64,000 nt of DNA from Candidatus Saccharicenans subterraneus (lineage in GTDB: Bacteria > Acidobacteriota > Aminicenantia > Aminicenantales > Saccharicenantaceae). The translations under genes were made by a program, and so were the position numbers. The DNA lies in the NCBI GenBank assembly GCA_003426165.1, contig QUAH01000002.1, positions 62,001 to 126,000 on the forward strand, read 5' to 3'. Shown here piece after piece: positions 1-64,000 of this stretch (the first letter of the stretch is position 1; each line of letters starts with the position of its first letter). The notes beneath the pieces are model-generated. The model saw only the letters and a list, made by a program, of their open reading frames with translations. It was not told the origin of the DNA and did not search any database.

Positions 1-306
1 TCCATTCCTGGCCACGAGAACCACCATTCCCGGAGCTCCCTTCTGGTCGCAGTAGCCCTGCAAGACCTGTCCCAGTCGTTCCAGGCGGCTGGCCGAAAGC
101 CCGACCTCGCCCGGGCGGGCAGCGGGCAGGCTGGTCGACCAGGCAGAGAGGCTTAATGTCAGGACCAGCAAAGCCAGGCCGAGAAGGCGGATAAGAGGCC
201 TGGAACCGATTCCCGAAGTTCTATCCGCGGTTTTTCCTTTTTTGACGGAAGATCTTTCTTTTTCAGACGCTTCACCCAGATAACCCGAAAATACTCTCAA
301 GTTCAT
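1..306 (-). CDS. Serine hydrolase / class C beta-lactamase-like protein, N-terminal part (runs off window start)
   Basis: Open frame from ATG at 306 to the window edge: MNLRVFSGYLGEASEK...LLGLALLVLTLSLSAWSTSLPAARPGEVGLSASRLERLGQVLQGYCDQKGAPGMVVLVARNG; signal-peptide-like TM followed by a typical beta-lactamase-family N-terminus. Confidence 0.7.
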   Translation of the reverse strand, partial: MNLRVFSGYLGEASEKERSSVKKGKTADRTSGIGSRPLIRLLGLALLVLTLSLSAWSTSLPAARPGEVGLSASRLERLGQVLQGYCDQKGAPGMVVLVARNG

Positions 307-960
307 ATTGCCTCCTGTTTCCTGTTTTATTTTATAGTCTCTGGCAGGACTGCCATCATTTTTCCGGCGAGGTAGAGAAGCACTCCTTCTTTTCTTTTAT
401 AAATTCCTGGAAGGCAAGCAATCAATGACATTCTCGGTTTTATTACCTGACTATATCCCATCCTGCCGACGGCTGTCAAAATGGAGGCCGCACCCCGGCC
501 TGAGCAGGGCCCGCAGATGGTCCCTGGCCGAGTGACCGCGCCGCCACCTGCTTAATTCAACTCTGATTAATACCTCCTTCCCGGTTGCTGCCAGACTGAA
601 TACCTGGACCCTTTAAATTGACTAATTTCAGCACAACACGATTTAGGCTCATCTCACCAGGTCAACTATTTTCCTTAGTGCCTATCCATCGCGGAGCCAC
701 CATCTCATTCTTCTTTTTCCCCATCACCCCCTTGACCGAAGAACCCCTCTCGTCCCGGTTGCCCCATGAGAGAATTTATATGAAGACCTAATCACTGGCT
801 CGCCTGAGAATTCATACCAAAATTTGTGCAGTTTCTGTTCACTCCCGACAACCATCACAGCCTGGCCCCGGGTCTGCCCGTCTCCGCTTTTAGGTTCACC
901 ACCTTGAGCTCCTGGTTGGCGTCTTGACTGAACTGAAGTGGCCATAATATACTCACGGGC

Positions 961-1689
961 GTGACCAAAGACTCTCCGGCCCGCATCTGGGAAATAGACT
1001 TCCTGCGGGGGCTGGCCATCATCCTGATGGTCGGCTACCACCTGCTTTATGACCTCGGCGATTTTGCCGGCCTGGAAAAATTCCTGGGCTTTACCACCGA
1101 CCTGACCACCCCGGCCTGGCTCCTGGCCCAGCATTTCTTTGCCGGTTTGTTCGTCGTACTTTCCGGGGTGAGCTCCAATTTCAGCCAGAACAATTTCCGG
1201 CGCAGCCTGAAATACCTGGCCGTGGCCCTGCTGATCACCGCGGCCAGCTATGTTTTTGACCCGGAGTCGGTCATCCTGTTTGGTATCATTCATTGCCTGG
1301 GAGTCTCGGCCCTTTTATATGGCCTGTTCTTTAAGAAGTCCACGGCCACAACCTGCCTGATTTCCGGCGCTATCATCACCGGCCTGAGCACCCTGCTGCC
1401 CTCGGCTCACAGGATACTGGCCATAAACACCAACTGGCTCCTGCCCCTTGGCCTCCACCGCCCGGACTTTGCTTCCTTCGATTATTTCCCGCTCATCCCG
1501 TGGCTGGGGATCTTTTTAATCGGGGCCGCTCTTGGCCGCTGGCTGTACCCGTCTCGAAAAAGTCTCCTGGGCCGAGAACTGTCTCCGAATCTCTTCAACT
1601 GGTGCGGCCGCCACTCCCTCTGGATTTATCTTCTCCACCAGCCGATAATTCTCGGGATTCTCTATATCCTCGGATACGTCACCCTATAA
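961..1689 (+). CDS. DUF1624 / heparan-alpha-glucosaminide N-acetyltransferase-like membrane protein
   Basis: ORF with RIWEIDFLRGLAIILMVGYHLLYDLGDF start (DUF1624 signature), multiple TM segments; GTG start. Confidence 0.75.
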   Translation: MTKDSPARIWEIDFLRGLAIILMVGYHLLYDLGDFAGLEKFLGFTTDLTTPAWLLAQHFFAGLFVVLSGVSSNFSQNNFRRSLKYLAVALLITAASYVFDPESVILFGIIHCLGVSALLYGLFFKKSTATTCLISGAIITGLSTLLPSAHRILAINTNWLLPLGLHRPDFASFDYFPLIPWLGIFLIGAALGRWLYPSRKSLLGRELSPNLFNWCGRHSLWIYLLHQPIILGILYILGYVTL

Positions 1690-1735
1690 GAAACAATAAG
1701 GTGGAATAAATAAAATGCCCTGGAGGGACCAGATT

Positions 1736-3055
1736 TCAGATGTTTTTCATCAGCTTCTGGAAATCGCTCTTTTTCAGCATCTTTTCCATCTCGAAGAACT
1801 GCTTTAAGAGCTGGTTAACTTCCTGGATCGGGCGGCCGCTGCCCCGGGCGATCCTGGCCCGCCTCCGGCCGTCGATGATTCGCGGATTTTCCCGCTCGGC
1901 CGGGGTCATGGAGTTGATGATGGCTTCGAAATAAACGAGCTTCTTATCGTCAACGTCCAGGTTGCCCATCTTCTTGAAGGGCCCGGCCTTGGGCAAAAGG
2001 TCCAGCAGTCCCGACAGGCTGCCCATCTTTTTTAGCTGCTGGAGCTGCTTGCGGAAATCTTCCAGGGTGAACTGCTGCTTCTTGATCTTCCTGGCAATTT
2101 CCTCGGCCTCCTTCAGGTCAGCTTCCTGCTCTGCCTTTTCAATCAGGCTGAGGATATCCCCCATGCCCAGGATCCTCGAGGCCATGCGGTCGGGGTGAAA
2201 GACTTCCAGCTTGTCGAATTTTTCGCCCACACCTATGAACTTTATGGGCTTATGGGTCACGTAGACAATGGACAGGGCGGCTCCGCCCCGGGCGTCGCCG
2301 TCCAGCTTGGTCAGGATGATGGAGGTCAGGCCTATTTTTTCCTCAAAGGCCTGGGCGCTGCGGACTGCATCCTGGCCGGTCATGGCATCGCCCACATAGA
2401 TGACCTCGGTTGGCTCCAGGATTTCCCGGACCAGCCTCAGCTCCTCCATCAGCTCTTCGTCAATGTGAAGGCGCCCGGCCGTGTCCACGATGAGCGGGTC
2501 ATAGCCGCGGTTCCTGGTGAAGGTCATCAGCTCCTTCAGGGCTTCGGCCGGGTTCTTCATCTTCTCGGCCGTCATCCCGTAAAAAGGCAGGTTTAGAGAC
2601 TTGGAAATGATCCTCAACTGGTCCTGGGCGGCCAGCCTCTTAAGGTCAAACGACACCAGCAACGGGTTTCGCCCGAGCCCCTTAACGTACCTGGCCAGCT
2701 TGCCTGAGGTGGTGGTCTTGCCGCTGCCCTGCAGCCCGACCAGCATAAAAACCGAAGGCGGGTGGCCGGCAAAGGTCAGGGGTTTAGCTTCCCCGCCCAG
2801 GATCTCGGTCAGCTCATCTCTTACTATCTTTATGAAATGCTGGGCCGGGGTCAGGCTCATCATGACTTCCTGGTCGAGGGCCCTGGCCTTGACCCGGGCT
2901 TCAAATTCCTTAACCACCTTGTAATTGACGTCGGCCTCAAGGAAGGCCAGGCGGAGCATCTTCAGGGCTTCGGCAATATTCTTCTCGGTTATTTTGCCTT
3001 CGCCCCGGATGAACTTGAGGGTTCTCTGGATTTTTTCGGCAAGCTGTTCAAACAT
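1736..3055 (-). CDS. ffh: Signal recognition particle protein Ffh
   Basis: SRP54 N-domain, [16 protein letters not shown]1, [23 protein letters not shown], and M domain. Confidence 0.96.
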
Positions 3056-3521
3056 TCAGGCCACCTGACTGCCTTAAATCTTACGCCAGGCCGCCCCCGA
3101 GGTCAATCAAGCGGAAGCCCAGCGGCGCCTGGTCTTCCGGAAGGTGTCGCCGTAACCGGCCATTTACCCAGGAGCTACCTTCCTTAGCTCAAACAGCAAA
3201 AAAATGAAGGAAACGCTCAGGCTGGAGCCTGGTTAATGCTTCCAAAAGAATCGGGCTTCAGGCATTAAAGCCTGAATGCCTCCCCGGAGCAGTTTACCCG
3301 CCAGGCTGGATTATTGATGATCGGACCAAAATAGCCCTGAATATCCCTTTCCGGCAGCCACTGCCCATCCCTGATTCTTAGCCAGGCCTGACCACGAAAA
3401 GGGTTGCCCGGGCCGACCGCTGGCATCGGAGAATCCCGGTCGGGGACAATTCGGAAATAGGACTTTCATTAGATTAACATATTGATTATAAATAATATAT
3501 ATCCAGGCCCCGGCTTCTGGC

Positions 3522-3550
3522 TTGACAATCCGGGTTGTTCTGGGTAAAGT
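3522..3550 (+). promoter_or_regulatory. sigma70-type promoter of accB (TTGACA-N17-TAAAGT)
   Basis: ttgaca at 3522-3527, 17-nt spacer, taaagt at 3545-3550, just upstream of accB. Confidence 0.6.
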
Positions 3551-3576
3551 TTTACTAACTTTCAGGAAGGTGAATA

Positions 3577-4104
3577 ATGACCCAAAAGAACGGTAAGCCT
3601 GTTGATTCAGGCCAGGCGAGTCCCTTCAGCTCGAAAATTGACTATGAAGAACTCCGAAAGCTGATCTCACTCCTCGAAGAGAAAAACCTCACCCAGTTCG
3701 AGCTGGAAGTGGAAGGCTTCAAGATAAAACTGAGCCGCAGCCTGGGCAATTCGTCAGGCCCGGCCCAGGTGATGTTCACCCCGGCCGTGCCGGAAGCCGC
3801 GGCCAAAATTATGGCCACCAATGGCGAAATTCCCGCCCCGACCCCGGCTGAAGACAAGAACATACATTACGTGACTTCGCCCATGGTCGGGACCTTTTAC
3901 CGGGCACCTTCTCCCACCTCTCCCCCCTTCGTGGACATAGGCGACCCTGTCAAGAAGGGCCAGACCCTGTGCATCGTGGAAGCCATGAAGCTGATGAACG
4001 AGATCGAGTGCGATGTCAATGGCCTGGTGGTGGACATCCTGGTGGAAAACGGCAAACCGGTTGAATACGGGCAGAAACTCTTCGCCATCAAAGTGAGCGC
4101 CTGA
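3577..4104 (+). CDS. accB: Acetyl-CoA carboxylase biotin carboxyl carrier protein
   Basis: C-terminal biotinyl domain with [13 protein letters not shown] motif; followed by accC. Confidence 0.95.
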
Positions 4105-4109
4105 GAAAC

Positions 4110-5462
4110 ATGTTCTCCAAGATTCTGGTGGCCAACCGGGGCGAAATCGCCTTAAGAATCATAAGGTCTTGCAAAGAGCTTGGCGTCAAGACCGTGGCCG
4201 TCTATTCCGAAGCCGACCGCAATTCTCTCCACGCCATGCTGGCCGACGAGAGCGTCTGCATCGGGCCGGCCAGGGCTTCAGACAGCTACCTCAACATCCC
4301 AAATATCCTGAGCGCGGCCGAGATTACCGGGGCTGAAGCCATCCATCCCGGCTATGGCTTCTTGGCTGAAAATGCCAAGTTCGCTGAAATCTGCCAGAAT
4401 TCCGGTTTCGTCTTCATCGGTCCCCCGGCAGACATCATCAGGCTGATGGGCGATAAGGCCCGGGCCCGCCAGGCCATGAAGAAGGCCGGCCTGCCGGTGG
4501 TGCCCGGAAGCGATATCATCCTGGAAGACGTGGCCGAGGCCAAGAAGGTGGCCCAGAAGATCGGTTACCCGGTCATCATCAAGGCTGCGGCCGGCGGGGG
4601 CGGCAAGGGCATGAGAATCTGCCGCAGCGCCGCTCAGCTCGAAGAACAATTCCCCATGGCTCAGAATGAAGCCAAGGCCGCCTTTGGCGACCCATCCCTT
4701 TACCTCGAGAAATACATTACCGGCGCCCACCACATCGAGATCCAGGTCATTGGCGACCACAAGGGAAAGGTTATTGCCTTTGGCGAGAGGGAATGCAGCG
4801 TCCAGAGAAAGTACCAGAAAATAATCGAAGAAACTCCTTCACCCTTCATAGACGAGCGTACCAGGAACAAGATGATGAAGGAGACCCAGGACGCCGCCGA
4901 GGAAATCGGCTACCGCAGCCTGGGCACCTTTGAATTCCTGGTTGACGACAAGAAGCGGTTCTACTTCATGGAAGCCAACACCAGGGTCCAGGTGGAGCAC
5001 CCCATCACCGAGATGGTCTACGGCATTAATCTTATCAAGGCCCAGATTCGCGTGGCCGCCGGCGAAAAGCTCAACTTCCCGATGGAACTGGAAATGCGCG
5101 GTCATGCCATAGAGTGCCGTATCAACGCCGAGGACCCGGAAACCTTCATCCCCTCTCCCGGGAAAATAGATTTCCTGGTGTTCCCCGGCGGCGAGGGCAT
5201 CCGGGTGGATTCGGCCGCCTATGCCGGCTGGGAAATCCCGCCTCACTACGATTCTCTCCTGGCCAAGATCATCGCCTACGCTCCTACCAGGTCCCTGGCC
5301 ATCGCCAAAATGAAGGCCGCCCTGGAGACCACGACCATCGTGGGCATCAAGACCAACATTCCCCTCCTGCTCAACATTCTTTCCAGCGATGACTTTGTCA
5401 AGGGGAACTACAACACCCAGTTCATGGAATATTTCCTGAGCCAGAAAGAAACTCCAGGCTGA
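4110..5462 (+). CDS. accC: Acetyl-CoA carboxylase biotin carboxylase subunit
   Basis: MFSKILVANRGEIALRIIRSCKELG..., HPGYGFLAEN, GGGGKGMR, EMNTRVQVEHPITE-like (EANTRVQVEHPITE). Confidence 0.96.
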   Translation: MFSKILVANRGEIALRIIRSCKELGVKTVAVYSEADRNSLHAMLADESVCIGPARASDSYLNIPNILSAAEITGAEAIHPGYGFLAENAKFAEICQNSGFVFIGPPADIIRLMGDKARARQAMKKAGLPVVPGSDIILEDVAEAKKVAQKIGYPVIIKAAAGGGGKGMRICRSAAQLEEQFPMAQNEAKAAFGDPSLYLEKYITGAHHIEIQVIGDHKGKVIAFGERECSVQRKYQKIIEETPSPFIDERTRNKMMKETQDAAEEIGYRSLGTFEFLVDDKKRFYFMEANTRVQVEHPITEMVYGINLIKAQIRVAAGEKLNFPMELEMRGHAIECRINAEDPETFIPSPGKIDFLVFPGGEGIRVDSAAYAGWEIPPHYDSLLAKIIAYAPTRSLAIAKMKAALETTTIVGIKTNIPLLLNILSSDDFVKGNYNTQFMEYFLSQKETPG

Positions 5463-5489
5463 AGCTAAGAATTACCGAAGAGGGACTGG

Positions 5490-6023
5490 CTATTCTTTTT
5501 TCTTCCTGAAAATGCTAACGGTAAACTGACCGTCGTTATCGGCAAAGACGTTGTCGTTCACCCCGAGATAAAGTCGCCCTTCCAGGGGCATTTCCACCTC
5601 GGCCACCAACCCGATGTAAAAGACGTTGCTGACCTCTTCCCTGATTTCCTCGCCGGTTTCTTCATCCTTGGTGACGCTAAGTACCTTGACCACCCGGCCC
5701 ACCGCCGCCCCCAGGTTCCGGTCGGGCAGGGGCTGTTGCGGGGTTTGCAGGTCCAGGCCTTCCGGGCCGCAGCTGGCGATGGGATTGCCTTTCTGGAGTG
5801 AAATAGAACCCGTAACCCGGAAGACGAACCTTTCACCCTCCTTGACATCAAGACCGGTGTCCACCCAGCCCAGGACGGCCAGGACCTCCAGTTGCTTGAC
5901 GGGCACCAGGCCTTCATCCTGTTCCTGGCCGGTTGCGGACTGAACCGTCCTGGCTCCTGCCAGAAAAGAAACCATCACGGCCAAAAGGATGGCCAGCAAG
6001 ACCGAATATCTCAGGAACTTCAT
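5490..6023 (-). CDS. Secreted hypothetical protein
   Basis: ORF with N-terminal hydrophobic signal (SVLLAILLAVMVSFLAGA); no confidently recognised domain. Confidence 0.6.
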   Translation of the reverse strand: MKFLRYSVLLAILLAVMVSFLAGARTVQSATGQEQDEGLVPVKQLEVLAVLGWVDTGLDVKEGERFVFRVTGSISLQKGNPIASCGPEGLDLQTPQQPLPDRNLGAAVGRVVKVLSVTKDEETGEEIREEVSNVFYIGLVAEVEMPLEGRLYLGVNDNVFADNDGQFTVSIFRKKKE

Positions 6024-6042
6024 CTTCCCTTCTCTCTCCTGG

Positions 6043-6834
6043 CTATTCTACACAACCCAGGCTCAGAATTTCCAGCATTGGCCGGTGAATGTAACCGTTG
6101 CTGGCCACGATGTGCGGGCCGGGCAGCCTGAATTTTTTCCCGGCCAGATCGCTCACCCGACCCCCGGCTTCTTCAACCAGCAGGACGCCGGCAGCCAGGT
6201 CCCATGGTTTAAGCTTTTTCTCCCAGTAGCCGTCAAAGCGGCCGCAGGCCACATAGCAGAGGTCCAGGGCGGCCGAGCCCAGCCGCCTTATAGCCTGGGC
6301 CCTGATCGCGAAATTGGCAAAATGGTCGAGGTTATTATCCTGGCTTGTCCTGACGTCGTAGGGAAAGCCGGTGGCCAGAAGGCTTCGGTCCAGCTTCCTT
6401 GTCTTAGAAACCCTGATGGGCTTGCCGTTCAGGTAAGCGCCACGGCCCCTGGTAGCCGTGTAGAGTTCTTCCCGGCTTGGGTCGTAGACCAGGCCCAGGA
6501 TGATTTCATTTCTGAAAGCCAGGGCAATTGATACGCAGAAAACCGGCAGCCCGTGAGCGTAATTGGTGGTTCCGTCAAGGGGATCGACCAGCCAGCAGTA
6601 ATCCGAATCCCGGTCGCGCTTAATTTCTTCCTCGGCCAGGAAACTATGACCGGGGAAGGCCCGGCTTAACCGATCGTAAATTATTTCCTCGGACCGGCGG
6701 TCGAAGCTGGTGACCAGGTCCACCTGCCCCTTGTAGGTCACCCTCTTGGCCTGGCTTAACCCCTCGAGCAAGTAGCGTCCGGCCTCCAGGGCCGCTTTGC
6801 GGGCCGCGGGCAGGAATATTTCTGGCCTGTCCAT
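6043..6834 (-). CDS. Inositol monophosphatase family protein
   Basis: LAEEE, WLVDPLDGTTNYAHGLPVFCVSIAL, and WDLAAGVLLVEEAGG motifs. Confidence 0.92.
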   Translation of the reverse strand: MDRPEIFLPAARKAALEAGRYLLEGLSQAKRVTYKGQVDLVTSFDRRSEEIIYDRLSRAFPGHSFLAEEEIKRDRDSDYCWLVDPLDGTTNYAHGLPVFCVSIALAFRNEIILGLVYDPSREELYTATRGRGAYLNGKPIRVSKTRKLDRSLLATGFPYDVRTSQDNNLDHFANFAIRAQAIRRLGSAALDLCYVACGRFDGYWEKKLKPWDLAAGVLLVEEAGGRVSDLAGKKFRLPGPHIVASNGYIHRPMLEILSLGCVE

Positions 6835-6940
6835 GAGAAAATCTTATCAGCTTGGCTTATTCCTGGCAACAGGTTAAACTTTTTAGCCAAAATTCCGTAA
6901 AATCAAGTATAATTACTAAGAATCGTTTACCTCAAAGGAC

Positions 6941-8185
6941 ATGGATATGGCTGAAAAGAAAGCTTCAAAGAAGAAAAAAAGACTTATCCTGTTTGCCGGG
7001 ATTATCCTGATAATTGCCGCGGTGATATTCCTGAACCTCCAGGCTTCGCGCGAGAAGGCCATCAAGGTCACCGTGGACAAGGTTAAGAAACAAAACATTA
7101 CTTCGATAATTTCCGCTTCGGGCGAGGTTAAACCCAAGAAAAACATTAATATCAGCGCCCTGGTGGCCGGACGGATTGTAAAAATTGGGGTAAAAGAAGG
7201 CCAGGAAGTCAAGGCCGGCGATTTCTTGCTGCAGATTGACCCTGCCTACTTCGAGGCCCAGGTGGACCGCATCCGGGCCAACATCAACCAGTTCAAGGCG
7301 GAACTGATCCGGGCCGAAGCCCAGTACCGCCGCGACAAGAGTTTTTATGAACGCCAGAAACAGCTTTACGACAGCGCTCTTATTTCCAAGGACCAGCTGG
7401 AAGGAGCCCGCGTCCAGTACGAAGTGTCATCGGCCACCCTGCAATCACTGAGATACCAGATAAAACAGGCTGAAGCCAACCTGAAGAGTACCCTGGACGA
7501 CCTGAAAAAGACCACCTATACCTCGCCCATTGACGGCATGGTCACCAGCCTGAGGGTGGAAGAAGGCGAGGTGGCCATAGTAGGCACCATGAACAACCCC
7601 GGAACAGTTCTCCTGACCATAGCCGACCTGTCCATCATGGAAGTGGAAGTCGAGGTGGACGAGACCGACGTGGTCAACGTCAAGATAGGCCAGACCGCCA
7701 GGGTGAAAGTCGATGCCTTTCCCGACCAGGTTTTCCTGGGACAGGTTACCGAAATTGGCAGCTCGGCCCTGGATAAGACCTCCCTTGGCTCCCAGGAATC
7801 CAGGAATTTCAAGGTGGTCATTACCCTGGAAGATACCGGTCACCAGCTCAAGCCCGGGCTGTCGGCCTCGGCCGACGTCATAGTCGCCGAAAAGAAGGAT
7901 GTGCTGGCGGTGCCCATCGCTGCCCTGGTCACCAGGGAAACTAAGAAAAATGATCAAAAAGGCGCGGCGACCTCACCCGCTCCCGAAAAGGCCAAAGAAG
8001 AAGAAGGTGTTTTTAGGATAGAAAACAGCCGGGCCAAGTTCCAGCCCGTCAAGAAAGGAATAATGGGCGGAATGATGGTGGAAATAGTTTCCGGCCTGGA
8101 AGAAGGCCAGGAAATCGTAACCGGGCCCTATTCGGCCCTGCGCGACCTCAAGGACGGGAGCCTGCTGAAGGTGGAAAGGAAATGA
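6941..8185 (+). CDS. Periplasmic adaptor (HlyD/MacA-like) of an efflux system
   Basis: Single N-terminal TM, biotinyl-lipoyl-like halves, coiled coil, beta-barrel (PGLSASADVIVAEKKDVLAVPIAAL). Confidence 0.9.
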   Translation: MDMAEKKASKKKKRLILFAGIILIIAAVIFLNLQASREKAIKVTVDKVKKQNITSIISASGEVKPKKNINISALVAGRIVKIGVKEGQEVKAGDFLLQIDPAYFEAQVDRIRANINQFKAELIRAEAQYRRDKSFYERQKQLYDSALISKDQLEGARVQYEVSSATLQSLRYQIKQAEANLKSTLDDLKKTTYTSPIDGMVTSLRVEEGEVAIVGTMNNPGTVLLTIADLSIMEVEVEVDETDVVNVKIGQTARVKVDAFPDQVFLGQVTEIGSSALDKTSLGSQESRNFKVVITLEDTGHQLKPGLSASADVIVAEKKDVLAVPIAALVTRETKKNDQKGAATSPAPEKAKEEEGVFRIENSRAKFQPVKKGIMGGMMVEIVSGLEEGQEIVTGPYSALRDLKDGSLLKVERK

Positions 8186-8188
8186 GCC

Positions 8189-8902
8189 ATGCCGGTTCTG
8201 CCTGCCGATGACGAGCTGATCCTGGCCAGGGACCTCAAGAAAATCTACCAGCTGGACAAGCAGCAGGTGGAAGCCCTGCGCGGGGTCAGCCTGACCATCA
8301 AGAAGAATGAATTCGTGGCCATCATGGGGCCCAGCGGCTCCGGCAAGTCCACCCTGATGAACATTCTCGGTTGCCTGGACACGCCGACTTCCGGTGAATA
8401 TTATCTCAACGGGCAGCTGGTCAGCACCCTGTCCGAGGACGAGCTGGCCCACATCAGGAACAAGGAAATTGGCTTTGTCTTCCAGGTTTTCAATCTCCTG
8501 GCCCGGGCCAATGCTTTCAAGAACGTGGAATTGCCGCTGATCTATGCCGGGGCCAGCAAGGAGGAGCGCCGGGAAAAGGCCCGCCGGGCCCTGGAGATGG
8601 TGGAAATGAAAGACCGGATGCATCACCTGCCGGCCGAACTGTCCGGCGGTGAAAGGCAGAGGGTGGCCATCGCCAGAGCCCTGGTCAACGAGCCGGCCCT
8701 GCTTCTGGCCGATGAGCCCACCGGCAACCTGGACAGCCGGACCGGCCAGGAAATCCTCAGGCTCTTTCACAAGATCCACGACAGCGGCAATACCATCATC
8801 ATGGTCACCCACGACCGCGAGGTGGCCAACCATGCCCAGAGAATTATCCACATCAGGGACGGCATGATAGAAAAAGAAGAAAGGAAAGGAGACTGGATAT
8901 GA
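8189..8902 (+). CDS. ABC transporter ATP-binding protein (MacB/LolD type)
   Basis: Walker [29 protein letters not shown] signature, Walker [14 protein letters not shown]. Confidence 0.95.
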
Positions 8903-9633
8903 ACTTATGGCAAAGATTCATCGGGGTCTTTACCGGGCCCAAGGAGACCTTCAGCGGGTTGGCCGAAAAACCGGTCTGGCTGGATGCCATGGTCATAGTT
9001 CTGCTGGCCAGCTTTGTTTTTGGCTTCCTGATTGCCCCCTTCTCCGCCCGCGACACGGCCGAACTCACCGACAACAGCCCCAAGATGAAAGAAATGCTGC
9101 AGCAGAGAATGGGAGAAGAAGGATTTACCAAGTACATGGACAAAATCCACAAGGAAGCCGAAGCCACTTCCCCCGCCTACAAGATCCAGAGCGGTCTGAG
9201 CCTCGGGATAATGGCTCTGATCAGCCTGTTTCTCCAGTCTCTATTGCTCCTGGTCCTGGGACGCCTGGTTTCAGGTTCGGTCCAGGGTAACTACCGGCAG
9301 TTGCTGAGCGCCATGTTTCACGCCAGTTTCATCAACGCCGTCCTGGGCAACGCCCTCCGGTTTTTCCTGATAACCGCCAAGCAGTCGGTCTACAAGATTT
9401 CCACCGGCCTGGCGGTCTTCTTCCCGAAACTGGAATTCAATTCCACCCCCTTCATCGTTCTTAACAACATTGACCTGTTCCAGCTGTGGATATTCGGGGT
9501 CCTGGGTTATGCCCTGTCGGCCATCTTCAAGGTTGACCTGAAAAAATCCCTGGTCATCTCCTACCTCTTCTGGGCGCTGAAGGCCGCGGTCAACATAGCC
9601 CTGACCCTGTGGGGGATGAGCCGGTACCAGTAA
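8899..9633 (+). CDS. YIP1-family integral membrane protein
   Basis: [28 protein letters not shown]-terminus and multiple TM helices; overlaps ATPase ORF by 4 nt. Confidence 0.75.
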
Positions 9634-9679
9634 GCCAGGCCAGGTTGACAACTCGGCCCGGCCTCTATAAATTAAGGCT

Positions 9680-10780
9680 ATGGCTGAGCCTCCAGAAAAA
9701 AATACCCAGAATAGTTTTCTACCATTTTACCTGTTTAATCTCTGGGAAGGACAGAAGACCGGTCGACTTCTGCTCAACCCCGGGCCCTACGAAAAGGTAT
9801 TCTGCCTGGTCAAGGGTGAATTAACCCCGGTAAAAAAGTACTTTCCGGAAAAGGATTTCCTGGACTGGCTCCAGGAAACCGGAAGAATAGAGCCGCCCCT
9901 GAGGCTGAACCGCCAGCTCCTGGGAGCGGATAACATCAGTTCGATTCTGGCGGTGCTCATCGAGCATGGCTTCCTGCCGGCCCGCGAAGCCCTGGACCTG
10001 ACAGCCGAGTTCCTGGCCGTGAAGCTAATTGATTATTTTAATCTCCCCCCGGTCCGGCTGCTGTTCGAAGAAGAAGACATTCCCGCCGAGGAGGTTATCG
10101 TTTTGGGGCTGTTCACCCCGGACCTTATCCTCCGCGGTTTCAGACAGATATCCCGGATAGAGCACCTGGCGAGGTGGCTGCCGGCCGAAAAGGAGATTAT
10201 CGTTCGCCAGGCGCCGGCCTACGCCCGGAGACTTGATCTTAAAAGTCCGGAGCTTTACCTCTGGCACCAGCTGCAGGCCCCGCAGAGTTTCGGCCAGTTG
10301 CTGCAGAAATCCTGGCTTGGTCCCACCGAGACCAGGAAGACGCTCCTGGCCCTGGCCTGCCTGAAGCTGGTGGACTTCAACCTCAACCAGGCCGCCCTGG
10401 AAAACAACGGCCGGGGCAGCCAGCCCGACCTGGAAAAATGCCTGCTGGCCTTCAATGAAAAAAGCGCCTTCATCTATCGCTACGTGGCCAAGCAGCTGGG
10501 CCCGGTGGCCTTCAACCTGATAGAAAAATGTTACCGGGAGGTCCAGGAATACCTGGACCCGATTTTCCGCAACCTGGAAATCAGGCCGGACGGAAGCTTC
10601 GAGCCCAGGGCCATGCTCAAGCTGAGCCTGAACGAGCTGGGCCCGGAAGACAAGAAGAACCTGTTGCGGGGTTTTGACGAGATACTGGCCGCCGAGCTGC
10701 TGATGGTCAAAAAGAATCTCGGCAACCAGCACGAGGAAACAGTGGCCAGATACCTGGCCAGAACCGGAGAGCTGACTTGA
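9680..10780 (+). CDS. Hypothetical protein with DUF4388-like N-terminus
   Basis: FYLFNLWEGQKTGRLLL pattern; long uninterrupted ORF. Confidence 0.6.
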   Translation: MAEPPEKNTQNSFLPFYLFNLWEGQKTGRLLLNPGPYEKVFCLVKGELTPVKKYFPEKDFLDWLQETGRIEPPLRLNRQLLGADNISSILAVLIEHGFLPAREALDLTAEFLAVKLIDYFNLPPVRLLFEEEDIPAEEVIVLGLFTPDLILRGFRQISRIEHLARWLPAEKEIIVRQAPAYARRLDLKSPELYLWHQLQAPQSFGQLLQKSWLGPTETRKTLLALACLKLVDFNLNQAALENNGRGSQPDLEKCLLAFNEKSAFIYRYVAKQLGPVAFNLIEKCYREVQEYLDPIFRNLEIRPDGSFEPRAMLKLSLNELGPEDKKNLLRGFDEILAAELLMVKKNLGNQHEETVARYLARTGELT

Positions 10781-10863
10781 AGCGGAAACAGCTGCTGGGA
10801 CTTCTGATTATACTCAGCCTGGTATTCATCTATCTGGTCATCAGGGCAAGCCTTGGACGTTAA
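10777..10863 (+). CDS. Putative 28-aa single-TM small protein bridging upstream ORF and miaA
   Basis: TTG-started frame [28 protein letters not shown], overlapping the upstream stop by 4 nt and the miaA start by 11 nt. Confidence 0.4.
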   Translation: MKRKQLLGLLIILSLVFIYLVIRASLGR

Positions 10864-11785
10864 ATCCAGAAACCTTCTGACCATTGTCGGACCCACCGCC
10901 GTCGGGAAAAGCGAAACCGCCCTCTACCTGGCCCGGGAATTTTCCGGCGAGGTCATAAGCTGCGATTCGATGCAGGTCTACAAGGGATTCGACCTGGGCA
11001 CGGATAAACCCGGCCCTGAAGCGAGAAAATTTGTTCCCCACCACCTGATAGACATAGTCGAACCCTGGGAACAGTTTTCGGCGGCCGACTTTGCCCGCCT
11101 GGCGGTCGAAACCGCAGAACAGATCATCGCCCGCAGCCGATTGCCGATCGTGGTCGGCGGCACCGGTCTTTACCACCGGGCCCTGGTGGAAGGGCTTTTC
11201 CCGGGACCTGGCCGTGACCCCGAGCTAAGGAAAAGGCTGCGACAGGAAGCCGAGCGGGCCGGCCTGCTTTCACTATACGAGAAATTGAAAGAGGTAGACC
11301 CGGACTATGCCGCCAGGATTACCCCGTCTGATGGTATCCGTATAATCAGGGCCCTTGAAGTCTATTACCTGACGGGAGTGCCGTTATCCAGGCAATTTCT
11401 CCAGACCAGGTCGCCGGCCAGGGAAAAGGGTTTTAATCTCATCCAGATTGGTTTAAAATTAGATAGAAAAGAACTATACCGGAGAATCGAAGCCCGGGTG
11501 GAGCGGATGTTCGCCCTGGGCCTGGTGGAAGAGGTCAGGAACCTGCTGGCCCGGGGAGTGCCGGAAACGGCTACCCCGTTTAAGGGTCTGGGTTACAGGC
11601 AGGTTTTGCAATATTTGCGACGGGAAATAACGCTGGCTGAAGCGATCGAGAAGACCAAGCTGGAAACCAGGCACTTTGCCAAGCGGCAGTTAACCTGGTT
11701 CAGGAAATCGCCCGGGATTACCTGGTTCGAAGCCCAGGACCGGCCCGGACTGAAAAAATTTATAGAAATGAAACTGAGCCAATAA
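10853..11785 (+). CDS. miaA: tRNA dimethylallyltransferase
   Basis: [55 protein letters not shown]. Confidence 0.95.
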
Positions 11786-11789
11786 AAAT

Positions 11790-13055
11790 ATGGAAAAAGC
11801 AATTCTGGTCAACCTGGCCGTTTCCAGGAAAGACAGGGAGGAAGCGGCCGAATCCCTGGCCGAGCTGGCCGGTCTGGCCGTCTCGGCCGGAGCCACGGTG
11901 GTGGAGAAAATCTATCAAACCCGGAACAGCATCAGTCCCAGGTTTTTCATAGGCGAGGGCAAGGTGGAAGAGCTGGCCGCCCTGGTAGAAAAAACCGGGG
12001 CCGACCTGGTGATCTTCGACGCCAACCTGACCCCGGTTCAGCAGCGCAGCCTGGAAGAAGCCCTGAGGGTTAAGGTCCTGGACCGGACCCAGATTATCCT
12101 GGACATTTTTGCCCAGAGGGCCAGGACCAACGAAGGCAAGCTGCAGGTAGAGCTGGCCCAGCTGACCTACCTGCTGCCGAGGCTTAAAGGTCGCGGCCAG
12201 GCCATGTCCAGGCTGGGCGGCGGCATAGGAACCCGGGGCCCCGGCGAAAAGAAGTTGGAAGAAGACCGGCGCCGCATCACCGACCGCATTACCAGGATAA
12301 AAAAAGAAATCGATGGCCTTCAGAAAAGACGGGCCCGGCAGAGAGAAGGCCGCCGCAGGTCGCCCGTCCCCGCCGTTTCCTTGGTCGGTTATACCAGCGC
12401 CGGGAAATCAACCCTGTTCAACCAGCTGACCAGAGAGAGCCGTTACACCTCACCCCATCTTTTTGCCACGCTGGACCCGATGGTCCGGCGGGTGACTTTT
12501 GCCGACGGCCTTTACTTCTTCCTGTCAGACACCGTCGGCTTCATCAAAAAGCTTCCGGTGGAACTAATTTCGGCCTTCCGGGCCACCCTGGAAGAAATCA
12601 GGGAAGCTGATTGCCTGCTGCACGTGGTCGATGCCACCTCGCCCGAAGCCCTGGACCAGGCGGCCGCGGTCGAGAGAATACTGGAGGACCTGGAGATTTC
12701 CGGACTTCCGGTCATCAAGATATTCAACAAGATAGACCTCCTTCCGGAAAATGAAAAGAAAGAGCTGCTGGCCGGGAACAGGGAGTCGGGAAATTCTCCT
12801 CTTTATGTTTCGGCCCTGAGCGGGGAAGGACTGGAACAGCTAAAAAGCCGCCTGAGGGGACTGCTGTTTGAAAATTATGAAACCTTCAGGCTGCGCATTC
12901 CCAGGACCCGAGCCGAGCTGGCCAGCTCCCTGGCCCGGCAGGCTATCATCATCACCCGGACCGAAACCGACGAGGGCTGGGAATACCAGGTGGCGGCTGA
13001 CCGCAGCCGGGTGTTTCCCTACCTTCCCTACCTCCAGAAAGGAGAGCACCCATGA
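11790..13055 (+). CDS. hflX: GTPase HflX
   Basis: [46 protein letters not shown]. Confidence 0.95.
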
Positions 13056-14389
13056 AGAAGATTATAATAATGGCGGCCCTGGCCGGGCTGATATTATTCT
13101 TAAACGCCTGCATCAGCCTGCCGCTCAAGACCGAGTACGTTCCGCCAGCTTTTCACCTGGAAAATCCCCAGCCGGTGGTTCTGGCCCAGCTTAGCCTGAA
13201 CGAACGGCTGGCCTTTGAAGAGGGCTGGAAGAGCCTGAAGCAGGGAAACATCGACCGGGCCAGGAAAGAGTTCGGCAAGCTCGACCGCCAGAATGCCTTT
13301 TTCAACCTGGGGGAAGGCTACTGCCGTCTTTACGAACAACAGCTCTCCGACTCCGAGGCCTTTTTCCTGAAAGCCCTGGAGCTTAACCCGGACCTGATAT
13401 CAGCCCGGGTCGGACTGGCCATCATCTACGAACAGCTCAATAACCAGGAAAAAGAGTTCCTGCAGTTGCGAGAAATTTTGAAGAAAGCTCCCGACCACAA
13501 CTGGGCCAAGCCCAGGTACGAAGACCTGCGTTCCCGGATGACCGAGGCCCTGATGGCCGAGGCCCGGAACTGGCTGAACCAGAAGCGTCCTGACCAGGCC
13601 CGGGAAGCCCTGCTCAAGGCTCTCTTCTATTCGCCAGAGCTCGCGGAGGCTCACCTTCAGCTGGCTCGACTTTACCGCAACGAAAAGAAACTGGCCCAGG
13701 CCCTGACCCACTACCAGGCCCTTTACAACCTGCTTCCCCGGGACAAGCAGGTCCTGAAAGAATACGCCGAAACGCTGGAGGCCAACGATGATTTGAGCAA
13801 GAGCCTGGACATCTACGAGAGATTGAGAGAGCTGGCGCCCGGCGACAAACAGATCCAGGAGAAGGTTGAACACCTCAAAAATTCCCTGGGTATTATTGAA
13901 CTGCCGAGCATGTACAATGAGATCGCCGGTTCCCAGGCCATCACCAGGCAGGACCTGGCCGCCATCCTGGCCGTCAAGTTCAACCAGTTTCTGCCCCAGC
14001 CGTCCGCCCCGCCCATCATCGTCGACATCTCCACCAGCTGGGCGGCCCGGTTTATCATCAGGGTCGTGGCCGCCAGGTTGATGGATAAGTATGACAACCA
14101 CACCTTTGAACCGACCCGGCAGATTACCAGGGCCGAGCTGGCCGACGCCTTTTCCCGGTTAATAAGCTACCTGAAGGGAAAGGGCAAAAAACTGGTGCCC
14201 ATAGTTCCCCCGGAAAGGGTCCAGATCAACGACCTGCCAGCCGATAACTACTATTACCAGCCGGCAGTCAACATGATTGCCTACCAGCTGATGGAACTGG
14301 GCGGCCAGAGACGATTCAACCCCGACCAGCCCGTCTCCGGCATAGAGGCTTTAAGAATTGCCGATATTCTGTTAAACTTGGTTAAATGA
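13052..14389 (+). CDS. TPR-repeat lipoprotein with C-terminal SLH-like region
   Basis: Lipobox-like [10 protein letters not shown], several TPR units, C-terminal [15 protein letters not shown] and [20 protein letters not shown]. Confidence 0.75.
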
Positions 14390-14997
14390 ACAAGACGGCA
14401 GAACCGATGGACGAAACCGCCAGGCAGACAGTCGAGCTGAAATCAAATTTTGGAACCATCCCAAACTACCTGACCCTGCTGCGGATTGTCCTGGTCCCGG
14501 TCTTCGTCTTCTTCCTGCTTAAAAACAAACATACCGAGGCCTTCCTGGTTTTCCTGGCCGCCGGGTTGACCGACGTCCTGGACGGCCTGGCCGCCCGAAT
14601 CTGGCATCAGCATTCGGTGGCCGGCCTCTGGCTCGACCCGCTGGCCGACAAGCTGCTCATCTTCAGCAGTTTCTTCCTGTTGAGTATCCCCGATTTCGCC
14701 CATCCCAATACCATGCCCTGGCGGGTTTTCTGGGTGGTCCTCGGCCGGGACCTGTTGATTGTCATCGGGGCGGCGGTGCTTTTCTTTTTGAAAATCAAGC
14801 AGAGTTTCCCGCCCACCCTCATGGGCAAGACCAGTACCGTCTGCCAGGTGTTGACCGTCCTGGCCGTCCTGTTTTTCAATTTTCTGCAGAAGGAAGTCAG
14901 CCTGCTCGGCTGGCTTTACGACCTGACCATCCTGGCCACCGTGCTCTCCGGTCTTCAGTACATCTGGGTGGGAATTTCAGCGCTCAGAAGAAAATAG
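14386..14997 (+). CDS. pgsA: CDP-alcohol phosphatidyltransferase (phosphatidylglycerophosphate synthase)
   Basis: IPNYLTLLRIVLVPVFVFFLL and DVLDGLAARIWHQHSVAGLWLDPLADKLL (CDP-OH-P signature). Confidence 0.92.
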   Translation: MNKTAEPMDETARQTVELKSNFGTIPNYLTLLRIVLVPVFVFFLLKNKHTEAFLVFLAAGLTDVLDGLAARIWHQHSVAGLWLDPLADKLLIFSSFFLLSIPDFAHPNTMPWRVFWVVLGRDLLIVIGAAVLFFLKIKQSFPPTLMGKTSTVCQVLTVLAVLFFNFLQKEVSLLGWLYDLTILATVLSGLQYIWVGISALRRK

Positions 14998-16167
14998 GAT
15001 TTCAGATAATATTCCTTCAAACTGTTCTTTCCAGGCGCCGAGGCTATAATGTTTCTTAACATGCTCCCTGGCCGATAGGCCCATCTGCCGGCCCCTCTCC
15101 GGGTTTTTAACAATCACCTGAAGAAAAGCTCCCAGCGCGGCATAGTCCCGGTAATCAAAAATAAAACCGGTGCGCCCGTGAATGACCAGCTCGGAAGCCG
15201 CCCCTTTTTCCACGACCACCGGAACACCGGCCAGCCCGGCCTCCAGGACCACCCGGCTTAGCGGGTCAAAGCCGGGGAAGATGACTGCCGCCCGAAAGCT
15301 TTTCCACCTGGACTGGAGCTCTGAAAAATCGGTGAATTCCAGTTCCAGGCCGCTTCCGGTTGAAGTCCGACCAAGGCTTTCTTCCAGCTTCCGTTGTCGG
15401 GCCTGGCTCAGACCGGGGAAAAATATGGAAACCGTCTGGATGGGCCACGGTCCGTCTCCGGTGCTGGCCGCAACCTGGCCCAGGGCCTGGACCGCTTCCC
15501 TGACTCTTTTCAGGTCCGGCCCGCTGAAAAACATGGCCACCGCCGCAGGCGGAGAGGCCGGGTCGTCACGGGTTAGCCTGCTCTCAAGCCACCCGGCATC
15601 AATGGCCGGGGGCAAGACCAGGGACTTGGCCCGGGTCCTTTTTCGCCTGAACATCTCGGCCGCCAGTGAAGATTCCAGCAGAACCCTGACCGACAGGTCG
15701 TTGGCCAGGCGGCTGGCCAGCCACCGACCCCAGAAGAAATTCAGCTAGTTGGTCCGGCCGGAGAGCACTTCCCTTATCATCCAGATATGACTGACCCCTT
15801 CCTGGCGGGCGGCCAGGGCCCCGGTCCAGTTGATAAAAGACAGGCTGACCACCAGTTGAACTCTTTTCTTCCTGATAACGGCTGAAATCCTGACGAAACT
15901 GCTGAGGTTATAAACCCAGGCTACGGGCTGACGCCACAGCTCCCGGAAATCGGTCAGGTAATTATGCCCCTTGATGACCCGAGACGGTACCCCTGCTTCT
16001 GAAGCCTGGCTGACCAGCCGACCCCCGGCCGGAAAAATCAATTCGGCGGAAAAAGGTTTATCACCAGGAGTCCTTAGGTAATCAAGGATCTGGCACTCGC
16101 CGCTGCCGAACTCCCCCGAGCCGGCGACAAATAAGACTTCGGGCTTGTTTTCCAGGTTCAAAAACAC
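14977..16167 (-). pseudogene. GT4-type glycosyltransferase interrupted by one in-frame TAG (15745-15747)
   Basis: N-terminal ORF 15745-16167 (...HIWMIREVLSGRTN*) and C-terminal ORF 14977-15654 are in the same frame; the linking sequence reads LNFFWGRWLASRLANDLSVRVLLESSLAAE-MFRRK with only one stop codon. Confidence 0.8.
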
Positions 16168-16251
16168 CTCCTGGCCTGGCCAGCCTGGATGGCAGGTTTA
16201 TAACAAGATTTTATCCCCATCCGACATTAAGTCAAGCCGACCGTTCTTTCA

Positions 16252-16312
16252 GGTTAAGACATGGCATCCAGTCTGGTGGGTCTGTTTGGAAGCAGCGGGG
16301 TGGTAGTCCGGC
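16252..16312 (-). repeat. Copy A of dispersed promoter-upstream element
   Basis: ggttaagacatggcatccagtctggtgggtctgtttggaagcagcggggtggtagtccggc, similar to 27541-27600 and 62992-63050; 16 nt from a TTGACT box (complement 16230-16235). Confidence 0.65.
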
Positions 16313-16395
16313 TGTTTCAGTTTTTTATTGAATTGGAGATATGCCAGATGTTATCATCTTACTGTAAAAAAAAGAATATCAAGAAGGAGTGATTT

Positions 16396-17634
16396 ATGCC
16401 CGACACCAAAGTTTTCAACCGGCTGGCCAGAAGGCTAGAAAGTTTCCGCGACCAGATGGTCGAACTGCAGATGAAGCTCTGTGCCATCCCGGCCATAGCT
16501 CCCGCCAGCGGGGGCGAAGGAGAGGCCCGGAAGGCTGAATTCCTTGAAGCCTACCTGCGGCAGCACGGTATCACCGACCTCAGGCTCATCAAGGCCCCTG
16601 ACGTGGAAGCCCCGGCCGGTTACCGCCCGAACCTCCTGGCCATCTACCGCGGACGTAATTCCAGCCGAACCATCTGGGTGATGTCTCACCTGGATGTGGT
16701 TCCGCCGGGAGAGCTCTCCCAGTGGCGGGGCGACCCCTTCAAGGCCTGGGTGGAAAAGGGTCGCATCTACGGACGCGGCGTTGAAGATAACCAGCAGGAC
16801 ATGGTGGCTTCCATTTTTGCGGTCAGGGCCCTCGTTGCCGAAAAGCTTAAACCATCTTACGACATCGGTCTGGTCCTGGTGGCCGACGAGGAGACCGGGA
16901 GCAAAAAGGGTATCGAGTACGTCCTGAACAATACCGAGGTCTTCAGGAAGGACGACCTGATCATCGTTCCCGATGCCGGCAACAGCCAGGGCACGATGAT
17001 CGAGGTGGCTGAAAAGTCCATCCTCTGGCTCAAGGTCCGAACCCTGGGCCGTCAGGCTCACGGGTCAACCCCGGAAAAGGGAATTAACAGCTTCAAGGCG
17101 GCCAGCTTCCTGATAACCGAGCTCCAGAAACTCTACCAGATTTTCGACAAGAAGGAGCGGTTGTTCAACCCGCCAATTTCCACCTTCGAACCGACCAAGA
17201 AAGAGGCCAACGTGCCGAACATCAACACCATCCCCGGAGAAGATGTGTTTTACATGGACTGCCGGATTCTGCCCCTGTACAAGGTTGAGGATGTCCTGAA
17301 GACAGCCGGGAAAATTGCCGCCGGCATCGAGAAGAAATTCAAGGTCAAAATTGAAATTGAGATCGTCCAGAAGGCCCCGGCTGCCCCGCCGACCTCACCC
17401 AAGGCTCCCGTGGTCCAGGCCCTGAAGAAGGCGGTCCGGGATGTCTACCACAAGGAAGCCCGGGCCATGGGCATCGGCGGTGGAACCGTGGCCGCCCTTT
17501 TCCGCCGGGCCGGTTTCCCGGCTGCCTGCTGGTCCAAGCTGGACGAGACCGCCCACATGCCCAATGAATACTGCATAATTGACAACATGGTGGGCGACGC
17601 CAAGGTCTTTGCCCATGTTTTTGTCCAGGAGTGA
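16396..17634 (+). CDS. M20-family dipeptidase / metallopeptidase
   Basis: VMSHLDVVPPGE, GRGVEDNQQDMVASIFAVRAL, VADEETGSKKGIEYVL. Confidence 0.92.
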   Translation: MPDTKVFNRLARRLESFRDQMVELQMKLCAIPAIAPASGGEGEARKAEFLEAYLRQHGITDLRLIKAPDVEAPAGYRPNLLAIYRGRNSSRTIWVMSHLDVVPPGELSQWRGDPFKAWVEKGRIYGRGVEDNQQDMVASIFAVRALVAEKLKPSYDIGLVLVADEETGSKKGIEYVLNNTEVFRKDDLIIVPDAGNSQGTMIEVAEKSILWLKVRTLGRQAHGSTPEKGINSFKAASFLITELQKLYQIFDKKERLFNPPISTFEPTKKEANVPNINTIPGEDVFYMDCRILPLYKVEDVLKTAGKIAAGIEKKFKVKIEIEIVQKAPAAPPTSPKAPVVQALKKAVRDVYHKEARAMGIGGGTVAALFRRAGFPAACWSKLDETAHMPNEYCIIDNMVGDAKVFAHVFVQE

Positions 17635-17643
17635 GGGTGAAGA

Positions 17644-17970
17644 ATGACAGAGGGAGCTTCCCTGATCCTGGTCCTGACCACATTTCCCGAGACAGAAAAA
17701 GCGGCAGAAGCAGCCCGGATCCTGCTGGAACTCAAACTGGCCGCCTGCTGCACCATTGTTCCGGGAACATCACTCTATACCTGGGAGCGAAAAACCTGTG
17801 AAGAAGCCGAAGTGGTGATGCTGGTAAAGACCCGGGCCTCTCTGTATGCCGAGCTTGAGAAAAAAATCAGGGAAATTCACCCCTACCGGGTACCTGAAAT
17901 CATAGCCCTGCCGATAGTGGCTGCCAGCCAGGCCTACTCGGACTGGGTCAAAGAAGTTACCGGGGAGTAA
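17644..17970 (+). CDS. cutA: Divalent cation tolerance protein CutA
   Basis: LVLTTFPETEKAAEAARILLELKLAACCTIVPG...YTWERK...VMLVKTR...HPYRVPEIIALPI. Confidence 0.94.
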   Translation: MTEGASLILVLTTFPETEKAAEAARILLELKLAACCTIVPGTSLYTWERKTCEEAEVVMLVKTRASLYAELEKKIREIHPYRVPEIIALPIVAASQAYSDWVKEVTGE

Positions 17971-18923
17971 GGCTTTCGTCGCGCGGCCTTGATGGCCACC
18001 CGGATGGTGTTGAGGTTAATCCCGACCGTTTCCTCAACCTCGGCCGTGTAACCTCCGCCCAGAACGATGGCCACCGGGATGTTCAACTTCCTGGCACTTT
18101 CTATCACCAGGCGGTCCCGTTTTCTCAGGGCCTCGGCCGAAACGTCCAGGCCGCTCAGCATATCGCCGCGATATGGATCCGCCCCGGCCAGGTAGACCAC
18201 CAGGTCCGGCCTGAATTCCCGGTAGATCCTGGGAAAATGGGGGCTGAGAGCCTGGAGATAGGCCAAATCATCATCACCGGACCACAGCCCGACATCCAGG
18301 CTGCTGGGTGGTTTTTCGGAAGGATAGATGTCCATCTGGTGGATGGAAAAAGTGAAGACGTAATCCTTCCTTGCAAAAAAGAAAGCCGTGCCGTTTCCCT
18401 GGTGCAGGTCGCAATCGACCACCAGGGCCCGGCCTATCCGGCCAGTTTTTTTCATCTTTTCTATGGCTATGGCGATATCGTTGAACAGGCAGAAACCCTC
18501 GCCGTGGTCGGGAAAGGCATGATGGAAACCGCCTCCCAGGTGCACGGCCAGCCCCGTCCTCAGGGCTTCCTCCACGGTCTGGATGGTGCCCCCGGTCATC
18601 AACAGGAAAAACCTGACCACGTCCAGCGAAAAGGGCAATTCCAGGGCCTGCAGCTCGACCGAAGACAGGTTGCCGGTCATGACCTTTTTGACGTATTTTG
18701 GGGTGTGGACGAGCAGCAGGTCTTCCTCTCTGGCCGGCCTGGCCTGGATGAAATCTTCTGGCCCGGCCCCGAGGGCAATCACCCGCTCGTACAGAAGGCG
18801 GTATTTCTTGACCGGAAAGACATGATGGCCAAGGTTGGCCATCCAGTATTCATTGCTGTAGACAAACCTGAAGGGCAACTTCCAGCCCAGCAGGGTTAGC
18901 ATGGTACCGACCAGGTCTGCCAT
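17934..18923 (-). CDS. Histone deacetylase-superfamily protein (AcuC/HDAC-like)
   Basis: HHAFPDHGEGFCLFNDIAIAIEKM, VVDCDLHQGNGTA, AGADPYRGDMLSGL, GGGYT. Confidence 0.93.
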   Translation of the reverse strand: MADLVGTMLTLLGWKLPFRFVYSNEYWMANLGHHVFPVKKYRLLYERVIALGAGPEDFIQARPAREEDLLLVHTPKYVKKVMTGNLSSVELQALELPFSLDVVRFFLLMTGGTIQTVEEALRTGLAVHLGGGFHHAFPDHGEGFCLFNDIAIAIEKMKKTGRIGRALVVDCDLHQGNGTAFFFARKDYVFTFSIHQMDIYPSEKPPSSLDVGLWSGDDDLAYLQALSPHFPRIYREFRPDLVVYLAGADPYRGDMLSGLDVSAEALRKRDRLVIESARKLNIPVAIVLGGGYTAEVEETVGINLNTIRVAIKAARRKPYSPVTSLTQSE

Positions 18924-19026
18924 TTTTTTCAGGATATCAGAAAACGACTCTTCTTAAAAGAAATTAATTCAGGTGGTCAGCCGGAGGATCGGGTCAAGAT
19001 GGCCAGTCCTCGGGCCTCCGGACGAT

Positions 19027-19062
19027 AAAAAAGAGCCCCGGACTTGAACCAGCCCGGGGCTC
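19027..19062 (-). terminator. Rho-independent terminator downstream of ppdK
   Basis: On minus strand GAGCCCCGG-GCTGGTTCAAGT-CCGGGGCTC followed by TTTTTT. Confidence 0.8.
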
Positions 19063-19079
19063 CTGAAAAATTCGCTTTC

Positions 19080-21899
19080 TTATTTACGGGCCTTACGGTT
19101 CTTCCGGCCGGCAGCGGTAACTTTCTTGGCTTTCCTGGCCGGAGCTTTTTTAACCGGCTTTTTTCCGGCTGCGGTCTTTCCTCCGGCCACCTTTTCCTGG
19201 ATGGCTATCTGGGCCGCGGCCAGGCGGGCAATCGGTATCTGGTAGGCCGAGCAGCTGACATAATTGAGCCCGACCTGGTGGCAGAAGACGATCGACCTGG
19301 GGTCGCCACCGTGCACGCCGCAGATACCGACTTTGAGGTCGGGCCTGGTTGACCGGCCCTTCTCCACCGCCCACTTCATCAGCAGGCCGACTCCCCTCTG
19401 GTCCAGGGTCTCAAAAGGATCATCAGGCCAGATGCCGTGATTCAGGTAAAAATTCAGGAACTTGGCGCTGTCGTCACGGGAGATGCCGTAGGTGGTCTGG
19501 GTCAGGTCGTTGGTGCCAAAGGAGAAGAACTCGGCTTCCCTGGCCACCTCCTCGGCAGTCAGGGCAGCTCGGGGTATCTCCACCATGGTACCCACGGTAT
19601 ACTTGAACTTAACGCCGTATTTTTTCATAACCTCGTCAGCCACCCGGTTGACGATGGCCTTCTGGTTGGCCAGTTCCAGGACGTCGCCCACCAGCGGAAT
19701 CATGATTTCAGGGAAGACCTTGTGCCCTTCCCTGGTCAGCTCGCAGGCCGCCTCGAAAATGGCTTGGGCCTGCATTTCGGTTATCTCCGGGTAGGTGATG
19801 CCCAGACGGCAACCGCGGTGCCCGAGCATGGGGTTAAACTCGGACAGGGCCTTGACCCGGGCCAGGAGCTTCTCCAGCTCGGCGATTTTTTCTGCTGAAC
19901 CGCCGGTGGCTTTAAGAACGGCCAGTTCGACCATCAGGTCTTCTCTTTTGGGCAGGAATTCGTGGAGCGGCGGGTCGATGGTCCTGATGGTCACCGGATG
20001 ACCTTTCATTTCCTTGAAGAATTCGTAGAAATCCTGCTTCTGGAAAGGCAACAGCTTGGCCAGGGCCTGGCGCCTGGCTTCCTCGGTCTCGGCCATGATC
20101 ATTTCCTTGACTATGGGCAGGCGCTCCGGGCCAAAGAACATGTGTTCGGTTCTGGCCAGGCCGATACCTTCGGCTCCGAAAGCAAAGGCCACCCTGGCAT
20201 CGGCCGGCGTATCGGAGTTGGCCCTGACTCCCAGCCGCCTGGATTTATCAGCCCAGGATAGAAGCTTGGAGAAATACTGGTAAAGCCTGGATTCTTCCGG
20301 CTTCAGGCTTCCCTTAACCACCTGTAATATCTCCGAGGGCTTGGTGGGAATTTCGCCCTCCAGCACCTCGCCGGTCGAGCCGTCAATTGATATCCACTGG
20401 CCTTCCTCAAACTTCCGGTTTCCGATGTAGAAGGCCTTCTCTTCCTCGTGAACCTTGATGCTGCCGCAACCGACCACGGCCGGCTTGCCCATCTGGCGGC
20501 CGACCACGGCTGCGTGGGAGGTCATGCCGCCGGTCGCGGTCAGTATGCCCTGGGACGCGCTCATGCCGTGGATGTCGTCGGGGGAAGTCTCTTCCCTGAC
20601 CAGGATTACCTTCTTGCCTTCCTTGGCCCAGGCCACGGCCTCGTTGGCGGTAAAAACGATCTGACCGGTGGCCGCTCCCGGAGAGGCCGCCAGCCCCTTG
20701 GCCAGGACGGTATGCTTGGCTTTTTCCTGAAGGTCAAAGATGGGGTGGAGCAGCTGGTTCAGGGCCTCGGGTTCGACCTTGAGCAGGGCCTGCTCCCTGG
20801 TGATCAGCCCTTCTTCCACCAGGTCCACGGCAATCTTGACCGCGGCCATGCCGGTTCTCTTGCCGTTTCTGGTCTGGAGCATGTACAGCTTGCCTTCCTG
20901 GATGGTGAACTCGAAATCCTGGACATCGCCGTAGTGCTTTTCCAGCCGCTTGACCACGGAGACCAGCTGCTTGAAAACGGCCGGCATTTCTTTTTCCATG
21001 TTCTTGAGGGGTGACGGGGTCCTGATTCCTGCCACCACGTCCTCGCCCTGGGCATTGACCAGGTATTCGCCGTAAAGCTCCTTCTCTCCGGTGGCCGGGT
21101 TGCGGGTAAAGCCAACCCCGGTGGCCGAAGTCGGGCCGTAGTTACCGAAGACCATCTGCTGGACATTAACCGCGGTTCCGAGGTTATCGGGAATGTGATA
21201 CTTGCGGCGGTAGGTGATGGCCCGGGGGTTGTGCCAGGACTTGAAGACGGCAGCAATGGCCAGCTTCAGCTGTTCCAGGACATCCTGGGGAAATTCCCGG
21301 CCGGTCTCGGCCGCCACCAGTTTCTTGTAACCGGCTATCACCTCTTCCAGCATTTTATCGGTAAGCTCATGGTCATACTGAACCTGGCCGGCTTCCTTCC
21401 TGGCCCGGAGAATTTCTTCAAATTTCTTCTTGGGAATATCCAGGACAACGTCACCGAACATGTGGATCAGGCGACGGTAGCAATCAAGGGCAAACCGCCG
21501 GTTTCCGGTCTTCCTGGCCAGGCCTTCAACCGTCCGGTCATTAAGGCCCAGGTTGAGGATGGTATCCATCATTCCGGGCATGCTGAACTTGGCTCCCGAC
21601 CTGACCGAAACCAGAAGGGGGTTGGACGGGTCGCCGAACTTCAGCCCGGAGGCTTTTTCCAGCCTCTTCAGGGCAGTCATCACCTGCTGCTCCACGTCCT
21701 TCGGGACCTTGTTCCCTGCCTTGAAGAACAGGTTGCAGACCTCGGTGGAAATGGTAAAGCCGGGAGGAACCGGAAGGCCGATGCCGGCCATCTCGGCCAG
21801 GTTGGCACCCTTGCCGCCGAGAATGTCCTTCATATCCTTGTTGCCTTCAGCCACGCCGGGTCCGAAGAAATAAACGTATTTTTTTGCCATAACACTCAC
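19080..21899 (-). CDS. ppdK: Pyruvate, phosphate dikinase with Lys/Ala-rich C-terminal tail
   Basis: KYVYFFGPG...LGGKGANLAEMAGIGLPVPPGFTI, GGMTSHAAVVGRQMGKPAVVGC, GTNDLTQTTYGISRDD, GICGVHGGDPRSI; tail GGKTAAGKKPVKKAPARKAKKVTAAGRKNRKARK. Confidence 0.96.
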   Translation of the reverse strand: MSVMAKKYVYFFGPGVAEGNKDMKDILGGKGANLAEMAGIGLPVPPGFTISTEVCNLFFKAGNKVPKDVEQQVMTALKRLEKASGLKFGDPSNPLLVSVRSGAKFSMPGMMDTILNLGLNDRTVEGLARKTGNRRFALDCYRRLIHMFGDVVLDIPKKKFEEILRARKEAGQVQYDHELTDKMLEEVIAGYKKLVAAETGREFPQDVLEQLKLAIAAVFKSWHNPRAITYRRKYHIPDNLGTAVNVQQMVFGNYGPTSATGVGFTRNPATGEKELYGEYLVNAQGEDVVAGIRTPSPLKNMEKEMPAVFKQLVSVVKRLEKHYGDVQDFEFTIQEGKLYMLQTRNGKRTGMAAVKIAVDLVEEGLITREQALLKVEPEALNQLLHPIFDLQEKAKHTVLAKGLAASPGAATGQIVFTANEAVAWAKEGKKVILVREETSPDDIHGMSASQGILTATGGMTSHAAVVGRQMGKPAVVGCGSIKVHEEEKAFYIGNRKFEEGQWISIDGSTGEVLEGEIPTKPSEILQVVKGSLKPEESRLYQYFSKLLSWADKSRRLGVRANSDTPADARVAFAFGAEGIGLARTEHMFFGPERLPIVKEMIMAETEEARRQALAKLLPFQKQDFYEFFKEMKGHPVTIRTIDPPLHEFLPKREDLMVELAVLKATGGSAEKIAELEKLLARVKALSEFNPMLGHRGCRLGITYPEITEMQAQAIFEAACELTREGHKVFPEIMIPLVGDVLELANQKAIVNRVADEVMKKYGVKFKYTVGTMVEIPRAALTAEEVAREAEFFSFGTNDLTQTTYGISRDDSAKFLNFYLNHGIWPDDPFETLDQRGVGLLMKWAVEKGRSTRPDLKVGICGVHGGDPRSIVFCHQVGLNYVSCSAYQIPIARLAAAQIAIQEKVAGGKTAAGKKPVKKAPARKAKKVTAAGRKNRKARK

Positions 21900-21928
21900 T
21901 CCTTCTAAGGCCTAAGTAAATTCAAGAA

Positions 21929-21957
21929 AATATACACTTTCAGAGGCAAAATTTCAA
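21929..21957 (-). promoter_or_regulatory. sigma70-type promoter of ppdK (TTGAAA-N17-TATATT)
   Basis: Reverse complement of 21929-21957 gives ttgaaa, 17-nt spacer, tatatt. Confidence 0.5.
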
Positions 21958-21995
21958 GGACGACGGCGGCCAGATATGTAAAATATCAGATTAAA

Positions 21996-22448
21996 CTAAG
22001 AGGTTTTTGGAGATCTCTTGAGCAGGCAGAAATCATTGGCCGGAGAGAAAAGCAGAACCAGGGATAAGGCCAGCCAGACTGAATCTTCCAGGATCAACCA
22101 GAGGTCGGCTTTACGACTGAAGGTGCCGAAACAACCACAGTCTACGTCTATGCCGCGCAGCATGGTCACCGCCACCAGAACGATAAAGAATACCAGGAGC
22201 CCGCTAATGAGCAGGGCACTGGAACGGGGAAAGACCCCGATGATCAGGCAGATACCGGCAATGAGTTCCACCCAGGGCAGGACGATGGCCGTCAGAAAGC
22301 TCAGGGTCTGGCCCACCAGCCGGTAATTCCTGACATCCTGGGCGAAGGCCAGGGGGTCGGCAATCTTGGTGACCGCCGCCCAGATAAACACCCCGCCAAC
22401 AATAAGCCGCAGGAGCAAAAGAAAATTTCTATTATTAATAACCGCCAT
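21996..22448 (-). CDS. DoxX/MauE-family membrane protein
   Basis: LLLRLIVGGVFIWAAVTKIADPLAFAQDVRNYRLV...LPWVELIAGICLIIGVF. Confidence 0.85.
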   Translation of the reverse strand: MAVINNRNFLLLLRLIVGGVFIWAAVTKIADPLAFAQDVRNYRLVGQTLSFLTAIVLPWVELIAGICLIIGVFPRSSALLISGLLVFFIVLVAVTMLRGIDVDCGCFGTFSRKADLWLILEDSVWLALSLVLLFSPANDFCLLKRSPKTS

Positions 22449-22941
22449 CTTCTTTTTCCACGGGAAGCCCGGCCGCCAGCCACTCGGCCCAGCCCCCGCT
22501 GAAAACCCGGAGGTCGCGGAAGCCCCGTCCGTAAAGGAGTCGGGCCAGGTTAAGGCTGGTCAGGCAGTCTCCACCCTCGCAGTAGATGATTAAAGGCTGC
22601 CCTGGCGACAACCTCTCCAGGAGGCCGTAATTTCCACTCTTAACCTCTTCCATAGGAACCGAAATCGCGTTCGGGACATGGCCGCGCCTGAACTCGGAAG
22701 CCGGACGGCTATCCACTATCACGGCTTTCTGGTTATGCCAGAGTTCTTCCATTTCCGGCAGGGTTATGAACACCAGTCCGGGATAATCTGCGCTGGTAAA
22801 GAAGGCCCGGCGGAATTCTCCCTGCAGGAATTTCTTTATGAGACCCAGGTTACTGACTGTACCGATAACCAGCGACAGGGCCAGAATGATTATTATCCCT
22901 TTCCAGGTCTCCCCGTCCCTGAGAATTTGCTTGAGGTTCAT
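22435..22941 (-). CDS. Rhodanese-domain protein with N-terminal TM
   Basis: AVIVDSRPASEFRRGHVPNAISVP...LIIYCEGGDCLTSLNLARLLYGRGF. Confidence 0.88.
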   Translation of the reverse strand: MNLKQILRDGETWKGIIIILALSLVIGTVSNLGLIKKFLQGEFRRAFFTSADYPGLVFITLPEMEELWHNQKAVIVDSRPASEFRRGHVPNAISVPMEEVKSGNYGLLERLSPGQPLIIYCEGGDCLTSLNLARLLYGRGFRDLRVFSGGWAEWLAAGLPVEKEDGGY

Positions 22942-22947
22942 CCAGGA

Positions 22948-24144
22948 TCAGCCGTATAGCTTCTGGTATTTCTCCAGGCCCCGGCGCAGGATTTCGATGG
23001 CCTCCACCAGGTCCGCTTCTTTAAGGACGTAGGCGATTCTCACCTCATCCTGTCCGCGCCCCGGCGTGGCGTAGAAACCGGGCCCCGGAGCTACCATGAC
23101 CGTCTTGTTATTGAGCGAAAAATCGGTCAGCATCCACTCGGCAAAATGCTCGGAGTCCCTGACCGGAAGCCGGCAGATAACGTAGAAAGCCCCCTGTGGT
23201 TTCCGCAGGAAAACGCCCGGGATGGAAGACAGGCCCTCGTACAGGACATTCCGGCGCCTCTGGTATTCTTCCCTGATCGGACCAAAATAATCCATCCCCA
23301 TGCGGTAGGCGGTCAGGGCGGCATACTGTTCCACAGAGGGCGGGCAGAGACGGGCCTGGGCGAACTTCAGGATGGCCTGGTAGATGTCCCGGTTCCTGGT
23401 GACCACCGCGCCAATCCGGGCCCCGCAACAGCTGAAACGCTTGGAGATGCTGTCGACTACAATCACCCGGTCCTCGATTTCCTCGAACTCCAGGATGCTC
23501 TTGTGGCTCAGGCCGTCGTAGACAAATTCCTTGTAGACCTCGTCGCCTATCAGGAACAGGTCATGCTTTTTTACCAGTTCCACCACCCTTCTTAGCTCGT
23601 CTTCGGTATAGACGGTCCCGGTGGGGTTGTTGGGTGAACAAAGCAGAATGGCCCTGGTCCGGGGCGTGATCAGGGCTTCGATCCTGTCTTGCGGAGGCAG
23701 CCTGAAACCGTCTTCAACTTTTAACGGCAGAGGAACTATCCTGACATCGGCAAAGGTGGCATAGCCGTTGTAGTTGGTGTAAAAGGGTTCGGGGATGATG
23801 ATCTCGTCTCCCGGGTCGGCCACCACCGAAAAGGAAAAATGGATGGCTTCCGAGCCGCCGATGGTGATGAGAACATTATCGGCAGAGAGCTTGATGCCAT
23901 AACGGTCAAAATAATCGGCTATGGCCTGCCGGAGTTCCTCAAAGCCCTGGGACGGTCCGTAACCCAGGATCGGGCCGTTGTACTGGTGAAAGGCCTTGAT
24001 TATGGGCTCCGGGGTAGGGATGTCGGGATCGCCGATATTCAGGTGGAAAATATGTATTCCCTTTTTCCTGGCTTCGTCGGCAAATGGCTTTAGTTTGCGG
24101 ATGGGCGAAGCCTGTATCTCTTTAGCCCGGCGGGATATAAACAT
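22948..24144 (-). CDS. Class I/II PLP-dependent aminotransferase
   Basis: LNIGDPDIPTPEPI, LLCSPNNPTGTVYTEDEL, VVDSISKRFSCCGARIGAVV. Confidence 0.92.
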   Translation of the reverse strand: MFISRRAKEIQASPIRKLKPFADEARKKGIHIFHLNIGDPDIPTPEPIIKAFHQYNGPILGYGPSQGFEELRQAIADYFDRYGIKLSADNVLITIGGSEAIHFSFSVVADPGDEIIIPEPFYTNYNGYATFADVRIVPLPLKVEDGFRLPPQDRIEALITPRTRAILLCSPNNPTGTVYTEDELRRVVELVKKHDLFLIGDEVYKEFVYDGLSHKSILEFEEIEDRVIVVDSISKRFSCCGARIGAVVTRNRDIYQAILKFAQARLCPPSVEQYAALTAYRMGMDYFGPIREEYQRRRNVLYEGLSSIPGVFLRKPQGAFYVICRLPVRDSEHFAEWMLTDFSLNNKTVMVAPGPGFYATPGRGQDEVRIAYVLKEADLVEAIEILRRGLEKYQKLYG

Positions 24145-24405
24145 GGATGAGTCCTCCTGGAAATTATGATTAGTTTTAATTATAAAAAATCGGCCGGACT
24201 AAAACAACCTTTTATTCGGCAGGCGACCGCGCTTATATTTCAGGCGTGTCTTAGGATTTGCACGACCATTATCATTTATTATCTTAACTCCCGGGCGGTA
24301 TCCACGGGCTGGACTGACTGGGAGATAAGATTTGCCATCGGCCATTTTTTCTGGTATTTAATTCGGGAAGCTTCGAGCTTCAAAGATGTTCAGAGCAGGG
24401 CAAGA

Positions 24406-25206
24406 ATGGTCATAGACAGACAGGCCAGGCTGGTCGAGGTTGAAAGCTGGGGTGATTACTTTCTGTTTACCCTGGACTCCCCTGAAATCGCCGCCCAGGC
24501 CAGGCCCGGCCAGTTCCTGATGATCAGGGTCTCCGAGACCACCCAGCCGCTCCTCCGGCGCCCCATCAGTTTGCACAATGCCGAAGGGAACCGGCTGCAG
24601 ATTTTCTTCCAGGTCGCCGGCGAGGGCACCAGGTTATTATCATTGAAGAAGACCGGACAGTGCCTGGACCTGATCGGACCCCTGGGGAAGGGATTTAATG
24701 TCCGGCCCGAATTCAGAGACAGGGAGATTTACTGCGTGGGTGGCGGCCGGGGCATAGCTCCCCTTTACTACCTGGGCAAGGAACTCAGGGCGGCCGGGGC
24801 CCGGCCCGTAATTTTTTATGGGGGTCGGCGCGCAGGCGACCTGCCGCTCAGGAACCGATTGGAGAGCGCCGGCTTTGAAGTCCTGGTTTCCACCGACGAC
24901 GGCAGCGCCGGTTTCCCCGGTTTTGTCACCTCGCTGGTTGAAGAAGAACTGAAGAAAAGGAAACCCGCTTTTCTCTATGCCTGCGGGCCCGACCCGATGA
25001 TGGAAAAACTGGCTGAGACCTGCCGCCGGGAGAACCTGCCGGCCGAGTTTTCGCTGGAGTCCATCATGGGCTGCGGCTTTGGCGCCTGCTGGGGCTGCGT
25101 CAAGAAAATCCGCATGGATGGCCAGGAGAAGTACCTTAAAGTCTGCCAGGATGGCCCGGTCTTTTCCCTGGAAGAAATCGTCTGGCAGGAGAAAGAGCAT
25201 GGTTGA
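24406..25206 (+). CDS. pyrK: Dihydroorotate dehydrogenase electron-transfer subunit (annotated ORF starts 24166; likely start MVIDRQARLVEVES)
   Basis: PGQFLMIRVSETTQPLLRRPISL, GGRGIAPLYYLGKEL, CGPDPMMEKL, SLESIMGCGFGACWGCV; precedes pyrD with 8-nt overlap. Confidence 0.88.
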   Translation: MVIDRQARLVEVESWGDYFLFTLDSPEIAAQARPGQFLMIRVSETTQPLLRRPISLHNAEGNRLQIFFQVAGEGTRLLSLKKTGQCLDLIGPLGKGFNVRPEFRDREIYCVGGGRGIAPLYYLGKELRAAGARPVIFYGGRRAGDLPLRNRLESAGFEVLVSTDDGSAGFPGFVTSLVEEELKKRKPAFLYACGPDPMMEKLAETCRRENLPAEFSLESIMGCGFGACWGCVKKIRMDGQEKYLKVCQDGPVFSLEEIVWQEKEHG

Positions 25207-26110
25207 CCTGTCGGTGGACCTGGGTTTCCTGAAGCTCAAGAACCCGGTGCTGGCGGCCAGCGGGACTTTTGGCTATGGCCTGGAATTCAAGCCTTTCTAC
25301 GACCTGGAACTCCTGGGCGGCTTCGTGGTTAAAGGCCTGTACCTGAAACCGAGAGAAGGCAACCGGCCGCCGCGCCTAGTGGAGACACCCAGCGGTTTGA
25401 TAAACTCCATCGGGCTCCAGGGCATAGGGGTGGAAGCCTTCTGCCGGGAAATCCTGCCCGAGCTGGCCGGATTGAAGACCGCGGTCATCGTCAATGTCTG
25501 CGGCGAGGAAGAAGATGAATACGCCCGGGTGGCTGAATACCTAAGCCGCCACCGGGGAATAGCCGCGCTGGAACTGAACATTTCCTGCCCCAACGTCCGG
25601 GAAGGTGGCCGTTGCCCGGCCCAGAGCCCGGAAGCCACCCACCGCACGGTAAAAAAAGTAAAGCAGGTCACTTCCCTCCCCCTGATCACCAAGCTTTCGC
25701 CCAACGTTACCGATATTACGGCCGTGGCCCTGGCCGCCGAAGAAGCCGGGACCGAGGCCATATCGCTCATAAACACTCTCCTGGCCATGGCCATCGACCT
25801 GGAAACCAGGAAGCCAAGGCTGGGAAATATCATGGGCGGCCTGAGCGGCCCGGCCATCAAGCCCATCGCCCTGAGGATGGTCTTCCAGGTGGCCAGGGCA
25901 GTCAAGGTGCCGGTAATCGGCATGGGTGGTATCTTCAGCGCCGAGGATGCCCTGGAATTCATGATGGCCGGGGCGGCCGCGGTCCAGGTGGGCACGGCCA
26001 ATTTTGTCGACCCCGATGCCTGCCTTAAAATCATCCGGGGACTGGAGACCTGGGCTGAAAAGCACGGGATTAAAAAAATAAGCGAAGTGACTGGCAGCTT
26101 ACAGCTCTGA
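25199..26110 (+). CDS. pyrD: Dihydroorotate dehydrogenase (catalytic subunit)
   Basis: MVDLSVDLGFLKLKNPVLAASGTFGYG, LELNISCPNVREGG, GGLSGPAIKPIALRMV, GMGGIFSAEDALEFMMAGAAAVQVGTA; internal ATG at 25199 fits better than ORF start 25079. Confidence 0.94.
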   Translation: MVDLSVDLGFLKLKNPVLAASGTFGYGLEFKPFYDLELLGGFVVKGLYLKPREGNRPPRLVETPSGLINSIGLQGIGVEAFCREILPELAGLKTAVIVNVCGEEEDEYARVAEYLSRHRGIAALELNISCPNVREGGRCPAQSPEATHRTVKKVKQVTSLPLITKLSPNVTDITAVALAAEEAGTEAISLINTLLAMAIDLETRKPRLGNIMGGLSGPAIKPIALRMVFQVARAVKVPVIGMGGIFSAEDALEFMMAGAAAVQVGTANFVDPDACLKIIRGLETWAEKHGIKKISEVTGSLQL

Positions 26111-26153
26111 ACCGGCTATAAAAGACCAATCAAATTTATAAAAAGGTGTTGAG

Positions 26154-26894
26154 ATGAGAAACGATGAACTGAATATGGCCAGGAAAATAATAATCGCCCT
26201 GGATGTCAAGAACCGGGAAGAAGCCTGGGCGGTGCTGGAGTCACTGCCCGAAGCCAGGCTCTTCAAGGTAGGACTGGAACTGTATACAGCCGAAGGTCCG
26301 GCCATGATTGACCTGGTCAAGAGCTTCGGAAAAGAAGTTTTCCTGGACCTGAAGCTCCACGACATTCCCAACACCGTGGCCGGGGCCGTTAAATCGGCGG
26401 TCCGGCACGGAGTGGCCATGCTGACCCTGCATACTTCGGGCGGCCGGGAAATGATGAAAAAGGCCGTGGAAGCAGCCCGGGAAACCGCGGCCAAAGAAAA
26501 TAAACCGCTGCCGTTGATTCTGGGGGTCACCGTTCTGACCAGCCTGAAAGACAGCGATTTGCAGGAAATTGGCTTCAGCTCGGATGCCAGAAACCAGGTG
26601 CTGCGTCTGGCCCGGCTGGCGGTGGAAGCGGGGATTGAGGGAATTGTCTGCTCCCCCCAGGAACTGGAACCGCTGCGGGCCGAGCTGGGTTCAAGAGTCC
26701 GGATAATCACCCCGGGCATCCGGCCGGCCTGGGCCGAGGCTCAGGACCAGAAGCGGATCATGACCCCGGGAGAAGCCATCAAGAAAGGCGCCGACTTCCT
26801 GGTCATCGGGCGGCCGATTACCCAGGCCCCGGTCCCCCGGGAGGCCTTCAGCCGCGTGCTTGAAGAATTACAGGCCGCTGTAGAAGGTGCTTAA
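26154..26894 (+). CDS. pyrF: Orotidine-5'-phosphate decarboxylase
   Basis: IIALDVKNREEAWAVLE, FLDLKLHDIPNTV, TPGIRP, GRPITQA. Confidence 0.95.
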   Translation: MRNDELNMARKIIIALDVKNREEAWAVLESLPEARLFKVGLELYTAEGPAMIDLVKSFGKEVFLDLKLHDIPNTVAGAVKSAVRHGVAMLTLHTSGGREMMKKAVEAARETAAKENKPLPLILGVTVLTSLKDSDLQEIGFSSDARNQVLRLARLAVEAGIEGIVCSPQELEPLRAELGSRVRIITPGIRPAWAEAQDQKRIMTPGEAIKKGADFLVIGRPITQAPVPREAFSRVLEELQAAVEGA

Positions 26895-27464
26895 GGAAAA
26901 GATCGCACCGACCACCAGGCCGACCACCAGCATCAGGACGATGGCCACGACCACCGTTACCACAAAATAGCCCATAATCTTGTCGGGCGGCGTCTCCATC
27001 AACCCTGCTTTGAATCCTAAGTACAGGACATACAGACTGTAAATTCCGGCCAGCACGGTCAGGATTGAGAGCACCGGAATCAGGTAAAAAATTCCGGCCA
27101 CGTAATAGGGAGCCATGCTGTAAGCAGCCAGCTTGAGCGATTGAATCTGGTCGGGCTTGGAAGAAAAGGTCGGGGCCAGGGCGTTGATGATCAGGGCCAG
27201 GATGAAGACCGAGGCCAGGCTCAGGATATAGGACACGACCGCCCGGCCAAGTGAGGAACCCACACCCAGCCTGATCGGTCCCCGGAGCGGTACGGTAACA
27301 CCGATCAGCCAGTAACCCAGGAACTGGGCCACGGCCGGGATGGCGGCCATGATCACCAGGTAGGATTTGAAGATATCGGCCACGGTGGCCGTCTCGCTCT
27401 TTATCTTGTCCCATTCTTCCTTGGGTTTAAGAATGAGACCCTGAACTCTCGGAACCAGGTTCAT
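26868..27464 (-). CDS. YIP1-family membrane protein (start likely MNLVPRVQG at 27464 rather than 27524)
   Basis: MNLVPRVQGLILKPKEEWDKIKSE N-terminus with upstream ggagg; multiple TM; 3' end overlaps pyrF by 27 nt. Confidence 0.8.
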   Translation of the reverse strand: MNLVPRVQGLILKPKEEWDKIKSETATVADIFKSYLVIMAAIPAVAQFLGYWLIGVTVPLRGPIRLGVGSSLGRAVVSYILSLASVFILALIINALAPTFSSKPDQIQSLKLAAYSMAPYYVAGIFYLIPVLSILTVLAGIYSLYVLYLGFKAGLMETPPDKIMGYFVVTVVVAIVLMLVVGLVVGAIFSLSTFYSGL

Positions 27465-27540
27465 GTTTCCTCCTTCTTTCAACCGGATAGGTTGAGTATA
27501 TAAAAATCTAAAAATTCCAGTCAAACTAATTTTTCATTCC

Positions 27541-27600
27541 GGTCAAGACATGGTATCCATTCTAAGGCGTACATTCGGAAGCAGCGAGTAGTAGCCCGGC
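27541..27600 (-). repeat. Copy B of dispersed promoter-upstream element
   Basis: ggtcaagacatggtatccattctaaggcgtacattcggaagcagcgagtagtagcccggc; 16 nt from TTGACT (complement 27519-27524), TATACT at 18-nt spacing. Confidence 0.7.
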
Positions 27601-27871
27601 CATCAATTTCTCTCCTTTAATCAAGGGACTGATTCATTATCAATGGCAGAAGAGCAGACAGGTAATTCTTTTCAGTTTATAGCTCCGGCCTCTTGCTATG
27701 GCTCAAATCAAATTATTACCGAGAGCCTGGCCTGGCAACGGACAGATGGTGTCCAGGTAAATGGGAGTGTTGGGAAGGGGCCCTGATGTTTCCGGGAAGG
27801 CCAGGGGCGGACGCAACCGACAGGATTCCCCGGGAGCAATTGAAGATTTAATGCCCACCGTCTGCTGAAAA

Positions 27872-27895
27872 ATATATGAATGGTTGTTCATATAT
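27872..27895. repeat. Perfect 9-bp inverted repeat ATATATGAA-TGGTTG-TTCATATAT
   Basis: Directly readable palindrome in intergenic DNA. Confidence 0.75.
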
Positions 27896-28080
27896 CAAGG
27901 TCTCCGCGGATTGATAAATTTGGTTACCGGCGTCGGCTCATCTTTTATTTCAATCAGGAAAATCCGGCCGGACGAATAAACCATCCGACTTCCGATTCTG
28001 ACTGGCAGGCGAACCTGGCTCAGACTTTATGGGTTCCAGAAATTATGGACGGGCAGGCGGCAGGATGTCCTGGGGAAGAG

Positions 28081-28156
28081 TGGAGGCGCGGGTCGGACTC
28101 GAACCGACGAATCGAGGTTTTGCAGACCTCTCCCTTAGCCGCTTGGGTACCGCGCC
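28081..28156 (-). tRNA. tRNA-Cys (GCA)
   Basis: Reverse complement GGCGCGGTACCCAAGCGGCTAAGGGAGAGGTCTGCAAAACCTCGATTCGTCGGTTCGAGTCCGACCCGCGCCTCCA; anticodon loop CTGCAAA; CCA encoded. Confidence 0.95.
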
Positions 28157-28193
28157 ATTATTTTCATGCCTGACATTGTCCCGGAGAAAGTAC

Positions 28194-28268
28194 TGGAGCG
28201 GGCGATGGGACTTGAACCCACGGCCTTCTGCTTGGCAAGCAGACGTTCTACCACTGAACTACGCCCGC
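28194..28268 (-). tRNA. tRNA-Gly (GCC)
   Basis: Reverse complement GCGGGCGTAGTTCAGTGGTAGAACGTCTGCTTGCCAAGCAGAAGGCCGTGGGTTCAAGTCCCATCGCCCGCTCCA; anticodon loop TTGCCAA; CCA encoded. Confidence 0.96.
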
Positions 28269-28356
28269 TCAGGCCTTCAACAGGTATAGAAAAACTAACA
28301 AAATTAAGGGCTTCTGTCAACTGACCGGGATGGCAAGAAGTCAAAAAACAGACTTT

Positions 28357-29124
28357 TTACTTGACCTGGACGGTATCTCCCTTTTCCACTGCCTCCCTGG
28401 CCGACATGATCCTGACGGTGGAAGTATTAACCTGGGTATCTATGACCACGACGTTGGCTATGGCTTCCCGGGGCAGGTTGGCTTTCTTATGGCGGAAAAC
28501 CGTCAGCTGCTGCCCTGGCTTTAATCCCTGGGCCGCGCCCAGGTTGATCAGAGCCCAGTGCCCGGTGGAAACGATATTGAAATCGGTGTCAAGATAGATG
28601 ACCTGGCCTTCCAGGCTCTCTCCAGGCTTCAGGTTGTTGTCATAACCCTGGTCCTTGCCGATGACCGTCGGTTTTTCTTCAAAGGGAATCAGGTAATTCC
28701 CCACCCTGATGTCGCCGCAGCCCTTTTCCACCTTGGCCACGCTGACCCGGTCTTCCAGGCGGATAATCCTGACCTTGCCCTTTTTCTGGGCGATATATCC
28801 GAGCTGGGGAATCGGCTGGCCGATGTCAATCGCCAGGAACATCTGGCCGATTTCCATCCCGTCTTCCTTACCCTTATTTATGTAGAAAGTATCGGAATCA
28901 ACCATCATGGCCCGTTCATCTTCCCGCTCGGAACCGATAATCTGGATCTCGGGCAGAGCTTTATCCCAGACCAGAACCGAGCAGTAAAGGTCGGTATCGG
29001 TCAGGAGGGGGTATTCTTCGGCAAAAACCCTGGCTTTCTGGACCTGGCTTTCCTGGGCCAGCAGGCCGAACACCAGTCCGGCAAAAATAAAAAGACAGAC
29101 GTTAATAATAAGGCTTTTTTTCAT
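28357..29124 (-). CDS. Secreted hypothetical protein
   Basis: Signal peptide MKKSLIINVCLFIFAGLVFGLLAQE; start at ATG 29124 more plausible than 29196; repeated beta-rich QTLTVFRHKKANLPREAIANVVVIDTQVNTSTVRI end. Confidence 0.6.
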   Translation of the reverse strand: MKKSLIINVCLFIFAGLVFGLLAQESQVQKARVFAEEYPLLTDTDLYCSVLVWDKALPEIQIIGSEREDERAMMVDSDTFYINKGKEDGMEIGQMFLAIDIGQPIPQLGYIAQKKGKVRIIRLEDRVSVAKVEKGCGDIRVGNYLIPFEEKPTVIGKDQGYDNNLKPGESLEGQVIYLDTDFNIVSTGHWALINLGAAQGLKPGQQLTVFRHKKANLPREAIANVVVIDTQVNTSTVRIMSAREAVEKGDTVQVK

Positions 29125-29276
29125 CTTGACACCTCTTGGCGTTATTTCTTCCACCTTGCGGCTATTATAATTTTGCTCCTTCCTGCCTGTCAACATAAAT
29201 TTAGTCGGGGCAAATTTTATTAATTGGAGTTATATTAACTTTTTTTTTGGCCGGAAATGGGCTAAAATTCAGGCGA

Positions 29277-30338
29277 ATGAAAGACCTGCTGACCGTGGCC
29301 CTGATCTTTGGCGGCCGCTCGGCCGAACACGAGATCTCCATAATTTCAGCCCGGGCCATCTATAAGAACCTCGACCGGAAAAAGTACCGGGTCTTATCCA
29401 TATACGTAACCAAGAAGGGAACCTGGAAGCTGGTTTCCTCGCCCGAGGTTACGGCCACGGCCCTGAGAGCCGGCCACGGCTTTTCCTTCCTGCCCTGGGA
29501 CGGCCGCAGAGAAAGACCCGCTATCAAGGCCGACGTCTATTTCCCCGTTCTCCATGGACCCTACGGCGAAGACGGGACCATCCAGGGCCTGCTGGAAATG
29601 GCCGATGTGCCTTACGTCGGGGCTCCGGTCCTGGCCTCGGCCATTGGCATGGACAAGGCAATTTTCAAGCACCTGCTGAGCCGGCTGGGCCTGCCGGTGG
29701 TGCCTTACCTTGTGCTGTACGAAGAAGACTGGAATAAGGACCGGAAGGATATTGAGAAAAAAATATTCCAGGAGCTTGGCCTGCCGTTGTTCGTCAAGCC
29801 GGCCAACCTTGGTTCCTCGGTGGGTATTTCAAAGGTAAAGAGCAAAAAAGAGCTGGCTCCGGCGGTCAGGCTGGCTTTCCGCTACGACCACAAGATCCTG
29901 GTGGAAAAGGCCATCAAGGGGCGCGAAATCGAATGCAGCGTCCTGGGCAACGAGCGACCACGGGCCTCGCTCCCGGGCGAGGTAATTCCCCACCGGGAGT
30001 TTTACGACTATGCCGACAAGTACCTGGAAGGCAAGACCAGGTTCCGTATCCCGGCCGGGCTGCCGGAAGACCTGACCAGGCGATTTCAGGAGCTGGCCGT
30101 GGCTTCCTTCCGGGCCATAGATGGTTGCGGAATGGCCCGGGTCGATTTTTTCCTGGAACAGGGAACCGGAAACATCTACATAAATGAAATAAACACCATT
30201 CCCGGTTTCACCGAAATAAGCATGTACCCCAGGCTGTGGGAAGTCAGCGGGCTGAGCTTCTCCCGGCTTTTAGACCGGCTGATTCAACTGGCCCTGCGCC
30301 GCCACCGCCTGAAAAAACGCTGCCTGGAAAGAACCTGA
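29277..30338 (+). CDS. ddl: D-alanine--D-alanine ligase
   Basis: VALIFGGRSAEHEISIISA, HGPYGEDGTIQGLLEMADVPYVGAPVLASAIGMDK, VKPANLGSSVGISKV, EINTIPGFTEISMYPRL. Confidence 0.95.
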   Translation: MKDLLTVALIFGGRSAEHEISIISARAIYKNLDRKKYRVLSIYVTKKGTWKLVSSPEVTATALRAGHGFSFLPWDGRRERPAIKADVYFPVLHGPYGEDGTIQGLLEMADVPYVGAPVLASAIGMDKAIFKHLLSRLGLPVVPYLVLYEEDWNKDRKDIEKKIFQELGLPLFVKPANLGSSVGISKVKSKKELAPAVRLAFRYDHKILVEKAIKGREIECSVLGNERPRASLPGEVIPHREFYDYADKYLEGKTRFRIPAGLPEDLTRRFQELAVASFRAIDGCGMARVDFFLEQGTGNIYINEINTIPGFTEISMYPRLWEVSGLSFSRLLDRLIQLALRRHRLKKRCLERT

Positions 30339-30341
30339 AAC

Positions 30342-30788
30342 ATGGGCAGAATCCTGGCCATCGACTTCGGCGACCGCCATCTCGGCCTGGCCCTGAGCGA
30401 CCCGCTGCAGTTTACCGCCCAGCCCTACGGCACCTATATCCTGAAAGAAAATGAGGCCGAAAACCGGGCCTTCTTCCAGAAACTGGTTGAAGAAAAAAAG
30501 GTTGAAGAAATTGTGCTGAGCTGGCCTCTGCGGATGGACGGAAGCGAGGGTCGCCGGGCCGAGGTCACCCGGGAATTTGCCGCCTGGCTGGAAAAGGTTA
30601 CCGGCCGGAAAGTAATTTTCTGGGACGAGCGGCTGACCACCCAGCAGGCCCAGAGAAAACTGGAAGGTTTCAGGGGCGACTACAGGGAAAAGAAGCGGAG
30701 GGAAGACCAGCTGGCCGCGGTCATCATCCTGGAAGCCTACCTGGAAAAGAAACGTCATCATGCCGATAACACCACGGAAGATAATTGA
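30342..30788 (+). CDS. ruvX: Putative pre-16S rRNA nuclease / Holliday junction resolvase YqgF (RuvX)
   Basis: MGRILAIDFGDRHLGLALSDPLQ, DERLTTQQAQRKL. Confidence 0.93.
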   Translation: MGRILAIDFGDRHLGLALSDPLQFTAQPYGTYILKENEAENRAFFQKLVEEKKVEEIVLSWPLRMDGSEGRRAEVTREFAAWLEKVTGRKVIFWDERLTTQQAQRKLEGFRGDYREKKRREDQLAAVIILEAYLEKKRHHADNTTEDN

Positions 30789-31788
30789 TATCCTGTTGCT
30801 TTTGCTGGTCCTGGCCAACCTCGGCCTGACCTATTACCTGGCCAGGGGCCTGAATACCGCTTGCTCGCCAGGAGACTCCGCCAGCGTTCTGGTAGAAAAG
30901 GGACAGGGCGTCGGCAGCATCGCTCAAACTCTCCGTAAGAGCGGATTGGTTAAGGATACCAGGGCTTTCCGCCTCGCCTATTCCCTTTATTACTCGCCCC
31001 GCTTTTTACGGGCGGGAGAATACGGGTTCGAGCCACCGCTTACCCAGAAAAGAATAATGCTCCAGATGATAGCCGGAAAGGTCCGACTTCACCCGATAAC
31101 CATACCGGAGGGCCTGACTTATAAAGAAATTGCCGGCCTGCTGGAAGAAAAAGCCTATCCCTTCCGCGGTTCGTTCCTGGAGGCCTGCCAGAAGACCGAG
31201 CTGATATCCGACCTGGACCCGAAGGCTAAGAACCTCGAAGGATACCTGTTCCCAGAAACCTATCATTTCCCGCGCGGCATTGAAGCCCTGGAAATGGTAA
31301 AGGCCATGGTCGAGCAGTTCAGGAAGAATTTCGGACCGGAAGAACTGGCCCGCACCGGGCAGTTGAACCTGACGGCCAGGGAAGTGGTCACGCTGGCTTC
31401 GCTGATTGAAAAGGAAACGTCAAGAGAAGAAGAAAAGCCGCTGGTCTCGGCAGTCTTTCACAACCGGCTGCGCCTGGGAATGAAACTCGATTGTGACCCG
31501 ACCATCATCTATGCCCTGAAACTGGAAGGCCGTTTTGACGGAAATTTGCGGCTCAGGGACAAGGACCTGGCCTCCCCCTACAATACCTACCTTTATCGCG
31601 GCCTGCCGCCGGGCCCCATCTGCAATCCTGGCCGGGCTTCGCTGCAGGCGGCCCTGCATCCGGCCCCGGTTGATTATTTATATTTTGTATCCCGGAATGA
31701 CGGCAGTCATGTCTTCAACCGCTCTTACCAGGAACACCTGAAAGCAGTTTCAAGATACCAGTTGAAAAACAGCCGGGGTTTAAGGTAG
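30760..31788 (+). CDS. mltG: Endolytic transglycosylase MltG
   Basis: TIPEGLTYKEIAGLLE, LEGYLFPETYHFPRG, TLASLIEKETSREEEKPLVSAVFHNRL, LDCDPTIIYAL, LPPGPICNPGRASLQAALHPA. Confidence 0.95.
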   Translation: MPITPRKIIDILLLLLVLANLGLTYYLARGLNTACSPGDSASVLVEKGQGVGSIAQTLRKSGLVKDTRAFRLAYSLYYSPRFLRAGEYGFEPPLTQKRIMLQMIAGKVRLHPITIPEGLTYKEIAGLLEEKAYPFRGSFLEACQKTELISDLDPKAKNLEGYLFPETYHFPRGIEALEMVKAMVEQFRKNFGPEELARTGQLNLTAREVVTLASLIEKETSREEEKPLVSAVFHNRLRLGMKLDCDPTIIYALKLEGRFDGNLRLRDKDLASPYNTYLYRGLPPGPICNPGRASLQAALHPAPVDYLYFVSRNDGSHVFNRSYQEHLKAVSRYQLKNSRGLR

Positions 31789-31894
31789 AATAATGGTGAG
31801 GTTTAGGTTATTATTTATTTTTGATCCTGTAAAATAAATTTACAACAAAGAGATAAAATCAGGCGAACGATAAGAAAAAATCCCCCTTCTTAGC

Positions 31895-31910
31895 TGGCAC
31901 GATTATTGCA
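31895..31910 (+). promoter_or_regulatory. sigma54 (-24/-12) promoter TGGCACG-ATTA-TTGCA
   Basis: Exact match to TGGCACG-N4-TTGCW consensus, 38 nt upstream of the 31948 ORF. Confidence 0.85.
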
Positions 31911-31947
31911 GTTAAGAAGCTGGTGAGAAGAATAAACAGGAGGAAAG

Positions 31948-33000
31948 ATGAATTTTAAGAAATTTTTCGCCCTTTCGCTGGTCCTGATTCTGACGCTGAC
32001 CTTAGCTTTCAATCTGGCTCAGGCCGAGCCTCAGAAGAAAGATCAGAAAAAAGACCAGAAAGCCAAGACCACCCTGCCCACCGACGTCAAAGCGCTGCTG
32101 GAGCAGGGACTGGCCACCCGCCAGGTTAAGCCGGACCTGCCCTTTAACTTCCATGGACATTACATTCTCCCGGCCAGAGGAACTTACATTGCCATTTTCA
32201 TCACCAGGATAAAGAATGCCGACCTGGAGTATGTCCAGACTCAATCCATCAGCGCCGGTGATAGTTACCAGACCGAGTCCGACATTTTCTTCCAGATCTA
32301 TCAGAATGACGGGCCCACCCCCAAGCTTATGACCGAGAATAAAGCCTACAGCCAGTTCTCCATACCGGCCGGTGAATACAATCCCGAAGGCGAGAGCTGC
32401 TACTACCTCGGCTATCCGCTGCCGGCCGGAAAATACATCCTGGCCGCGGCCCTGGGCAACAGGAAGACCAAGAAGATAGGAACAACCTACTACGAGTTCG
32501 AAATTCCCCGCTACGAGGACAGCTACAAGAACGGCCAGATGGAAACCACCAGCCTGTTGTTGCTGAAGAATTACGAGCAGCTGGACACAGCCGAAAACTA
32601 TCCCAACTTCCACAAGGATTACTTTGGCTGGATGATCCTGAAGGCCTACCCCTACACCGAGATGAGGTTCAAACCGAACGACCAGCCCACCCTGATGTTC
32701 ATGATTTATGGGTCCAAGTTCGACGAGAGCCAGAAGGCCGCGCTGGAAATAAACTTTGACATCCGCAAGGGAGATACCAAGATTGTGGCCTTTACCCCGA
32801 TGACCTACGAATCACCATTCATCGAGCAGCCCATCCCCATCCCGGCCGCCAAGCAGGTTAAGGTAACAGACGACAAGGGAGAGAGGGTGGAAAGCCGTCC
32901 GCTGGAAGGCGGCGGTTACGAGCTGGTCATCAGCATCAAGGATAAGATCGGCGGGACCACCCTGGAAAAGAGAGTCCCCTTCGAACTGGTCGTTGAGTAA
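31948..33000 (+). CDS. Secreted hypothetical protein
   Basis: Signal peptide MNFKKFFALSLVLILTLTLAFNLAQA; long ORF with RBS aggagga. Confidence 0.75.
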   Translation: MNFKKFFALSLVLILTLTLAFNLAQAEPQKKDQKKDQKAKTTLPTDVKALLEQGLATRQVKPDLPFNFHGHYILPARGTYIAIFITRIKNADLEYVQTQSISAGDSYQTESDIFFQIYQNDGPTPKLMTENKAYSQFSIPAGEYNPEGESCYYLGYPLPAGKYILAAALGNRKTKKIGTTYYEFEIPRYEDSYKNGQMETTSLLLLKNYEQLDTAENYPNFHKDYFGWMILKAYPYTEMRFKPNDQPTLMFMIYGSKFDESQKAALEINFDIRKGDTKIVAFTPMTYESPFIEQPIPIPAAKQVKVTDDKGERVESRPLEGGGYELVISIKDKIGGTTLEKRVPFELVVE

Positions 33001-33027
33001 CCAATAGAAGAATAAAGCTACATCTCA

Positions 33028-33070
33028 GGGGGCAGCCGGTGAATCCGGCTGTCCCCTTTTTTATTTTTTA
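33028..33070 (+). terminator. Rho-independent terminator
   Basis: gggggcagccgg-tgaat-ccggctgtcccc followed by ttttttattttt. Confidence 0.88.
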
Positions 33071-33427
33071 AGATTGCTTTCCTTCCATCTATCAACCTAT
33101 CAATGCCATCTGAACCTGCAACCTGAAGGAAGAAATTCCTCTGCCCACACCCGTCATGACGCCAGGCAGAAAGGTCTTGACCTTCCTCAAACATAGGTAA
33201 TAACCAACTGATTAAGAAAAGAGACCAGGGGTGAATTAATTCAGGTCAGATGGTTAAGGACATGCGTTTGATAAGAGGTAATCTATTACTCGAAACTTGA
33301 GATGATATGATCAAGCTTATGGCCATTAACAGACCGAAACCCGCCGCCAGCAGACCCCGGGAAATCTTCTGAGAGGCAAGGCACCCGGCCTGACTTAGCT
33401 GCTTTATACTGTGAGAGCGATAATAAG

Positions 33428-34384
33428 TTATTTTTTCAGATATTCCAGCAATTGCCTGGCCAGGCCGGCCTTTTCATGCTGGGGGGCCAGCTCTATGAAC
33501 TTCTCCAGGCTGGCGATAGCTTCGGCCTTCTTATTCTGACTGATGTAAATGGACCCCATCTGAAAATAGGCCTCGGCATAATCAGGTTTAAGCTCCACCA
33601 CCTTTTGAAAATGCCCGAGGGCCTCTTCTCCCTGGCCCAGGTTCACCAGGCAGGCGCCAAGGTTATAATGGGCATCCGGGTCATTGGGACTGAGCTCCAC
33701 CGCTTTCCGGTAATATCCGGCGGCCGCTTCATACTGCTCCTCCTTTGCCAGGAGTTCCCCCAGCTCCTTGTTGGCGCTGAAGCTATTCGGATTGAGCTGA
33801 ACCGCCTGGCTGAAAGCCTCCCTGGCCTCGCAGAGCTTATTCAGCTTCTTGTAGGCCAGGCCCAGGTTGAAATGATAGGCCCAGTTACTGGAGCTAAGAC
33901 CGATGGCCTCCTGGTATCCGGCCACGGCCTTCTCGTAGTCCTGCTTGTTGTAAAACTCATTGGCCTTCATGAAAGCCCTGTCGGCTCCGGACAGGCTCTT
34001 GGCCGCTCGCTCATCGGCCGTTTCCAGTTTTATCGTTTCCATGTTGGTGTCGCCATCGATTTCCACGTGAACTTCAAAGGTTTTCGGCAGGAAGCCTTCC
34101 TTCTTGATGGTGACCTGGTAATAACCAGGATAGATGCCCACCTGGACAAACCGGCCATCCTTGTCTGTCCTGGTTTCATACCTTTGAGCGGCCGTGCGTG
34201 TTGAAACAATGGTAATCGTGGCCTTCTCAACGGGATTATCCTGGGAATCCACCACCGTGCCCCGGAGCTTGCCACTCACCTGGGCCAGCCCGTTAGTGGA
34301 TAAAAATATTAACAGTACTGAAACAACCAGGACATAGACTATGAGTTTCTTATTGTTCATTGACCGCTCCTTTATGTAATCCAT
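33428..34384 (-). CDS. Carboxypeptidase-regulatory-like domain plus TPR protein
   Basis: GKLRGTVVDSQDNPVEKATITIVSTRT...YYQVTIKKEGFLPKTF then five or more TPR units. Confidence 0.85.
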   Translation of the reverse strand: MDYIKERSMNNKKLIVYVLVVSVLLIFLSTNGLAQVSGKLRGTVVDSQDNPVEKATITIVSTRTAAQRYETRTDKDGRFVQVGIYPGYYQVTIKKEGFLPKTFEVHVEIDGDTNMETIKLETADERAAKSLSGADRAFMKANEFYNKQDYEKAVAGYQEAIGLSSSNWAYHFNLGLAYKKLNKLCEAREAFSQAVQLNPNSFSANKELGELLAKEEQYEAAAGYYRKAVELSPNDPDAHYNLGACLVNLGQGEEALGHFQKVVELKPDYAEAYFQMGSIYISQNKKAEAIASLEKFIELAPQHEKAGLARQLLEYLKK

Positions 34385-34441
34385 GACTTGCTTTCGGACG
34401 GAGATTCAGACTGACTTGAATCCCGCCTATATTATAGCTTT

Positions 34442-36526
34442 TCATTTTCTCCTTTTTAAATCTTCCAGCCAGGATTTGATGGCCGGCTGGTCGGGCAGCA
34501 GCGACAGGGATTTTTCCAGGAACTTTATGGCCTGCTCCCGCTCGCCCAGGTTCTGATAAACTTCGGCCGCCAGGTTGAGAACGCTGACTTCGGTGGCTTC
34601 GGCCAGCAGCCCGTCCACGTAGCCCCTGGCCGAAGTCCAATCCTTCAGCCGGGCATAATCCAGGGCGATAACTTTGGCCGCTTCCCTGTCCCTTTTTGTT
34701 TCATAGACAGTTAGCGCTGCCGATAACGACCCGCGGTAGTCGCCCAGGGCCAACAGGGTTCGGGCCAGCAGCAGCCGGCTTTCCGGTTCGTCGCGAGAAG
34801 CCAGTATCTCTTCCAGGATTTTCCTGGCCTCCTGGTAGTTGCCTTTAAGAAAATGCTGGCCGGCCAGCATTTTCAGGAAATCCGGCGAGGGCATAGCCCC
34901 ATGCAACCGTCCCAATACCCAGGGAGCAGTCAGGGCTGGCTGGGAAAGAACGATCAGGTTTTCCCTGACCGTCTCCAGGGTCTTGTTTCCATCAATAAGA
35001 GAAACTTCCACCCGGTAATACCCAGGTCTTATCTGGCCGAGGTCCACCGGCTCCAGCCGCAGGATATTGCCGGGCTGGAGGGCTTCCTTCAGAAGCATCG
35101 TTCGGCACTCAGGACTGGCTTCCGAATCCAGGCTCCTGAGGCAGAACTGGACCCTGGCCTCAGCCGGCCATCCCCGGTCAGACAGAAGCCAGCAGAGAAC
35201 CTGTAACTTCTCGGTCGGGGAAAATTCATTCCGGGCACTGACCAGGTATTCCTGTCCCTTGAAGGAAAAGGCTTTAACCCTGCCGGCCTGAAGGGGACTG
35301 GCCGCATGGTATAAAACCAGGGGGCTCAGGAAGCGGCCGGAATCTGGACCGGGAACCTTCAGGCTTGTTTCCCAGGATGTAAAATCCCGGGAGGTCTTAT
35401 TCTTGAGAAGAATCAATAGCTTGTATTCACCGGGCAGAACCGGAAACAGGTCCTGGAAGGCCAGCCTCTGGCGGGAGCGGGCCTGGAATTGCTCCCTGTT
35501 TAACCTGAGCGGAACTTCTTCTGTCCGGCTCAAAACCGGCTGACCCGCTAAATCCTCCAGCCTGACAGTAAGCTCGTAGGTGGCCGAATAAACCCCGCTG
35601 ACCTCGGCGAAATTAATCTTATCGGGCTCAATGGACCAGTGGATGAAATAATTCTGGCCCTCGGGAAATACCCTGGCCACGGCATTGGAGTTTATGAAAT
35701 TATGCGAATAATCAACTTCGACCAGGTCCTTGTAGCTCAGGTAGTTCTTAACATAGGCCGAAGGAAATTTTTTCTCAGGAAGGGACTTAACGGTGGCAAT
35801 GATGGTCTGGGAGGTTAGCGAACTGAAACCGTCCTGCTGTTCTTCCGGCAAGTAGCTTATGGCCGCCTTGGCCAGCTCGGCATTTATGGCCTTAATCACT
35901 TCCAGGGCCTTACTCCGGTTTAACTGGGCGGAGGACATGGAAGGGATGACCAGCTTCTCCGGTCCTTCAACGCCCGGGTAATAAAGACGGTAATCACCCG
36001 AACCTTCTGGCTGGTAGAAGATAAGGTAGAAGTATCCAGGCAGGCCGTACTTCGGGTCGCCCTGGTAGAACCAGAGTTCCATCGGCCAGATATCGGACTG
36101 GGTGGCAAAAACCTGGCGTTCCCGGGGTTTGCCGAGCAACAGGTAAAAGTAGCCACGCTCGGTCAGGCAACCCCTCTTGGAAGAGCCGATTCCGAAATAC
36201 CTGTCGGCAAAGTGGACCCGTTCCATGTATTCACGGTAGAATTCGTTTTCGTTGGTATCGGGGATGGGGTCCCTGACCTTCCAGAACAGGCTGATGAACC
36301 GGTCGCGCTCCTGCTCGGTCTTCAGCTTGAAGAAGACTTCCTTTTCAGCCCCGGTGATGATCGGGGTAACCATTTCCAGCCAGTCTTTCTGGGCCGGAGT
36401 CAGCTCATCGATTGAATCCTTCTGCTTCTGTCCGGTAGCCCGGGCGGGCCCGGCCTGAACTAAAAACAAGCACAAGACCGCTGACAAGAACAAACACTTC
36501 GAACTTTTGAAACTTTTTCTGAACAT
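34442..36526 (-). CDS. GWxTD-domain-containing TPR protein
   Basis: RDRFISLFWKVRDPIPDTNENEFYREYMERVHFADRYFG...GCLTERGYFYLLLGKPRERQVF...ELWFYQG; C-terminal TPR. Confidence 0.82.
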   Translation of the reverse strand: MFRKSFKSSKCLFLSAVLCLFLVQAGPARATGQKQKDSIDELTPAQKDWLEMVTPIITGAEKEVFFKLKTEQERDRFISLFWKVRDPIPDTNENEFYREYMERVHFADRYFGIGSSKRGCLTERGYFYLLLGKPRERQVFATQSDIWPMELWFYQGDPKYGLPGYFYLIFYQPEGSGDYRLYYPGVEGPEKLVIPSMSSAQLNRSKALEVIKAINAELAKAAISYLPEEQQDGFSSLTSQTIIATVKSLPEKKFPSAYVKNYLSYKDLVEVDYSHNFINSNAVARVFPEGQNYFIHWSIEPDKINFAEVSGVYSATYELTVRLEDLAGQPVLSRTEEVPLRLNREQFQARSRQRLAFQDLFPVLPGEYKLLILLKNKTSRDFTSWETSLKVPGPDSGRFLSPLVLYHAASPLQAGRVKAFSFKGQEYLVSARNEFSPTEKLQVLCWLLSDRGWPAEARVQFCLRSLDSEASPECRTMLLKEALQPGNILRLEPVDLGQIRPGYYRVEVSLIDGNKTLETVRENLIVLSQPALTAPWVLGRLHGAMPSPDFLKMLAGQHFLKGNYQEARKILEEILASRDEPESRLLLARTLLALGDYRGSLSAALTVYETKRDREAAKVIALDYARLKDWTSARGYVDGLLAEATEVSVLNLAAEVYQNLGEREQAIKFLEKSLSLLPDQPAIKSWLEDLKRRK

Positions 36527-37200
36527 TTTATTTGACTACGATTATCCTTTCCGATTCTGACTTTAGCAGCTGAACGGGAATGGCCCGGTCAGCGCAGGCA
36601 CCTCTCGCCGGGATTGCCCGCAAGCCCATTTTACCAAATCCGCCAGGATTAATCTTCACTCCCATAACAAACGATAAACTTCACAGAACCCTGGGTTGTC
36701 ACAGGTCTGCCACCTATTAAAACCACAGGAGTCGGGAATTGGTTCCCCCGTGCCCGGACATAACGCCCATGCCCCGCCTGACCAGGAGACAGGCCGCGAT
36801 CCTGAATTTGTATGCCAGGCAATGTGCTCACCCGGTCGAGCTTGTTCCAGAAGTGCTCATCCATAAAGTTTCTGTTTGCAATCCGCTTCTGCCAGTCACC
36901 CCCAGCCTGTCTGACAAATTACCCGATTATTTTTTCTGGCGGGTATCCGCTACAAACTTCATGTTCTCTACATGTTAAGAATCATAAGTGGCTGGCTGAT
37001 AATATTTATTTTATTTAAGTTGCTTTTATGGTATCTTGTGTCGAGTTATTTTTTTGAATGAATAGGAAAGTTTAATTTTTACCATAACCAGATCCAATTT
37101 CACAGAGAAAAGGGGGTGCCCAAAAATTTAAAACAAATTACTAATTCCACAGGTTTTATCCGGCTCAAACAATTCTGTTGATTTTTGAGAGGAGTGAAAA

Positions 37201-39963
37201 TTGACTAAAAAAGTTCTTGTATCACTGATGATCATCCTGACGCTGACCTCCTTGACCTATTCCCAGTCAAGAGAAACAGGTGCCATCACCGGGACGGTGA
37301 CCGATGAATCGGGTGCGCCGCTGCCCGGGGTAACCGTGACCATTTCAGGTCCCAGTCTTATGGGCACCAGGTCTTCCGTGACCGATGCCAGGGGCGTCTA
37401 CAGGTTCCCGGCCCTGCCGCCCGGAACGTACTCCGTCAAGGCCGAGCTTCAGGGCTTCAACGACGTGGTTAACTCCAATGTCCGTTTAACGACCACAACC
37501 ACTTTGACCGTTGACCTGAGCATGAAGCAGTCCGCCCTGGAGGAATCGGTTACGGTTTTGGGTAAAGCCCCCACCATCGACGTCAGGTCCACAGAAACCG
37601 CCTCGGTGGCCCTGACCAACGAGCTCCTGCGCAACATGCCCTACAGCCAGTTTACGGCCGACATCGTCAACATGGCCCCGGGTGTCAATGACAACGTGGC
37701 CTTCGGCGCTTCCCAGAACACGGGAATTGCCTACACCATGGACGGGGTCAACGTGGCCGACCCGGAAGCCGGCTCAGCCTGGGTCTTCTCCGACCACAAC
37801 ATCGTGGAAGAAGCCAAGATCATGGGCGTCGGGCTTCCGGCTGAATACGGCAACTTTACCGGAGTTATTTTTAACCTAATAACCAAGTCCGGGGGAAACA
37901 ACTTCTCGGGCCACATGGAATTCGATTTCCAGGGGAAAAAGACGGACGGTCCGAAGGGTTTCTGGGGCACGGACAATAACTCGGCCTACATTGGCGACTT
38001 TCCCAACTTGACCACTCCGCTGGCCAAGCTCATGGACGTTAGTGCCCATCTGGGTGGCCCAATCATCAGGGACAAGTTGTGGTTCTACGTCGGCCTGCAG
38101 TACTACCGGAGCAAGGATTATCCGACCGGCTTCCCCGAGGCCGTCGATTACAAGCAGCCCAGGAGCTTCTTCAAGTTAACTTCACAGCTGACCAACCTGA
38201 CCATGACCGCTTCAGTCCAGATCGACACCTATAACGGTATCAATCGCGGGGCCGGAGCCACGGTTTCGCCAGAAGCGACGCTCACGCAGAAATCCCCGGA
38301 GCTGGTCGGCAACTTCAGCCTGACCAAGATCCTCAGCTCCAAGACCTTCCTGGATATCAAGGCTGCATATTTCTGGGGTTACTATTATCTTGACCCTGAA
38401 GTCGGCATGGCTCCCTACATGCATTTTGATTACGCCGATAACTTCCAGCGCTACAGCTCGGGAACTTTTGGTTATTATGACCGGCAACGCTTCCAGGCCA
38501 ATGCCAACCTGAGCCACTTCGTGGACGACTTTTATGGCTCTCACGACTTCAAGTTCGGTGCCGAATTCGAAAGGTCCATGTCCCGCAACCGCTGGGGTTA
38601 TACGGGTGAAGGGGGAGAGCTGGGCGACCATATTCAGTACTACGATTACTACGGTTATCCTTACATAGCCTACCAGTACGAAGGATATGACACCAACACC
38701 CGGTACACCAGGCTGGAAGCTTTCGCCCAGGATTCCTGGCAGGTAACCAAGAGACTGAACATCAATGCCGGCGTCAGGTTCAGCTTTTACTGGGGCCAGG
38801 TAAAAGGAGTTTCGGGGAACGTTTACACCAATTCCAGGATCTCCCCGCGCATCGGCTTCTCCTATGACCTGTTCGGCGACAAGACCACGGTCTTAAAGGC
38901 CCACTACGGGCACTTCTCCGAGGCCATGCTCACTGCCTATCACGACCGGATGAACCCGCCCTCGGTCTACAGCGACTACAACGGCTACTACTACGACTGG
39001 TACGACGATGACGAGGACGGCATCACCGACGAATGGTTACTGTCCTTCTCAATTCCCCATAACCAGTTCTTGATGGACCAGGACATCAAGCACCCCTACA
39101 TGATCCAGTGGACGGTCAGCCTGGAGCGCGAACTGTTCAAGGATTCTTCCTTCAGCATCAGCTACATCAACCGCCAGTGGAAGAATCTTATCGGGCCCAT
39201 AGACCTGAATGCCGATTACGTGGAAAGGACGGTGACCGTTCCCAACTTCGGAACCTATACGGTCTATGAAAGAACTCTGGAAACCCTGGAAAACCCGCAG
39301 TACCTGATCACCAACCTGGATAGAGCTTACGGCGATTACCCCTGGATCCTGGAAAAACCCTTCCGGAAATATCACGGCATCCAGTTCATGTTCAATAAGC
39401 GCTTCTCCAACAGGTGGCAATTGCTGGCCTCCTACACCCTGTCCAAGGCCTGGGGTACCACCGATAACGGTTTCGCCGACGACATCGGATGGGGTGGCGA
39501 CAGGTACGACCCCAACTTCTGGATTAACAGTGAGGGAAACTCCACCTACGACCCGACCCACGTGATCAAGGTCCAGGGCACCTATGTCATCCCCAAGGTC
39601 GAACTGAGTGTTAACGTCTACTACCACGGCGTCACCGGAAATGCCTGGACCACGCGTTATCGGACCTCCCGCTTCACCCAGGGCCGGATCACCTTCTTTG
39701 TAGAACCCCGCGGCTCCAATCACTACCCGATGGACCACCAGATCGACATCAGGCTGGAGAAGATCTTCACCTTCGCCAGCAAGTACCGGCTGGGCCTGAT
39801 GGTTGACGTCTTCAACCTGCTGAATTCCGATACCATAACCTCCTGGGGTACCCGCTGGATGTACGACTGGAACCCGAGCAGTTATCCTTCCACCATGGGT
39901 CACGAACTCTACGGAATCGTCAACGCCAGGCAGGCTCGAGTTGGAATTCGTTTGATCTTCTGA
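37201..39963 (+). CDS. TonB-dependent receptor with N-terminal carboxypeptidase-regulatory domain, paralog 1 (TTG start)
   Basis: GAITGTVTDESGAPLPGVTVTISGPSLMGTRSSVTDARGVYRFPALPPGTYSVKAELQGF, plug and beta-barrel ending VGIRLIF. Confidence 0.93.
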   Translation: MTKKVLVSLMIILTLTSLTYSQSRETGAITGTVTDESGAPLPGVTVTISGPSLMGTRSSVTDARGVYRFPALPPGTYSVKAELQGFNDVVNSNVRLTTTTTLTVDLSMKQSALEESVTVLGKAPTIDVRSTETASVALTNELLRNMPYSQFTADIVNMAPGVNDNVAFGASQNTGIAYTMDGVNVADPEAGSAWVFSDHNIVEEAKIMGVGLPAEYGNFTGVIFNLITKSGGNNFSGHMEFDFQGKKTDGPKGFWGTDNNSAYIGDFPNLTTPLAKLMDVSAHLGGPIIRDKLWFYVGLQYYRSKDYPTGFPEAVDYKQPRSFFKLTSQLTNLTMTASVQIDTYNGINRGAGATVSPEATLTQKSPELVGNFSLTKILSSKTFLDIKAAYFWGYYYLDPEVGMAPYMHFDYADNFQRYSSGTFGYYDRQRFQANANLSHFVDDFYGSHDFKFGAEFERSMSRNRWGYTGEGGELGDHIQYYDYYGYPYIAYQYEGYDTNTRYTRLEAFAQDSWQVTKRLNINAGVRFSFYWGQVKGVSGNVYTNSRISPRIGFSYDLFGDKTTVLKAHYGHFSEAMLTAYHDRMNPPSVYSDYNGYYYDWYDDDEDGITDEWLLSFSIPHNQFLMDQDIKHPYMIQWTVSLERELFKDSSFSISYINRQWKNLIGPIDLNADYVERTVTVPNFGTYTVYERTLETLENPQYLITNLDRAYGDYPWILEKPFRKYHGIQFMFNKRFSNRWQLLASYTLSKAWGTTDNGFADDIGWGGDRYDPNFWINSEGNSTYDPTHVIKVQGTYVIPKVELSVNVYYHGVTGNAWTTRYRTSRFTQGRITFFVEPRGSNHYPMDHQIDIRLEKIFTFASKYRLGLMVDVFNLLNSDTITSWGTRWMYDWNPSSYPSTMGHELYGIVNARQARVGIRLIF

Positions 39964-39983
39964 TAGTTCAGAGCTCAAGTTCA

Positions 39984-40016
39984 GGGGGCGGCAGAAAAAT
40001 CTGCCGCCCCTTTTTT
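39984..40016 (+). terminator. Rho-independent terminator after receptor 1
   Basis: gggggcggcaga-aaaa-tctgccgcccc-tttttt. Confidence 0.92.
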
Positions 40017-40165
40017 ATTTGGCCTAAAAAAATTTGCCTAATTTACTAAGGTCCAGAGGAGCTATCGTCCGCATTTTTGGATTAATGCCATCCAATTATT
40101 TGGATTTAAAAATTTGCTCAATATTATAAACCTATTTAATTCAACGACTTAAAAAATATTTATCG

Positions 40166-40181
40166 TGGCACGAATTTTGCT
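40166..40181 (+). promoter_or_regulatory. sigma54 (-24/-12) promoter TGGCACG-AATT-TTGCT
   Basis: Exact TGGCACG-N4-TTGCW match upstream of receptor 2. Confidence 0.85.
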
Positions 40182-40254
40182 CTCTCCTATAATGAACCGT
40201 TGTAAAGACACCAGGAATGGATTTAGCGATTAGTTTGCTTACCTTGCTTGAAGG

Positions 40255-40347
40255 AAGGAGGTGAGAATAAAAAGGAAAGAACCTTGTTTCTGGTTCTTCG
40301 GCCCAAGGAGTAGATTATTGATGGAAAGGAGGAGAGAGATTGATTAA
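40255..40347 (+). promoter_or_regulatory. 5' leader of receptor 2: AAGGAGGTGA SD, 28-aa GTG-started leader ORF (40261-40347), hairpin AAGAACC/GGTTCTT
   Basis: Leader frame MRIKRKEPCFWFFGPRSRLLMERRREID* ends in TAA overlapping the TTG start of the receptor at 40340. Confidence 0.45.
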
Positions 40348-43102
40348 AAAAGTTTTTGTTCCACTGTTGATCGTTTTGTTGCTGACTCCTCTGGCCTTTT
40401 CCCAGTCACGTGAAACAGGAGCCATCACCGGGACGGTGACCGACGAATCGGGCACGCCGCTACCCGGGGTGACCGTGACCATTTCCGGTCCCGGTCTTAT
40501 GGGCACCAGGTCTTCCGTGACCGATGCCAGGGGCGTCTACAGGTTCCCGGCCCTGCCGCCCGGAACCTACACCATTAAAGCCGAGCTCCAGGGCTTCAGC
40601 GACGTGGTTAACTCCAACGTCCGCCTGACCACGACCACCACTTTAACCATCGACCTGACCATGAAGCAGTCCGCGCTGGAAGAGCAGGTTACGGTTGTGG
40701 CCAAGTCACCCACGGTTGACGTTAAATCGACCGAAACCGCCTCGGTGGCCCTGACCAACGAGCTCCTGCGCAACATGCCCTACAGCCAGTTCACGGCCGA
40801 CATCGTCAACATGGCCCCGGGCGTCACCAACAACGTGGCCTTCGGCGCTTCCCAGAACACGGGTATCGCCTACACCATGGACGGTGTCAACGTGGCCGAC
40901 CCGGAAGCCGGTTCAGCCTGGGTCTTCTCCGACCACAACATCGTGGAAGAAGCCAAGATCATGGGCGTCGGGCTTCCGGCTGAATACGGCAACTTTACCG
41001 GTGTTATTTTCAACCTGATCACCAAGTCGGGTGGAAATAACTTCTCGGGCCACATGGAATTCGATTTCCAGGGTAAAAAGACCGACGGTCCGAAAGGTTT
41101 CTGGGGCACCGACAACAATGCTGCCTACATCAATGACTTTCCCGAGTTGTCCACCCCCCTGCTGAAGCTCATGGACGTCAACGCCCACCTGGGCGGACCC
41201 ATCATCAGGGACAAGCTGTGGTTCTACGTCGGCCTCCAGTATTACCGGACCTGGCGCTATCCCACCGGCTTCCCCGAGGCCGTCGATTACAAGCAGCCCA
41301 GGAGCTTCTTCAAGCTGAGCTCCCAGTTGCCCAACCTGTCCATGACCGGTTCAGTCCAGATAGATACGTATGATGGTATAAACCGCGGAGCCGGAGCTAC
41401 GGTTTCTCCGGAAGCCACCGTTACCCAGAAATCACCCGAAGTGGTGGCCAACTTCAGCCTGACCAAGATTTTCAGCTCCAAGACCTTCCTGGATATCAAG
41501 GCCGCCTATTTCTGGGGCTATTACTACCTGGACCCTGAAGTCGGCATGGCTCCCTATATGCATTTTGACTATGGCGACAACTTCCAGCGCTACAGCTCCG
41601 GGTATTTCTATTATGCCGACAGGCAACGGTTCCAGGCCAATGCCAACCTGAGCCATTACGTCGAAGATTTTTATGGCTCTCACGACTTCAAGTTCGGCGC
41701 CGAATTTGAAAGATCAATGGCCCGCAGCCGATACGGCTTCACCGGCGAGGGCGGAGAGCTTGGCGACCACGTACAGTACTATGACTATTACGGTTATCCC
41801 TACATAGCTTACCAGTACAATGGGTACGATATTAACACCCGTTACACCAGGCTGGAAGCCTTCGCCCAGGATTCCTGGCAGGTAACCAAGAGGCTGAACA
41901 TCAACGCCGGTGTCAGGTTCAGCTTTTACTGGGGCCAGGTTAAAGGCGTATCCGGGAATGTCTATACCAATACCAGGATTGCACCCCGCATCGGCTTCAC
42001 CTATGACCTGTTCGGCGACAAGACCACGGTCTTAAAGGCCCACTACGGGCACTTCTCCGAGGCCATGCTGACCGCCTATCACGACCGGATGAACCCGCCT
42101 TCCGCCTACAGCAGCTACAACGGTTATTACTATGACTACGCTGATGACGACGAAGACGGCATCACCGACGAATGGCTGCTCTGGTATTCGATTCCCCATG
42201 ACCAGTACCTGATGGACCCGGATATCAAGCACCCCTACATGATCCAGTGGACGGTCAGCCTGGAGCGCGAACTGTTCAAGGATTCTTCCTTCAGCATCAG
42301 CTATATCAACCGCCAGTGGAAGAATCTAATCGGACCCATAGACCTGAATGCCGATTACGTTCCAAGAACGGTCACCGTTCCCAACTTCGGAACCTATACG
42401 GTCTATGAAAGAACACCGGAAACCCTGGAAACCCCGCAGTACTACATCACCAACCTAGACCGGGTCTACGGCGACTACCCCTGGATCCTGGAAAAGCCAT
42501 TCCGGAAATATCACGGCATCCAGTTCATGTTCAATAAGCGCTTCTCCAACCGGTGGCAGTTATGGGCTTCCTACACCCTGTCCAAGGCCTGGGGCACCAC
42601 CGATAACGGTTTTGCCGATGACATCGGCTATGGCGGCAACGTCTACGACCCGAACTTCTGGATAAACAGCAACGGTAATTCCACCTACGACCCGACCCAC
42701 ATGATCAAGGTCCAGGGCACCTATGTCATCCCCAAGATCGAACTGAGCGTTAACGTCTACTACCACGGCATCACCGGAAACGCCTGGACCACCAGGTACA
42801 GGACCTCACGCTTTACCCAGGGCCGGATCACCTTCTTTGTCGAACCTCGCGGCTCCAACCACTACCCGATGGACCACCAGATTGACATCAGGCTGGAAAA
42901 GATCTTCACCTTCGCCAGTAAGTACCGGCTGGGCCTGATGGTTGACGTCTTCAACCTGCTGAATAGTGACACAATCACCTCCTGGGGAACCCGCTGGATG
43001 TATGACTGGATTCCGACCAGCTATCCTTCCACCATGGGTCATCAACTCTACGGAATCGTCAATGCCAGGCAGGCCAGGGTTGGAGTCCGGTTGATCTTCT
43101 AA
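40340..43102 (+). CDS. TonB-dependent receptor with N-terminal carboxypeptidase-regulatory domain, paralog 2 (TTG start)
   Basis: Same length (920 aa) and near-identical sequence to the 37201 ORF, ends VGVRLIF. Confidence 0.93.
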   Translation: MIKKVFVPLLIVLLLTPLAFSQSRETGAITGTVTDESGTPLPGVTVTISGPGLMGTRSSVTDARGVYRFPALPPGTYTIKAELQGFSDVVNSNVRLTTTTTLTIDLTMKQSALEEQVTVVAKSPTVDVKSTETASVALTNELLRNMPYSQFTADIVNMAPGVTNNVAFGASQNTGIAYTMDGVNVADPEAGSAWVFSDHNIVEEAKIMGVGLPAEYGNFTGVIFNLITKSGGNNFSGHMEFDFQGKKTDGPKGFWGTDNNAAYINDFPELSTPLLKLMDVNAHLGGPIIRDKLWFYVGLQYYRTWRYPTGFPEAVDYKQPRSFFKLSSQLPNLSMTGSVQIDTYDGINRGAGATVSPEATVTQKSPEVVANFSLTKIFSSKTFLDIKAAYFWGYYYLDPEVGMAPYMHFDYGDNFQRYSSGYFYYADRQRFQANANLSHYVEDFYGSHDFKFGAEFERSMARSRYGFTGEGGELGDHVQYYDYYGYPYIAYQYNGYDINTRYTRLEAFAQDSWQVTKRLNINAGVRFSFYWGQVKGVSGNVYTNTRIAPRIGFTYDLFGDKTTVLKAHYGHFSEAMLTAYHDRMNPPSAYSSYNGYYYDYADDDEDGITDEWLLWYSIPHDQYLMDPDIKHPYMIQWTVSLERELFKDSSFSISYINRQWKNLIGPIDLNADYVPRTVTVPNFGTYTVYERTPETLETPQYYITNLDRVYGDYPWILEKPFRKYHGIQFMFNKRFSNRWQLWASYTLSKAWGTTDNGFADDIGYGGNVYDPNFWINSNGNSTYDPTHMIKVQGTYVIPKIELSVNVYYHGITGNAWTTRYRTSRFTQGRITFFVEPRGSNHYPMDHQIDIRLEKIFTFASKYRLGLMVDVFNLLNSDTITSWGTRWMYDWIPTSYPSTMGHQLYGIVNARQARVGVRLIF

Positions 43103-43122
43103 TAGTTCAGAGCTCAAGTTCA

Positions 43123-43156
43123 GGGGGCGGCAGAGCTATCTGCCGCCCCTTTTTTA
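43123..43156 (+). terminator. Rho-independent terminator after receptor 2
   Basis: gggggcggcaga-gcta-tctgccgcccc-tttttt. Confidence 0.92.
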
Positions 43157-43452
43157 TTTAGTCAAGCTCGATTCCGGTTGACTCCGGCCAGATCGCAGGC
43201 CGGGGGCCAGAGCCAGTGTTCACTCCCCATTTCGCCGTGCAAAAGAATTGTTGGCTCGGGCCCAGCCCCCGGGTCTTAGTCGTCCAATTCCTGCCATCAG
43301 AGAATTGATTGCTTTAACGTTCAGGTCATATCCTATCTCAACAATACCGGTCAAATCTTACGCATAATAGATGATTCATGGCTCCCACATATACCCGCAA
43401 CCTGAACTGACCGCTCCTGCCTGCCCATCCTTTATATGATATAATCAGGGTG

Positions 43453-45756
43453 ATGAAAAAAGGTGCCTTAATTTTACTGGTCCTGGTGCTGGTGGCGGCC
43501 GTTGCCTTCTTTATATTCAGGCCCGGTGATTCCGGGGTAAAACAGCTTCGGGGCCAGAAGAATTTTAATGTTATCCTGATCACCGTTGATACCCTGCGGG
43601 CTGACCGCCTGGGCTGCTACGGTTTCGTTCCCGACGTAACGCCAGCCATGAATAAAATGGCCGCGGCCGGGGTCCGCTTTGAGAACTGCATCGCCCAGAC
43701 CCCTCTTACCCTTCCTTCCCATGCCACCATTCTGACCGGGACCCTGCCCATTCACCACGGAGTCCGGGACAACGGCGGTTTTGTTGTGCCGCCGCAACTG
43801 GAGACCATGGCCGAAGCTTTCAAATCAGCCGGGTACCAGACGGCAGCCTTTGTTTCCGCCTACGTTCTTGATTCCAAGTGGGGTCTGAACCAGGGTTTTG
43901 ACTATTATTTCGACCGCTTCGACCTCGGTCGTTTTGAAAAGATCTCGCTGGGTGAAGTCCAGCGCCGGGCCGAAGAAACTATTGACGAAGCCCTGGCCTG
44001 GCTGGAAAAGAATAAATCGGGGAAGTTTTTCGCCTGGATCCACCTCTACGACCCGCATACGCCTTACGAGCCCCCCGAACCCTTCAAGTCCCGATTCCCC
44101 GACCGCCCCTACCTTGGAGAAATCGCCTATACCGACAGCCAGCTCTCCCGCTTCTGGAGCTACCTGGAAAAAGAAAAGCTATTCGATAACCTGTTCCTGG
44201 TGCTGGCTTCTGACCATGGCGAGAGCCTGGGAGAACATGGAGAGACCACCCACGGCTTCTTTGTTTACCAGGAAGCCGTCCACGTTCCGTTGATCTTCGT
44301 TACTCCATTTGAGAAATTCAAGGGCAGGACGTATTCCGGGGTAGTCACCCTGGCCGATATCATGCCCACCCTCCTGGAAATGACCGGCCTGACCATTCCG
44401 CCAGAAGTTCAGGGTAAAAGCCTGATCCGATATTTCAGGGGAAGCCAGAAGCCGGAAGACAGGCTGGCTTACTCCGAGACCTACTATCCCCGCTATCACT
44501 ACGGCTGGTCCGAACTGCGCAGCTTCCAGAATAACCGCTATAAATTAATCATCGCACCCGTGCCCGAGCTCTACGACCTGAAGTCAGACCCGGACGAGCA
44601 GAAGAACCTGGTTTACGTTGAAAAGAAAGTTTTCGAAGAGCTGACCCGCCTGGCCGAAGACTTCGAGAAAACGGCCGGAGAGAAGGCCATCGAAGCCGAC
44701 TTTGCCTCCGTCGATGAAGAAACCAGGGAAAAGCTGGCTGCCCTGGGTTACCTCGGTTCGTTTGTCGACCCAACCAGGCTGGCCGGAAAGAAGCTGGCCG
44801 ACCCCAAGGATAAAATTAACATCTTCAACGAAATCTCCCGGGCCAGGGAAACCGGGATGGCCGGTAATTTTGACGAGGCCATCGCCGCCCTGAGAAAAAT
44901 CCTGGAAGAAGACCCGACCATCAGCGACGGCTTCTTTGCCCTGGGCAACGTTTACTTCAAGGCCAGAAGGTTCCAGGAAGCGGTCGAAGCTTTCACCCGG
45001 GCCCTGGAACTCAAGCCCGACGATTCCTTCGCCGTGATTAACGTGGCCAACTGCTATGCCGCCCTGAACAAGCTGGAGCTGGCCGAGCAGTTCATCCAGG
45101 AGCAGGTAAAGAGGGGATTTGACGACCCGCAGTTCTACCACGTGCTGGGCACGCTTTACGCCCTAAGAAACAATTACGACAAGGCCCTTCCCTATTTTGA
45201 AGAGTGCCTGAGGAAAAATCCCCGCTCGGCTTCGGCCCATAACGCCATCGCCGCCATCTGCCTCAACCGGGACAACCTGGCCTGCGCCGAGGAGCACCTG
45301 CGGGCCGCCCGGGAACTCAACCCGACCCTGCTGAACCTGCGCTACAACCTGGCCCAGCTCTACGAAAAGCAGAACCGGCTCCAGGAAGCCATGGAACTTT
45401 ACCAGCAAGAAATTGCCGATTCTCCCAGCCACTACAAGGCCCTGTTCAACCTGGCCCGCCTCTACCGCCTGCAGCACCGGGAACAGGAAGAACTGGAAAC
45501 CCTGCAGCGGGCCCTTCAGGCCAACCCGGATTTTCCCCTGACCTATTTTTACATTGCCCGGGTCTACCTGAGGCGCGGCGAACGTTTCCAGGAAGCGGTG
45601 GACCTGGTCAAGAAGGGCCTGGAACTCAAACCCGATAAAGAAAACCTGCCGCTGGGCTATTTTCTCCTGGCCGACCTCTACAACCGGCTGGGTGACTACG
45701 CCACCTCGGAGCAATACGCCAGCAAGGGCCGGCAACTGGTCAATTCTTCACGCTGA
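43453..45756 (+). CDS. Sulfatase/alkaline-phosphatase-superfamily protein with C-terminal TPR repeats
   Basis: NVILITVDTLRADRLGCYG, TPLTLPSHATILTGTLPIHHGVRDNGGF, ASDHGESLGEHGETTHGFFVY, then six or more TPRs. Confidence 0.92.
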   Translation: MKKGALILLVLVLVAAVAFFIFRPGDSGVKQLRGQKNFNVILITVDTLRADRLGCYGFVPDVTPAMNKMAAAGVRFENCIAQTPLTLPSHATILTGTLPIHHGVRDNGGFVVPPQLETMAEAFKSAGYQTAAFVSAYVLDSKWGLNQGFDYYFDRFDLGRFEKISLGEVQRRAEETIDEALAWLEKNKSGKFFAWIHLYDPHTPYEPPEPFKSRFPDRPYLGEIAYTDSQLSRFWSYLEKEKLFDNLFLVLASDHGESLGEHGETTHGFFVYQEAVHVPLIFVTPFEKFKGRTYSGVVTLADIMPTLLEMTGLTIPPEVQGKSLIRYFRGSQKPEDRLAYSETYYPRYHYGWSELRSFQNNRYKLIIAPVPELYDLKSDPDEQKNLVYVEKKVFEELTRLAEDFEKTAGEKAIEADFASVDEETREKLAALGYLGSFVDPTRLAGKKLADPKDKINIFNEISRARETGMAGNFDEAIAALRKILEEDPTISDGFFALGNVYFKARRFQEAVEAFTRALELKPDDSFAVINVANCYAALNKLELAEQFIQEQVKRGFDDPQFYHVLGTLYALRNNYDKALPYFEECLRKNPRSASAHNAIAAICLNRDNLACAEEHLRAARELNPTLLNLRYNLAQLYEKQNRLQEAMELYQQEIADSPSHYKALFNLARLYRLQHREQEELETLQRALQANPDFPLTYFYIARVYLRRGERFQEAVDLVKKGLELKPDKENLPLGYFLLADLYNRLGDYATSEQYASKGRQLVNSSR

Positions 45757-45792
45757 CCGACAGGCCGGCTGGCCTGCCGCTTCGAACCTGTT

Positions 45793-46773
45793 TCAAAAAT
45801 CAAACTTGAGTTTCTTCTCCGATTTCTTGTTCTCGGTCTTGTTCTCCACCGTAACCTTCAGGGTAAACGGCCCCCGGCCGCTGACCCCGACCTGAAACTC
45901 CAGGTCGTAGGTCTTATCAAACCTGTCCTTCAGTTCCTGCGGGGTCACCGCAATTTCAACCGTCCGGCTATCTCCGCCAGCTTTCTTTCCCTCGGCATCC
46001 TCTATTTCCAGGCTCACCTCAAAAACGGTTTCCAGCCGGTCCTGCTGGGCCTTAAACCAGATCTGGTTATAGGGCAGGCTGACCACAATTAAAGCTTTCC
46101 CCTCGCCGGTCTTGTCCATCCGGACTTCAAAATCCATGGCCCGGCTGCCCTGGAACATCCGGCCGCCGGGCTGGTTCCAGCTGACCTGGACCTGGGTGAT
46201 CTCGGCAATCTGCCGGGCGCTGGCCGGGTCCAGCTGGTAATTGCCGTTCCAGAACCGATCGATAAAATAAATCTGGTAGAAACCGTAATGCCAGATTTCC
46301 ACCGGAAAACCGTAAAAACTCTGCCCCCGGGGATAGGTCTCCCGGTGGTCGGGCGGCCCGAGGGTAATCCAGATCCGGCCCCGGTCGCTCAGCCAGCCCT
46401 GTTTTCCGCCCTCACCGAACAGCTTGTTGGCCTGCTCGATGCGGAGAAAGTATTCTTCCTTGAACTCGTTGATAGCCGTTTCGGGAAGCGGGTCCCGGCG
46501 TTTCCAGAACTCTTCCATGAAGCTTTTTCGCTCGGTCGGGGGCAATTTCAGGAATATCTTTCTTTCCTCGGAGGTAATGGTGTACCTGACCGTCGACAGG
46601 AATTCTCTCTCCTCGGGTTTAAGCGATTTTTCCAGCCGGCTACTGCTGCAGTTGTTGAAAATCGCCAGAATTGCCATTAATAAAAAAGAAACCCACCAGC
46701 CTTTTGTCTTGGTTTTAAACATGGTAGTTAAGTTCATTATACCACATTCTTCAGGAATGCCGGCAATCACCAA
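45793..46773 (-). CDS. GWxTD-domain-containing lipoprotein-like protein
   Basis: RKSFMEEFWKRRDPLPETAINEFKEEYFLRIEQANKLFGEGGKQGWLSDRGRIWITLGPPDHRETYP...EIWHYGFYQIYFIDRFWNG. Confidence 0.88.
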   Translation of the reverse strand: MVIAGIPEECGIMNLTTMFKTKTKGWWVSFLLMAILAIFNNCSSSRLEKSLKPEEREFLSTVRYTITSEERKIFLKLPPTERKSFMEEFWKRRDPLPETAINEFKEEYFLRIEQANKLFGEGGKQGWLSDRGRIWITLGPPDHRETYPRGQSFYGFPVEIWHYGFYQIYFIDRFWNGNYQLDPASARQIAEITQVQVSWNQPGGRMFQGSRAMDFEVRMDKTGEGKALIVVSLPYNQIWFKAQQDRLETVFEVSLEIEDAEGKKAGGDSRTVEIAVTPQELKDRFDKTYDLEFQVGVSGRGPFTLKVTVENKTENKKSEKKLKFDF

Positions 46774-46800
46774 AAGCCGGCCAGCGCGGCCAGCTTTTTC

Positions 46801-46829
46801 TTGACAACTTATCCCCCCGAATCTATATT
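46801..46829 (+). promoter_or_regulatory. sigma70-type promoter (TTGACA-N17-TATATT)
   Basis: ttgaca 46801-46806, 17-nt spacer, tatatt 46824-46829, upstream of the DUF151 gene. Confidence 0.6.
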
Positions 46830-46855
46830 AAATTTGTACAGAGAGGGAGCTTCGA

Positions 46856-47341
46856 ATGGAAATTCTTATGAAAATAAAGGGTCTGGTGGTGGACCCGATT
46901 TCCAAGATGCCAATCGTCGTCCTGGAAGACCCGCTGTCTGACCGGATCCTGCCCATCTGGATCGGTGTCTTCGAAGCCAACGCCATCGCCCTCAGCCTGG
47001 AAGGGGTGCCCACCCCGCGGCCGATGACCCATGACCTGATGAAGAATTTCCTGGACCAGCTTCAGATTTCGGTTGACCGCATCGTGGTGAACGATGTCCG
47101 GGACAATACTTTCTACGCCATCATCCACTGCCGCCACAACGACGTTCCCTACCTTATAGATTCCAGACCTTCCGATGCCATTGCCCTGGCCCTCCGGCTG
47201 AATGCCCCGATATACGTGGACGAAGAAGTCATCAAGAAAGCCCACAGCCTGAAAAACGAGGAAAACCTGGAAAATTCCGAAAAACTCAGGCAGTGGCTGG
47301 AGAGTCTGAAACCGGAAGACCTGGGCAAGTACAAGATGTAA
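46856..47341 (+). CDS. Bifunctional nuclease family protein (DUF151)
   Basis: MKIKGLVVDPISKMPIVVLEDPLSDRILPIWIGVFEANAIALSLEGVPTPRPMTHDL...DSRPSDAIALALRLNAPIYV. Confidence 0.95.
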   Translation: MEILMKIKGLVVDPISKMPIVVLEDPLSDRILPIWIGVFEANAIALSLEGVPTPRPMTHDLMKNFLDQLQISVDRIVVNDVRDNTFYAIIHCRHNDVPYLIDSRPSDAIALALRLNAPIYVDEEVIKKAHSLKNEENLENSEKLRQWLESLKPEDLGKYKM

Positions 47342-47352
47342 TCCTTCCGCTC

Positions 47353-49650
47353 TCAGGTCCTGACCCTAAGCAGAAGATAAGTTCCCAGCAGCAGAAAGAC
47401 TACTGGTGCGCTCCAGGCGGCCACGAAATTTCCCAGGAGCCCGGCCAGGCCCAGGCTGCGGAAGATGGCCAGTCCCTGCCAGTAAACGAATGTGGCCACC
47501 AGGCTGGCAGCCAGCGGCCAGAGAAATCCCCTGGGAGCCAGGAGCCCGGCCGAGGCGCAGGCGAGTAGGACCAGCACCAGCCCGGAAAGGGAGAAAGCCA
47601 GGCGAAACCAGGCTTCCAGGCGAAAACGGTTTCCCGGCAGGCCCGTGTCTTCCAGTTCCTGGGCGTAATTTTTAAGCTCTGAGAATTTCATGGTAGCCGG
47701 CTCTTTCCATTCCTTGAAAAAATATTCTTCCGCCCCATTCAATTCCAGCGTTGTCAGGCTGAACCTTTTAAGCTCGGATTCCTGACCTGAAAAGGATCGC
47801 TCCCAGCCCTCTTTCAGGATAAGACGGTCACCCTGAACCTGGGCCTCGCCGGCATAAACCATCTTCCTGAAGCCCGGCTCTTCAACTGCTTCTTCCAGAA
47901 TCAACAGGCGAGAAAGGGAACGCCGCTCAGGCCTCAGCAGCTCGTAATGGTAGAAACGACCATCGGTTCGGGACCGGAGCCAGTAGCGGTTGAGGTAACT
48001 GAAAGTCCGAACCGGCCGGTCAGAGAGCCGGGCCCAGAGTTCCTCGGCCCGGAAATTACTCCGGCTCAGGACCCGGTCCTGCCAGACGAATATCAGCGGC
48101 GCCAGCAACAGCCCAAAAATTAGCAGGGACCGAACCACCCGCCAGTAGCTCAGGCCTGCAGAAATTAAGGCCAGCATTTCTTTCCGACGGTGCAGAAGCC
48201 CCAGGCACAGGGCGGCCGCGGCCGGGATGGCCAGCAGAAGGCTGAACAGGACAAATTCCGGAGTTTTGAACCAGATAAAGGCCAGCAGGTCCTTCATGGT
48301 CTTATCGCTGCCCCTGATTAACTCCAGCCTGAGAAGAAAAGCTACTGTGGCCATGACCAGCAGCAGGGCCAGAAATAATTGAACTAACAGTCGGAAGAAC
48401 CTGGAAAATATATAGCCATCGACCAGGGAGGGAAAAACACCGCGGCCCGCAGCCGTGGTTACAGTCCTTGTTCTGAACAAACCCCTTTTCTCGCTTAACC
48501 GGGATATGGCCTTCTTGATTTGAGCCAGACTTAAGCTTTTCCCGGGCCGATCCTTTCTCAGAACCCGAACAAAAAAATACAGGCCGACCGCCAGGATGAT
48601 GAGGTTGGGCAGCCACATGGCCAGCCAGGGGGCCAGGCTACCCTGCAGGGCTTTCTGTTCGCCGGCCACCAGGAGAAAATAGTAAGCCAGGATTACGAGC
48701 AGGCTCAGGCCAAAACCACCCAGTTTCCCCCCGGGCCACCGCCTCCAGCCCAGCCCCACTCCCAGGAAGACAAACAGAAGGCAGGTGGCCGGCAGGCTCA
48801 GCCTCTTGTGAAGCTCAAGGACCACAAGGCGGCTTTCCGGGTTGTTCTTACCCGCCAGGCGCTCCCGGTCGAGCCAGAGCTCTTTGATATTTTTCTCGCG
48901 GCTCTTTTTTTCCAGCGAAAAGCTCGGCCTGAGTCCCTTTAGCTCCAGCGCCTGCTGGCTTCTTTCAAACTCAACCAGGTCCAGGCTGTCCGGGTCTTCA
49001 GGGAGCAACCGGTAAACCCGACCCTTCTCCAAAAGAATCCAGGCTTCCTGTAGCTCCGGTTGGAGCACCAGCCTGCCCTCCCGGGCCGAGACGATTTCCA
49101 CCCTGCCGGTTTCATCTTTCTGATATATCAAGATATCCCGCCAATCCCGGTCCGTTCCCGGGCTTTCCATGTAAAGAACCTTACCCGGCAACGATTCCAC
49201 AAATCGGCCCGGCTCCAGCTCCAGCCTGACCTCGCTCAGGACCGAATTGACCATGGTCTGCAGCCAGCGGTAATTGGCGGCCGGGGTAAGCCAGAAGGTA
49301 AAACTCAGGCTGACCAGGAAAAGAACGGTACCCAGCAGCCAGACCGGCTTCAGCACCCGGCCCGGACTTATGCCCAGCAACCTCAGGGCCTCGGTCTCGC
49401 GGTCTCCGGCCAGGCGCCCCAGCCCGCCCAGGACCCCGGCCATGAAGGCCAGGGGCAGAGCCAGGGCCAGGATGGAAGGCAGCAGGAAGAACAGGACCCT
49501 GAGAATAATCTTTAACGGTACCTGCCTGGTCAGGAAAATCTCGGCCAGGTAGAACAGTTCGTTCATCAGCATGACCAGGATGATAAAACCCAGCGAAATC
49601 AGGAAGGCCGGCACAATTTCCCGGAGGAGATAACGGTCGAGAATTTTCAT
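47353..49650 (-). CDS. Fused LptF-LptG (YjgP/YjgQ) lipopolysaccharide export permease
   Basis: 765 aa: N-half MKILDRYLLREIVPAFLISLGFIILVMLMNELF...RLLGISPGRVLKPV; second half restarts with VDGYIFSRFFRLLVQLFLALLLVMATVAFLL...RRKEMLALISAGLSYWRVVRSLL. Confidence 0.85.
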   Translation of the reverse strand: MKILDRYLLREIVPAFLISLGFIILVMLMNELFYLAEIFLTRQVPLKIILRVLFFLLPSILALALPLAFMAGVLGGLGRLAGDRETEALRLLGISPGRVLKPVWLLGTVLFLVSLSFTFWLTPAANYRWLQTMVNSVLSEVRLELEPGRFVESLPGKVLYMESPGTDRDWRDILIYQKDETGRVEIVSAREGRLVLQPELQEAWILLEKGRVYRLLPEDPDSLDLVEFERSQQALELKGLRPSFSLEKKSREKNIKELWLDRERLAGKNNPESRLVVLELHKRLSLPATCLLFVFLGVGLGWRRWPGGKLGGFGLSLLVILAYYFLLVAGEQKALQGSLAPWLAMWLPNLIILAVGLYFFVRVLRKDRPGKSLSLAQIKKAISRLSEKRGLFRTRTVTTAAGRGVFPSLVDGYIFSRFFRLLVQLFLALLLVMATVAFLLRLELIRGSDKTMKDLLAFIWFKTPEFVLFSLLLAIPAAAALCLGLLHRRKEMLALISAGLSYWRVVRSLLIFGLLLAPLIFVWQDRVLSRSNFRAEELWARLSDRPVRTFSYLNRYWLRSRTDGRFYHYELLRPERRSLSRLLILEEAVEEPGFRKMVYAGEAQVQGDRLILKEGWERSFSGQESELKRFSLTTLELNGAEEYFFKEWKEPATMKFSELKNYAQELEDTGLPGNRFRLEAWFRLAFSLSGLVLVLLACASAGLLAPRGFLWPLAASLVATFVYWQGLAIFRSLGLAGLLGNFVAAWSAPVVFLLLGTYLLLRVRT

Positions 49651-49714
49651 CTGAATGTTCTATGACCGGATGTCGTCAACGGGCCTAATATACCACAAGC
49701 CAGCTGGCGGGCTC

Positions 49715-49755
49715 AAAAAAGAAAGGCCGCTTCCGGTCAACCCGGAAGCGGCCTT
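49715..49755 (-). terminator. Rho-independent terminator after groEL
   Basis: Minus strand AAGGCCGCTTCCGG-GTTGA-CCGGAAGCGGCCTT then TCTTTTTT. Confidence 0.88.
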
Positions 49756-49782
49756 ATCACTAACTGCCGAGGTTATCAGCTA

Positions 49783-51399
49783 TCAATACATGTCGCTGGG
49801 CGGGGTGGGATAAGACGGTTTCTTCTCTTCCTCGGGAATTTCGGTAACGCAACCTTCGGTGGTCAGCAGCAGGCCGGCAATACTGGAGGCATTCTGCAGG
49901 GCGGTGCGGACGACCTTGGTCGGGTCGACGATTCCAGCCTTGATCATGTCTTCGTACTTTTCGGTCAGGGCGTTGAACCCGAAATCCTGCTTCATTTCCC
50001 GGACCTTCTCCACCACGATGGAGCCCTCGTGCCCGGCGTTCTCGGCAATCTGGCGCAGCGGCTCTTCAATGGCCCGGCGGATAATCTGGACACCGATCTG
50101 CATGTCACCGTCCAGGTTCAGCTTTTCCAGGGCCTTCTGGCAGCGCAGCAGGGCCACTCCGCCACCGGGGACGATACCCTCTTCCACGGCCGCCTTGGTG
50201 GCATGCATGGCGTCTTCGACCCGGGCTTTCTTCTCCTTGAGCTCGGTCTCGGTGGCCGCGCCGACCTTGATCAGGGCCACGCCGCCGACCATCTTGGCCA
50301 GTCTTTCCTGCAGCTTTTCGCGGTCGTAATCGGAAGTGGTCTCTTCGATCTGGGTCCGGATCTGCTTGATCCTGGCCTGGATCTCGCTGTGCTTGCCTTT
50401 ACCCTCGACGATGGTGGTGTTATCCTTGTCCACCACGACCTTGGCCGCTTCACCCAGCCAGTCCAGGGTAACATTTTCCAGCTTGACGCCGATGTCTTCG
50501 GTGATGACCTTGCCGCCGGTCAGGATGGCGATGTCTTCCAGCATGGCCTTCCGTCTGTCGCCGAAACCGGGGGCCTTGACCGCGCAGCACATCAGGGTGC
50601 CTTTCAGTTTATTAACAACCAGGGTGGCCAGGGCTTCGCCCTCGACTTCCTCGGCCACGACCAGCAGGGCCCGGCCCATCTTGGCCACGCTTTCCAGCAG
50701 GGGCAGGAACTCTCTCAGGTTGGAGATCTTCTTCTCATGGAGCAGGATCAGCGGGTTCTCCAGGACGCACTCCATTCTCTCCGGGTCGGTGATGAAATAG
50801 GGGGAGAGGTAGCCGCGGTCAAACTGCATGCCCTCGACAAATTCCAGGGTGGTCTCCAGGCCCTTGGCCTCTTCCACGGTGATAACACCGTCCTTGCCAA
50901 CTTTCTCCATGGCCTCGGCGATGATCTTGCCGATGGACTCGTCGTTGTTGGCGGAGATGGCGCCAACCTGGGCAATCATCTCGCCGGTCACTTCCCGGCT
51001 CATGCCCTTGAGCTCTTTAACCACTTCTTCCACCGCCCGGTCGATTCCCTTCTTGATCAGGTTGGGGTTCCGGCCGGCGGTTACGTGCTTGATGCCCTCG
51101 GCATAGATGATCTGGGCCAGGACGGTGGCGGTGGTGGTGCCGTCGCCGGCCACGTCGGAAGTCTTGGAAGCCACTTCCTTGACCAGCTGGGCGCCCATAT
51201 TCTCCCAGGGGTCTTTCAGTTCGATTTCCTTGGCCACGGTCACACCATCCTTGGTGCTGGTGGGGGAACCGAATTTCTTGTCCAGGATGATGTTCTTGCC
51301 TCGCGGTCCCAGGGTGGCCTTGACCACGTTGCTCAGGATGTTAACGCCTCTGAGTAAAGCCTGTCTGGCTTCGTCTCCAACGATAATTTGTTTAGCCAT
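49783..51399 (-). CDS. groEL: Chaperonin GroEL
   Basis: [56 protein letters not shown]. Confidence 0.98.
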
Positions 51400-51417
51400 T
51401 GTCTACCTCCTTTCCCT

Positions 51418-51708
51418 TTACTTGGTTATGACTGCCAGGATCTCTTCTTCGCGGACGATGACGTGCTCCACGCCGTCAATGGTCACCTCGGTGCCACTGT
51501 ACTTGCCGATGAGCACGCGATCGCCCTTCTTAACGGTCAGGGGAACGACCTTTCCGTCCTCGGTCACCCTCCCCTTACCGACCTCGATAACCTCAGCTTC
51601 CTGGGGTTTTTCCTTGGCGGTGTCGGGGATGATGATGTTTCCCCTCTTCACTTCCTGTTCTTCAATCCTTTTTAAGAGAACACGGTCATAAAGGGGTTGA
51701 ATCTTCAT
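51418..51708 (-). CDS. groES: Co-chaperonin GroES
   Basis: [46 protein letters not shown]. Confidence 0.98.
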
Positions 51709-51733
51709 GAAAGACCTCCTTACTTAGATTAAT

Positions 51734-51760
51734 TTAGCAGTCTGATTTTTAGAGTGCTAA
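51734..51760 (-). promoter_or_regulatory. CIRCE element (HrcA operator)
   Basis: TTAGCAGTC-N9-GAGTGCTAA, one mismatch from TTAGCACTC-N9-GAGTGCTAA, upstream of groES. Confidence 0.93.
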
Positions 51761-51788
51761 TTATAAAATATGACAGGAAAATTGTCAA
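51760..51788 (-). promoter_or_regulatory. sigma70-type promoter of groESL (TTGACA-N17-TATAAT)
   Basis: Reverse complement ttgaca-attttcctgtcatattt-tataat directly abutting CIRCE. Confidence 0.88.
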
Positions 51789-51829
51789 GATTTTCTGATT
51801 AAAATTTTAGCAGACTGGACCCGGGACTG

Positions 51830-52066
51830 CTATTTTTTCTTCTTTATTTTCAGGACTTTGAAGCGGTTATGGAGGGTATTGCGATGAATGCCGAGGGCCT
51901 GGGCCATCTTTGACTTGTTGGCCCGGTACTTGGAGGCGGCTGTTTCCAGGTAAATCTTCTCAAATTCGGCCAGGGCTTCCTTGAGGTGGATTTCTTTCTC
52001 GACCATGTCGTGAATCAGCGATTCCAGCTTCTGGTGGATGGTCAATTCTTCATATTTTTTGCTCAT
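51830..52066 (-). CDS. Small stand-alone Fis-type (HTH_8) DNA-binding protein
   Basis: LAEFEKIYLETAASKYRANKSKMAQALGIHRNTLHNRFKVLKIKKKK, the C-terminal HTH of Fis/NtrC-type proteins. Confidence 0.82.
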   Translation of the reverse strand: MSKKYEELTIHQKLESLIHDMVEKEIHLKEALAEFEKIYLETAASKYRANKSKMAQALGIHRNTLHNRFKVLKIKKKK

Positions 52067-52592
52067 GCCGTCCTCCTTTACCCTCGTACCTTTTCACCGT
52101 ATCGCTAAAACGGTCCCTGAGATTCTGGGGAATCAGCAAAACGATGGCCCGGGATATTTTGACCATGGCCGGAGCCAGGCGGGAGCCGATTATGGCCTGG
52201 CGTTGAAAGTCGAAGCTGAGCATGGCAAAAATTATGACCGCCCCGATCAGGACTCCCTTCAACAGTCCCAGGGCGCCACCCAGGAGGTGGTTGGCCAGGC
52301 TGAGCGTTCCCTTCATCAGCTTGCTCAACAGAAAGCCTATCAACCAGCCAACCAAGACCACCCCGAAGAAGATTACCAGGAAGCTCAGCCCGTTTCTCCA
52401 GAAGTCCGATTCAATCCGGCTGAACAACTGCCAGGAAAGCCAGCCGTAATACCGGGAGGCCAGGATAATACCGGCCACCACGGCCAGGATCCCGATGATC
52501 TGCCTGATGAAACCCTTGACCAGCCCGATAATAAAAGTAATAAGAAGAATGACCAGCAGCAGGGTATCCAGCCAGTTCAGATGAAAGGACAT
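52050..52592 (-). CDS. CvpA-family membrane protein
   Basis: LNWLDTLLLVILLITFIIGLVKGFIRQIIGILAVVAGIILASRYYG. Confidence 0.88.
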   Translation of the reverse strand: MSFHLNWLDTLLLVILLITFIIGLVKGFIRQIIGILAVVAGIILASRYYGWLSWQLFSRIESDFWRNGLSFLVIFFGVVLVGWLIGFLLSKLMKGTLSLANHLLGGALGLLKGVLIGAVIIFAMLSFDFQRQAIIGSRLAPAMVKISRAIVLLIPQNLRDRFSDTVKRYEGKGGRHEQKI

Positions 52593-53476
52593 CAGGCCCT
52601 TCTCTCCCTTAACTTTTCCACCATAGAATAATCGCCGTTTTTTATCAAGCCAAATTTTACCCCGGGCTTGATCTTCCCGTGAAAATCAGAACCGGCGGTG
52701 GCCACCAGGTCCAGCTCCCGGGCCAGTGCCAGGTAATATTCAGTTTCATTCGGATCATGGTAGGAAGTATAGACCTCCAGGCCCTTGAGCCCGAGCTCCT
52801 TAAGGAACACCAAATCTTCCCTGGTTGTCCTCTGAAAATAGGCGCCGGGGTGGGACAGGACCGGCACTCCGCCGGTGAGCGGCGCCAGGTGGAGGACTTC
52901 CTCAAGCAAGATGTGCTGTTTGGGGACGTAAGCCGGAGCCCCTTCGGTGAAGAAATCCTGGTAGAAAACGTAGGGAGCCTTAGGCTGCTGGTTCTCGTCA
53001 TAATATTTCTGGAGGCCCGGGTTAAGCCGGCTTTCCGGTTTGTCCAGAAGAATCTGGGCGATCTTGACTCCAAGAGGCGGGGTCTGGCCCGATTTCTCCC
53101 AGACTTCCTCCCAGTCGATTTCCAGGCCATTCTCCCGGAGCCTGGCCACCCTGGTCCTGGCTTCTTCCACCCGGGAAATTTCCATCCTGGAAATTATGTA
53201 TTTTAAAGCTTCGCTTTCCCAGTCGACGAAGGGCAACATCAGGTGAAATTCGCGGCCATCAAAGACGGTTGTGACCTCGATGCTGGGGATTACCTCGATG
53301 CCACCCCGCTGGCCGGCCTCGATGGCTTCTGGATAAGCCCCAACCGTATCATGGTCGGCTATGGCTATGGCCCGGAATCCTTCCTCCCCGGCCATTCTGA
53401 CCAGCTCCTCGGGCGAATAGTCACCGTCGCAGCTGAAGGAAGAATGGATATGAAGGTCGACAGCTCCGTCTATCAT
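52592..53476 (-). CDS. PHP-domain phosphoesterase
   Basis: VDLHIHSSFSCDGDYSPEELVRMAGEEGFRAIAIADHDTV...GSDFHGKIKPGV. Confidence 0.93.
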   Translation of the reverse strand: MIDGAVDLHIHSSFSCDGDYSPEELVRMAGEEGFRAIAIADHDTVGAYPEAIEAGQRGGIEVIPSIEVTTVFDGREFHLMLPFVDWESEALKYIISRMEISRVEEARTRVARLRENGLEIDWEEVWEKSGQTPPLGVKIAQILLDKPESRLNPGLQKYYDENQQPKAPYVFYQDFFTEGAPAYVPKQHILLEEVLHLAPLTGGVPVLSHPGAYFQRTTREDLVFLKELGLKGLEVYTSYHDPNETEYYLALARELDLVATAGSDFHGKIKPGVKFGLIKNGDYSMVEKLRERRA

Positions 53477-53521
53477 GGTCCGATTGAAATTATCTTAATA
53501 ATTTATGTTTATCTCAAAAAT

Positions 53522-54430
53522 TTAAGGCAAGTCAGATTTCCCGGTCAGAAGCTGGTAAATCTCCAGGTACCTCTTAGAGGTCTGCTCGATGATGTCTTCC
53601 GGCAGGGGCGGAGGCGGCGGGGTCTTCCTGTCCCAGCCGGTACTGATCAGGTAGTCCCGGACAAACTGTTTATCAAGACTGGGCTGGGATTTTCCCGGAG
53701 CATATTCCGCCAGCGGCCAGAACCGGGAAGAATCGGGCGTGAACAACTCATCAACCAGAATCAGCTCGTTATTTTCGTCCAGGCCGAACTCGAACTTGGT
53801 ATCGGCCAGGATGATTCCCTTGGAAACGGCATACAGGCTGGCTTTCTGGTAGAGTTCCAGGCTGACCTTCCTGATCTTTTCGGCCAGTTCCTCTCCGGCG
53901 ATTTTCTCCATTTCCTTGAAGGTGATATTCTCGTCGTGACCGACCTCGGCCTTGGTCGAGGGCGTAAAAATCGGTTCTTCCAGGCGGGACGACTCCTGGA
54001 GCCCTTTCGGCAGCTTTATCCCGCAGACTTTACCCGTCTCCTGGTATTCCTTCCAGCCCGAGCCGGAAAGATAGCCCCGGACGACACATTCCACCGGAAT
54101 GACCCTGGCTTTTTTGACCAGCATCGACCGTTTTTCCAGGAGGTCAGCATAAGCCTGAAGTTCCTTCGGAAAATCGGCCAGCTCGGTGGAGAGCATATGG
54201 TTGGGGCAGACCAGGTAAGTATAGTCGAACCAGAACCTGGAGATCTGGGTCAGGACCTTTCCCTTGTGAGGAATCAGGGAAGGCAGGACAAAGTCAAAGG
54301 CCGAGATCCGGTCGGTGGCCACAATCAACAGCTTATCACCCAGGTCAAAAACATTTCTGACCTTGCCTTTCTTAAAAACCGGGATGCCGGGAATATCCAC
54401 TTCCCCCACGGGCTTGGTTTTCGGTTCCAT
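53522..54430 (-). CDS. purC: Phosphoribosylaminoimidazole-succinocarboxamide synthase
   Basis: KGKVRNVFDLGDKLLIVATDRISAFDFVLPSLIPHKGKVLTQIS, VVRGYLSGSGWKEYQ. Confidence 0.95.
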   Translation of the reverse strand: MEPKTKPVGEVDIPGIPVFKKGKVRNVFDLGDKLLIVATDRISAFDFVLPSLIPHKGKVLTQISRFWFDYTYLVCPNHMLSTELADFPKELQAYADLLEKRSMLVKKARVIPVECVVRGYLSGSGWKEYQETGKVCGIKLPKGLQESSRLEEPIFTPSTKAEVGHDENITFKEMEKIAGEELAEKIRKVSLELYQKASLYAVSKGIILADTKFEFGLDENNELILVDELFTPDSSRFWPLAEYAPGKSQPSLDKQFVRDYLISTGWDRKTPPPPPLPEDIIEQTSKRYLEIYQLLTGKSDLP

Positions 54431-54681
54431 TTAATTTCTCCTTGAAAACCTGCAACTCGGGTAAAAATCGATTCCTGATTATCTTAATTAAAAAAAAATT
54501 TTAAATCAATCAGGCTGAGATATTGCTTTCCTGCCTGGCTGCTCTGCCTCTAAATCCTGCCACCGTGAAGAAAAAGGGCTGACCCGTCCCCAGGTTGGGT
54601 AATCCAGAACATCGGATCTTGACTTTAACCGAGCTTTGTCTGTCAATAAAACCGGCTCCGGGCCGATCCGATGCCGACAAT

Positions 54682-55389
54682 TCAGTCGGTCTCTTTGATC
54701 CCTATAAAATTTATCAGGCGCTGCTCGGTCTGCCGGTCACGGCGGTAGGAATAGAGGTCTTTCGAACAGAAGGTGCAAGCTGATACCTGGTAGATATTTT
54801 CAGGTTTAAGCCCGACTTCATCTACCAGGAGCAGTCGGTTGGCCTCTCTCAGGTCAAGATAGAACTTATCCTTGTTTAAAGACGGAGCAAAAATTTTCCC
54901 GGTATCGAAACCTGAAGCCTTAAAACTTTCCAGGACCTCGGGGCCGACCTCGTAGCAGTTCCGCTCGATGCAGGGACCAAGTCCGGCCAGCAGTGTTTCC
55001 GGCCGGCTGCCGAATTTTTCTTTCATCAGGCCGCAGGCTGATACAAGTATTTTCTGCCAGGTGCTGCGCCAGCCGCAGTGAACCGCCGCCACCGCCCGGT
55101 TTTCCGGGTCAACCAGGAAAACGGGCAGGCAGTCGGCTGTTTTTATTATGAGCAACAACCCGGGCGAGGCCGTGACCAGGCCGTCCCCGTCCAGCCTGGT
55201 TTCAGGGAACCTGTCCAGCCAGAAAACCCGGGCCGAATGGAGCTGCTTCATGACCACGGACTGAAATGAGTTCAGGCCGGGTTCCTTATGTATATCTTCC
55301 AGGTTAAACCCGGCCAGCCCGAACCCGTGCACCAGCCAGGGGAAGATATCCAGCTCGGGGATTGATAGATACTGTTTTGGCACGCTCAT
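54682..55389 (-). CDS. Laccase-domain / purine nucleoside phosphorylase YfiH family
   Basis: KQLHSARVFWLD, DGLVTASPGLLLIIKTADCLPVFLVDPENRAVAAVHCGWRS, GLGPCIERNCYEVG. Confidence 0.92.
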   Translation of the reverse strand: MSVPKQYLSIPELDIFPWLVHGFGLAGFNLEDIHKEPGLNSFQSVVMKQLHSARVFWLDRFPETRLDGDGLVTASPGLLLIIKTADCLPVFLVDPENRAVAAVHCGWRSTWQKILVSACGLMKEKFGSRPETLLAGLGPCIERNCYEVGPEVLESFKASGFDTGKIFAPSLNKDKFYLDLREANRLLLVDEVGLKPENIYQVSACTFCSKDLYSYRRDRQTEQRLINFIGIKETD

Positions 55390-55843
55390 TTCCCATCTTT
55401 ATAATCAACTCGACCGGATTAATCAAGCCTATAAGCTGCCCAAAATCCCTTTGAATATGATTCGTTGTCTCACGAGGAGAACAGATTTATAACCGGGGAT
55501 GGCCATATTCAGCGGGTGGGAGTCCGAGCTGGTTACGATATTCACATTTATAAAGCTCATAAATCTTTTTTAATCAGCAACTTCAAATGAAGATCCGAGA
55601 AAGCAGGTTATCTGGTTATACAGAATGGTCCCAGAATTAGAGGAAATCTCTCTGCCTGGCTCACAATCACCTTGAATTTCTTGATGGAAGCCGCAGATTA
55701 ATAACCTGAAATCAATTTATCCTTCCAGCCCGGAGAATCAGATCCCGAATACCGCCGGATAGTCCGGGTGCACAAAATTGCTTAAACTCTGTTCCGAATA
55801 TCTATAAAATAAAAAGGTAAATGATTGAAACCAGGAGCCGGAC

Positions 55844-56989
55844 ATGAAACTGCTCGCCCTTTCTTTCTTAATATCCCTCGTGCTCCTCTTTTCCGGCCTG
55901 TACCCGGAGGAAGCACGTCCCCGCGTCCGGGAATTCGGGCTTAAAATCGGGGTGCTGGAACCCGGCCCGCTGAATGCCATAACTGATGTTCCCGGGGTCC
56001 GGGTTGGTCATAGGACCATTATCCAGGGAGACAGTATCCGCACCGGGGTTACAGCCATAATGCCCCACCCGGGCAACGTATTCCAGGAAAAGGTTCCGGC
56101 CGCAATTTACGTGGCCAACGGCTACGGGAAGCTCACCGGTTACACCCAGGTGGAAGAGTTGGGCTACCTGGAAACGCCGATAATCCTGACCAATACCCTG
56201 AGCGTACCCGAAGCCGCTTCAGCCCTTATCGATTACATTCTATCTCTTCCCGGAAACGAGCGGGTGGAATCGGTCAACCCGGTGGTGGGGGAAACCAACG
56301 ACGGCTGGCTCAACGACATCCGGGCCCGGGCGGTAAAAAAAGAACATGTCATGGAAGCCATCAGGGCTGTGGCCGAAGGCCCGGTGGAAGAAGGAGCAGT
56401 CGGGGCCGGCACCGGGACCACCTGTTTCAGTTTTAAGGGCGGCATCGGCACCGCCTCCAGGAAACTGCCGGCCAGCCGCGGCGGCTGGACCGTCGGCCTC
56501 CTGGTCCAGACCAATTTTGGCGGAGTGCTGCAGATTAAGGGACTCCAGGTTGAAGAATTGCTGAAAAAAGAGGCCGGAACCCCGGCCGGGCCATCTGCTT
56601 CGGCTGGCGACGGCTCTTGCCTGATAGTGGTGGCCACTGATGCCCCACTCGATAGCCGGAACCTTAAAAGGCTGGCCAAAAGAGCTCTCCTGGGTATCCC
56701 CAGGACCGGCGGCTATTATTCCAACGGCAGTGGCGATTATGCCATCGCCTTTTCTACCGCACCGCAGGTCCGCCTGGCCCACGGCGACCGAAGCCTCACC
56801 CAGAAGGTCGAACTGGTCAGAAACGAGGCCATGTCGGCCCTGTTCCAGGCGGCAGCCGAAGCTTCAGAAGAAGCCATCCTGAATTCTCTCTTTAAGGCCC
56901 GGACCATGACCGGAAAAGATGGACGCCGGGCGGAGGCCCTGCCGCTGGAGAAACTGAAATCCTGGCTGGAGAAATCAGGGCATGAGTAA
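55844..56989 (+). CDS. P1-family (DmpA/S58) peptidase
   Basis: NAITDVPGVRVGHRTI, VGETNDGWLNDIRARAV, GAVGAGTGTTCFSFKGGIGTASR. Confidence 0.93.
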   Translation: MKLLALSFLISLVLLFSGLYPEEARPRVREFGLKIGVLEPGPLNAITDVPGVRVGHRTIIQGDSIRTGVTAIMPHPGNVFQEKVPAAIYVANGYGKLTGYTQVEELGYLETPIILTNTLSVPEAASALIDYILSLPGNERVESVNPVVGETNDGWLNDIRARAVKKEHVMEAIRAVAEGPVEEGAVGAGTGTTCFSFKGGIGTASRKLPASRGGWTVGLLVQTNFGGVLQIKGLQVEELLKKEAGTPAGPSASAGDGSCLIVVATDAPLDSRNLKRLAKRALLGIPRTGGYYSNGSGDYAIAFSTAPQVRLAHGDRSLTQKVELVRNEAMSALFQAAAEASEEAILNSLFKARTMTGKDGRRAEALPLEKLKSWLEKSGHE

Positions 56990-57719
56990 GAAAACCGTCC
57001 GAATCGCCGGCATACTCGGGGGCATGGGGCCGGAAGCCACCGCCCGTTTTTTCGAGCTGGTCGTAAAAAATACCGACGCGGCCTGCGACCAGGACCATCT
57101 CAAGGTTATCGTCTGCAACTGGCCACAAATTCCGGACAGGACGGGGGCGATACTTTACGGCGGAGAAAACCCGGTGCCCCTGATGATAGAAGGTCTTAAA
57201 GTCCTGGAAAGGGCCGGGGCAGAACTGGTAGCTATACCCTGCATGACTGCTCATCATTTCCTGCCAGAACTAAGGAAGAGAACCCGCCTCAGACTGCTGG
57301 ACCTGGTGGCCGCAACTGCCAGCTGGACTGAATCCAACCTGCCCGAAGCCAAAACCGTTGGCCTTCTGGCCACCGAAGGCACGGTGGCCACCGGCCTGTT
57401 TCAGAAGGCTTTCCGCCGTAGGACAATGAAAATCATCCTGCCCACGCCGAAAAGCCAGCAAAAAATAATGGAAGCCATCTACGGAAAGAATGGAATCAAG
57501 GCCGGATTCGGTGCGGGGCGACCGGCCCGACTCCTCAGAGAGTCAGCCCAGGAGCTGGTTGAAGCCGGCGCCCGGGCCATCATCGCCGGTTGTACTGAAA
57601 TTCCCCTCGCCCTGAAGCCGGACCGGCTGCCGGTTCCGCTCATCGACCCGATGACCATCGGGGCCAGGGAGCTTATCAGGCAGGCCGGGGGATGCCTCAG
57701 AAAAATGCCGGTTTCTTGA
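56982..57719 (+). CDS. Aspartate/glutamate racemase family protein
   Basis: IAGILGGMGPEATARFFELVV, IPCMTAHHF, IIAGCTEIPLAL. Confidence 0.93.
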   Translation: MSKKTVRIAGILGGMGPEATARFFELVVKNTDAACDQDHLKVIVCNWPQIPDRTGAILYGGENPVPLMIEGLKVLERAGAELVAIPCMTAHHFLPELRKRTRLRLLDLVAATASWTESNLPEAKTVGLLATEGTVATGLFQKAFRRRTMKIILPTPKSQQKIMEAIYGKNGIKAGFGAGRPARLLRESAQELVEAGARAIIAGCTEIPLALKPDRLPVPLIDPMTIGARELIRQAGGCLRKMPVS

Positions 57720-57744
57720 CAAAATCGAGCCAATCGAGTATAAA
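57716..57744 (+). promoter_or_regulatory. sigma70-type promoter of rpsU (TTGACA-N17-TATAAA)
   Basis: ttgaca overlaps the racemase stop codon; tataaa 57739-57744. Confidence 0.75.
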
Positions 57745-57781
57745 AATCAATGACTTTCCAGAAGTTAGGAGGTGAAATTTA

Positions 57782-57988
57782 GTGGCTTTTGTGGTTGTTG
57801 AAGACGGAGAAAGTCTGGAATCGGCACTCCGACGGTTCAAGAGAAAAGTTCAGCAGGAAGCAATCATCAAGGAAATCAAGAAGCATTCAGTCTACCTGAA
57901 GCCCGGAGAGAAGCGACGGCTCAAAGAGGCCCAGGCCCGGAAAAGGATGCGCCGCAGACTGAAAAGAGAACGCGACTTCGAATATTAA
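57782..57988 (+). CDS. rpsU: 30S ribosomal protein S21
   Basis: VVVEDGESLESALRRFKRKVQQEAIIKEIKKHSVYLKPGEKRRLKEAQARKR; GTG start after aggaggtg. Confidence 0.96.
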   Translation: MAFVVVEDGESLESALRRFKRKVQQEAIIKEIKKHSVYLKPGEKRRLKEAQARKRMRRRLKRERDFEY

Positions 57989-58044
57989 GCTCCTTTCGGG
58001 AAAGTCTTCCTTATCAGCCTGAATTTTTTAAAAGAGTAACGGGG

Positions 58045-58911
58045 TTGGACCATTTAAAAAAGCCCGACTGGCTGAAGGTCAGACTGCCTTCCGGCGAAAC
58101 CTTTTTCCAGGTGTCTGAACTTCTGAGGAGCCGGGGCCTGAACACCATCTGCCAGAGCGCCCGCTGTCCCAACATCGGTGAATGCTGGGAAAGGCGCACG
58201 GCCACCTTTCTGATACTGGGGGACGTCTGCACCAGGAATTGCGGGTTCTGTGCCGTGGCCAAGGGGCAACCCCTGCCGCCCGACGACAGGGAACCCGAAA
58301 CCGTCCTGGAAGCGGTCAAAGAGATGGGCCTGCGTTACGCGGTCATCACCTCGGTCACCAGGGATGACCTGCCCGATGGCGGCGCCGGCCATTTTGCTCG
58401 AACCATAAGGCTGATCAGGGACAACTGCCCGGAAATCAGGGTGGAGGTTCTTATCCCCGATTTCGGCGGCGACGAATCAGCCCTGCGCCGGGTGCTGGAG
58501 GCCGGGCCTGACGTCTTGAACCACAACCTGGAAACCACCCTGAGCCTCTACCCGCGGATAAACCGTCCCCCGGATAATTATTTCCGCTCCTTAAAGCTAT
58601 TAAGAAACGCGGCCAGCTTCGGAGCCGTAACCAAGTCCGGACTGATGGTCGGGCTGGGCGAAAGCCGGGATGACCTGAAACAAGCCCTGGAAGACCTGAG
58701 GGAGGCGGGTTGCCTGCTGCTGACCATCGGCCAGTACCTGCAGCCTGGCCCCCGGCAGGTTCCCGTGGCCCGTTATTACACCTTGGAAGAATTCTCGTCC
58801 TGGAAGGAATATGCCCTGGACCTGGGATTCCGGCAGGTGGTGGCCGGGCCCCTGGTCAGGAGTTCCTACTTCGCCGAGAACCTTTATCAATCAAGCAGGA
58901 GTCAAAACTGA
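58045..58911 (+). CDS. lipA: Lipoyl synthase
   Basis: CQSARCPNIGECWERRTATFLILGDVCTRNCGFCAVAKG, TVTRDDLPDGGA-type SVTRDDLPDGGAGHF. Confidence 0.96.
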   Translation: MDHLKKPDWLKVRLPSGETFFQVSELLRSRGLNTICQSARCPNIGECWERRTATFLILGDVCTRNCGFCAVAKGQPLPPDDREPETVLEAVKEMGLRYAVITSVTRDDLPDGGAGHFARTIRLIRDNCPEIRVEVLIPDFGGDESALRRVLEAGPDVLNHNLETTLSLYPRINRPPDNYFRSLKLLRNAASFGAVTKSGLMVGLGESRDDLKQALEDLREAGCLLLTIGQYLQPGPRQVPVARYYTLEEFSSWKEYALDLGFRQVVAGPLVRSSYFAENLYQSSRSQN

Positions 58912-59651
58912 TGCGTTACCTGGTCTTTTCGGATATTCATGGCAACCTGGAAGCCCTGGAAGCCGTGCTGGAACATGCCAGCCGGAAAAAAATCGACCAC
59001 TATATTTTCCTCGGCGACCTGGTGGGCTACGGAGCCTCCCCCAACGAGGTCATCCAGAAAGTCCTATCCCTGAAGCACCTGGTCATGGTCCGGGGCAACC
59101 ACGACAAGGCAGTCTGCGGCCTGGATTCCATTCAGACCTTCAACCCGATAGCGGCCGCGGCCATCCAGTGGACCAGAAAAACCCTGACCAAAAAATACAT
59201 TCACCTGCTGACCGGCCTGGCCAAGGGCCCGCTGGTTATTCACAAGAGCATTACCATCTGCCATGGGTCGCCCTTCGATGAAGATTATTATATTTTCGGA
59301 GAGTTCGACGCGGTGGAAGCCTTTGGTTATTTCGATACCCAGCTCTGCCTCTTCGGTCATACTCACTTCCCCTTTGTCTACATCGAAAAAGACCAGACGG
59401 TGGAGGGCATCTTTGTCCAGGAGAACCCGTTTGAAATCAAGCTGGAAAAAGGGGCCCGCTACCTCATCAACCCGGGTTCGGTCGGGCAACCCCGCGACCG
59501 CAATCCAAAAGCCGCCTACGCCATCTATGACGCCGAGCAGCGCCGGATAAAATTCTACCGGGTTGAATACGACCTCAAGGAAAGCCAGAAAAAGATCCTG
59601 ACGGCCAACCTGCCCTCGGCCCTGGCCGAAAGGCTGGGCCTGGGAATTTAG
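58911..59651 (+). CDS. Metallophosphoesterase (YfcE/DUF2436-like)
   Basis: MRYLVFSDIHGNLEALEAVLEHA, FLGDLVGYGASPNEVI, RGNHDKAV, GHTHFPFV, NPGSVGQPRD; internal ATG at 58911 preferred over ORF start 58710. Confidence 0.94.
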   Translation: MRYLVFSDIHGNLEALEAVLEHASRKKIDHYIFLGDLVGYGASPNEVIQKVLSLKHLVMVRGNHDKAVCGLDSIQTFNPIAAAAIQWTRKTLTKKYIHLLTGLAKGPLVIHKSITICHGSPFDEDYYIFGEFDAVEAFGYFDTQLCLFGHTHFPFVYIEKDQTVEGIFVQENPFEIKLEKGARYLINPGSVGQPRDRNPKAAYAIYDAEQRRIKFYRVEYDLKESQKKILTANLPSALAERLGLGI

Positions 59652-59762
59652 CCCCGGCCGACCGGTCGCGGCAGGGCCACTCCGGCACACGGGTCACATA
59701 TCATTTCCTATGCACAGCCAGCCTTATGACCTTTTGCCCATTCTTACTTATTATTAATAGTC

Positions 59763-59844
59763 GGGGTCAGCCATGACATATGAATGAGTTTTCATATATT
59801 GCCATCTTCAGATTGGCTGGCGTAAATAATATGTCTGACCGGGG
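59763..59844. repeat. Possible short MITE-like / IS-remnant with imperfect terminal inverted repeats
   Basis: Left GGGGTCAGccatgACATAT; right ATATGTCTGACCgGGG; internal palindrome ATATGAA-TGAGTT-TTCATAT at 59778-59797. Confidence 0.35.
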
Positions 59845-60162
59845 AAAGAAGTTTCACGATTTATTCTTTTAATAAGATTTTCACCCGCTCAAAACGCCGG
59901 GAATGCTTACCTTTCTTACTTAGACATTATTCAGACATTCTGGCCCCTGATCAGATTTTTATTCCAATGTAATTTTATTTTTGCCCGCCAGGATACTTTA
60001 TTTCTCATATTTTTAATCAGATAAACGTTGGATTGACCCCATAACCTATTAACCGAGAATAGAAAAGATTCATCTCTCTCACCAGCCGGTCCAGACCAGT
60101 CGCTCAGATCAGCGCCGGCCCGATGACAAAGGAAAGTCTTTCATCACCCCGGGCCGGGTTCC

Positions 60163-61026
60163 TTAAAAGGTTCCCAGGCGGGGGTTGGCATAACAATAAA
60201 CGCAGGCTGCCGGGCAGCTCTGGGTATAGCTGCCGATGTCAATAGAATCGGTGCAGAGGCAATCCTCCCTCTGGGTCCGGTCCTTGACGGTCGAAGCTGG
60301 CTCCCCCGCCGGATGAAGCCTGGTGAGTAAGGCTCCATCAATGCAGGCCGAAGCTTTAACGCCGGGAAGCCGGGCAATTTCGGCCTGGGAACAGCTCCAG
60401 AGTTCCAGGCCGTATTCTGCGGCCACCTCGACCATCCTTTTGACCGCTTCCTTTTTTTCTTGCGGGCCAGGATCGTAAAAATCAAGTCCGACTTTCCTGG
60501 CCCTGGCCACCGCTTTCTTATACCACTGGGTAAAGCTGAAGCGGATTGTCTTTATCCCAAGGCGGCTCATCTCCCGGGCCAGAGCCGGGAAAAAATCAAG
60601 GTTGGTCTTGAGCTGCCCGCCATCACGCCAGAAAACAACCGGGTCAAACCGGATGGATATTCTTTCCGGCCGCCCGACCACTTTCAGCAAGCCGGGTATT
60701 TGTTCCAGGGCGGCATCAGGAGATGGCGCCATCCTTTCAATAAAGGAGCCGCCCAGCCCGGTTATGGTGAAATGCAAATAGACCTGGTCGTAATCAGCTA
60801 ACAGCTCCTTCAGCCCGTGACGATTTTCAAGCAACGGCTTGAAGTTTTTGGACCAGAGGACCAGGGTATGCACCTCTTCGGGATTAAGGTCCACAGTGAT
60901 TTCCGACCTCCGACCATGATGGAAAAAAGTGGCCCGGCGTTTTCTCAGGCAGCTGGCCAGCCAGTCTGGATAATAAGCCACCAGGTCCGTTCGCCTGGAG
61001 GCGCTGATTACCCGTTTCCTGATCAT
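60163..61026 (-). CDS. DUF1848 family protein (C-terminal cysteine cluster)
   Basis: ISASRRTDLVAYYPDWL...EVHTLVLWSKNFKPLL...DCLCTDSIDIGSYTQSCPAACVYCYANP. Confidence 0.9.
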   Translation of the reverse strand: MIRKRVISASRRTDLVAYYPDWLASCLRKRRATFFHHGRRSEITVDLNPEEVHTLVLWSKNFKPLLENRHGLKELLADYDQVYLHFTITGLGGSFIERMAPSPDAALEQIPGLLKVVGRPERISIRFDPVVFWRDGGQLKTNLDFFPALAREMSRLGIKTIRFSFTQWYKKAVARARKVGLDFYDPGPQEKKEAVKRMVEVAAEYGLELWSCSQAEIARLPGVKASACIDGALLTRLHPAGEPASTVKDRTQREDCLCTDSIDIGSYTQSCPAACVYCYANPRLGTF

Positions 61027-61419
61027 CCTGAATCCTGTTTCTGTCTAATTATAGGCCAGACAGTGGACCCATGGTAACTGCCGTGGCCTAAATGCAACCA
61101 ACTCCTGCGTACACCGGGGCAAGCCGGGAAAGACTTGACCAACTTTCAGTTAAATGTCCGGCTATCCCCTTACAGGCATCAGTTTTCGTTTCTTGAGAAA
61201 AGTCCTCACGTCCAGTCTGCTGAATCCCCTGGATTAGATAAATTAAGGACCTGTTCTTAGGGGAGTGAGAATTCAACCCGGCGTACCCCCTTTTTCTTCA
61301 TCCAGCGATACCAATAATTACTAATTATTAGAATTTTTTTGCCGGCCGAAATAAAAATGTATCAAACTGATAAAGAAGAAACTAATAAGGAAGACGGAGG
61401 CTGATGAATTCTCCCGGGA

Positions 61420-62928
61420 TCAGAGGCGGTCCTCTTCTTCCTCGCCTTCCCGGAACAAGCGGTCGCCCAGGGTTTCCCCGATAAAGAAATAAAACAGGAA
61501 AAAGTAGAAAAAGGTCAGGATCAAAAGGTAAAGCAGCAGACCGCTGCCGGCCAGCCCGAACAGCTTGAAGATGGTGGTCTGCATCGACCTGGCCGCTATC
61601 CAGATGGACACCAGCCAGAACATAACCAGGAAAAGAAGGTCAAAGATCTTGGCCTTGACAAAATTCTTAAAACCCAGTGGAGGCAGTGAGTGGCTTTCCC
61701 CGGCCTGAATACCCCCGGTGGAGATAACCCCGCCGGCCACCGCCGGTTCTGCCTTCTCCCGGTAAATTTCCCCGGTTTCGCCCTCGATTTCTTCTTCCGG
61801 TTCTTCTATTTCCTCTTCCAGTTCCATTTCTACCTCTCGGCTCGCTTCATCCTGAGCTTCAACCGCTTCCAGCCCGCTGCGGGTCAGCCGTTCCGGAAAA
61901 CCCATGGTCGGCTCGGTTGGGGTTTCTTCTTCCAGCCAGAGTTCGTCCGTTTCAGCTTCCACTTTCTCCGGGGCCTTGACCTCTCCGGTACCCTCGCTGC
62001 TACCCAGCAGCTCGGTGGAGGCCGTTTTAACCTCCTTAATCCAGCTGGGAACTTCACCCGTTCCCTCGGCACCCTTGCCGGAAGTCTTCAACCTTTCCTT
62101 TAGATGTTCTTTTTCCTTTTCTTCTAACACCTTGAAGAAATCTTCCACCTCTCTCCGGCCCAGTTCGGTGGTGGCCCCGATTTTGTCCAGCTCGGCCGTG
62201 GCGTAGGTCTGTGGCATATCCGCTTCTTCTTCCCCGGTTTCAGCTTCGTACGATTCGGCCGCGGCCCTCTTTTCTTCCAGTTCCAGTTCTTCCACCATCC
62301 GGGTGACCAGTCCGGGACGGGCTTCCGATGTAGCCTCTGTAGCTTCTTCCTGTTCCTCTTTCCGGAGGAGCTCTTCCACTATCCTGGTGACCACACCCGG
62401 CCCCGTCTTGGCTGGCTCTTCAGGCTCAGGCTCGCCCTCAGACAGCACTTCCTTTTTTATTTTTTCCACCAGGAAATCTTCCGTCCCGGGTGAAGCTGCG
62501 GGCTCAATTTCAGGGGATTCCGGCTCTTTCTCCCCGGCAAAAAGCAATTTTTCTTCTGCCGTTATAGAAAGGTCCCTGGACTTGGCCCTTTTTCGGGAAG
62601 TGGCGGTTATCTTTTCAACTTCAGTCTCTTCCAGGGGAGCGGTGTCTTCTTTCAGGACAACTTCTCCGGTCGGTTCGACCGTTTCTTCTTCGAGCTCAAG
62701 TTCCTCTTCGAGTTCTTCTTCCTGCTCCGATTCTTCTTTATCCGGTTCTTCTCCGGCCAGGAATTCAGAATCATTTTTCTGCCGGTCATCTTCAATTATT
62801 TTATCGCCCGGGATTTCTTCTTCTATTTCTTCATCCTCTGGAAAAAGAAGCTGGGTGCCACAGTTCTTACAGTATTGATCCCGGTCACTGATTAAGGCCC
62901 GGCAGTAGGGACAGCGCTTGATACCCAT
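61420..62928 (-). CDS. Zinc-ribbon protein with long acidic linker and C-terminal RDD-like membrane domain
   Basis: MGIKRCPYCRALISDRDQYCKNCGTQLLF; Glu-rich ~350-aa region; C-terminal AKIFDLLFLVMFWLVSIWIAA...FYFFIGETLGDRLF. Confidence 0.78.
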   Translation of the reverse strand: MGIKRCPYCRALISDRDQYCKNCGTQLLFPEDEEIEEEIPGDKIIEDDRQKNDSEFLAGEEPDKEESEQEEELEEELELEEETVEPTGEVVLKEDTAPLEETEVEKITATSRKRAKSRDLSITAEEKLLFAGEKEPESPEIEPAASPGTEDFLVEKIKKEVLSEGEPEPEEPAKTGPGVVTRIVEELLRKEEQEEATEATSEARPGLVTRMVEELELEEKRAAAESYEAETGEEEADMPQTYATAELDKIGATTELGRREVEDFFKVLEEKEKEHLKERLKTSGKGAEGTGEVPSWIKEVKTASTELLGSSEGTGEVKAPEKVEAETDELWLEEETPTEPTMGFPERLTRSGLEAVEAQDEASREVEMELEEEIEEPEEEIEGETGEIYREKAEPAVAGGVISTGGIQAGESHSLPPLGFKNFVKAKIFDLLFLVMFWLVSIWIAARSMQTTIFKLFGLAGSGLLLYLLILTFFYFFLFYFFIGETLGDRLFREGEEEEDRL

Positions 62929-62991
62929 ATTGTTTTCGCTGTTTTATTTATAAAACTAAAAAAAATTCCTGTCAAATAAATTTTTCTTTCC

Positions 62992-63050
62992 GGTTAAGAC
63001 ATGACATCCAGACGAAGGGGAATATATGGAGGTGGTGGTGGCAGTCAGGC
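62992..63050 (-). repeat. Copy C of dispersed promoter-upstream element
   Basis: ggttaagacatgacatccagacgaaggggaatatatggaggtggtggtggcagtcaggc; 16 nt from TTGACA (complement 62970-62975), TATAAA at 17-nt spacing. Confidence 0.65.
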
Positions 63051-63402
63051 CTGAATCGAAGATGAACAGACAAGCCATTCAGGTCAGAACCGGGCCACCT
63101 CCCTGAAAGCGGGCCTGATTCTCAAATTGCCCCGGGCCTGGTAACCGGAAGCGGCAGAACCCGGGGAACAAGATCGCCCCTGACCAGATAATACCTTGGT
63201 ATCAAAAGCACCTGGCAATAAAATAAAACCGGCAATAAAATAAAAAAAGAAGATGAGCCTTTAAAAAGTGAAGCATCCGGAAAGTATCCGTCCCGCCTAT
63301 TCCTTCTTATTTTTCCGTTTCCCCAGCCCGATTGAAAATTTCACATGGCTGGATTTCAGGTTGACAGCCGCACCGATTTGGATAAAATTAAATCCGCTGG
63401 GT

Positions 63403-63477
63403 GGGCGATTAACTCAGTGGCAGAGTGCTACCTTCACACGGTAGAAGTCAGAGGTTCAAATCCTCTATCGCCCACCA
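63403..63477 (+). tRNA. tRNA-Val (CAC)
   Basis: GGGCGATTAACTCAGTGGCAGAGTGCTACCTTCACACGGTAGAAGTCAGAGGTTCAAATCCTCTATCGCCCACCA; anticodon loop TTCACAC; CCA encoded. Confidence 0.96.
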
Positions 63478-63607
63478 TCTACCCCCCCATAAAATAGAAG
63501 AATCAGCAAAAATTCAACTTTTTGAACAACAATTCAAAATTATGAATTTTACTCACCGGTAAAGATTTTAATTTATTTGTTTACAATAACATAAAATAAT
63601 TTTGGTT

Positions 63608-63623
63608 TGGCACGATAATTGCT
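63608..63623 (+). promoter_or_regulatory. sigma54 (-24/-12) promoter TGGCACG-ATAA-TTGCT
   Basis: Exact TGGCACG-N4-TTGCW match upstream of the 63780 ORF. Confidence 0.85.
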
Positions 63624-63660
63624 AATGATAAAGAACGATGAAATGTATAAATTTGATATT

Positions 63661-63742
63661 TAAGGAGGTGATAAGCAGAAAGGTTCGTCAAATTTTTCTG
63701 GTAAATATGGGCCGGGATGACCGCCAGGCCATCCCAGGGTGA
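63661..63742 (+). promoter_or_regulatory. 5' leader: perfect anti-SD complement TAAGGAGGTGAT, 24-aa GTG ORF (63668-63742), hairpin GGGATG/CATCCC
   Basis: Frame MISRKVRQIFLVNMGRDDRQAIPG*; same arrangement as the 40255 leader. Confidence 0.4.
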
Positions 63743-63779
63743 AGGGACAAGAAATCATTCGAAAGGAGAACTGATTCGA

Positions 63780-64000
63780 ATGAGGAACAAACTTCTTATT
63801 TTCGCTTTGCTCGTCTTGCTGGCTGGCGGCACGGCCATCGCCCAGATCAACCCAGAAGGCAAGATTACCGGAAAGGTCAGCGATGACCAGGGTAATCCCC
63901 TCCCGGGCGTGACCGTCGAAGCTACCAGCCCCAAGCTGGTCGGAAAAGCGGCCACCGTGACTGATGCCACCGGCACCTTCCGGTTGCTGGCTCTTCCTTC
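63780..64000 (+). CDS. TonB-dependent receptor / carboxypeptidase-regulatory domain protein, N-terminus (runs off window end)
   Basis: MRNKLLIFALLVLLAGGTAIAQINPEGKITGKVSDDQGNPLPGVTVEATSPKLVGKAATVTDATGTFRLLALPS. Confidence 0.85.
   Translation, partial: MRNKLLIFALLVLLAGGTAIAQINPEGKITGKVSDDQGNPLPGVTVEATSPKLVGKAATVTDATGTFRLLALP

Follow-up and report, generated by a model that had tools for sequence, protein, structure and literature searches.

The repeat of about 60 nt that lies upstream of three genes in the window (the whole 64,000-nt stretch of DNA from Candidatus Saccharicenans subterraneus analyzed here) is, with very high probability, the left terminus of a ~1.3-kb IS481-like insertion sequence (IS) that targets promoters in one orientation, and the three copies, A, B and C, are its truncated fossils. 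Comparisons of occupied and empty sites show an element that inserts one way round, with its left end facing the promoter, 8 (sometimes 9) bp upstream of a putative sigma70-type -35 box; as read from these alignments, 4-5 bp of the gap become duplicated on insertion, and the predicted -35 and -10 boxes stay intact. The regulatory meaning given to the repeat in the initial annotation of this DNA is wrong, and the fixed spacing records the position of IS insertion.

Copies in the window

The pattern GGTYAAGACATGNNATCCA has three matches in the 64-kb window, at 16252, 27541 and 62992, versus 0.16 expected by shuffling, and none of 100 shuffled sequences attained three. These positions, and the equal distance of the copies from a -35 box, are exactly those of the initial annotation, which was also correct in placing each copy upstream of a minus-strand gene: minus-strand ORFs lie downstream of all three. 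The true 5' edge of the element, TTC[T/A]TTC, is found further to the left, at 16244, 27533 and 62984. Because the order GTCAA-N8-TTC[T/A]TTC occurs without deviation at all three places (16231, 27520 and 62971), the element starts 8 bases to the left of GGTTAAG, the edge taken earlier, and the constant 16 nt to the -35 box, itself confirmed, consists of 8 variable bases and 8 bases of the element. That the segment is a repeat holds as well; the length of ~60 nt does not, since the window copies are cut off at ~65-70 nt, and intact copies, found elsewhere, extend into a transposase gene. The features are listed below, and the promoter of copy A is the one proposed at the outset (TTGACT, N16, TAAAAT).

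16244..16312, no strand: copy A, truncated left end of the IS (left inverted repeat 16244-16271 and the start of the leader)
16236..16243, no strand: copy A, 8-bp host DNA between the -35 box and the IS end
16230..16235, minus strand (complement): copy A, -35 box TTGACT of the host promoter
16208..16213, minus strand (complement): copy A, -10 box TAAAAT, spacer 16
27533..27604, no strand: copy B, truncated left end of the IS (left inverted repeat 27533-27560)
27519..27524, minus strand: copy B, -35 box TTGACT of the host promoter
27497..27502, minus strand: copy B, -10 box TATATA, spacer 16
62984..63051, no strand: copy C, truncated left end of the IS (left inverted repeat 62984-63011)
62970..62975, minus strand: copy C, -35 box TTGACA of the host promoter
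62947..62952, minus strand: copy C, -10 box TATAAA, spacer 17

In copy A, the transposase and the right end are absent, and the truncation point is identical in the orthologous locus of genome G012 (L309). The 8-bp gap of this copy is the place of a 4-bp target duplication plus 4 bp, and its -35 box is already there in relatives that lack the relic (G004, G015 and G010). The orthologous relic of copy B is present in G009 (L290/L074). All three window copies are the remains of old insertions and have lost the transposase and the right end, with 65-70 bp of the left end kept.

Two further observations concern genes of the window. The glycosyltransferase gene that follows copy A (14977-16167, minus strand) is interrupted by one in-frame stop codon and is either a pseudogene or the result of an assembly error. 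On the plus strand, 37201-39963 and 40340-43102 encode tandem 920-aa proteins with 91% identity over the full length; the label TonB-dependent-receptor-like was read from their sequence. Comparison of the window to Rfam at the gathering score returned three tRNAs only; the element had no match, and a structured RNA or riboswitch was dropped as a candidate for this reason.

Distribution in the genome and the genus

In the genome that contains the window (2.9 Mb, 25 contigs), a 20-mer pattern yielded 29 matches with up to 3 mismatches, whereas the reversed control yielded 0, and a sequence model of the left end yielded 30. With the same type of model, left ends were found in all 19 genomes of the genus, a few hundred altogether. 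The host genus is one within Candidatus Aminicenantes, and the relatives named here are Candidatus Aminicenantes MAGs, all of the compared genomes being fragmented assemblies. Beyond the genus, pattern matches were sparse, except for one exact match in G042. Several matches in the genome of the window lie ~100 bp from contig ends and combine the same element sequence with differing flanks, which points to a repeat that moved recently and at which the assembly breaks. Relics were gathered via the inverted repeat, and those without it are uncounted.

Transposase and family assignment

The left terminus consists of the left inverted repeat TTCTTTCMGGTTAAGACATGGTATCCAG and a leader. Longer copies run rightwards through this hairpin-bearing leader into an ORF whose product has HTH and integrase-core domains, and three full-length copies from sister species (L100, L101 and L102) have both inverted repeats and one DDE transposase gene. 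In the full copies, the left inverted repeat is TTCTTTCMGGYTAAGACATRGTATCCAG and the right one is GGTCNTTGGYTRAYACATRGTATCCAG; the cores match, and the tips differ. The right-end contig copies (GGTCGTTGGTTAAG...) were considered as a second repeat family, which was rejected, as they are right ends of the same IS.

The transposase (365 aa) is encoded by a single ORF and has N-terminal HTH_28/29/32 and C-terminal rve_3 domains (Pfam); residues D154, D230 and E273 are invariant. Its best-scoring NCBIfam family by far is IS481 (NF033577), at 157.8 bits, and other families score far less; since this is under the equivalog cut-off of 224, we call the transposase IS481-like, below the formal threshold. 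IS481 target duplications are 2-15 bp, mostly 6 (PMC10045372). The present element resembles this family in its single-ORF transposase with an N-terminal HTH and a C-terminal rve DDE core (158 bits), in the inverted repeats of the full copies, and in its 4-5 bp duplication, which lies within the 2-15 bp range; it differs in the score, lower than the curated 224, and in a D-E spacing of 42 residues. All Pfam and NCBIfam matches were of HTH, rve_3 and IS481/IS630/IS3/IS21 types, with no Mutator-type transposase among them. A 5'-truncated retroelement, with one end fixed and the other variable, was dropped given the transposase, the paired inverted repeats and the target duplications.

In longer copies (e.g., L077), a strong hairpin, GGGCTTCCTCC ... 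GGAGGAAGCCC, sits in the leader just before the transposase start; it overlaps the ribosome-binding region of the gene, and translational control is possible. Immediately past the right end of the full IS at L101 (G003:C1, locus position ~2605), there is an inverted-repeat-like GGGTTGAACATAGTATCCAG, possibly a nested or adjacent older IS end.

Empty sites and target duplications

We used flanks of recent copies as queries across the genus to find unoccupied sites. For L001, L002 and L006, recent copies in the genome of the window, left junctions were paired with right-end contigs and compared base by base to the empty sites. The sister genomes are uninterrupted at these sites and have the same 8 bp, -35 box and -10 box; the target duplications are AAAG, TTTAA and AAAT, and the flanks match at 37/40, 40/40 and 40/40 positions, respectively. 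The duplication of L007 (ATAA) was matched to empty sites by eye, and that of L005 (GATT) rests on junctions only. The copy with the 5-bp duplication is the one with the 9-bp gap; thus, the duplication begins 4 bp from TTGAC either way. Among the sites of unoccupied relatives, none without a promoter was seen.

These sites bear directly on the two regulatory readings. According to one of them, the element brings its own promoter to a gene, with the -35 box within or attached to it, and there is indeed a good promoter beside every window copy. However, the same -35 box, -10 box and 8-bp gap exist in relatives without the element, and the 8-bp sequence varies among copies in which the element sequence is identical, so that this reading is almost certainly incorrect. 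According to the other, the element is an operator or activator-binding site, conserved ahead of regulon promoters, consistent with its constant spacing to the -35 box and its position just upstream of the core promoter. It is contradicted by the empty sites, orthologous promoters often being entirely without the element, and by the full form of the repeat, an IS in which the element leads into a transposase gene, with a right inverted repeat as its counterpart and with duplicated target sequence. In addition, the targets are unrelated (e.g., dnaK and tRNA-Phe), and the inverted repeat of relic A has diverged in G012 and G009, although the promoter is conserved there. We regard a binding site as very improbable, and the insertion of an IS at existing promoters as the preferred explanation.

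Occupancy by the IS varies among genomes. The promoter of copy C is empty in G012, G009, G015, G004 and G010, and an IS end adjoins it at the identical base in G011, G002 and G007; this patchy occupancy is the result of repeated insertions or losses. The promoter of L011 is occupied at the start of contig C18 and unoccupied at the end of contig C5 (L361) of one assembly (G000), suggesting that the insertion is polymorphic within the sampled population. L100 lies within a gene, TTGACC being 8 bp away; its duplication is ATCC, and the flanking codons, read by eye, are in frame across the empty site.

Target specificity

GTCAA (TTGAC reversed) is located at exactly -13 in 116/148 distinct left ends and at -14 in 9/148, and the base profile of the 148 left ends has a -10 signal at approximately -38 to -32. 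When similar promoters were removed, GTCAA was at -13 in 100 of 129 left ends, versus a background of 0.13%; it is missing from -12 to -14 in ~15% of the non-redundant left ends. The right ends have GTCAA at -13/-14 in 2/36 cases only, versus 125/148 for the left ends; thus, reversed insertion is rare. The targets include genes for DnaK, LeuS, an ExbD-like protein and an aconitase-like protein (names taken from translations), as well as tRNA-Phe. The genome-wide enrichment shortly upstream of start codons with fixed -35 spacing, anticipated in the initial annotation, is real, the median distance from the IS to the start codon being 80 nt where a ribosome-binding site and start were identified.

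In the set of 40 recent copies, nearly all adjoin TTGAC, and the -10 score reaches 4 or more (spacers 15-19) in 70%; a stop-free 300-nt frame precedes 6 of the 40, versus 62% of random positions. Promoters could also be hit if the IS recognizes TTGAC alone and intergenic insertions survive, as intergenic TTGACs are often -35 boxes. The full copy within a gene, adjoining TTGACC, and the lack of a visible -10 box at some recent copies are consistent with this account. We compared how often a -10 box (score 3 or higher, spacers 16-18) follows IS-adjacent TTGACs and how often it follows control TTGACs, from which empty-site loci, being target promoters, were excluded. The coding status of the controls was judged by ORF length; hence, the control frequencies are approximate. 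For TTGACA, a -10 box followed in 79% of IS-adjacent cases versus 40% of noncoding and 12% of coding controls (p = 2.6e-5 versus noncoding); for TTGAC[CGT], the corresponding values are 72%, 15% and 5% (p = 9.2e-10 versus noncoding). The excess of -10 boxes over noncoding controls is strongest for the weaker hexamers, TTGAC[CGT], which argues against recognition of TTGAC alone; we consider the latter unlikely and prefer targeting of the promoter as a whole.

Relics and their decay

Left ends exceed right ends in this genome (30 versus 6 model matches; right-model matches that are really left ends were left out of the right-end count). One explanation is that relic left ends have been co-opted as UP-element-like or other upstream regulatory DNA and persist for this reason, while right ends do not; the promoter-facing end, GAAAGAA, lies just upstream of the -35 box. 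However, approximately one third of the inverted repeat of relic A is gone in G012, only ~14 nt of relic B remain in G002, and a deletion bounded by the adjacent promoter gives the same asymmetry without any function. Co-option is, in our estimate, improbable. The simplest reading would be that deletions that removed the IS were limited on the promoter side, leaving the left stump. The pairwise identity of orthologous relics is biased by inverted-repeat detection and mixes shared and independent insertions; therefore, these identities were not taken as evidence of constraint.

Known elements and proposed mechanism

TnGBS/ISLre2 and ISKra4-group elements are known to insert with a preferred orientation, 15-17 bp ahead of the -35 box of sigmaA promoters (Guerillot et al. 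2014, PMC3942029); that study draws a parallel to Ty3 in proposing that the transposase contacts the initiation complex of RNA polymerase, and it ascribes the orientation to unlike inverted repeats. The present element shares with TnGBS ICEs, ISLre2 and ISKra4 (p-MULT 3/4, Mutator superfamily) a DDE transposase, a preferred orientation, which is fixed as in p-MULT elements, and a fixed -35 distance. The differences are in the transposase (Mutator there, IS481-like rve/HTH here), in the distance (15-17 bp there, 8 bp in 116/148 or 9 bp in 9/148 left ends here) and in the promoter-facing end (IRr in p-MULT 3, the left end here). The element works like TnGBS/ISLre2/ISKra4 but is not a member of this group. 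A promoter-targeting IS481-like element was not found in the open literature (subscription papers and ISfinder lay outside the search). An IS481-like element that targets promoters at 8 bp is new, whereas oriented targeting itself is known for TnGBS/ISLre2/ISKra4.

The eukaryotic LTR retroelements Ty1 and Ty3 integrate upstream of Pol III genes, at a constant distance that does no harm. The likeness is in the way of working only, i.e., in such a distance from the promoter; contact with the transcription machinery is theirs, whereas for the present element we only infer contact with the polymerase.

Two loci of transposase relatives were not counted as evidence for promoter targeting beyond the genus. 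L286 (G044:C1, another family of the order), with a 35-39% identical transposase, has a promoter in each flank and adjoins a good one of TTGACA with a TATAAT box, but no clear IS boundaries or duplication were seen at the locus. L369 (Thermovirga lienii plasmid pTLIE01; ~38% identity) has TTGACA-N16-TAAAAT between the transposase and the neighbor gene, and no recognizable inverted repeats at the locus.

We suggest that the transposase locates promoters via the -35/-10 DNA or, more likely, via the bound RNA polymerase holoenzyme; DNA-only recognition of the -35 and -10 boxes fits the same data. The orientation may be set by the two inverted repeats, whose outer tips are unlike. The position at approximately -44 would render insertion beside essential genes tolerable, and selection against deletions that reach the promoter would let left ends outlive right ends. 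In a broader proposal, which we advance tentatively and with somewhat less than even confidence, oriented promoter-directed transposition evolved twice, an IS481-like (retroviral-integrase-type) transposase docks on promoter-bound holoenzyme, and remnants have repeatedly replaced the DNA upstream of housekeeping promoters across the genus.

Promoter targeting was earlier deemed atypical of prokaryotic transposable elements and was linked to the Mutator superfamily. With a second type of transposase that has base-level precision, the question of targeting becomes testable by comparing two unrelated transposases, and the finding suggests a means of placing DNA immediately ahead of active promoters. 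A class of repeated upstream sequences in Aminicenantes genomes that could pass for regulatory motifs is likewise explained, and the case illustrates how an IS can adjoin essential genes without apparent cost.
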